From a virus: a stretch of DNA of 31,008 nt. Shown here in pieces: positions 1-31,008 of this stretch; the first letter of the stretch is position 1, and each line of letters begins with the position of its first letter. The DNA is taken from positions 1 to 31,008 of IMG/VR virus record IMGVR_UViG_3300029319_000293; one strand, written 5' to 3'. The notes beneath the pieces are model-generated. The model worked only from the letters and a program-made list of their open reading frames with translations. It had not been told where the DNA came from and searched no databases. Made by a program: the position numbers and the translations under genes.

Positions 1-84
1 GATTTTGTTAGCGTCTGCTCTTTGAGTAGTGAGAATAATGCTATTAACTACCGAAAAATATAGGGGTTAATTTTGATCTAACTA

Positions 85-114
85 TTGAAATAGTATACAT
101 TTTGTAGTTAATAT
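85..114 (+). promoter_or_regulatory. Candidate early promoter
   Basis: A TTGAAA (85-90) and a TAATAT (109-114) separated by 18 nt precede the first gene of the leftward block of small genes. The predicted start near 121 would leave a leader of about 15 nt containing AAGGAG (121-126). Positions 1-84 show no convincing gene. Frame 1 is open from the window edge to a TAG at 61-63 and may be the tail of an upstream gene. The promoter call rests on consensus matching only. Confidence 0.4.
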
Positions 115-135
115 ATACCTAAGGAGATTATAGAT

Positions 136-360
136 ATGGAAACTATTAAACACAAAACACCAGCAGGAGATTATGCGATTGATTGCTACGGAGTTTTAAA
201 TGACGAATGTAACATACTTGTTACTTCAAGTTTATTTGAAGAAATCCATGAGAATTGGAATTATGAGACAGAAGAGCCGTTTCAAGAATGGTCTGAGGTT
301 GTGGAATTTTTGTTAGAAAATGACAGTTATATAGAACTAGAGGAATTATCAGTATGTTAA
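136..360 (+). CDS. Small acidic hypothetical protein
   Basis: The 74-residue product is strongly acidic in its second half (runs of Glu/Asp such as ETEEPFQEW and YIELEEL) and has no membrane segment or signal peptide. I do not recognise the family. AAGGAG at 121-126 lies 9 nt before the ATG and supports this start. It is the first gene of a run of about 20 short, same-strand, overlapping genes, which is typical of phage early regions that encode host-takeover or anti-host factors. That role is inferred from position only. Confidence 0.75.
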   Translation: METIKHKTPAGDYAIDCYGVLNDECNILVTSSLFEEIHENWNYETEEPFQEWSEVVEFLLENDSYIELEELSVC

Positions 361-374
361 TGAAAGGAGAAAGC

Positions 375-716
375 ATGAGCCACCCAATAGACAACATAAG
401 CGACTACCTAAGACAAAACTTTAGCGAAGCAGATATTAAAACTATCGCTGAATGTACAGGCGATTCTAGTGGTATTCAAGGACTAGAAACATTTGAAGAA
501 ACTACAAAGCTTTACGACTTCTTAAAAGAAGATATTTGGTCTTTGATACAAGACGATATATTCGGAACAGATACAACACCATTACAGTATATCGCTAACT
601 TAAATGGTGGGGATCTCGTAACTAATGACGAAGAGCTAAAAAATATATTGGTTTGGTATGCCTTAGAGATTTCTGCTTCACTTACCCTAGACATACAGGA
701 GATGGAAAATGAATAA
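375..716 (+). CDS. Hypothetical early protein
   Basis: The product is 113 residues from the ATG at 375. That start is chosen over an in-frame ATG at 354 because AGGAG (365-369) sits 5 nt upstream of it and it clears the stop of the previous gene. The protein is acidic and mainly helical in appearance, has no Cys pair or membrane segment, and belongs to no family I can name. Its 3' end overlaps the next gene start at 709 by 8 nt, which implies translational coupling. GAGATGG near its end serves as the next ribosome-binding site. Confidence 0.75.
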   Translation: MSHPIDNISDYLRQNFSEADIKTIAECTGDSSGIQGLETFEETTKLYDFLKEDIWSLIQDDIFGTDTTPLQYIANLNGGDLVTNDEELKNILVWYALEISASLTLDIQEMENE

Positions 717-1059
717 GTTTAATTTATTAGATCATATGATAGATATAGCTGATAACTTTTGGGATAAAAACCCTGAGTTAAAACCTGTCTGTATGCAAGA
801 AAGTATAGAAACAGGTAATTACCATAACAGACAGCAATATTTATTTATGTATAGGTTTGTACAAATTTGGGAAAAGGTACAAGAAAGACAAATAAAAAAC
901 AACAGAATAAAAAATATTCTCATAAAACATAACATTACTGAAACTGACTTAAAACGGGAATATGCTGATAGATATGATTCTAAATATCTCAAGGAATGCA
1001 CACGAGAAAAATTAATAGATTTAATTATTAACGAGCAAGTGTATAAGGAGAAGAAATGA
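709..1059 (+). CDS. Hypothetical protein, longer member of a tandem paralogous pair
   Basis: This 116-residue protein shares its first ~65 residues with the product at 1097-1303. Shared blocks are an N-terminal KFNL-D-MI, GNYHNR-Q-LF-YRF, and IWEKV-ER-IK. It carries an extra basic, helical C-terminal extension of about 48 residues absent from its neighbour. No known domain is recognised and there is no signal peptide. The pair looks like a tandem duplication with one copy truncated. AAGGAGAAGAA at its 3' end leads straight into a 14-codon ORF at 1056. Confidence 0.75.
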   Translation: MNKFNLLDHMIDIADNFWDKNPELKPVCMQESIETGNYHNRQQYLFMYRFVQIWEKVQERQIKNNRIKNILIKHNITETDLKREYADRYDSKYLKECTREKLIDLIINEQVYKEKK

Positions 1060-1100
1060 AGATATTTAATTATATAGACTTTGTGAGGGTAAAAAGATGA
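1056..1100 (+). CDS. 14-codon micro-ORF, possible remnant of the 709/1097 paralogue family
   Basis: The peptide MKIFNYIDFVRVKR starts with an ATG behind AAGGAGAA (1044-1051). It overlaps the upstream stop and ends in an ATGA overlap with the ATG at 1097. Its K-x-F-N-x-x-D pattern resembles the first residues of both flanking paralogues (KFNLLD and KFNLFD). It could be the stub of a third, nearly deleted copy, or merely a translated linker that couples the two genes. No function is claimed. Confidence 0.3.
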   Translation: MKIFNYIDFVRVKR

Positions 1101-1303
1101 GTAAATTTAATTTGTTTGATTACATGATTGAAATACATCAAAACTTTTTGAAAGAAAATCCTAATGTTGAATGTATGTGTGTTGCTGATTCTTTAGCCGT
1201 GGGTAATTATCACAACAGAGAACAATTTTTATTTTTATACAGATTCTCAAAGATATGGGAAAAAGTAGAAGAAAGAGAAATTAAAAGGAGAAGAAATGAA
1301 TAA
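1097..1303 (+). CDS. Hypothetical protein, shorter member of a tandem paralogous pair
   Basis: The 68-residue product matches the N-terminal ~65 residues of the 709-1059 product (KFNL-D-MIEI, GNYHNREQFLFLYRF, IWEKVEEREIK) and then stops at a basic RRRNE tail. The DNA at its 3' end (AAAGGAGAAGAAATGAA-like) nearly repeats the sequence at the 3' end of the longer copy. This supports duplication followed by loss of the C-terminal part. It overlaps the next small gene by 8 nt. No family is recognised. Confidence 0.7.
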   Translation: MSKFNLFDYMIEIHQNFLKENPNVECMCVADSLAVGNYHNREQFLFLYRFSKIWEKVEEREIKRRRNE

Positions 1304-1472
1304 ATCATATAGTTATGCAGAGCTACTTAATATGCCGTTGTGTTGTATGTGTTGTGGTAGTAGGAATGTAAATACTACTACTAATACTTGTTTGTCATGT
1401 GGCTCGACTGAGGGCTTGTGGTCGGATGAAAGAACCGATAAAGAATACGAGGAGATGAATAATGAAAGTTAA
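1296..1472 (+). CDS. 58-residue zinc-ribbon-like microprotein
   Basis: The translated ORF has two knuckles: CCMCCG at residues 16-21 and CLSCG at 32-36. This gives a C-x2-C-G...C-x2-C-G arrangement typical of a small zinc ribbon. The tail is acidic and ends in EEMNNES. The start is supported by AAAGGAGAAGAA (1284-1295) and by overlaps with both neighbours (8 nt before, 11 nt after). Small zinc ribbons in phage early regions often bind nucleic acid or protein partners. The partner here is unknown, and metal binding is inferred from the cysteine spacing alone. Confidence 0.6.
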   Translation: MNKSYSYAELLNMPLCCMCCGSRNVNTTTNTCLSCGSTEGLWSDERTDKEYEEMNNES

Positions 1473-1677
1473 ACAGCTAATTAAAGAGCTAGAGGATATA
1501 AATCCAGATGCCGATATCCGTTTATATTTTCCCTACGATATATGGGAAGACCACCCTGAAGATTTAAGCTCAAATGAATTTGAGATTCATGCTGAGGGTT
1601 TAGATTATGACGAACCATTTATAGAATTATTTTCAACTGTTGATATGAATGGTAACAGACAAGAGGAGAGTGAATGA
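1462..1677 (+). CDS. Small acidic hypothetical protein
   Basis: The product has 71 residues and begins MKVKQLIKELEDINPDADIR. This N-terminus resembles a short phage domain in which a helix 'KxLIxxLxxxnPda' is followed by a beta strand, seen in many small phage proteins without known function. The remainder is acidic and aromatic. GAGGAG (1449-1454) lies 7 nt before the ATG, inside the coding end of the previous gene. Function is not assignable. Confidence 0.75.
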   Translation: MKVKQLIKELEDINPDADIRLYFPYDIWEDHPEDLSSNEFEIHAEGLDYDEPFIELFSTVDMNGNRQEESE

Positions 1678-1859
1678 TGAGTAATCAATATGTAAATGTT
1701 TTAGATATTAAGTTTTATGTTTGTGATGAAGAAGGCAACGAACTCACAAATGCAGATGGCAGTATCAAAGAGTTTTACTGCAAGGGCAGATTAAAACCGC
1801 TTGAATATCTTTGTGAAGATATGACTATTGAAGATTTAGAGGAGATAAATAATGAGTAA
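1674..1859 (+). CDS. Hypothetical protein
   Basis: The 61-residue product (or 60 if translation starts at the second ATG, 1677) looks beta-rich at the N-terminus (YVNVLDIKFYVCDEEGNEL) and ends in an acidic EEINNE tail like its neighbours. GAGGAGAG at 1663-1670 precedes both candidate starts, and the ATG overlaps the upstream TGA. No family is recognised. Confidence 0.7.
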   Translation: MMSNQYVNVLDIKFYVCDEEGNELTNADGSIKEFYCKGRLKPLEYLCEDMTIEDLEEINNE

Positions 1860-2040
1860 ACCAAAAGAATACAGGGTGTCTTTTATACCTTATGAAACTT
1901 TGCAATACGATTATGTTGTAAAAGCAAAGGACGAAGATGAAGCGGGGGATTTAGCTTATGAAGAATTGAAGATGGCTATAGGTCGTGATGCTTCTAAAGA
2001 TTGGGAATGTTGTAATGTTGAGGAGATGAATGATGATTGA
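1852..2040 (+). CDS. Hypothetical protein
   Basis: The product has 62 residues, with an N-terminal strand-like stretch (EYRVSFIPYETLQYDYVVKAKDEDEAGDLA). This resembles the small 'VxAxdeeeAxxxA' fold found in many uncharacterised phage proteins, followed by an acidic WECCNVEEMNDD tail. The start overlaps the upstream gene by 8 nt and uses GAGGAG (1839-1844). Function is unknown. Confidence 0.7.
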   Translation: MSKPKEYRVSFIPYETLQYDYVVKAKDEDEAGDLAYEELKMAIGRDASKDWECCNVEEMNDD

Positions 2041-2593
2041 CTTTCCAAATAAAAAATACAACATAATTTACGCAGATCCACCTTGGCAATTTAATAGCCG
2101 TATCCACCAAGAGGGTAGAGGTTTCACTCACAGTCTCGAAAAACACTATGATACTATGACAGAACAAGACATTTGCAATTTACCCGTAAAAAATATTGCC
2201 GCAAGTGACTGTATCTTATTCATGTGGGTAACAGATAGCCATTTACAGGAGGGTTTGAATGTTATCAAGTCTTGGGGCTTTGACTATAAGACTATTGGTT
2301 TTACCTGGGTGAAACATTATGCAAGTGGTTTTACTTGCTATAACTTCTCACCATATCTTTTAAAATCTACTGAAATTTGTTTGATAGGTATGAAAGGTAA
2401 ACTTGCTAACATTAAAGCCCGAGACGATATTAAAGGTCTTGTGGCAGATATAAGAGACCAACATAGTAAAAAACCCGAAGAAGTTAGAAGAAGAATAGTA
2501 CTAATGTGTAAAGACTTACCAAAAATAGAACTATTTGCTCGTCACAAGACAGAGGGTTGGGATGTTTGGGGTAATGAGGTGAATAATGACTAG
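2033..2593 (+). CDS. MT-A70-family DNA N6-adenine methyltransferase
   Basis: This enzyme should transfer a methyl group from SAM to the N6 of adenine in DNA. The catalytic DPPW motif is near residue 15, inside IIYADPPWQF. Further MT-A70 hallmarks follow in order: HYDTMT, ILFMWVT, a central GMKGK segment, HSKKPEEVRRRI and KIELFAR, ending GWDVWGNEV. At ~186 residues it is a complete phage-type member with no target-recognition extension. The start at 2033 is preferred to the adjacent ATG at 2030 because it keeps the 7-nt spacing from GAGGAG (2020-2025) seen at neighbouring junctions. It probably modifies phage DNA against host restriction. The target site cannot be read from the sequence. Confidence 0.9.
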   Translation: MIDFPNKKYNIIYADPPWQFNSRIHQEGRGFTHSLEKHYDTMTEQDICNLPVKNIAASDCILFMWVTDSHLQEGLNVIKSWGFDYKTIGFTWVKHYASGFTCYNFSPYLLKSTEICLIGMKGKLANIKARDDIKGLVADIRDQHSKKPEEVRRRIVLMCKDLPKIELFARHKTEGWDVWGNEVNND

Positions 2594-2774
2594 AGAAGAA
2601 ATGGAAAATGCAATAGTGGATAACTATGTGAAAATGATCATAAGTTGGGTAGAAAATTCAGATACAGATTCATTAAGAGATCATGTATTTGAAACTGTCT
2701 ATGGCAATTTTAAAAGTATGGACTTAGGAGACATACAAGCAGATTATGAAAGTATTACAGGAGATTATTTATGA
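2586..2774 (+). CDS. Hypothetical protein
   Basis: The product has 62 residues and is predicted largely helical (REEMENAIVDNYVKMIISWVENSDTDSLRDHV) with an acidic C-terminus. It overlaps the methyltransferase stop by 8 nt, with GAGG at 2576-2579 as its ribosome-binding site. Its own 3' end carries the GGAGATT that serves the next gene. No recognisable family, though its position suggests co-translation with the methyltransferase. Confidence 0.7.
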   Translation: MTREEMENAIVDNYVKMIISWVENSDTDSLRDHVFETVYGNFKSMDLGDIQADYESITGDYL

Positions 2775-3004
2775 AAATTAATTACGATATAGTCAATTAC
2801 AAAAAGTTTAATTGGTATGACACACAAGCATATAAATTTAACCGAGATGATAACAATGGTTATCTTTATGGCTTTGTAGAGTGGTATGGAAATCAAAAGT
2901 TAGATGACGCTTGTGATATTGATGATGGAACAATCGTTCAATGGTCTTGGTTTAAAACAGAAGCAGAGAGAAACACAAAATTGAAGGAGAAAAATTATGA
3001 CTAA
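2771..3004 (+). CDS. Hypothetical protein
   Basis: The 77-residue product is rich in Tyr, Trp, Asn and Asp (for example YGFVEWYGNQKLDDACDIDDG) and has no signal peptide, membrane segment or Cys motif. The ATG overlaps the upstream stop by 4 nt, and GGAG (2760-2763) lies 7 nt upstream. It ends in a Lys-rich tail. Family unknown. Confidence 0.7.
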   Translation: MKINYDIVNYKKFNWYDTQAYKFNRDDNNGYLYGFVEWYGNQKLDDACDIDDGTIVQWSWFKTEAERNTKLKEKNYD

Positions 3005-3251
3005 AAGCGATATTGTAGTGTACTTTGGCAACAGAGGTATGGATCTAGAAAACCGAGACTTCAAAGAGTTTGGTGTTGTAGGTCGTTATGTATTTATACA
3101 TTTCATCAATGGCGATTATGAAAATAAAGGTTGGGTCGAAATGTATGAACTAGGACATATAGGCTTAGAATGTATTGATGAGTTTGACTACAAAGATTTC
3201 AAATTCACTAAGACTTATATGCGTAAATGTGTAACAGGAGAAGTATCATGA
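2997..3251 (+). CDS. Hypothetical protein
   Basis: The product has 84 residues and mixed alpha/beta character with many aromatics (YVFIHFINGDYENKGWVEMYEL). I do not recognise it. It starts 8 nt before the upstream stop behind AAGGAG (2985-2990) and ends in CVTGEVS, whose codons supply the AGGAG for the next gene. No further context beyond its place in the early operon. Confidence 0.7.
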   Translation: MTKSDIVVYFGNRGMDLENRDFKEFGVVGRYVFIHFINGDYENKGWVEMYELGHIGLECIDEFDYKDFKFTKTYMRKCVTGEVS

Positions 3252-3457
3252 CTAAGCAAGAACTAAATAAACTCAATAAAATTATAAATGATGTATCTGA
3301 ACATCAAGATTACTATGAATTTATAAATTCAAAATGGATTGAGGATTGTATTGCTAACAAAGATTGGATAGCACTTAATCCTACTATGAATACTTTGTGT
3401 GCTTTGCAAAACACTCGAGAACAATTAGAACAATTATCTACGGGAGAAATATTATGA
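3248..3457 (+). CDS. Hypothetical helical protein
   Basis: The 69-residue product begins MTKQELNKLNKIINDV and looks mainly helical. The ATG at 3248 is chosen because AGGAG (3237-3241) is correctly spaced and it forms an ATGA overlap with the upstream stop. A further in-frame ATG at 3227 lies inside the previous gene without a ribosome-binding site. No known domain. Confidence 0.7.
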   Translation: MTKQELNKLNKIINDVSEHQDYYEFINSKWIEDCIANKDWIALNPTMNTLCALQNTREQLEQLSTGEIL

Positions 3458-3687
3458 CTTGGCAAATTGTATCGGATAAAAAATTATCTGAAGATAAAAA
3501 CTTAATCAGTACTATGGTAAGTAATGACCGTAACCGTAGTGCTAGGATATTTAAAACCGTTAGAGGTTTTGAAATAGAGTTGTTTGAAGCACAAAAGCGA
3601 GTGCGAATAGTAGAAGCTTGGGATCACTCAGAATCTTGGGCAGAGAATGTCGCTGAGAATTGGAACCAGGGGATTATCAGAGTATGA
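3454..3687 (+). CDS. Hypothetical protein
   Basis: The 77-residue product starts MTWQIVSDKKLSEDKN at the ATG overlapping the upstream TGA. GGGAGA (3442-3447) is its ribosome-binding site. A longer reading from 3397 has no such site. It seems beta-rich (ARIFKTVRGFEIELFEAQKRVRIVEAW). No family is recognised and no catalytic motif is evident. Confidence 0.7.
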   Translation: MTWQIVSDKKLSEDKNLISTMVSNDRNRSARIFKTVRGFEIELFEAQKRVRIVEAWDHSESWAENVAENWNQGIIRV

Positions 3688-3905
3688 AAATAGCAACAGA
3701 ACTACCCTTACTAGAAATGGATCTCGAATCTGATTACGAATGTTTTGTTTGGTGTGGTGTGGTTGCTATCACTACTACGAACCAACAAACACAAGCATTT
3801 TTTCAAGCCAGGTTTGAAGAAATAGGTGAGAACTTAGACGAGTTAAGTATCACTCGTGGTAAAAAATTAATTTTACAGATAATAGATACTTTATATGGAG
3901 ATTAA
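3684..3905 (+). CDS. Hypothetical protein
   Basis: The 73-residue product begins MKIATELPLLEMDLESDYECFVWCGV and is probably alpha/beta. The start at 3684 forms an ATGA overlap with the upstream stop. AGGGGA lies about 10 nt upstream, a slightly long spacing. An in-frame ATG at 3660 lies well inside the previous gene. No family assigned. Confidence 0.65.
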   Translation: MKIATELPLLEMDLESDYECFVWCGVVAITTTNQQTQAFFQARFEEIGENLDELSITRGKKLILQIIDTLYGD

Positions 3906-3907
3906 TT

Positions 3908-4102
3908 ATGGCAACATATTATGGAGAAAATTCGAACTATCGTATAGATAGATCTAGAACACTCAAAGAAAACTTTGAGGAATATATGCACGAGTTAAAT
4001 CGTGAAAGATATGCTAATGATGGAGCTTGTACCAATAACTACCGTCCTGTTAGCCGTATGGAAGCAGTAGACTTCTTTATTAAGTTTTGTGGGAGAAAGT
4101 GA
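3908..4102 (+). CDS. Hypothetical protein
   Basis: The product has 64 residues with a charged, helical N-terminal half (RIDRSRTLKENFEEYMHELNRERY) and a C-terminal MEAVDFFIKFCGRK. GGAGATTAATT (3897-3907) precedes the ATG. The stop overlaps the ATG of a 25-codon gene by one base. No known family. Confidence 0.7.
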   Translation: MATYYGENSNYRIDRSRTLKENFEEYMHELNRERYANDGACTNNYRPVSRMEAVDFFIKFCGRK

Positions 4103-4179
4103 TGGATTTTTTAATTAGTATTGCACTAGTATTCTTTATTGCTTTTCTGGCAAGTCTGGGGGAACGTCCTGAGGATTAA
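4102..4179 (+). CDS. 25-residue single-pass membrane peptide
   Basis: The peptide MDFLISIALVFFIAFLASLG followed by ERPED is almost entirely one hydrophobic helix with an acidic tail. GGGAGAAAGTG (4091-4101) gives a good ribosome-binding site, and the ATG overlaps the upstream TGA. It is the last gene of the plus-strand early block and runs 44 nt into the 3' end of the converging terminase small-subunit gene. Phages often encode such micro-membrane proteins. The role is unknown and the call depends on the start context. Confidence 0.45.
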   Translation: MDFLISIALVFFIAFLASLGERPED

Positions 4180-4708
4180 CAACAAGATCCTTAGCTTCAA
4201 CCTCAAGTAGCTCTTCTCCCATAAGTTGCTTGAGGCGATTCTCTACCTCTGCTCTCGACATCTGATCTATCTTACCGAACCTAACTTCTTTCTTCTCAAC
4301 TACCAGTCCACCAACTTTGAGTAAAGCGTTTTGAGCTGCGATCGCCGCATTAAAAGAACCAGACTTTAAAGCCTCGTCCCGAATATCGTACAAGTCCTGA
4401 ACAGCTCGATCGTGGTTTAATTCATATTTTTTTTTAACTTCCGACATCAGAAAGTTAATCTCTTGTTTCACTTTTTGATTACGCATGAGTTGGTAAGAAG
4501 CCTGGCGTGGATCTTTATACCCTGCAACCCGAGCAGCTTCTGTAAATGACATCCTTGGATTATTAACAGCAGTCCAACAAAATATTTTTTGTCTGCGATT
4601 TAAATCAGAATCATCAAAGAACTCAATTGGTGGGTTTTTTTCGTCTGCGATAGTAGGTTGATACTCAGCTTTAGGTTTTGGGGTTTTAAGTTTGAAACGT
4701 TTGCTCAT
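4136..4708 (-). CDS. Terminase small subunit
   Basis: The 190-residue protein has the layout of Terminase_2/phage TerS proteins. After a Lys/Pro-rich N-terminus comes a helix-turn-helix-like block at residues ~38-88 (RRQKIFCWTAV, FTEAARVAGYK, ASYQLMRNQKVKQEI). A helical oligomerisation segment follows, then an acidic C-terminal tail. The small subunit recognises phage DNA for packaging and recruits the nuclease/ATPase large subunit, which is not present here. Translation is coupled to the 49-codon gene upstream through an ATGA overlap (4705-4708). It lies far from the virion genes at 19-31 kb, so the packaging genes are split in this map or joined across the window ends. Confidence 0.8.
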   Translation of the reverse strand: MSKRFKLKTPKPKAEYQPTIADEKNPPIEFFDDSDLNRRQKIFCWTAVNNPRMSFTEAARVAGYKDPRQASYQLMRNQKVKQEINFLMSEVKKKYELNHDRAVQDLYDIRDEALKSGSFNAAIAAQNALLKVGGLVVEKKEVRFGKIDQMSRAEVENRLKQLMGEELLEVEAKDLVVNPQDVPPDLPEKQ

Positions 4709-4854
4709 CCTTGTCCTCTGTATTTTTTAAAGTCCCGCTTGGTAGTCTTGTTCATGCTTGAGGTACCGACGTTGCGACGCCCAATAGAAGTCTTTTTGCC
4801 TCTTACACCACATACTGGTGTATGGCCCTTAGCATTATTCCATTTAGCTACCAT
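4705..4854 (-). CDS. 49-residue basic protein upstream of terS
   Basis: The ORF encodes a basic, Gly/Lys/Arg-rich peptide beginning MVAKWNNAKGHTPVCGVRGK and ending KKYRGQG. It overlaps the terminase small-subunit start by 4 nt (ATGA), so the two are probably co-translated. No ribosome-binding site precedes the ATG. Instead a TATAAT lies 8 nt upstream, suggesting a leaderless message. No family is recognised. A nucleic-acid-binding role would fit its charge but is a guess. Confidence 0.5.
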   Translation of the reverse strand: MVAKWNNAKGHTPVCGVRGKKTSIGRRNVGTSSMNKTTKRDFKKYRGQG

Positions 4855-4862
4855 TAATGCGA

Positions 4863-4891
4863 ATTATAGAATTACAGATTGTAGAAGTAAA
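4863..4891 (-). promoter_or_regulatory. Proximal promoter for terS pair (leaderless spacing)
   Basis: On the minus strand a TTTACT (4891-4886) and a perfect TATAAT (4868-4863) are separated by 17 nt. Only 8 nt separate the -10 box from the ATG at 4854, so transcription should start at or next to the start codon. An ACAGAT half-site (4874-4879) lies in the spacer. Confidence 0.45.
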
Positions 4892-4919
4892 GTATAGTAG
4901 TCTAATCTGTGTTACAGAT
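4874..4919. promoter_or_regulatory. ACAGAT half-site cluster, candidate operator
   Basis: Three ACAGAT half-sites occur: 4874-4879 forward, 4905-4910 inverted (ATCTGT) and 4914-4919 forward. The last two form a 6-3-6 palindrome at 4905-4919, and TTACAGAT is repeated exactly 40 bp apart (4872 and 4912). The cluster lies between the two candidate promoters of the terS pair, so it may bind a regulator. Confidence 0.4.
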
Positions 4920-4957
4920 ACGACTATCCCCTACTCATTCCCAAGAGTATCAGAAAG

Positions 4958-4986
4958 AGCATACAGAACCTTTAATTTAGTGTCAA
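4958..4986 (-). promoter_or_regulatory. Distal promoter for terS pair
   Basis: The minus strand shows TTGACA (4986-4981), 17 nt, then TATGCT (4963-4958), a good sigma70-type match. It would give a leader of about 95 nt that contains the ACAGAT cluster. The remaining gap (4987-5122) holds A/T tracts and one inverted repeat but no gene that I can see. Confidence 0.5.
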
Positions 4987-5085
4987 GTAACCATACTCAT
5001 AAAAAGTACAATTGTTTCTCAGTCTAGTGACAAAAATGAAAAAAATAAAAAAATAGTCTAGCCCTTTAAAAATCATGCTTTCCCA

Positions 5086-5104
5086 TGTCATGACTTTCAT
5101 GACA
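5086..5104 (-). other. Inverted repeat after the cytosine methyltransferase gene
   Basis: TGTCATGA and TCATGACA form a perfect 8-bp stem around a 3-nt loop, 19 nt after the methyltransferase stop on the minus strand. The T-rich tract that follows only begins some 12 nt beyond the stem. It is therefore at best a weak terminator and may instead be a protein-binding site. Confidence 0.35.
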
Positions 5105-5122
5105 ATAATAGGACAAAAATAA

Positions 5123-6265
5123 TTATGCCTCAATACTCTGCAAAATATGCTTGATAATTTCTACAGTCCAACCATTACCCAACATCTTATATCTCTGCGT
5201 GTTAGACACATGATTAGTGTAGTTGTCCGGAACTGTCTGCAACCTTTCACACTCCAAAGGTGTTAGCTTACGCCAGGTTAAACCTTCTTGAGCTACCTTT
5301 GGCTCTCTGTTACCACCACCCATAGTGTTTAATGTTGGAGACTTACCTTCTGGGCTATACACTCTTCTTAGTATATCGTGTCCTTTGATGTCAGCAGCCA
5401 TACCAAGCTGTTTTGGCTTTGTTTCAACTAGCGTATTACCTGAACCAGCAGTACCGCCCGATTGAGCAGATAATGTAGAAGATTTACCATCTTGTGAATA
5501 TATTCTATTACCCTGCCCCCCATTTTTAATACTACCAACCTGTTTAGGTTTATCTACAGCTATGACACCATAAGGCACTCCTTTATGCATGTTAGCTGTT
5601 AGGCACATTCCTTTTTGACTTTCATGTTTAATGTAAACATCTTTTCTAGTCTTACCACCACTCCATTTGTCTGAGCTTCTATTCATATAATCTTTTGCTT
5701 CTAATGACAATTCATCATCAACATCAGTTTCTAATATATCCCTTAAAACTATGCCCCTATCTTTTGGTTGTTGTATGTTAGGTATGTTAGTCCAATAGTA
5801 TCTCTGTCTTGATTGTGCAGAAACTAAAGCAGAATTAATAAGTATAGGTTCTATACCAAAAGTTATTTCTGGGTAACACTTGGACACCTCTTGCGAAAAA
5901 ATATCCAAAAACTCTTTCTTCATTCTGACATTCTCTGCTAAAAAGTATTTTGGTTTTATCGCTTTTAACAATCTTATTGCCTCAAAGAATAGTGCCGATC
6001 TAGGATCATCAAAAGCCAACTGCTTGCCTGCAAATGAAAAACCCTGACAAGGTGAGCCAAAGAATATTAAATCTACATCTGCAAAATTTTTAGGATCTAA
6101 CTTGGTAACATCACCCACTTGTATAGTGTTAGGGTAGTTGGCTTGTGTTACCTGGATAGCATACTTATCTATCTCACTTGCATAATATGTTTCAACAGGT
6201 ATGCCGAGCTGATCTAAGGCTATTTGACCACAACTCATACCATCAAACAAACTAAGTACTTTCAA
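5123..6265 (-). CDS. DNA (cytosine-5)-methyltransferase
   Basis: The 380-residue enzyme should methylate C5 of cytosine. Motif I is LSLFDGMSCGQIAL (4-17), motif IV has the catalytic Cys73 in GSPCQGFS, and motif VI is ENV (111-113). Motif VIII is QSRQRYYW (151-158), and the C-terminus has RKLTPLECERLQ and MLGNGWTVEII (motifs IX/X). The target-recognition region (about 215-325) contains two similar units of the type KPKQ-G...R-YS-GKS-TL...GG. Translation must start at a TTG (6265-6263), because the first in-frame ATG would remove motif I. No ribosome-binding site is visible and the upstream stop is 3 nt away, so it is probably coupled. Likely protects phage DNA from restriction. Confidence 0.93.
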   Translation of the reverse strand: MKVLSLFDGMSCGQIALDQLGIPVETYYASEIDKYAIQVTQANYPNTIQVGDVTKLDPKNFADVDLIFFGSPCQGFSFAGKQLAFDDPRSALFFEAIRLLKAIKPKYFLAENVRMKKEFLDIFSQEVSKCYPEITFGIEPILINSALVSAQSRQRYYWTNIPNIQQPKDRGIVLRDILETDVDDELSLEAKDYMNRSSDKWSGGKTRKDVYIKHESQKGMCLTANMHKGVPYGVIAVDKPKQVGSIKNGGQGNRIYSQDGKSSTLSAQSGGTAGSGNTLVETKPKQLGMAADIKGHDILRRVYSPEGKSPTLNTMGGGNREPKVAQEGLTWRKLTPLECERLQTVPDNYTNHVSNTQRYKMLGNGWTVEIIKHILQSIEA

Positions 6266-6268
6266 AAT

Positions 6269-6556
6269 TTATTTCTTGTGTGCTTTCCGAATCGCTTCTT
6301 TACCAGCTTTGGCTATTTTTGCTTGTGTAGGTTTACCTGCGACTTTGGCTCTTTGCTCTAATACTGTAAGTATTTGGATCTTACGTGCATAAGGTTTGTT
6401 TATTCTTTTAACTTTAGCAACTGTCTTACGAGCATCTGTAGGCGTAGCAAACTTAATGCTAACTGTATCTCTTGGGTTTTCGTCTGTATATAACCTTCTA
6501 CCTGAACCCTTAGGTTTTTTACCTGTACCTTTTTTTGGATCTCTACGCTTGACCAT
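6269..6556 (-). CDS. Very basic hypothetical protein
   Basis: The product has 95 residues from the ATG at 6556 (a GTG at 6559 is possible). It opens with MVKRRDPKKGTGKKPKGSGR, followed by LYTDENPRDTVSIKFATP and a Lys/Ala-rich helical C-terminus. Proteins with this opening seem familiar from marine phage genomes, but I know of no tested function. The charge suggests DNA or RNA binding (inference). It overlaps the upstream stop and sits 3 nt before the cytosine methyltransferase, so the two may act in the same process. Confidence 0.75.
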   Translation of the reverse strand: MVKRRDPKKGTGKKPKGSGRRLYTDENPRDTVSIKFATPTDARKTVAKVKRINKPYARKIQILTVLEQRAKVAGKPTQAKIAKAGKEAIRKAHKK

Positions 6557-6774
6557 CACATAAATTTACCATTTATTTGAGACTTTGCCCCTTTATTTAT
6601 TTTAAACTTACCGCCTTTTTTTGTTGCAGTTTTTCTTCTTAAATGTAAAAGATATAACTGTAAATGCATACGATCTGTGATAATCACAGGTAATAGACCA
6701 ATAGGTGTAGTTTCATCAAACCCATATTTGTTCATCATTTTTTGCATTATTGCGTCTGTTTTAAGTGTTTTCAT
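6556..6774 (-). CDS. Hypothetical protein with basic tail
   Basis: The 72-residue product has a helical N-terminal half (IMQKMMNKYGFDETTPIGLLP) and a Lys-rich C-terminus (KKGGKFKINKGAK). No domain is recognised. It starts 4 nt after the upstream stop with no clear ribosome-binding site and shares its stop region with the next gene, indicating coupled translation within the 7279-to-5123 operon. Confidence 0.65.
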   Translation of the reverse strand: MKTLKTDAIMQKMMNKYGFDETTPIGLLPVIITDRMHLQLYLLHLRRKTATKKGGKFKINKGAKSQINGKFM

Positions 6775-6778
6775 AATT

Positions 6779-7279
6779 TTAATCGTTGAAGTCTAAGGGT
6801 TTATCATCATAATTTTCGTCTTGTTTAGTATTATTTTTTTCTTCTAGCCAATAACGATTTTCGTGTGATCTGTTACATATAGTCTCTCGTTGGCGCTCTA
6901 TAGCTTCATTAAGTATTTCTTGCGGGAAGACACCTCTTGGTTCAATATCTTCAGGCAAAGCGCCGGATATTTGATTAGGTCTAGTAAAACCATCATCACC
7001 TAATAAGACCTCAGGTAGCTTTCTTGCACGTACTGGTGTTGTAATTTTTCTTTTCTCGGCAAGATCTTGTTCCGGCCGTATCCAACAACGATACTTATTA
7101 GTATCAGGTATTTTACGTGTTGCATAATCGTAATTGTACTTGTAGCACAAAGCAGCAAAGTTATCACGCTCAGTTTTTGTATCAACAACGATACTGTCTC
7201 CTGGTTGCATTTTTGTAACAACTTTATTGAGTTCCCCTCGTGGTGTTATTTCAATATTTTTTTCGATCTTGTACTTCAT
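6779..7279 (-). CDS. Hypothetical phage protein, first gene of methyltransferase operon
   Basis: The N-terminal ~75 residues (YKIEKNIEI, KMQPGDSIVVDTKTERDNF, TRKIPDTNKYRCWI) resemble a small beta-rich domain often seen alone in phage proteins, with a 'MxxGDS' turn and a final aromatic strand. I cannot name it. The C-terminal ~90 residues are charged, probably disordered, and end in an acidic DDKPLDFND. The ATG lies only 6 nt after a perfect extended -10 box, and the AAGG next to it is too close to act as a normal ribosome-binding site. It leads a four-gene minus-strand operon ending in the cytosine methyltransferase. Confidence 0.75.
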   Translation of the reverse strand: MKYKIEKNIEITPRGELNKVVTKMQPGDSIVVDTKTERDNFAALCYKYNYDYATRKIPDTNKYRCWIRPEQDLAEKRKITTPVRARKLPEVLLGDDGFTRPNQISGALPEDIEPRGVFPQEILNEAIERQRETICNRSHENRYWLEEKNNTKQDENYDDKPLDFND

Positions 7280-7285
7280 GCCTTA

Positions 7286-7294
7286 ATTATAGCA
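7286..7294 (-). promoter_or_regulatory. Extended -10 promoter for the methyltransferase operon
   Basis: The minus strand reads TGCTATAAT, a perfect extended -10 element (TGnTATAAT), with no good -35 box. Six bases separate it from the ATG at 7279, so the message is predicted to be leaderless or nearly so. Confidence 0.55.
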
Positions 7295-7299
7295 GAGCA

Positions 7300-7379
7300 T
7301 TTTGTCGCTAAGGTTGCTCTGAAACCGTAAGTCCGCCGACTTCTCTATTGAGGAGAGTATTGTCAATGAGGCGACAAAA
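7300..7379. other. Multi-hairpin structured element
   Basis: TTTTGTCGC (7300-7308) pairs perfectly with GCGACAAAA (7371-7379). Inside are three adjacent hairpins: GGTT/AACC around 7 nt (7312-7326), AAGTC/GACTT around 4 nt (7329-7342) and CTCT/AGAG around 7 nt (7343-7357). Read on the minus strand this looks like a tRNA with an anticodon-like arm, a long variable arm and a T-like arm but no D arm. The T-loop consensus is missing, so it is not a standard tRNA. It may be a structured RNA, a regulatory DNA site or chance. Confidence 0.4.
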
Positions 7380-7439
7380 AAAGATATAGGGCAGCCAAGG
7401 AGTATTTGGGTAAACCACATGAAAAATACTGCCCTATAT
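7376..7439 (-). terminator. Rho-independent terminator, minus strand
   Basis: The arms ATATAGGGC/GCCCTATAT (7384-7392 with 7431-7439) and AGTATTT/AAATACT (7401-7407 with 7424-7430) form a 16-bp stem with an 8-nt bulge. On the minus strand it is followed by C and seven T (7382-7376). It begins directly after the stop of the 7441 gene. Confidence 0.75.
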
Positions 7440-7440
7440 A

Positions 7441-7689
7441 CTAAACCCCGTGTTTGTATGGATCACAAGCTAAATCAAAATGAATATCAAAAGTTGTGCA
7501 GTCCCATACAGCTTCGGTCCTATCAATTTTTACACCAGTAAGCTTATATACGTTATTGATGTAGTTACTATACAGCTCGTCTTGACACTCGTAGCCGTCT
7601 TTAAAAGCTTGTTCAAAAGCTTGACAACGCTTGTCATCACATAAAAGGTTTTGCTCTTCTTCAAGATGCCATCTACTTGTCTTGCTCAC
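7441..7689 (-). CDS. Hypothetical protein
   Basis: The 82-residue product begins at a GTG (7689), written VSKTSRWHLEEEQ, because AAAGAGG (7699-7693) lies 3-4 nt upstream. The longer frame would start with an unsupported TTG at 7710. It is acidic with four Cys (CDDKRC, YECQDE, WDCT, ACDP) spread along the chain and no clear metal-site spacing. It overlaps the upstream gene by 17 nt and is followed at once by a strong terminator. Family unknown. Confidence 0.65.
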   Translation of the reverse strand: MSKTSRWHLEEEQNLLCDDKRCQAFEQAFKDGYECQDELYSNYINNVYKLTGVKIDRTEAVWDCTTFDIHFDLACDPYKHGV

Positions 7690-7885
7690 GATTACCTCTT
7701 TGTGTCTCAACTAATTTTGATAAAACATTAGCTGTATGTTTTTGCTGATCAGCAGACAGATTGGATATATCTTTTATGCAATCTATCAGCTGCGTAGTAG
7801 TGTGCGAAAGATCTGCTGCAATACTTTCTAAAGCAACCATATTATCTGACGCTAACGGATGAATTTTATCTCTATTTAATTTCAT
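7673..7885 (-). CDS. Hypothetical helical protein
   Basis: The 70-residue product begins MKLNRDKIHPLASDNMVALE at the ATG at 7885 and is predicted to be a long helical, possibly coiled-coil, protein (ALESIAADLSHTTTQLIDCIKDISNL). An upstream TTG reading is less likely. The TAATAT -10 box ends only 7 nt before this ATG, and there is no ribosome-binding site, so the message may be leaderless. Function is unknown. It is transcribed divergently from the exonuclease gene. Confidence 0.65.
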   Translation of the reverse strand: MKLNRDKIHPLASDNMVALESIAADLSHTTTQLIDCIKDISNLSADQQKHTANVLSKLVETQRGNREQDK

Positions 7886-7887
7886 AC

Positions 7888-7920
7888 TTGAAATATTAAC
7901 AAACTGCAATATAATGTCAA
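7888..7920. promoter_or_regulatory. Overlapping divergent promoters
   Basis: Plus strand: TTGAAA (7888-7893), 16 nt, TATAAT (7910-7915), driving the exonuclease at 7954. Minus strand: TTGACA (7920-7915), 16 nt, TAATAT (7898-7893), driving the gene at 7885. Each -35 box touches the -10 box of the other promoter, so polymerase should occupy only one at a time. Confidence 0.6.
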
Positions 7921-7953
7921 TTACTAAATGTAAATTAATTTAATGAGGACCTT

Positions 7954-8823
7954 ATGAAACAATTACCAGAAAGTTTAAGCAAATACGACCATCATGTTAT
8001 AGGAGAAGCAATCTATTTTCCTAACATTTCTAATCACGAATATCACAACTCTGCCGGCGTATCTTCATCTACTATAAGAAAGTTTGGTGTATCTGAACTT
8101 CATGCTGTCAAAGAAGAAATAGAAAGCACACCAGCACTACGGTTTGGCTCAGCTGCTCATGCTTATATTGTTGAGGGTGAACAAAGTTTTGCCAATGAAG
8201 TAGCAATCATATCAGGCAGTATGTATTCAGCAGCTAATAAGGACCTTATAGCAGAATGTGAAGAAAAAGGAATTACTTGCATAAGTCAAAAAGACTTTTC
8301 AACTATTAAAGCTATGTCTGAAAATATGTTGCCTATAGGAGACAAACTTTTACATCCAAGCGAAAGTGAATATCCGAGTGAACATTTCAATTACCCATAT
8401 GAAAGAGCTTTATACTGGTGGGAGGGTGACACACTTTGCAAATTAAAAGCCGATGTCATTAGACACCCAGATGCTCCTATGTCGAATACAAAAGATCTAA
8501 TTGTGGTGGATTACAAAACCACAAAATCATGCGATCCCGATAAATTTGTAAACTCTATCAAACAATACGGCTATCAATATCAAGCCGCTTGGTACACAAG
8601 AGGATTTCAAAAAGCTGGTTTTAATGTCAAAGAATTTGTTTTTGTAGCACAAGAAAAAACTAGCCCTTATGCCTCTAAAATATTTAAATTTGATACAGCT
8701 GATTTAGAAAAGTATTGGATAGAACTAGAATACATAATACAAAATTATGAAAAAATTATGCAAGGAGCCGTACAAAATCTACAAGCATACAACTGCCCAA
8801 ATGTTATAGAGCTAGACATATGA
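7954..8823 (+). CDS. PD-(D/E)XK exonuclease, RecE/exodeoxyribonuclease VIII-like
   Basis: The 289-residue protein fits the RecE-type nuclease family (PDDEXK-like exodeoxyribonuclease 8). Visible landmarks are RFGSAAHAYIVEG (63-75), GDTLCKLKADVI with Asp167, VVDYKTT with Asp186 and Lys188, and the QYQAAWYTRGF helix (208-218) usual in RecB/RecE-like nucleases. Such enzymes resect duplex ends to leave single strands for annealing recombination. GAGG (7943-7946) precedes the ATG. It is co-transcribed with the DUF3310 gene and lies near the DUF669 and Sak4-like genes, which together suggest a phage recombination module. Confidence 0.85.
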   Translation: MKQLPESLSKYDHHVIGEAIYFPNISNHEYHNSAGVSSSTIRKFGVSELHAVKEEIESTPALRFGSAAHAYIVEGEQSFANEVAIISGSMYSAANKDLIAECEEKGITCISQKDFSTIKAMSENMLPIGDKLLHPSESEYPSEHFNYPYERALYWWEGDTLCKLKADVIRHPDAPMSNTKDLIVVDYKTTKSCDPDKFVNSIKQYGYQYQAAWYTRGFQKAGFNVKEFVFVAQEKTSPYASKIFKFDTADLEKYWIELEYIIQNYEKIMQGAVQNLQAYNCPNVIELDI

Positions 8824-9044
8824 AAAAACAAACAGATATGGTGAACACTCCACCGCATTACACTAAGGGTTCAATTGAATTTATTGAAGCGGTTAGAGAA
8901 GCTCTAGGGCAGGAGGGTTTTAAATCTTGGTGCCAAGGCAACGCTATGAAATACTTGTGGCGATATAAACATAAAGGTACAGACATACAGGATCTAGAAA
9001 AAAGTATGTTTTACATCAAAAGAATTATTAAAGAACTCAAATAA
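8820..9044 (+). CDS. DUF3310 family protein
   Basis: The 74-residue protein carries the DUF3310 signature: NTPPHYTKGSIEFIEAVR, a central GFKSWCQGNAMKYLWRYKHKG, then DLEKSMFYIKRI. The same domain occurs in T7 gene 1.7, a nucleotide kinase, and in many small phage proteins. Activity of this short stand-alone form is not established. Its ATG overlaps the exonuclease stop (ATGA), so the two are co-translated. A GC-rich hairpin follows the stop by 4 nt. Confidence 0.85.
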   Translation: MKKQTDMVNTPPHYTKGSIEFIEAVREALGQEGFKSWCQGNAMKYLWRYKHKGTDIQDLEKSMFYIKRIIKELK

Positions 9045-9047
9045 AAG

Positions 9048-9065
9048 AGGGGCCAAAGCCCCTCA
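9048..9065. terminator. GC-rich hairpin between convergent operons
   Basis: GAGGGGC and GCCCCTC form a 7-bp stem around CAAA. On the minus strand it is followed by TTTTATTT, so it works best as a second terminator for the minus operon. On the plus strand no T-run follows, but it sits 4 nt after the DUF3310 stop and may still mark the message end. The gap 9066-9232 holds no gene. Confidence 0.55.
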
Positions 9066-9141
9066 GTACCAATGAAATTAAATATGGAGAAAACCTACAA
9101 CTTTCGTATATAAGTTTTCCTAAAATTATACAGAATAGTTT

Positions 9142-9168
9142 TGAAAAAAAAACCCCTCCGAAGAGGGG
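9142..9168 (-). terminator. Rho-independent terminator of the DUF669/Sak4 operon
   Basis: On the minus strand CCCCTC-TTCG-GAGGGG forms a 6-bp stem with a stable TTCG tetraloop, followed by a run of nine T. This is a canonical intrinsic terminator for the operon that ends at 9233. Confidence 0.85.
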
Positions 9169-9232
9169 CCACAGGATATAAATGAAAAATTTAAAATTTT
9201 CACATTTAGATTACATTATGTCTAAAATGCAA

Positions 9233-9694
9233 TCAACCTCCTAGTGATGGTTTAGCTCCAACGGCAGAGCCAGACCCACTAGAACCTGTATTAGCGGATG
9301 CCATGTAACCTTTAACGTTGGTATATTGTTTAACACCACCGTCAGGTTGATCAACATCTTTAACACCAATAGCTACTCTCAGCAGTTTTCCTACAAGTTC
9401 TTCTTTCTTGTTAGGAAATGCATCAAAACCTACAGCTAAACACAAAGATGAAAAAATTTCGTTAGAAACTCTTTTTGCATTTTCACTACTATGCCACAAG
9501 TTGTAATACTCGGTTTGGTCATAATACTTACCACCTGCTATCTCAAAAATTACTTTAAGGGCCTTATCACCATTTTGTGTAGTGTGGTCCTCAACTTTAA
9601 GAATACAGGCTTCATGTACACCTTTTGGTGCTGCTGTTTTTTCAGATGCAGTTCCTACATCTTTAAAAAAATCTACGCCGTCAAAATCGCTCAT
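9233..9694 (-). CDS. DUF669 family protein, probable ssDNA-binding/recombination accessory
   Basis: The 153-residue protein begins MSDFDGVDFFKDVGTA and has the DUF669 layout: KGVHEACILKVEDHTTQNGDKALKVIFEI, YYNLWHSSENAKRVSNEIFSSLCLAVG and LLRVAIGVKDV, then a Gly/Ser-rich flexible tail. DUF669 genes usually sit beside phage recombination ATPases, as here, and are thought to bind single-stranded DNA. That function is inferred from family context. GGGAG precedes the ATG, which overlaps the upstream stop (ATGA). Confidence 0.82.
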   Translation of the reverse strand: MSDFDGVDFFKDVGTASEKTAAPKGVHEACILKVEDHTTQNGDKALKVIFEIAGGKYYDQTEYYNLWHSSENAKRVSNEIFSSLCLAVGFDAFPNKKEELVGKLLRVAIGVKDVDQPDGGVKQYTNVKGYMASANTGSSGSGSAVGAKPSLGG

Positions 9695-10077
9695 TTCTTT
9701 CTCCCTTTACTAAGTTGTTCAAGAATTAATTTTCTACTCTTGATTTTAAAATTTCTAAATCTTAATTTAGCTATTTCTGAAAATAGATTCGTTAAGTTTA
9801 GATATACAATGTTCAGATCTTTTTCCTGATCCATTTCTAAATCGTCACAATCTCTACACAAAATCTCATAGATATCCATTTGAGCTTGTTTAATTCTTTG
9901 TTCATTCTCAAACAGAATATCTGTATATTCATATGTAGCTTCTTCAAAATCTATGTCTGTAAAACGTTTTCTTTCAGTTTCATCAAACATTTTTAGATCC
10001 GCATATTTTTCTTCCCACATTTGTTCTTCGTCAGGAAAATCAGGATTGACGGGCACAAAATTAGATGGATGCTTCAC
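9691..10077 (-). CDS. Hypothetical protein between Sak4-like ATPase and DUF669
   Basis: The 128-residue product starts at a GTG (10077) behind GGAGG and overlaps the ATPase gene by 17 nt. The N-terminus is acidic (NPDFPDEEQMWEEKYADLKMFDE), the middle helical and the C-terminus basic (RFRNFKIKSRKLILEQLSKGRKK). I do not recognise a domain. Its place between two recombination proteins, coupled to both, suggests it works with them. Confidence 0.72.
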   Translation of the reverse strand: MKHPSNFVPVNPDFPDEEQMWEEKYADLKMFDETERKRFTDIDFEEATYEYTDILFENEQRIKQAQMDIYEILCRDCDDLEMDQEKDLNIVYLNLTNLFSEIAKLRFRNFKIKSRKLILEQLSKGRKK

Positions 10078-10804
10078 TAGCTACCTCCATTTTAGTAGGG
10101 GCCGATTCTACCTGGTTGCTAAAACCAAGTTTGGTAATGACACTCGAAAGATTCGGTTCCTCTAAAGCTTCTAGTTTGCCTGATCTATCTTTACAGACAA
10201 AACCCTCAGCAAGAGTAGTTTGCAACCATCTAGTATGTACTGCTTTACCATCTCCATCTGTTTGTTCCATTACTCTTAAACATAAAACTTCGTCAAAAAA
10301 GTAAGGTATAGATTGTCCTAGCTTAGTACCAATCATTTTTGGTTGGAAAAACCAAACACCATCGTTATTTTCTTTTGCCATCTTGCAAACAAATATAACG
10401 TGCATAGGTAAATCTCTAAACATTCTCATAACATTTGTGCATGTTATCTGAACATTTCCATAAGCTTTACGAGCATCTTTATTTACACTTAATTCGTGGT
10501 CCAAAAGAATCTCTGACATTTCTGATATTGAATCTAGACATACTGTATCATAGTCATGTTCACCCGATTTGAGCTCACCATATATTTGATTCAACTCTTC
10601 ATAAGTTTTTATTTCTATAGCATCAACGTTCTCTTTATCACGAATAGATAGAAGTCCTGCTTCCATGCTTATTACAAGCACTTTGCCAGGAGCCGTTGAG
10701 CATGTATAAGTTTTACCTGCACCAGATTCACCATAAATTAGGATCTTTGCACCTTGTTTATTAACAAGCTGGTCAGGCTTTACTACATTTTTTAATATAC
10801 TCAT
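10061..10804 (-). CDS. RecA-like recombination ATPase, Sak4/AAA_24 type
   Basis: From the ATG at 10804 (behind GGAG with 7-nt spacing) the product is 247 residues. Walker A is GESGAGKT (25-32), Walker B is YDTVCLDSISEM with Asp91, and the order and length match Sak4-like (AAA_24) single-strand annealing ATPases of phages. The family helps pair single strands during phage recombination, usually with an SSB-like partner, here probably the DUF669 protein. An upstream in-frame TTG (10855) overlaps the -35 box and is rejected as the start. It is transcribed divergently from the HTH gene at 10877. Confidence 0.85.
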   Translation of the reverse strand: MSILKNVVKPDQLVNKQGAKILIYGESGAGKTYTCSTAPGKVLVISMEAGLLSIRDKENVDAIEIKTYEELNQIYGELKSGEHDYDTVCLDSISEMSEILLDHELSVNKDARKAYGNVQITCTNVMRMFRDLPMHVIFVCKMAKENNDGVWFFQPKMIGTKLGQSIPYFFDEVLCLRVMEQTDGDGKAVHTRWLQTTLAEGFVCKDRSGKLEALEEPNLSSVITKLGFSNQVESAPTKMEVASEASI

Positions 10805-10819
10805 AAATAATCTCCGTAG

Positions 10820-10855
10820 TTGACAAGATTTTATCAAAGGGTTACGATTTGTCAA
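10820..10855. promoter_or_regulatory. Overlapping divergent promoters with inverted-repeat ends
   Basis: Minus strand: TTGACA (10855-10850), 16 nt, TAAAAT (10833-10828), driving the Sak4 operon. Plus strand: TTGACA (10820-10825), 17 nt, TACGAT (10843-10848), driving the HTH gene. A TATAAA at 10856-10861 is an alternative plus -10. The outer ends TTGACAA and TTGTCAA form a 7-bp inverted repeat. The promoters overlap fully, so use should be mutually exclusive. The HTH protein encoded 22 nt away is the obvious candidate regulator. Confidence 0.6.
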
Positions 10856-10876
10856 TATAAATAATGGAGGAAACTG

Positions 10877-11200
10877 ATGGAATCAGATGCAGAATGGTTC
10901 GTTAATTATTGTCATCGTTTGACAGAAATAAATAAGGACCGTCTTAAAAAGCTCAAAGAACAAGGGCTTCAACCACAATTCGAACATAAAGATGTCAGAC
11001 CTTATACGTTAGGAGAAATGATTAAACATATTGGTATGGAAGAAGCAGCCAAAAAGTTTGAAGTCTCTTTAGCCTCTATTAGGTCATGGCGATGGGGCTA
11101 TAGACGCCCAAGCGTAGAACAAGCAAAAAAAATAATAATAGCAACCAACGGAAGATTAGACTATGAATCAATTTACGGTTGTCCAAATGAAATAAAATAG
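10877..11200 (+). CDS. Helix-turn-helix DNA-binding protein
   Basis: The 107-residue protein has a basic helical N-terminal half and a clear helix-turn-helix around residues 50-90 (KHIGMEEAAKKFEVSLASIR then SWRWGYRRPSVEQAKKI), resembling Cro/CI-like XRE-type regulators. GGAGG (10866-10870) precedes the ATG. It is the first gene of the plus-strand block, directly beside overlapping divergent promoters, so it probably controls the switch between its own operon and the Sak4/DUF669 operon. An alternative is a replication-initiation accessory protein, since the primase-polymerase gene overlaps its stop. Confidence 0.75.
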   Translation: MESDAEWFVNYCHRLTEINKDRLKKLKEQGLQPQFEHKDVRPYTLGEMIKHIGMEEAAKKFEVSLASIRSWRWGYRRPSVEQAKKIIIATNGRLDYESIYGCPNEIK

Positions 11201-13320
11201 TGTTTTCTATTAACTTCAACGGCAAAGAAAGTGTCTATGAGTTAGCCATGGCATATTACGATGAGGGGCTTGATGTAGTGCCTTTATTGCGTAAATCCAA
11301 AAAGCCACCTGCTTTTTTCAAAGGCTGGGCCCAGTTCAAAGAGCAAAGACCAAAAAGAGAAGAAGTAGAAACTTGGTTTAAAGACAGGGACGATATGACT
11401 GTCGCTTTAGTTTGTGGTCAGTTTATCGTTGTAGATGCAGACACACCTGAAGCCATGAACTGGGTTGAAGAAAACATACCACAAACACCTTACAAAGTTA
11501 GAACTGGTAAAGGTATGCATTACTACTATAACAATCCACAAAATTACACTACATTCGCTACAAAAAGATTAAACGACACACCAATAGAAAGACACATTGA
11601 CATCAGGGGAGACGGTGGTTTAATAATTGCTCCATATAATACACATGCAAACGGACAAGTTTATCAGCCGGTGATTAACCCTAATTGGGATCTGTGGGGT
11701 TTTGAGGATTTACCAGATTTTACCGAAAAAGAATGGATACAAATTACTGGTAACAAAAAAACTAATGGTCAGTCAAATGTCACACCCTTCTCTTTAGATG
11801 GAGTCAATGAGGGCTCTAGGAACGATCAAGCAGCCAGGTTAGCTGGTTATTTAATTTCAAAAAATCTTAACTTAGACTTTGCAAAATTTTTTATGGAGAG
11901 TTGGAATCAACAAAATTCACCACCCTTACCTAAACATGAAATTATTTCCGTAGTAGATAATGTAAAAAAAACACACGACAGAAAAAACCAACAAGCCCCT
12001 TTATTTGTACACACTAAAGAGGATATTGCACCACCTAAAAACCTGTACAATCCACCAGGCGTTCTAAAAAATATGTTTGAGTTCGCTGAAGAAATAGCAC
12101 AAATAAGTCAGCCTGAACTTTCATTAGTAGGAGCTTTGGCTCTAGGTAGTGTTGCTTGTGGCAGAATGTTCAGGACCGATATGAACAATTTTAGCAGTTT
12201 ATATTTTGTTGGTGTCGCTAAATCAGGACAAGGTAAAGAAAATATAAAGACTTTTGTTGAGTCAGTTTTAAACAAAACTAAACACGCTAGATTAGTTGTA
12301 GGCGACGGTTACACATCTTCAGGCGCTGTTCACTCAATTCTTAAATATAGACCTACACAAATTACAGTCATGGACGAATTTGGCAAACGTTTGGAAAACA
12401 TATCTGCACAGCAAAACACTAACAGAGAAGACGGTATTCAAACACTAATGGAAGCTTGGGGCCGTTGTCACGGTACCTTAAGACCTGATAACTATTCACT
12501 TATGAACACACCTGAACAATATGTAGAACAAGCTATGAACCGTATCTGCTACAAACCTGCAATTACCCTTGTAGGTCTTTCTGTGCCAAAGAATTTTTAT
12601 GGGGCTTTGAACTCAGGAAGAGTAGCAGATGGGTTTTTGAACAGATTTATAATCGTAGAATCCAAAGAGCCAAGAAAAGTAAGTGCTTTAAAAAGATACA
12701 AAAAGCCACCGCAACTGATTATAGATTGGGTAAATGCTATTAGAAGACCTAGATCTGATTTTGGTGACATAGCAGAACAAAACTCAGAGGTAAATGTAGA
12801 TCAAACCGTTATCTCTTTTGATGATGATAGTAGACAACTATTAAATGAGTTTGCAGAAGAGGTCGTCAAAAGACAAAACGTTTTAGAAAAAAATAATTTA
12901 GAACCTTTGTTATCTAGGTCTAGAGAAAAAGCTATGCGCTTGTCTTTAATATGTGCTTTGGCTAACGACGTAGGTGCCAAAACAATTAAAGGTGAATATA
13001 CAAAGTGGGCAATAGATTATGTCAGATACTACGATTTGTTATTCATAGAAACTTGTAGAGACAAAGTATCATCCTCTGCTACAGAAGCAAAAATCAAGTC
13101 TGTTCTATCTTATATAAGGTCCCGTGGTGGAGAGGGAATAAGCAAAAGAGAAGTTGATAGACATGAACTATTTAGATCTATGAAGTCATACGAAGTCAAA
13201 GAGATTATAGAAAGATTAAGAAATGCTGGAGAGATCCAAGAAATCGAAGTAAAAATTGGTGGTAAAGGTAGGCCCACAAAAAGATTTGTTGCTGTCGATC
13301 CAACCTACTATGAGGATTAA
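11200..13320 (+). CDS. Primase-polymerase / DUF3987 replication protein
   Basis: The 706-residue protein begins with a GTG overlapping the upstream TAG. Residues ~12-170 form a bifunctional primase/polymerase (Prim-Pol) domain: VVDADTPE with Asp79 and Asp81, TGKGMHYYY with His107, and DIRGDGGLIIAP. Residues ~203-260 look like PriCT_1. The rest is a DUF3987 helicase-like domain with a P-loop variant GVAKSGQGKEN (338-348), where Glu replaces the usual Ser/Thr after Lys346, and a VMDEFG Walker-B-like motif. It probably primes and unwinds phage DNA at the fork. The C-terminal region resembles a winged helix (EGISKREVDR...VKEIIERLRNAGEI). Confidence 0.88.
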   Translation: MFSINFNGKESVYELAMAYYDEGLDVVPLLRKSKKPPAFFKGWAQFKEQRPKREEVETWFKDRDDMTVALVCGQFIVVDADTPEAMNWVEENIPQTPYKVRTGKGMHYYYNNPQNYTTFATKRLNDTPIERHIDIRGDGGLIIAPYNTHANGQVYQPVINPNWDLWGFEDLPDFTEKEWIQITGNKKTNGQSNVTPFSLDGVNEGSRNDQAARLAGYLISKNLNLDFAKFFMESWNQQNSPPLPKHEIISVVDNVKKTHDRKNQQAPLFVHTKEDIAPPKNLYNPPGVLKNMFEFAEEIAQISQPELSLVGALALGSVACGRMFRTDMNNFSSLYFVGVAKSGQGKENIKTFVESVLNKTKHARLVVGDGYTSSGAVHSILKYRPTQITVMDEFGKRLENISAQQNTNREDGIQTLMEAWGRCHGTLRPDNYSLMNTPEQYVEQAMNRICYKPAITLVGLSVPKNFYGALNSGRVADGFLNRFIIVESKEPRKVSALKRYKKPPQLIIDWVNAIRRPRSDFGDIAEQNSEVNVDQTVISFDDDSRQLLNEFAEEVVKRQNVLEKNNLEPLLSRSREKAMRLSLICALANDVGAKTIKGEYTKWAIDYVRYYDLLFIETCRDKVSSSATEAKIKSVLSYIRSRGGEGISKREVDRHELFRSMKSYEVKEIIERLRNAGEIQEIEVKIGGKGRPTKRFVAVDPTYYED

Positions 13321-13323
13321 AGA

Positions 13324-13788
13324 ATGAAAAAACCAAGCTTAGAAACTATAGACGATCAAAAAAGAGAAGAAAGAGTTGCAGGATATTTAGAAGGTGCCTG
13401 GGGTGTTACTTGTCATAAATTACCAGTTCATTATTCATTAGACTATTGGATAGAATCTAAAGATAGGTGTTATTGGTGCGAGGTTAAAGTCAGGACTTTT
13501 TCAATAGACAAGTATGAAAGCCTAATACTTTCTGTAGCAAAACTTAAAAATGGAGCTTCTTTTGCACAAGCTACAAATGTTCCTTTCATAATTGTATTCG
13601 CTATGACAGACGGTTTGTACTATCACAAATGGGATCAAAACCATCAATATGAAATTATGATGAATTTATCACAATCACCTGAGTATGATGACGACAATGA
13701 GCCGTATGCATATATTCCAAAACATATGATAAACTGTATATCTAATCAACCATTAGGAATGGATAGGAACGAAATAGGACTATGTTAG
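13324..13788 (+). CDS. PD-(D/E)XK-type nuclease-like protein
   Basis: The 154-residue protein has an N-terminal helix EERVAGYLEG, then Asp40 in SLDYWIE and the pair Glu53-x-Lys55 in WCEVKVRTF. This is the helix/D/ExK order of small PD-(D/E)XK nucleases (VRR-NUC or resolvase-like). Following the primase-polymerase it may trim or resolve replication intermediates. The family is judged from the motif alone, so a catalytic role needs testing. Its stop overlaps the start of the holin-like gene by 7 nt. Confidence 0.6.
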   Translation: MKKPSLETIDDQKREERVAGYLEGAWGVTCHKLPVHYSLDYWIESKDRCYWCEVKVRTFSIDKYESLILSVAKLKNGASFAQATNVPFIIVFAMTDGLYYHKWDQNHQYEIMMNLSQSPEYDDDNEPYAYIPKHMINCISNQPLGMDRNEIGLC

Positions 13789-14255
13789 ATATATTAAAAA
13801 ATACTTTAGCTACTGTAGCACCTTCTTTAGGCCAAGCAGTAGGTGGCCCCTTAGGTGGCGCAGCAGCAAACATGATAGCTAGTGTATTAGGCTGTAAAGC
13901 TGAACCAAAATCAATTGCACAAGCTATGCAAAACGCTACGCCTGAACAATTACTAGAGCTTAAAAAAGCAGAGAAAGAGTTCGAAGTGAAAATGAAAGAG
14001 TTAGATGTAGATATTTACAAAATACAAGCACAAGATGTGCAGAACGCTCGTACTGCTTTCTCAGGCGATTGGACCTCAAAAATTTTAGGCTTCGTAACTA
14101 TTGGTGGTTTCATGGGTTATATATTTTTAGTAACAATACAACCGCCAGAACAAAATAGTGAAGCCTTAATTAATTTAGTTTTAGGTTATTTAGGCGGCTT
14201 AGCTAGTGCAGTCATATCTTTTTATTTTGGTGCATCCCATAAAAAAGACGATTAA
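13782..14255 (+). CDS. GTA_holin_3TM-like holin
   Basis: The 157-residue protein matches the GTA-type three-segment holin layout. It has a Gly/Ala-rich N-terminal hydrophobic stretch (PSLGQAVGGPLGGAAANMIA), a charged helical middle (QLLELKKAEKEFEVKMKEL, DVQNARTAF), and two membrane segments (ILGFVTIGGFMGYIFLVTI and LVLGYLGGLASAVISFYFGA) ending in KKDD. Holins time lysis by opening the inner membrane. The family is frequent in alphaproteobacterial phages and gene-transfer agents, which supports the proposed host. No endolysin gene is seen nearby. Confidence 0.8.
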   Translation: MLDILKNTLATVAPSLGQAVGGPLGGAAANMIASVLGCKAEPKSIAQAMQNATPEQLLELKKAEKEFEVKMKELDVDIYKIQAQDVQNARTAFSGDWTSKILGFVTIGGFMGYIFLVTIQPPEQNSEALINLVLGYLGGLASAVISFYFGASHKKDD

Positions 14256-14262
14256 AACCTAA

Positions 14263-14613
14263 ATGCAAGATATTGTCACCATAATCCAACAGGTAGGATT
14301 TCCAATAGCAGCAGCTCTCGGATTAGGTTGGTTCATCTATAAACTAATAATGCGTATTGTTGACGGTATGGAAAATAAATTAGATGTCGTTGATGAAAAA
14401 GTAGCTGAGCAGATAACCGCTATGGAACAAAGACTAGGCACTAAACTAGACTCACAACACGGTATATTAGTTGCTTTGATTGACAGGATTAGAAGCCTTG
14501 ACAACGAGATCATTAGACAGGACACTTTAATTAAGACTATATTAGGTGTGCCACAATTAATTGATAGCAACAAGATAGCTAAGGCAGACAGAGATGACCA
14601 AAGAAAAGATTGA
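14263..14613 (+). CDS. Single-pass membrane/coiled-coil protein, possible second holin or lysis accessory
   Basis: The 116-residue product has one N-terminal membrane helix (GFPIAAALGLGWFIYKLIM, ~12-30) followed by a long heptad-like charged helix (~35-95) and a polar tail. Small phage holin or antiholin proteins of the BhlA/YvrJ type share this plan, but so could an inner-membrane spanin. Position between the GTA-type holin and the CsgF-like gene supports a lysis or envelope role. The stop overlaps the csgF-like start by 20 nt. Confidence 0.6.
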   Translation: MQDIVTIIQQVGFPIAAALGLGWFIYKLIMRIVDGMENKLDVVDEKVAEQITAMEQRLGTKLDSQHGILVALIDRIRSLDNEIIRQDTLIKTILGVPQLIDSNKIAKADRDDQRKD

Positions 14614-15082
14614 CGATTATTATTTAAGTAAATACAAACGTATGGGGTGCGCTTGGTTTTTGATCCCGTGCTTAGCGTTCCCCCTCTTTGCTGACGAAAT
14701 AAAGTTTAAATTTAAATCGCCCTCATTTAACGGTGAAGGTACATCAGCACACTATCTAACGATAGAAAATCAAGAATTTAACAGAAAGGAAGCATTAGAA
14801 GCAGAAATTAAAGCTTTACAAGATGAACTGCAAAGAGATGCTGATAACACAACCTTAGCCAGGTTCCTTAGAAACTTTGAATCAAGAGTTTATGCACAAC
14901 TATCTAGACAGTTAGTTGATCAGTTGTTTGGTGAAAACCCAGCAAGTGAAGGATCTTTTACTTTGTTTGATAATCTGATAACTTGGACGACAGACGGTAT
15001 AAATATTACAATGACTATATTTAATGAAACTACTGGCGAAACAACTACTATCACTATCCCTATTGGGGACTTTGGTTTCTAG
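14594..15082 (+). CDS. csgF: CsgF-like curli assembly factor
   Basis: The 162-residue product (147 if started at the in-frame ATG 14642) has a hydrophobic signal segment AWFLIPCLAFPLFA, with likely cleavage before DEIKFKF. The mature start IKFKFKSPSFNGEG matches the CsgF N-terminus, the part that plugs into the CsgG pore in E. coli curli (FQFRNPNFGG). A helical middle (LARFLRNFESRVYAQLSRQL) and a C-terminal Thr-rich beta region (TWTTDGINITMTIFNETTGE, ending PIGDFGF) also fit the family. CsgF couples secretion to nucleation at the cell surface. The csgG-like gene begins within its last 59 nt in another frame. Confidence 0.8.
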   Translation: MTKEKIDDYYLSKYKRMGCAWFLIPCLAFPLFADEIKFKFKSPSFNGEGTSAHYLTIENQEFNRKEALEAEIKALQDELQRDADNTTLARFLRNFESRVYAQLSRQLVDQLFGENPASEGSFTLFDNLITWTTDGINITMTIFNETTGETTTITIPIGDFGF

Positions 15083-15872
15083 TTGTGCTTCGCATGTCGA
15101 AAGAATATCTCCCTGCTTAACAAACCCACAAGAAGATTATAAAGATGTTGTTACCATAATTGGAGAAGCACAATGTTTTTCAAAAAATGCCTTTATAAAT
15201 CAACCAGTAACTGCAGCTATAAAAAAAATACCACCAGCAATCCAGCAACCAGTTGTAGCCGTATACAGATTCGGTGATGCGACGGGCCAAAGAAAATCGG
15301 TAGATGGTTATGCAAATTTTTCTACAGCACTTACCCAAGCACCTGAGACTTATGTTATCAGGGCCTTAAAACAATCAAAATTTTTCAGGGTAGTTGAGCG
15401 TGTTGGTATAGATCATCTAACAAGAGAACGACAAATAATAAGATCAACAAGAGAAAAGTTTGATGAAGATAATCAACAAATGCCTTTGCTTTTTGCAGGG
15501 CTGATAGTAGAGGGTGCAATTGTAGATTACAACACCAACCTGTTGACTGGCGGTATAGGGGCAAGATATTTAGGAATAGGTAGTTCTAAACAATATCGTG
15601 AAGATACCGTTGTTGTCTCAATTAGAATAGTTTCTGTTAGTACAGGTGAAATATTATTAGAAAACCTCACTACTAAGACAATATTATCGGTTGGCTTATC
15701 TAATGATTTTTTTCGATATATTGCAGAGGGTACAAAGCTGGTAGAGTTCGAAACTGGTAATGCTATGAATGAAAGTAAATCTATTGCGTTGCAAGCTGCT
15801 ATAGAAACTGGTATCGTAGATATTATAAACCAAGGCAATATCAGAGGTTATTGGCGGTTTATAGGAGAGTAA
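15024..15872 (+). CDS. csgG: CsgG-like curli secretion channel lipoprotein
   Basis: The 282-residue protein starts with a lipoprotein signal (KQLLSLSLLGTLVSSC) and a lipobox placing Cys21 as the lipidated residue. The body matches CsgG closely: VVAVYRFGDATGQRK, YANFSTALTQAPETYVIRAL, FFRVVERVGIDHLTRERQII, EGAIVDYNTNLLTGGIGARY, SVSTGEILLENLTTKTILS and ALQAAIETGIV. In E. coli CsgG is a nonameric outer-membrane export channel whose constriction is lined by Tyr51, Asn55 and Phe56. Here Asn98 and Phe99 are kept, while the Tyr position reads Asp94. The start lies inside the csgF-like gene with no ribosome-binding site, but the signal peptide confirms it. Length is that of a complete CsgG. Confidence 0.92.
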   Translation: MKLLAKQLLSLSLLGTLVSSCASHVERISPCLTNPQEDYKDVVTIIGEAQCFSKNAFINQPVTAAIKKIPPAIQQPVVAVYRFGDATGQRKSVDGYANFSTALTQAPETYVIRALKQSKFFRVVERVGIDHLTRERQIIRSTREKFDEDNQQMPLLFAGLIVEGAIVDYNTNLLTGGIGARYLGIGSSKQYREDTVVVSIRIVSVSTGEILLENLTTKTILSVGLSNDFFRYIAEGTKLVEFETGNAMNESKSIALQAAIETGIVDIINQGNIRGYWRFIGE

Positions 15873-15873
15873 A

Positions 15874-16590
15874 GTGAGAATATTTTTATTATTTTTAGCG
15901 TTGAACGCTTTTGCAGACAATGAGATATTCGTTGATCAAAGCGGAAGTAACGCAGCAATTAATCTTGAACAATTAGGTTCGTCAAACCTTATTGGTGGTA
16001 CTTCAGCCGTTTCAGGCACTATGACAGCTCTAGATTTAGACGGCATAAATATGACATTAGAAATAAACCAAATAGGAGCTAGTAACATTTTTAGATCAGA
16101 TGCTTTTGATTCAGATTACATTTCAGCCCTGTTTGACTTTCAAGGCGACTCTAATGTTATGGATATTTTAGTAAACAGCGGTGGCGCTTATACAGCAGAT
16201 TATGCTGACTTTAATATACAGGTTACTGGTGGAAGTAATACTTTTGATATAGAAGTGGCTGAAAATTCTAATGCAGACTATTTAGACTTGGATTGGATAA
16301 TAGATGGTGACAATAATGAGTTTGAATTTGATATTGATTATGAAAATGCAACATCATATATCGATATATTCGGTGACAGTAACGCACTAACATTTGAGGG
16401 AAGCGGTTATGCAGGCACAACATCCAGCGATTCAGGCTACTTCTATCTTGATTTAACGGGCGACAGTAATACTTACACAATAACTCAAGCTTCAACTTTA
16501 GCTAGAGATTATTTAAAAATAACATCAAATGCGTCTAATTCTGTGGTCTGTATTGTTCAAAGCGACGGTTCTAGCACAACTTCATGCTGA
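15874..16590 (+). CDS. Curlin-like repeat protein, putative export substrate
   Basis: The 238-residue protein starts at a GTG behind AGGAG, with a signal peptide FLLFLALNAFA cleaved before DNEIF. It carries about eight Gly-x-x-Asn-type turns: QSGSN (22), QLGSSN (33), QIGASN (66), QGDSN (90), TGGSN (118), DGDNN (144), FGDSN (166) and TGDSN (195). The early ones fit the curlin Q-x-G-x-x-N motif, and all resemble beta-arch repeats of amyloid or beta-solenoid fibres. It is very acidic, with two C-terminal Cys (226, 238). Placed directly after CsgF/CsgG-like genes, it is the likely secreted subunit. Spacing is irregular compared with E. coli CsgA, so it may be a nucleator or a diverged subunit. 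Confidence 0.72.
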   Translation: MRIFLLFLALNAFADNEIFVDQSGSNAAINLEQLGSSNLIGGTSAVSGTMTALDLDGINMTLEINQIGASNIFRSDAFDSDYISALFDFQGDSNVMDILVNSGGAYTADYADFNIQVTGGSNTFDIEVAENSNADYLDLDWIIDGDNNEFEFDIDYENATSYIDIFGDSNALTFEGSGYAGTTSSDSGYFYLDLTGDSNTYTITQASTLARDYLKITSNASNSVVCIVQSDGSSTTSC

Positions 16591-17623
16591 ACCAATAGGC
16601 GATATTACAAATCTTCGTGGTTATGGTCAGGTCTTAAGGGACCTGCCCTACGAAGCTATACTAGATTTCGACATCAATTCATATGATGATGTACAAACTC
16701 GTAAGGGCCGTATAGAAATAACTTTCGTTGACGATTCTACAGTAAGACTTACTGAGCACTCTAATTTAATTATTGACGAATACATTTACGATCCAAACCC
16801 AACCAAAGGTAAAATGGCTCTAAGTTTTGCTAGTGGCACCATCAGATTTGTAAGTGGCAGTATCAACAAATTAGACAAAGCCAATATAACGCTAAAAACA
16901 CCTACAGCGGATATAGCAGTTAGAGGAACCGATTTTACTTGTACAGTAGATGAAACAGGAAGGAGTTTAATAATTTTATTACCAGATGAATTTGGTGATG
17001 CTAGTGGTGAAATTATTGTATCAACAGCAGCTGGTCAAGTTGTCTTAAATAAACCGTACCAAGCAACAACTACAACTGTATATGAACAGATACCCAGCAA
17101 TCCTGTAACCTTAGACATATCTTTAGATCTAATAGACAACTATCTGATTGTCTCACCACCCAAAGAACGAGTTGTTGTCTCTGAAGAAGAAGTTTCGGAG
17201 CAACAAGATTATTTAGATTTTACGGATCTAGATATTGATTACTTAGATGAAGATCTGTTGGTTGAAGAAGATTTAAGTTTTGATGAGTTGGATATAGATT
17301 ATTTGAACACTAATTTCTTCGAAGATCTGTTAGACGCAATATATCTATTAGAAGAAGAACAAGAACAGGATGTTCTAGGTAGTGTTATAGACGGAGTAGA
17401 TATTGTCGGCACACAAATAGGACAAGATCCTGATACCCAAATTACAACATTTATAAGTGGTGAGCAGATAAACTTCTTAAGAAACGTGACAAACTCTTTG
17501 CAATTAGCATTAAACTCTGACGAATCTTACACTATCTTAATAATACAAGACGGTATCACAAACTCTATTAAAGTTAATGGTGGTAATTCGAGCAACATCA
17601 TAATCAAACAGGAACAGGGATGA
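16529..17623 (+). CDS. FecR-domain periplasmic/secreted protein
   Basis: The 364-residue protein has a signal peptide (MRLILWSVLFKATVLAQLHA, cleavage before EPIGD). Its FecR domain runs from about 45 to 150: KGRIEITFVDDSTVRLTEHS, ALSFASGTIRFVSGSI and TPTADIAVRGTDFT. Residues ~215-280 are very acidic with two LDIDYL repeats. The last ~30 residues (IIQDGITNSIKVNGGNSSN, ending IKQEQG) resemble one curlin-like repeat with Q340-x-G342-x-x-N345. FecR domains relay periplasmic signals, and FecR proteins are often encoded beside CHASE2 sensors, as here. It starts within the final 62 nt of the curlin-like gene and overlaps the cyclase gene by 4 nt. Confidence 0.82.
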   Translation: MRLILWSVLFKATVLAQLHAEPIGDITNLRGYGQVLRDLPYEAILDFDINSYDDVQTRKGRIEITFVDDSTVRLTEHSNLIIDEYIYDPNPTKGKMALSFASGTIRFVSGSINKLDKANITLKTPTADIAVRGTDFTCTVDETGRSLIILLPDEFGDASGEIIVSTAAGQVVLNKPYQATTTTVYEQIPSNPVTLDISLDLIDNYLIVSPPKERVVVSEEEVSEQQDYLDFTDLDIDYLDEDLLVEEDLSFDELDIDYLNTNFFEDLLDAIYLLEEEQEQDVLGSVIDGVDIVGTQIGQDPDTQITTFISGEQINFLRNVTNSLQLALNSDESYTILIIQDGITNSIKVNGGNSSNIIIKQEQG

Positions 17624-19371
17624 AGAAAGGATTACTTCTTATATTTATGCTAGCTCTGCCTTTAGCCTTTCAAGTGCCACCATTAGAAGTAATGAAACTT
17701 AAAACATTTGATTATTTAGTGCCCGATCAAGAACCAAGTGGGTTTTTCACTATACTTAATATAAGTGAGGATGATGTACAAGAGGAGGGAGGTTGGCCCT
17801 TACCTAGATCAAGATTAGCAGAAATAAACCAACAACTTATAAACAAGGGTGCCCTTGGTGTAGGTTGGGTGTTATCCTTTATAGATAAAGACCGGTTCGG
17901 TGGTGATGAAAAGTTAGCTGTTTCGTTCAATCAGTTCCCCATTGTAGTCGCCACCTTCCAGTCTCAAAACGGCATTTATCCTAAGCCAACTGGAACCGTC
18001 ATCTTGGGACCTGATGTGTCTGGCTATCCATTAGATGGTTACATACCAAATATTGATTTGATTGCTAATAATGCTTTTGAAGGTATGGTATCAGCACCAG
18101 TAGATATAGATAATTTAGTAAGAAGAGTACCTTTGCTATATCAAATACCTGGGGGTTGGGTGCCTAGTTTCGGCACACAAGTCTTAAAGGTGCTAGCAGG
18201 TGCAGATACATATGTTATAAAAACAAACGAGTTTGGTATTGAGCAAATAAGAGTCAAAGGTATACCTGAAATACCTACAGACAAGCTAGGCCGTAAATGG
18301 ATAAGTTGGGTAGATACACCTACGACAACTTTAGATGAAATGGATGTGCAAAATAAATTTGTTTTTGTAGGTGTAACCGCTAAAGGGATTTTACCAACTT
18401 TAGCAACACCCAAAGATTTATTAATGCCACATGAGATCCAAGCTGCTTTAGCAGAGTCAATCCTGATAGAAAACAGTCCTATGATACCTGATTGGCATTT
18501 AGGTGCAGAATTGTTAATTTTAATAATTTTTTGCTTTCTTATTTGGCTTCTAACGCAATCTTTTGGAATTACAGGTGGTTTAGTATCATTTTCTACCATC
18601 TTTTTGTCTACGGCTGTAATAGGCACCCAGATTGTAAAAAGAGGTATTTTATTGGATTTTACCTACACTTTAGTAGCAGAATTTGTGACTGCAGCTACAT
18701 CTTTTTATTTGAACTTCAGAAAACAATATAAATTACGTCAAGAAATCAAAAAACAATTCGAGCATTATTTAGATCCTGCCCAAGTTAAAAGATTACAGGA
18801 TAATCCCAACCTACTAAAGTTAGGTGGTGAAAAAAGATATTGTACATATCTGTTTACAGATGTGAGAGGTTTTACTGCCTTGTCTGAAAAACTAGAACCG
18901 CAAGAGGTGACGGCTATCATGAATCAAGCTTTGACAATACAAGCTGATGCGGTCCAAAAATATGGAGGTATGGTCGATAAGTATATAGGTGATGCGATGA
19001 TGGCAATATTTAATGCACCATTAGATTTACATAATCACGAAGAAAGAGCTATACAAGCAGCGCTTCAAATAAGAGACGACATGCAAGCAGCAGGGTTAGA
19101 TATTGCAATTGGTATTGGTTTAAATTCAGGGCCGTCAGTTGTAGGTAATTTAGGTAGTTCTTCACGCTTCGATTATACAGCTATAGGTGATGCTGTAAAT
19201 ACTGCAGCACGATTAGAATCAGCGACTAAAGAAGCTGGTGTAGATCTATTGATTGGTGAATCTACTGCTAAGGCTCTAATCGGCACACCAACAAAAAAAC
19301 CGCTACGCAGACTCGACAGTATAAATGTTAAAGGCAAAAGTAAAAAACTGGGTATTTATACTATGGACTAA
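17620..19371 (+). CDS. CHASE2-domain class III adenylate cyclase
   Basis: The 583-residue protein has an N-terminal membrane anchor (~4-17), an extracytoplasmic CHASE2 sensor (~20-285), three membrane helices (~293-365), and a cytoplasmic class III cyclase domain (~400-575). Catalytic residues are intact: metal ligands Asp414 (FTDVRGFT) and Asp458 (DKYIGD), substrate-selecting Lys454 and Thr520 (DYTAIGD), and transition-state Asn527 and Arg531 (VNTAARLE). The Lys/Thr pair is typical of bacterial adenylate rather than guanylate cyclases. It should make cAMP in the host cytoplasm in response to a periplasmic cue, perhaps through the FecR protein upstream. Full-length sensor cyclases are very unusual in phages. 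It converges with the minus virion genes, overlapping by 11 nt. Confidence 0.9.
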   Translation: MKKGLLLIFMLALPLAFQVPPLEVMKLKTFDYLVPDQEPSGFFTILNISEDDVQEEGGWPLPRSRLAEINQQLINKGALGVGWVLSFIDKDRFGGDEKLAVSFNQFPIVVATFQSQNGIYPKPTGTVILGPDVSGYPLDGYIPNIDLIANNAFEGMVSAPVDIDNLVRRVPLLYQIPGGWVPSFGTQVLKVLAGADTYVIKTNEFGIEQIRVKGIPEIPTDKLGRKWISWVDTPTTTLDEMDVQNKFVFVGVTAKGILPTLATPKDLLMPHEIQAALAESILIENSPMIPDWHLGAELLILIIFCFLIWLLTQSFGITGGLVSFSTIFLSTAVIGTQIVKRGILLDFTYTLVAEFVTAATSFYLNFRKQYKLRQEIKKQFEHYLDPAQVKRLQDNPNLLKLGGEKRYCTYLFTDVRGFTALSEKLEPQEVTAIMNQALTIQADAVQKYGGMVDKYIGDAMMAIFNAPLDLHNHEERAIQAALQIRDDMQAAGLDIAIGIGLNSGPSVVGNLGSSSRFDYTAIGDAVNTAARLESATKEAGVDLLIGESTAKALIGTPTKKPLRRLDSINVKGKSKKLGIYTMD

Positions 19372-22300
19372 GTATAGGACCAAAACCTAATTGTGCTTCA
19401 CGATCTAAGACTGATGTAGGGTCAGTTTGTGGGATACCGTAGCTAGAAAGATCAGGTATTGGCATATCAACGCTTTGTGTCGCTCTAACTCCTGTATTAA
19501 TTAATTGACGTGCTTGTTCTGTATTTGTTAAATCCGCAACTTCGCTTCTTACAGTTTCATTAACAGCATCTACACCTCTAGCGACTTCTCTTGTTAGATA
19601 TTGTCTTATACCCCTGTCAAAATAATCAAAAACTGTTTGTATAGAATTTTTATCGGTTGAAGCCATCATCCTTACTAGGGTTGGATTCGATAAAGCACCA
19701 CGTAATAATATTATACCAAAAGCCAAGGGTATAGCGTTTAAATTTAAGAACCCTACAGCCAAAGAAGCCGCAATAAGTCCACCTGCAGCAGCTCCCCTAC
19801 CTGCTTCTCCTTTTGTTAAAACATCTAATGTATTTGCTAAATGTCTCAAACTCCTTTTTGTCTCTACACCAAACATCGCTGTTAATGTTTCGTCTCCATA
19901 AGAATCTAAGGCACTTGACAATGCTTGAGGTTTAAATATATCTGTTACTTCTCCTTTGGTACCAGGTTTAATACCGGTTCTTAATAATTTATCCATGCTA
20001 GCATTTTGTATTTCTAGGAAAGCATCAGGGCTAATTAATTTTTTAATTTTTTCTATATTATCAGCTCCTCTAGGTGTAAATACCTTACTTACTACTTCTT
20101 CCGCTGTAGCATCAGGTAATCTTTCTGATATAAATTTATTAGCTTCAAAAGCTTCTTTGCTTGCTTGCGCTTCTGCTTTAGTTTTAAGAGCAGATAAAAA
20201 ATCTTCGCCTGCTGTACCGAGGCCAGCATAACCTGATCGGTTTTTTGATATCATAGGTAACAAGTCTAATATCTCATCTGATTTTATTTTCGGGTTAATT
20301 TTTACTAAATCATCTGCCAAATTTTGTATGTTTGCTGCATTTTGTGTGCCGAAAAGTTCTTCTAATTTACGTGAATCATTTCTTTGAAAATCTTTCATGA
20401 ACTTACCAAAATCATTAAATCTAATTGTGTTTGTTGTTGAGTCTAACGATTCCTTAAAAGCGTCTTTAAAAAATTGCTGTTGCATTATAAATTTTGTTTC
20501 AGCTTCGACATTAGTTGGGGTAACGTTTGCTACTTTTTGCGAAATATTTTTGGTGTATTGATCGTATTCTCTCATATTAGCGAATATGTCTCTTAAATCT
20601 TTGTATTGGCCCCTAATAAATATATCGTCGTATACAGCATCAGCATTCGGCGCACCTAATTTACTCTCTAATTGTAATTTTTTAATTTTCACATTATCAA
20701 AAAAACTATTTTTTTGTGCATATTCCTTATTGAGTTCTCTAAGTTCATCCGTTAATGTTGCAATTCTTTGTGCCTTTCTTGGGCTCAAAGGACGAGGATC
20801 TATTATTTGACCGTCCATATCACGCACTATGCCGTACTTATTAGGGTTAGCAAGATCGTCAAAGAAACCTCCATCTCTGCCTATACCAAAAATTGGATCA
20901 TCTATAATTGGTTTCGGTATGCCATCTTCTGCTGAAACGATATATCGATCAAATCCTAATTCATTTGCCATGGTTTGATACATTTTATTTACAGGACCTC
21001 TACTTAAATCAGTATATTTATATTTTCTGAGTCTTTTATTCAAATCAATTATGTTTGAAAATTTAAGTGCTTTTGGATTTCTGACTAGTGTTTCCAACCT
21101 TTTTAATTCGTTATCAAAGTCTGTCAAAGCTTGTTTTGGTAAATCACCAGGTTGTGAAAATGAAGCACCATAAGCGTTTAATTCTTCATCTAACTTACGT
21201 CTGATTGTTTTTAGTCTAATACCTAAAAGAGTCGCTATTTTTTTTTGCTCTACGCTAGCTCTGCCAGTTGGAGTGGTCCCTATTGCTTCGTTAAATTTAT
21301 CATCTAAGGCACGATAAGCAGCTCCCATAGTGTTATCTATTGCCATACGAGCTCTATCCATATTTTCAACTAAAAGCTCTCCGAACTGTTTTTGTCCTAT
21401 AGAATCTCCATAAATGCCTACTTGTGATATATCCTCTGCAATATTATTTAAAGCAACCTCAAGTTCTTTATTTGTCTTAAATACTAGATTATCTAGTTCA
21501 GCTTTCTTATTTGTTATTGATTTATCTATGCTTATTTTTGCCTCACCACTTATGCCACTTCGAAGAACGTCTTTATAATACGCTGGATAAGCATTAGTTT
21601 TTGCTTGCATGTCATCAACAATTCTGCTTATTTGATTTTCGAGATTTTTGATATTTCCTCTTGTTCTTGTGTTGCCAAGAATAGATTCCATAATTTGTTG
21701 GAACCTGCCTGGCAAAGATTTACCTAAACCAGCTTGACTAACAACATAAGCAACTGGTGTAAGCCTAATAGCGCCAGGTTGATAACCACTTTTGTCGTAA
21801 TCGTATTTTTTGACGGCTGCTTCTATTTCTTTTCTTGTTGCTAGTCTGTTGAGATCTTCATCTAGTTTTTGTAAATCTTGTAAATCACGACCAGCAGCTG
21901 CTTCTCTTTGTAGTCTGTTAGTAGCTTTCGGTGCAGATTTTCCCAAAGTATTAGCATATAAGACTCCAATACCCTCACCAATACCTTGTCCCAAACCGCC
22001 TAATAGAAACTCTCCACTTACTTCACCTAAAACTTCACCTGAGCTTTGCTTTTGATAACCTTGCAAATAATCTACGGCTTCTTCTACACCTTTACCTGCA
22101 GCAGAACCTGCAGCTGCTGTTAAAACATTAGCCGCCCTAGTAGAACCTGCATCACTAAATAAGGTTTTAGATAACTTTTTAGCTGCACCAAATAATTTAA
22201 AAGGTGGTGCCATTGCTATTAACGATCCTATGATAGGTCCTGATATACCAGCAAAATCTGCAAAAGTTGCTCCAATACCTTCGAATCTTCTTGCGTCGAT

Positions 22301-22690
22301 TATTGTGTTAATAGGTAGTCTACTACCGTCAGGTTGTCGTAAATATTTAACCGGCAATCCTAGTCTTCTTAAACCGTCATGTGTGAGTGCCATCTCACCT
22401 TTACTATTATAAGTAAAGCCCTTAGATCCAACTATTTTAGTCGCAACATGCTCCCGTTCTTCTAAAGTTTCTGCTTGTGCCAACTCTGAACGCAAACCTT
22501 GTATATTAGGCACACCTTCATCATAATCAAATAAATAATTATCTAAATATCCTGTTACCTCACGATTTTTGTTGTTAAAAAAATTTACTTGTCTGATGTC
22601 TTCTGTGACTAATGCTCTTGCTTCTTCGGCTGAATTAGCTTCTTTAATTACTTTAGTGCCGTCAGCTAAGGTAACTCTGAATTGGGGCAT
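19361..22690 (-). CDS. Large internal virion (DNA-ejection) protein candidate
   Basis: The 1109-residue protein begins MPQFRVTLADGTKVIKEANS, a short N-terminal module common in phage virion proteins. Ala/Gly-rich hydrophobic stretches follow at about 145-165 and 190-250 (including FAGISGPIIGSLIAMAPPF). A long charged, coiled-coil-like body fills the middle, and another hydrophobic stretch lies near the C-terminus (GLIAASLAVGFLNL, IPLAFGIILLRGAL). Length, order after the tail genes and mixed helical/membrane-active composition resemble podovirus internal core proteins that enter the host envelope during ejection. No lytic transglycosylase motif is visible. This is a role by analogy, not a family hit. 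Confidence 0.65.
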   Translation of the reverse strand: MPQFRVTLADGTKVIKEANSAEEARALVTEDIRQVNFFNNKNREVTGYLDNYLFDYDEGVPNIQGLRSELAQAETLEEREHVATKIVGSKGFTYNSKGEMALTHDGLRRLGLPVKYLRQPDGSRLPINTIIDARRFEGIGATFADFAGISGPIIGSLIAMAPPFKLFGAAKKLSKTLFSDAGSTRAANVLTAAAGSAAGKGVEEAVDYLQGYQKQSSGEVLGEVSGEFLLGGLGQGIGEGIGVLYANTLGKSAPKATNRLQREAAAGRDLQDLQKLDEDLNRLATRKEIEAAVKKYDYDKSGYQPGAIRLTPVAYVVSQAGLGKSLPGRFQQIMESILGNTRTRGNIKNLENQISRIVDDMQAKTNAYPAYYKDVLRSGISGEAKISIDKSITNKKAELDNLVFKTNKELEVALNNIAEDISQVGIYGDSIGQKQFGELLVENMDRARMAIDNTMGAAYRALDDKFNEAIGTTPTGRASVEQKKIATLLGIRLKTIRRKLDEELNAYGASFSQPGDLPKQALTDFDNELKRLETLVRNPKALKFSNIIDLNKRLRKYKYTDLSRGPVNKMYQTMANELGFDRYIVSAEDGIPKPIIDDPIFGIGRDGGFFDDLANPNKYGIVRDMDGQIIDPRPLSPRKAQRIATLTDELRELNKEYAQKNSFFDNVKIKKLQLESKLGAPNADAVYDDIFIRGQYKDLRDIFANMREYDQYTKNISQKVANVTPTNVEAETKFIMQQQFFKDAFKESLDSTTNTIRFNDFGKFMKDFQRNDSRKLEELFGTQNAANIQNLADDLVKINPKIKSDEILDLLPMISKNRSGYAGLGTAGEDFLSALKTKAEAQASKEAFEANKFISERLPDATAEEVVSKVFTPRGADNIEKIKKLISPDAFLEIQNASMDKLLRTGIKPGTKGEVTDIFKPQALSSALDSYGDETLTAMFGVETKRSLRHLANTLDVLTKGEAGRGAAAGGLIAASLAVGFLNLNAIPLAFGIILLRGALSNPTLVRMMASTDKNSIQTVFDYFDRGIRQYLTREVARGVDAVNETVRSEVADLTNTEQARQLINTGVRATQSVDMPIPDLSSYGIPQTDPTSVLDREAQLGFGPILSP

Positions 22691-24138
22691 TAGGTGCCCT
22701 CCACATACTCAATATCTGTTATTGGACCTTGTGTTGGGGATGTTTGTACATCTTCATTAGGATTATATTTAGGTATGAACATAGTTTGAAAATCTTGAAC
22801 TTGTAGAATTTTTTCGATCAACGGACGATTAGCTTCGATGACACCACTACCTCTACCGACGTTACCAAAATATTCAGCATTATTTACGATGACGTCTCTA
22901 TTCTCTCCTAAGCTCAACCTAAAGTTTTTAATGACTTTATCCAATTTATTCCTTATTACTGATGGTGGGGTAGTCGATGTAATACTTCCGAAAATATTAG
23001 CAACAATTTCCCTATCAAGGTTAGATATGGTTCTACCTGATTCTCCGAGCAACTCTCTGATATTTTGTTGTCTAATAGCATCAATCAAAGACTCAGCTTG
23101 CGTCCTTGGATCTATTTGATCAAAAGGTGTATTTAATTCTAAACCAATTGCTGTTTTAGCTTCAGTTGTTAAAGCTCCTAAAAGACCCATCAGACCTGAA
23201 CCCTCAGCTATCTGATCTTTTGCATATTCAAGTTTACCAATATTATCGACAGTAGTTTGATAACGTCTTAAAGCACTACTAATGTTGTTATTTTTCTCAA
23301 CATCCGAAGATGCGTCTGAACTTTTCAAAGGTTCAAACCCACCTAAGCCTGTAAGTTTTTGTTCAAAAGATTCGGAAGGTGCACTTGCTAATCTTTCTGC
23401 TATCGTACCTTTTTCAGGGTCAGGATCAGTTAAAGTTCGTGATAAATTTAACATGAATCTATTAAAATCAGGATTGCTTATTATCTTAGAGACTAAAGGT
23501 TGCTCTTCATAACGTATAACCGTTTCTTCTTTTTTTGTTTTTTTTGGTTGGTCAAATAATTTACCGCTAAGTTTTTTGTCTTTTTGGACTACTGTATCAA
23601 CTGGTTCAACTTCACCCTGTTGCAAACCTCTCAAGGCAGCACCTATCCCTGTACCGGCTGCTGTTCCGAAAGCTACTACACCAGAACCAGTCAATCCAGC
23701 AGATGGTTTACCTTTTTTAAATAAAAATTTAGAAACAGCGTCTACAGCTTTTTTTCCTGCCTTAGATTTAAGTGCAGCCTTGCCTGCTAATCCTAAGACA
23801 CCACCTGTCCCGATTAAAAGTGGTACATTGGTAAAAAAATCACCTGCTGCTTGGAAAGCTTCATTTCTTTTTTGTATATCATATGCTTCTTGTGGATTTC
23901 TTGTAGCTGATAAATTAATATTCACTAAATCATTAACAAGTATTCTACCAAAATCATCCTCTTCTCTGTAGAAAATATCTTGACCCTCTTGTACAAAACC
24001 TTTTTTTGTTGGACTGATCGCCCTGAAACCTGAACCACGACCTAAGATATTTTGTTGTATACGCAAATTTTGGTTTTCTAAAACGGGCTCAGTTTTGCTG
24101 AACATGCTTCTGTTTAAAGGTTCAACTTGGTCACTCAT
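22690..24138 (-). CDS. Putative internal virion protein
   Basis: The 482-residue protein has a glycine/alanine-rich hydrophobic region around residues 95-170 (VPLLIGTGGVLGLAGKAAL, SGVVAFGTAAGTGIGAALRG), which could interact with membranes, and is otherwise charged and helical. It shares one base with the gene downstream and overlaps the gene upstream by 4 nt (24135-24138), so the group is co-translated. No named family is recognised. Position among virion genes suggests a structural or ejection role. Confidence 0.6.
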   Translation of the reverse strand: MSDQVEPLNRSMFSKTEPVLENQNLRIQQNILGRGSGFRAISPTKKGFVQEGQDIFYREEDDFGRILVNDLVNINLSATRNPQEAYDIQKRNEAFQAAGDFFTNVPLLIGTGGVLGLAGKAALKSKAGKKAVDAVSKFLFKKGKPSAGLTGSGVVAFGTAAGTGIGAALRGLQQGEVEPVDTVVQKDKKLSGKLFDQPKKTKKEETVIRYEEQPLVSKIISNPDFNRFMLNLSRTLTDPDPEKGTIAERLASAPSESFEQKLTGLGGFEPLKSSDASSDVEKNNNISSALRRYQTTVDNIGKLEYAKDQIAEGSGLMGLLGALTTEAKTAIGLELNTPFDQIDPRTQAESLIDAIRQQNIRELLGESGRTISNLDREIVANIFGSITSTTPPSVIRNKLDKVIKNFRLSLGENRDVIVNNAEYFGNVGRGSGVIEANRPLIEKILQVQDFQTMFIPKYNPNEDVQTSPTQGPITDIEYVEGT

Positions 24139-25055
24139 GAACCAAAACCTCCTCCAGTAAAAGGATTTGTTGTATAGGAACTAGGACCGAACGGATCAGG
24201 TGTTGGTTTTATTGGTGCTCCCAAAAATCCTCTGTTACTATCTGTTGTATCAGTTGTGCCTGTTGGTACTGTTTGTACAACTCTTGGATCGTATTCAACT
24301 GGATTGTTAAAATTTCCAAAGAAACCGATACCAGCACCTAAACCTAATGCTCTTGGATCAGGTGGTATACCATACTGGCTTTGTATTTGTGACGAGCTGG
24401 CTTGATAACCAGGTAGCATAGCAGAGATGTTACTTAATAGACCTAAGTTTCTACCAACATCTGTAAAGTAAAGACTAGGTGCAAAAGAAGCTAAACCTTG
24501 TTGAAAAGCTGCGCCACGTTCTGCAACGCCTCTATCTTTCATAAGGTTTTCGAAGGCTTGTTGAAAACCTCTAGATCTAATATTACCTAATGCTTGACCT
24601 AACCCTCGACCTAAAGCTTCTGCTCGCTCACCAGCAAATAAACGGCCCCTAGAGCCAAAAGATCCTTCGCCGGCTTGTGCTATACCTTGAGCTCTAGCTG
24701 CAATATCTTGCATACCAGCTTGCTCTACTAGATCATCAATTGTTTGTTCGACAACTCTTTCTTCGAAAGGATCGTAAAATGCACTTATGTCTTCGGGTGT
24801 TACACTATCAAAAGCCCTTTGTCCGTATGCTTCAGCTTGTTGTAAGTAAGGTAGATACATCCCTAACCCACCTTGTATTTGTCCAGCTGCTTGTTTTCCT
24901 GCTGATAAAAGTTGATTGTAAAAGCCTGGTATACCTTGTGAGCCAAAATATAACTGTCTGATTAAAGGGTCTGTTATATTGTCGTACGCAGTTTGACTAG
25001 TAAGCCTAGGATTTAAACTGCCTTGTGGTGAATACATAAATTGATTCTCATCCAT
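24135..25055 (-). CDS. Putative virion protein
   Basis: The 306-residue protein begins MDENQFMYSPQGSLNPRLTS. It contains a helical Gln/Ala-rich core with AFYDPFEERVVEQTIDDLVEQ and the segment FGSRGRLFAGERAEALGRGL, then a low-complexity Gly/Pro/Thr C-terminus. This core is familiar from marine phage virion clusters that lack named functions. It overlaps both neighbours by 1-4 nt. It may be an internal core or tail-associated protein, which cannot be decided here. Confidence 0.6.
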   Translation of the reverse strand: MDENQFMYSPQGSLNPRLTSQTAYDNITDPLIRQLYFGSQGIPGFYNQLLSAGKQAAGQIQGGLGMYLPYLQQAEAYGQRAFDSVTPEDISAFYDPFEERVVEQTIDDLVEQAGMQDIAARAQGIAQAGEGSFGSRGRLFAGERAEALGRGLGQALGNIRSRGFQQAFENLMKDRGVAERGAAFQQGLASFAPSLYFTDVGRNLGLLSNISAMLPGYQASSSQIQSQYGIPPDPRALGLGAGIGFFGNFNNPVEYDPRVVQTVPTGTTDTTDSNRGFLGAPIKPTPDPFGPSSYTTNPFTGGGFGS

Positions 25056-26395
25056 TATGCTTGCCTCTCAAAATATCTCATTAAAGTCATCATATTATCT
25101 GCACCTTTTTCTCTATCAGGTTTACCTGAAGGTACTAGTTGCATTATACCGTTTTTTCCTTTTTTCATGTTCATAGCACCTGCGCCTCTATTGGCTTTTG
25201 CAGTCATCACAAACTCTCCGTCTGACAACATAGCAGGTATGTCATCTGATGTACCTGTACCTGGACCAATAGACTCTCCGCCTACCCGCATATCTAAAAC
25301 TTTTCCACCGTCAGCGAAACCTAAATTAAAACCGCCTATACCACCACCATATACTTGTGGTGTCGCTAAGTCTGGTCGTAAACTATCTCTTATGTCTGTC
25401 ATACCTTTAGCCTCTTTCTCTGCGGCTTTCTCGACGGCTTTGCCATATGCAACCGAAGCTGCAAGTAATCTTGGGTCTATACCACCTTTTTCTGGGTCAA
25501 AAGAATCTTTAAGACTACCAAAGATACCGCCACCACTAGGATCTATACCAAGCACATCATCATAAAAAGAACCGCTTAGACCAGGAAATAGACGTCCTAA
25601 AAAGCCCTGTTGTTGTCCCTCTGGTACTTGTTCACCCTCACCTCTTAAAGAAGCTATACCTTGTCTTATCCTACTAATAGGACCACCTGAGGTTGGTATT
25701 TTAATAACGTTACCTGCAACTATTTTGCTTGGATCTGTTATGTTGTTTGCTTGTGCTAGAGCCTCTACAGTCGTGTTATTTTTTGCTGCTATATTTGATA
25801 AAGTATCACCTGATTGGATAGTATAGTCTTGTGTGCCTGCACCAAAACCTAATGTATCTTTTACGCTCGAAGCAAAGTTCCCTAATGTGTATTTGCTTTT
25901 GTCACCTATTAATTTTTCAAATAAGTTTCCCTCTCTGCCACTTATTTCAGTTATAGAATCCTTAAAACTAGGACCAGCTAAAACCGTTGCGAAGTCACCA
26001 AAATTACCGTCACCTTTTACAATATTAACAGCTGCCTTACCTTTTTGATAAAGTGCAGCAGGTGCTCGCCAAGGCCCTGGAATAAATTGTGCGACTTTTG
26101 TAACAGGATCTAAAATTTTCTTAACACCTTTCCAAGCACTACTAACGGCTTTTTTCAGTTTACTGAACAAACCAAACTCAGGTAGACCAGTCCTAGGATT
26201 AATAGACACATCCTCATCACCAACAACTAAAGTAGAATATTCAAATCCTGCATCATTAAGCTTTTTTTCTAATGATTTGACGAGATCCTTATCTAAGATT
26301 TCAGGTGGTAAGACTAACTCACCTGGACGGACATGCGCTATCTGAGTGTCGCCACCCCTTCCTGCATTTGCTAAAGCCATTATTCCTTGGTTCAT
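25055..26395 (-). CDS. LysM-containing virion protein
   Basis: The 446-residue protein has a LysM domain at ~190-234 (YTIQSGDTLSNIAAKNNTTV, NNITDPSKIVAGNVIKIP), which binds peptidoglycan. The N-terminus carries GGDTQIAHVRPGELVLPPE, and the C-terminus has GPGTGTSDDIPAMLSDGEFV, a motif shared by many marine phage structural proteins. No hydrolase domain is seen, so it probably anchors the virion or ejection apparatus to the host wall instead of cutting it. AAGGAAAAGTT just after the fibre stop supplies the ribosome-binding site. Confidence 0.75.
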   Translation of the reverse strand: MNQGIMALANAGRGGDTQIAHVRPGELVLPPEILDKDLVKSLEKKLNDAGFEYSTLVVGDEDVSINPRTGLPEFGLFSKLKKAVSSAWKGVKKILDPVTKVAQFIPGPWRAPAALYQKGKAAVNIVKGDGNFGDFATVLAGPSFKDSITEISGREGNLFEKLIGDKSKYTLGNFASSVKDTLGFGAGTQDYTIQSGDTLSNIAAKNNTTVEALAQANNITDPSKIVAGNVIKIPTSGGPISRIRQGIASLRGEGEQVPEGQQQGFLGRLFPGLSGSFYDDVLGIDPSGGGIFGSLKDSFDPEKGGIDPRLLAASVAYGKAVEKAAEKEAKGMTDIRDSLRPDLATPQVYGGGIGGFNLGFADGGKVLDMRVGGESIGPGTGTSDDIPAMLSDGEFVMTAKANRGAGAMNMKKGKNGIMQLVPSGKPDREKGADNMMTLMRYFERQA

Positions 26396-26404
26396 AACTT
26401 TTCC

Positions 26405-29400
26405 TTATTCTACCACCTCTTTTAACGGTTCTACAATAATTTTACCGTTATCGTCTGTAAGTTTAGATGCATATATTTCCTTATCTTGACGCTCGCCAAC
26501 TACTAACCAAGAAACAGATGCTTTAGATGCGGTATTCTGACACTCTATAATGAGCTGAGAGCCCATCATTTTAGCTCTGACAGCATCCCAATCATCTACA
26601 TTAGAAACAAAAGCCTGTATATCTCTGTTAAGGGCTAAGAATGTGCCAGGGGTCATACCAAACCATTCATCTAGATCTATAATAGCTTTACCGTCTTCTA
26701 GGTTTATAGTGCCTCTATATAAGTTATCTGCTTGAGGGCCTTCAACAAATGAGTGCACAAGATCGTGTGTTTCAGGTTTGAGTGGGTGATCTATCTTGAA
26801 TGAGCCTGATGATTTGGTTAAAGAACCATGTACTTGTACACCATTCTCAGTAATGCTCATCATTTTGTTAATGCCGAATGGGTCATCACCTAGCTCATCT
26901 GATTCGGCTGTAACATAAAACTCCATAACACCTGAGTTATTCTCACCAGTAGCTTTCAAATTAATCGTGCCACAAGAGTTACCACCACTATCAAACCATT
27001 GAATACTTCCTTTAGAGGCGCTTGTGCTTGAGATAGTTTGGAAAAACTTCATTTCAGCACCATTTCCTTGTGAGATAATAAAAGGTACGTTTAATACAGT
27101 AACAGCAGAGTTATTAGCTTGAATCCGCATAGCATTACTAGTTTTAAGTTGTATTGTGTCAGTAGCGAATAAAATACTCGTGTCAGTATCACCAGTATGT
27201 AAAATAGAACCTGCAACAGATAATGAATTGATATTAACTAGGTTTCTTGAGCCATCTACTATATTTGTAGAACCTATTGACAAAGAACCTGCTTGAAGTT
27301 GTTGAGACTGATTTATTGTTCCAGAAGTAAATATAACCCTTTCTGTAGCGGTTAGAACTGTACCTGTTGGAGCTGAAGTTCCTGTATCTGTTGCTGAATT
27401 AGTCCAAGTTCCTTGTCTATGTTCTACTGTGTAAAAACTACCTGTACCTGTAAAGTTACCGAACACCCCATAAAATTCATATTCTGTCGTTGAAACTTGT
27501 TTGACAACAACAGAGGATGGTGCACCTGTACTTGAACCAAAGTAATATACTTGGCAATCACCATAAAAACCGCTTTGATTAGAACTTCCATTAGAAGTTT
27601 TGAACCTGACTAATGTTTCTTGGTTTTGTGCATCAGAAGCGTTATAACCAACATTTGAATGTATTCTAAGAGTTACGGATTGACCACTTTGCGATAAGCT
27701 AGAAAGTGTGCCAAATTTGATATATCTATCACTATTCCCTGAAGTATTTGGTAAAGAAAAGGTTTTAGCTACTGCTGTAGCTATTCCTGTCTCCATACTA
27801 AGGCTATTGATATTTTGTAAATTTCTTGAACTGTCTAAGACATTAGTTCCAGAAACCCTTAAATTCACACCTTCTAGATCTATACTGCCATAAAAATTTA
27901 TATCACCTTGATCTGTTGCAGCATCATTAATTCTAATTCTTTCATTACCGCCCCCAGCACCACCTGACCAAAATCTCATAGTGTTTGCGTCAAATCTGAT
28001 AGTACCTACACTTTCGTCTCCTGATTCAAAATTAAATCCTCTTGAGCCACTTGTGAATCCATGTGCAAAGACTGCTGCATTTGCAGATGTTGTTATTGCA
28101 TTACCACCAGCCGATGTTGTTATAGAACCTGTGCTAGAGTAAGAACCAATATTCTGAATATTTCTTGAGCTAGTGATGACATCTGTTCCGCCTACTCTGT
28201 AACCCCCTGTATTCAAAGGAGAAAGACTACCAGTAGTTGATGGTGAACCAGTTGAAACCCACTCACCTAAAACAAAACTACCATCAGCTAACATAGTCAA
28301 ACTTCGTGCTACTCTTGAAGCCCAATGGAAATTAAGGTTAGGTGAATAACTGTTTGCTGATTGAGCAGAACCTACTAACCCTCTTTCTCTGATTGAGATA
28401 GGTGATATTTGCCAATCGTCAGCATTAGAAGTTGCATGATCACAACTAAATTGACTTATACCTGCACCATTAGCTACAAAAATACCTGCCGAAACTTCTA
28501 CATTACCAACAACATCTAAGGTATGACTTGGACTGGTTGTGCCGATTCCTACTCTTTGATCGTCTCTGTCAATAGACATGATGGCATTATTGGCACTACC
28601 ACTATTGTTGAAGTTATCATCAAAATGCAAAACATTATTTGAGCTGTCGTATCTAATACCCATACCAAATTCAAAAGGGTCAGCACCAGATGTATTATCG
28701 CCAAACAGAATTTGTGAACTTGTAGTATTTGAATTAGAGCCTAAGAGCAATAAGGTTTCTGACCCTGTACCGTCACCTACCTGAAGGTTTGCGATAGGAC
28801 TGGTTGTACCGATTCCTACGTTGCCTGAAGAATTAATTCTTACTCTTTCAGAGTTGTTGGTAAAAAAATGTAAATAATTTGAGCCATGACTTCCTGAAAC
28901 ATAATTTGTAGTCCCACCAAAATATAATTTATCTGTACTACCAACTCTTATATTCCCATTAACATTAAGTTTTTGTGAAGGACTGGTTGTGCCGATACCT
29001 ACGTTGCCTGAACTATCTATAGTGACCCTATCTGTACCAGCAGTTCTGAATTTCATATCGTCAGCAGAGTGACCATAATGTATTTGACCGCCATCACTTA
29101 ACCCAGGATTACTGCTTGATTGGTCGGTAAAGACGATTCTGCCGTTACCAGAAGAAGTGGATTTTATGGTCATACCAGTATTGCCACTTGCATCAAGCAC
29201 TAATTTATTTGCTTGACCCCAAAAAGAAGAGGGTGAGGTATTGCCGACAGCTAGACTTCCTGCATTATCAAGTCTCATTTTTTCACCACCATCAATATTA
29301 AAAGTAATTATTGAGCCACCGACCTCATTAGCATCATCAGCATAAAACCTTAAAGTACCTGCATTAGCTTGTATGTAACCATCTGAGTTATCATCTGTAT

Positions 29401-31008
29401 CTAAAAAATGTATTGATGGGGTAGATGCTTGTAATTCTAGCTGACCTGAAGTTGTGATAGCACCACTACTGATAGTGCCTATATTGGTTAGGTTTCTGCT
29501 CTGATCTAATATTTGTGTAGAACCTAAATCTATATTTCCACTAGAATCAATAACTAAATAGTTTGATGTATTACCTGCACCCAAACTTAAACTTCCAGAA
29601 GATTCTCTGTTGTAAACAAAAGCATTATTGCCTGATTTTTGCAGTAAGAATCCATCAGTATTTGATGTGCCATTATCACTATCAAAAATATATAAGAACC
29701 CTGATGAACCAGAAGCACCTAAGATTTCCATATTAGAGCCTTTTACTTTTCCGCTTGAGGTAATAGCACCACTACTAATAGTGCCTGCAAAGGTGGCGTT
29801 TTGTGAGCTGTCTAACCTAAGTGCTTGTGTACCATTGGTTCTAAAAACAATATTATCGTTAAATCTTTGCCCTGATGTAGAGCCGATCACAACATCATCA
29901 GCATCAAAGACATTTATATTGGCAATTAGATTTATGTCATTTGCATTATCTGAGCTTCTTGCTGTAACAAAACTTTCATTTATTTTTATTGCCCCTGCAC
30001 CACTACCAACAGTTAGAAGACCACTTGTAGTGACAGTACCAAAAGAACTATTTCCAAAACTATTAGAATTACCTGATGCTGTAATACTTGCAGAAAAAGT
30101 ACCAGATGTTGCTGATAATGCTGCTATTGTTGTATTACCAAAGTTATTTGAGTTTCCTGAAGCTGTAATACTTGCACTACTTGTAATAGCCCCACTACTG
30201 ATAGTACCAATATTGTGTAAGTTTCTTGATGTGTCTATTACAGTAGTGCCATTAACTTTGTAATTACCAGTTTTTAAATCTAGGTGTCCTGATTCATCAA
30301 GTGTCATTAACTGCGTACCTGCTGACATAGTGACAGCATCTTTACCAAATACAAAAGCACCAGTAGTTCCGTTATTGTTAGTGTCTATTAAGAAATCTAC
30401 ATTATTGACACCACCTAAAACTACATTATTAGTTCCTGCACTACCACCAGAATCCATGTCAAAATCAAGAAATGAAAAAGCACTTAAACCATCACCTTCT
30501 CTTTGAATGAGGTCTGTTTTAATTGTTCCTGTAGAGGTTATAGCACCACTTGAGATAGTACCTATATTGGTTAGATTTCTACTGGCATCAATTACATCAG
30601 TAGAACCAATCTCAAAATTACCTGAAGCATCAAAACCACCATAAGTTGTACTGGTTTGACTACCAACACCAGAAATTCCAATAAACTTGATAGCGCCACT
30701 TGCCCCTGAACCATTTTGAGAAGTTAAAGATGTAACACCATCTATCTGTCTTAACCTAGTTTGTTGTAAAGTAGAATCAGTATCAGTTAATATTATTGAC
30801 GGTTGACTTGGTGAACTACCACCTGAAGCTGTCGCAATCGTTAATCTTCCTGATGCAAATGTGGCTGTACTTTCAGCATTTAAAGTTTGTGCAGTACCAC
30901 TTCCTGTAATAAGCCTGTTATCTGCATTATTGTTGATAGTAACGGTTGATACTGCATCTATTTGTGTTTGTATATTTGAGGTAACACCATCTAAGAAATC
31001 AAACTCAG
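26405..31008 (-). CDS. Tail fibre protein (5' end outside window)
   Basis: The frame is open from the stop at 26405 to the right edge (at least 1533 residues). An internal ATG at 30457 is not a real start, because coding continues in frame upstream (EFDFLDGVTSNIQTQIDA at the edge). The body is a chain of short beta-rich repeats of two types, SRNLxNIGTISSGAITSSG and SGNVGIGTTSPS-x-LNV, typical of phage fibre shafts. The C-terminal domain (FKIDHPLKPETHDLVHSFVE, LDEWFGMTPGTFLALNRDI) recurs in marine phage fibres. No S74 autochaperone motif is visible. The repeats suggest it evolves by recombination between units. It should mediate host recognition. Confidence 0.9.
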   Translation of the reverse strand, partial: EFDFLDGVTSNIQTQIDAVSTVTINNNADNRLITGSGTAQTLNAESTATFASGRLTIATASGGSSPSQPSIILTDTDSTLQQTRLRQIDGVTSLTSQNGSGASGAIKFIGISGVGSQTSTTYGGFDASGNFEIGSTDVIDASRNLTNIGTISSGAITSTGTIKTDLIQREGDGLSAFSFLDFDMDSGGSAGTNNVVLGGVNNVDFLIDTNNNGTTGAFVFGKDAVTMSAGTQLMTLDESGHLDLKTGNYKVNGTTVIDTSRNLHNIGTISSGAITSSASITASGNSNNFGNTTIAALSATSGTFSASITASGNSNSFGNSSFGTVTTSGLLTVGSGAGAIKINESFVTARSSDNANDINLIANINVFDADDVVIGSTSGQRFNDNIVFRTNGTQALRLDSSQNATFAGTISSGAITSSGKVKGSNMEILGASGSSGFLYIFDSDNGTSNTDGFLLQKSGNNAFVYNRESSGSLSLGAGNTSNYLVIDSSGNIDLGSTQILDQSRNLTNIGTISSGAITTSGQLELQASTPSIHFLDTDDNSDGYIQANAGTLRFYADDANEVGGSIITFNIDGGEKMRLDNAGSLAVGNTSPSSFWGQANKLVLDASGNTGMTIKSTSSGNGRIVFTDQSSSNPGLSDGGQIHYGHSADDMKFRTAGTDRVTIDSSGNVGIGTTSPSQKLNVNGNIRVGSTDKLYFGGTTNYVSGSHGSNYLHFFTNNSERVRINSSGNVGIGTTSPIANLQVGDGTGSETLLLLGSNSNTTSSQILFGDNTSGADPFEFGMGIRYDSSNNVLHFDDNFNNSGSANNAIMSIDRDDQRVGIGTTSPSHTLDVVGNVEVSAGIFVANGAGISQFSCDHATSNADDWQISPISIRERGLVGSAQSANSYSPNLNFHWASRVARSLTMLADGSFVLGEWVSTGSPSTTGSLSPLNTGGYRVGGTDVITSSRNIQNIGSYSSTGSITTSAGGNAITTSANAAVFAHGFTSGSRGFNFESGDESVGTIRFDANTMRFWSGGAGGGNERIRINDAATDQGDINFYGSIDLEGVNLRVSGTNVLDSSRNLQNINSLSMETGIATAVAKTFSLPNTSGNSDRYIKFGTLSSLSQSGQSVTLRIHSNVGYNASDAQNQETLVRFKTSNGSSNQSGFYGDCQVYYFGSSTGAPSSVVVKQVSTTEYEFYGVFGNFTGTGSFYTVEHRQGTWTNSATDTGTSAPTGTVLTATERVIFTSGTINQSQQLQAGSLSIGSTNIVDGSRNLVNINSLSVAGSILHTGDTDTSILFATDTIQLKTSNAMRIQANNSAVTVLNVPFIISQGNGAEMKFFQTISSTSASKGSIQWFDSGGNSCGTINLKATGENNSGVMEFYVTAESDELGDDPFGINKMMSITENGVQVHGSLTKSSGSFKIDHPLKPETHDLVHSFVEGPQADNLYRGTINLEDGKAIIDLDEWFGMTPGTFLALNRDIQAFVSNVDDWDAVRAKMMGSQLIIECQNTASKASVSWLVVGERQDKEIYASKLTDDNGKIIVEPLKEVVE
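29458..30590 (-). repeat. DNA-level repeats within the tail fibre gene
   Basis: Near-identical blocks coding TISSGAITSSG recur on the minus strand, with plus-strand copies beginning TAGCACCACTACTGATAGTG at about 29458, 29764, 30187 and 30538. A second unit coding VGIGTTSPS recurs near 28529, 28797 and 28980 (plus strand GGACTGGTTGT). They are coding repeats and could recombine with each other. Confidence 0.7.

Follow-up and report, generated by a model that had tools for sequence, protein, structure and literature searches.

In the 31,008-nt stretch of viral DNA analysed here (the window), a 72-bp gap separates sak4 (ATG at 10804, minus strand) from a gene encoding a helix-turn-helix (HTH) protein (ATG at 10877, plus strand). 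The 36 bp at 10820-10855 within this gap (TTGACAAGATTTTATCAAAGGGTTACGATTTGTCAA) raise the question of whether they form a switch, at which the HTH protein binds and chooses between two operons while indirectly timing a downstream curli cassette, as proposed in the first-pass annotation, or whether the protein would act there in another way, or not at all.

We found that this segment contains two sigma70-type promoters lying back to back (Table 1). Specifically, the rightward promoter consists of a -35 box TTGACA (10820-10825), a 17-nt spacer and a -10 box TACGAT (10843-10848), with a score of 10/12, and the leftward promoter consists of TTGACA (10855-10850), a 16-nt spacer and a TG-extended -10 box TAAAAT (10833-10828), with a score of 11/12. 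The predicted leaders are about 22 nt (plus) and 17 nt (minus) long and contain the ribosome sites GGAGG and GGAGA, respectively, so that opposite-strand -35/-10 sets, spacers of 16-18 nt, overlap, divergent genes and ribosome sites, as are expected of divergent sigma70 promoters, are all present. When the 72-bp gap was shuffled, none of 400 shuffles equalled both scores. In addition, strong pairs, defined as at least 10/12 on each strand with an overlap of at least 20 bp, are found twice in the window, compared with a mean of 0.075 and a maximum of 1 in 40 dinucleotide shuffles. The other pair, at 7888-7920 (TTGAAA-N16-TATAAT, plus; TTGACA-N16-TAATAT, minus), is likewise divergent and overlapping, and the two pairs are the promoters of the early region's two divergent intergenic gaps. 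The earlier description of this locus was thus borne out as to the promoter pair, which scores far above shuffles, its likeness to 7888-7920, and the 7-bp inverted ends (TTGACAA, 10820-10826; TTGTCAA, 10849-10855), the second of which lies 22 nt from the HTH start codon.

Table 1. Features of the control region, the candidate operators and the flanking genes in the window
Feature	Position	Strand	Remarks
sigma70-type promoter, HTH-primase operon	10820..10848	+	predicted start ~10855
sigma70-type promoter, sak4/DUF669 operon	10828..10855	-	overlaps + promoter; predicted start ~10821
Candidate operator site A	10842..10854	.	TTACGATTTGTCA; weakened TTAC-N5-GTAA copy, 1 mismatch
Candidate operator site B	7921..7933	.	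TTACTAAATGTAA; adjoins 7888-7920 promoter pair
Candidate operator site C	4872..4884	.	TTACAGATTGTAG; PWM rank 1; conserved in L020, L004, L008, L017
Candidate operator site D	95..107	.	ATACATTTTGTAG; held-out PWM rank 3 of ~31,000 positions
HTH protein, 107 aa, best read as Cro/YdaS-like	10877..11200	+	profiles, predicted structure, homologues
Sak4-like ssDNA annealing ATPase	10061..10804	-	phrog_124, E 6e-52; first gene of divergent operon
Primase/polymerase-helicase	11200..13320	+	directly 3' of HTH gene
Curli/cyclase cassette	15024-19371		CsgG, repeat-rich secreted protein, FecR-domain protein, CHASE2 cyclase

Homologues of the HTH protein were found in 18 viral contigs at 60-100% identity, in L045 at 48% and in L051-L066 at 41-50%. 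Inspection of the loci of L045, L051, L055, L061 and the closer group showed sak4 as the divergently transcribed neighbour in each, and a primase gene follows the HTH gene wherever the inspected locus extends far enough. All nine distinct variants of the site A region, taken from HTH homologues 41-100% identical, retain a plus promoter of 8-10/12 and a minus promoter of 9-11/12, with 0 to 14 shuffles per 400 being as good, depending on the variant. In L009 and L051, the best-scoring plus site overlaps the minus promoter by only 10-13 bp, and the plus site in register with that of the window has a sub-consensus -10 box. From this comparison we conclude that the two predicted divergent promoters at 10820-10855 are real and conserved in the relatives.

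A 13-bp palindrome, TTAC-N5-GTAA, is probably a better operator candidate than the 7-bp repeat and is the predicted target of the HTH protein; its core, TAC-N5-GTA, emerged by inspection from comparing site A and site B variants before any testing, and the statistics on it are therefore partly post hoc. Candidate sites were located, by sequence only, at further early promoters of the window (95, 4872 and 7921) and of its relatives. Site B is the sole perfect TTAC-N5-GTAA in the window, and TAC-N5-GT is present in all aligned site B variants. Site C lies within the spacer of a minus-strand promoter (TTTACT-N17-TATAAT, 4891-4863) that precedes a small ORF and terS, the gene for the small subunit of terminase, and site D lies in the promoter region of the left plus-strand operon (TTGAAA-N18-TAATAT, 85-114). 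One-mismatch matches in the window comprise site A and 17 others, a total not above chance. Contigs of relatives often contain one or two perfect copies, which lie at site A in the L009/L012 clade and L045.

To limit circularity, a symmetric position weight matrix (PWM) was trained on the relatives' sites B and C alone; it ranked 4872 and 7921 highest in the window, followed by 95, a site outside the training set. Seven held-out zones had ranks of 3, 3, 3, 1, 1, 12 and 1, that is, within the top three in six of the seven genomes and 12th in L061, with the zones of G012, G014 and L010 belonging to one clade and not being independent; column-permuted motifs reached the held-out ranks in 3 of 2000 trials. 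The position of site A ranked first to third genome-wide in L010, L045, G012 and G014, and a matrix built from sites B, C and D of the window placed it first or second genome-wide in G012, G014, G009, L010 and L045, its conservation being owed partly to the promoter boxes that it overlaps. The site in L051 is weak. In G006, five of the six best matches are promoter-region sites, namely C, B and three copies in the left arm (2911, 3169 and 3186), the region corresponding to that of site D in the window. These three palindromes lie in an additional divergent gap (2886-3214 of L067, the contig of G006), and two of them are 17 bp apart (TTACCTATTGTAA and TTACTATGTGTAG).

Other palindromes were tried as operators and rejected. 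The sequence at 9211-9223 (TTACATTATGTCT) is weak (rank 21 with the relatives' PWM) and absent from the relatives aligned there, and an inner palindrome centred at 10838, TA(T/A/G)C-N5-G(T/A)TA, is symmetric in L004 and L045 only, its invariant bases being those of the two promoters' TG-extended -10 boxes.

The palindrome at the HTH gene's own promoter is perfect in L009/L012 and L045 and weak in the window, where site A has a GTCA arm and ranks only 71st by the PWM. This arm is also the reverse complement of part of the consensus -35 box, and the closest relatives (L004, L007 and L020) have the same weak form, so that 10820-10855 could contain promoters only, with the HTH protein acting at 95, 4872 and 7921 and not at its own promoter. 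We consider this unlikely, because the C at position 3 of the plus-strand -10 box (TAC) is kept in all variants though sub-consensus, the 5-nt distance to GT is constant across all variants, and exact TAC-N5-GTAA sequences are present in the orthologous gaps of L009/L012, L045 and L053.

The HTH protein matched the HTH_3 profile weakly (E 6e-4, below the curated cut-off, its protein family scores all lying under those of Pfam) and the P22_Cro profile at E 0.076, also below cut-off. Its AlphaFold model, based on eight aligned sequences, has a pLDDT of 78, with about 90 in the HTH, and shows a lambda-repressor-like HTH fold, with YdaS (8co2), a Xylella prophage Cro, N15 Cro and P22 c2 as the closest Foldseek matches, at E-values of only about 0.02. 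A sequence-only search of the PDB gave nothing informative, and no relative was found in the bacterial genomes searched. The predicted structure makes a Cro/YdaS-like regulator the best interpretation of the protein. Its nearest named homologue (74 aa, 41% identity over 54 aa) is in Pseudomonas phage PARCL1pr, which has an integrase, and occupies the cro position, facing an S24-domain repressor. This homologue has a weak CII-like profile match (phrog_101), and neither promoter at site B is perfect, as might be expected if the HTH protein activated one promoter in the manner of CII instead of repressing both. Such a role seems improbable, however, since the repressor profiles, themselves matched weakly, score better (phrog_35 above the CII-like profile), and the sites overlap -10/-35 boxes or a spacer, where a bound protein normally excludes polymerase.

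Assignment of the candidate operator to the HTH protein comes mainly from the palindrome following the protein family across hosts. In PARCL1pr, the cro/repressor gap contains three CAC-N5-GTG palindromes (CACTAATAGTG, CACTATCTGTG and CACTAATTGTG), and CACTANNNGTG occurs at five places in the 39.6-kb genome, three of them within this gap. Upstream of the homologue gene, CAC-N5-GTG is present twice in each of the Vibrio phages VPHZ6 and 10N.237.312.C11_PE002A and once in each of three Aeromonas phages; no such palindrome was found upstream of the homologue in Ahp2. Among the six temperate-phage records with sites (Pseudomonas, Vibrio and Aeromonas), 10 of 21 YAC-N5-GTR sites lie upstream of the homologue gene, a portion that makes up only about 4% of the total sequence (binomial P ~5e-9). 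As read from these genomes, a 5-nt-centred (C/T)AC...GT(G/A) palindrome goes with the HTH protein family across hosts and is probably the sequence that this Cro subfamily recognises; in sequenced phages of Vibrio, Aeromonas and Pseudomonas, its members have no annotation beyond hypothetical protein. That TTAC-N5-GTAA is bound by a host regulator instead of the HTH protein of the phage is hardly probable, given that YAC-N5-GTR precedes homologous HTH genes in phages of all three of these hosts.

The best structural match, YdaS of prophage CP-933P in E. coli O157:H7, has been proven to be an analogue of Cro and represses both divergent promoters of its gap (PMC8630535). Like the HTH protein, YdaS is small and encoded beside a short divergent-promoter gap; it represses both promoters by binding palindromes that overlap them, the sites here being candidates by sequence alone, and its published repeat half-site, GTTTAGTAA, includes GTAA (PMC8630535). 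YdaS differs in that its palindromes are 18 bp long, against 13 bp with N5 here, and in that it is part of a lysogeny switch, where its competitor is PaaR2, an analogue of CI, whereas the divergent gene here is sak4 and not a CI-type repressor. We found no Peptidase_S24 domain in the window or seven relatives and no tyrosine integrase, absences that are provisional because all of these are IMG/VR fragments and possibly incomplete. The Pseudomonas, Vibrio and Aeromonas phage homologues share the homologous HTH domain and the 5-nt-centred architecture, with between one and three sites next to their genes, but have C (CAC) as the outer base instead of T (TAC), and those of PARCL1pr and VPHZ6 are encoded opposite a repressor of the S24/LexA type, unlike here. 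Lambda and P22 Cro, acting at OL/OR operators, are also small autoregulators at several early promoters, as is proposed here; the window differs in having no cI partner and a single weak site at the gene's own promoter. Our search of the literature on Cro in virulent phages and on this phage group turned up no description.

The reading that we favour, and hold to be reasonably probable, is that the two promoters are mutually exclusive and that the HTH protein acts as a repressor of the Cro/YdaS type on TTAC-N5-GTAA at the main early promoters. Early in infection, host RNA polymerase would use both promoters of 10820-10855, one at a time because they overlap, transcribing the sak4 recombination operon to the left and the HTH-primase operon to the right. 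A dimer of the HTH protein would recognise the palindrome strongly at 95, 4872 and 7921 and more weakly at 10842-10854, so that the accumulating protein would fill the strong sites first and the weak one at a higher level; at site A, it would then shut both divergent promoters, resulting in delayed autoregulation and early-gene shut-off. We infer the repression, its order and its timing from the positions of the sites and the analogy with YdaS. Site A covers the plus-strand -10 and the minus-strand -35 boxes, and a bound dimer should therefore block both promoters, which argues against the earlier proposal that the HTH protein chooses between the operons; any such choice would come from RNA polymerase occupancy. 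For this uncultured phage group, the outcome is an explicit, predicted early-gene circuit, in which a single regulator would act through one 13-bp operator on at least four promoter regions.

It had also been suggested that the HTH protein binds the TTGACAA/TTGTCAA repeat, in which case occupancy of the repeat would select one operon. A perfect 7-bp repeat does adjoin the HTH gene, but it is almost entirely the two -35 hexamers and would arise automatically from two good promoters in such a geometry, and the 36-bp pattern was found nowhere else in the window. Moreover, the left TTGACA is retained throughout the group of 48-100% identity, whereas the right arm varies, from TTGACA in the window group to TTTACA in L009/L012 and TTTACT in L045, where the HTH gene and promoters are retained, the altered arm is still usable as a -35 box, and TTAC-N5-GTAA becomes perfect. 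In these alignments the drift of the right arm is that of a -35 box and not of a protein's perfect dyad, and since the arm changes in step with the -35 box, the repeat is explained by the promoters. A role for the repeat as operator is thus very improbable, although an HTH regulator probably does act in the gap.

The operon to the right of the gap has no strong predicted terminator through the CsgG, FecR-domain and CHASE2-cyclase genes to 19371, and the curli cassette may simply be transcribed by read-through. The CHASE2 cyclase is 31-33% identical to cyclases of the myophages HTVC008M and Melnitz, which have been reported to carry csgG and csgF (PMC9004378). In L061, a structural gene comes immediately after the sak4|HTH-primase-nuclease block, and the curli cassette is missing. 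As lineage members lacking the cassette keep the arrangement, the control region is independent of its presence and was not built to time curli, contrary to the purpose first suggested for it. More tentatively, and with somewhat less than even confidence, we propose that in this phage lineage, with neither CI nor a tyrosine integrase detectable, a Cro-type protein alone may serve as genome-wide early regulator, with operators at all early promoters, and that the curli/cyclase cassette, where acquired, may be transcribed from a Cro-controlled unit.

Some minor features of the window were also observed. In the gap between convergent operons at 9047-9170, two intrinsic terminators on the minus strand are separated by about 100 nt, within which lies a conserved GTATAAT; these features are partly conserved in L008, L004 and L020. 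A possible phage RNA of about 70 nt (~9118-9047, minus strand) contains UUUUCUCCAU, an anti-ribosome-site sequence. An Rfam search gave no match, and duplex energies over 40 starts revealed no specific target; pairing with the HTH ribosome site was rejected, the HTH start ranking only 8th of the 40. Also between convergent operons, the sequence at 9211-9223 adjoins a predicted promoter pair (9196-9228). The -10 box on the minus strand is so close to the ATG at site B (7885) and at site C (~4854) that the predicted start coincides with the ATG or falls only a few bases away, and these messages are possibly leaderless, as is known for those of lambda cI and paaR2. Between the site C promoter and terS, and immediately preceding the latter, is a short basic ORF of some 50 codons (~4700-4854, minus strand), which is conserved in L020, L004, L008 and L017.
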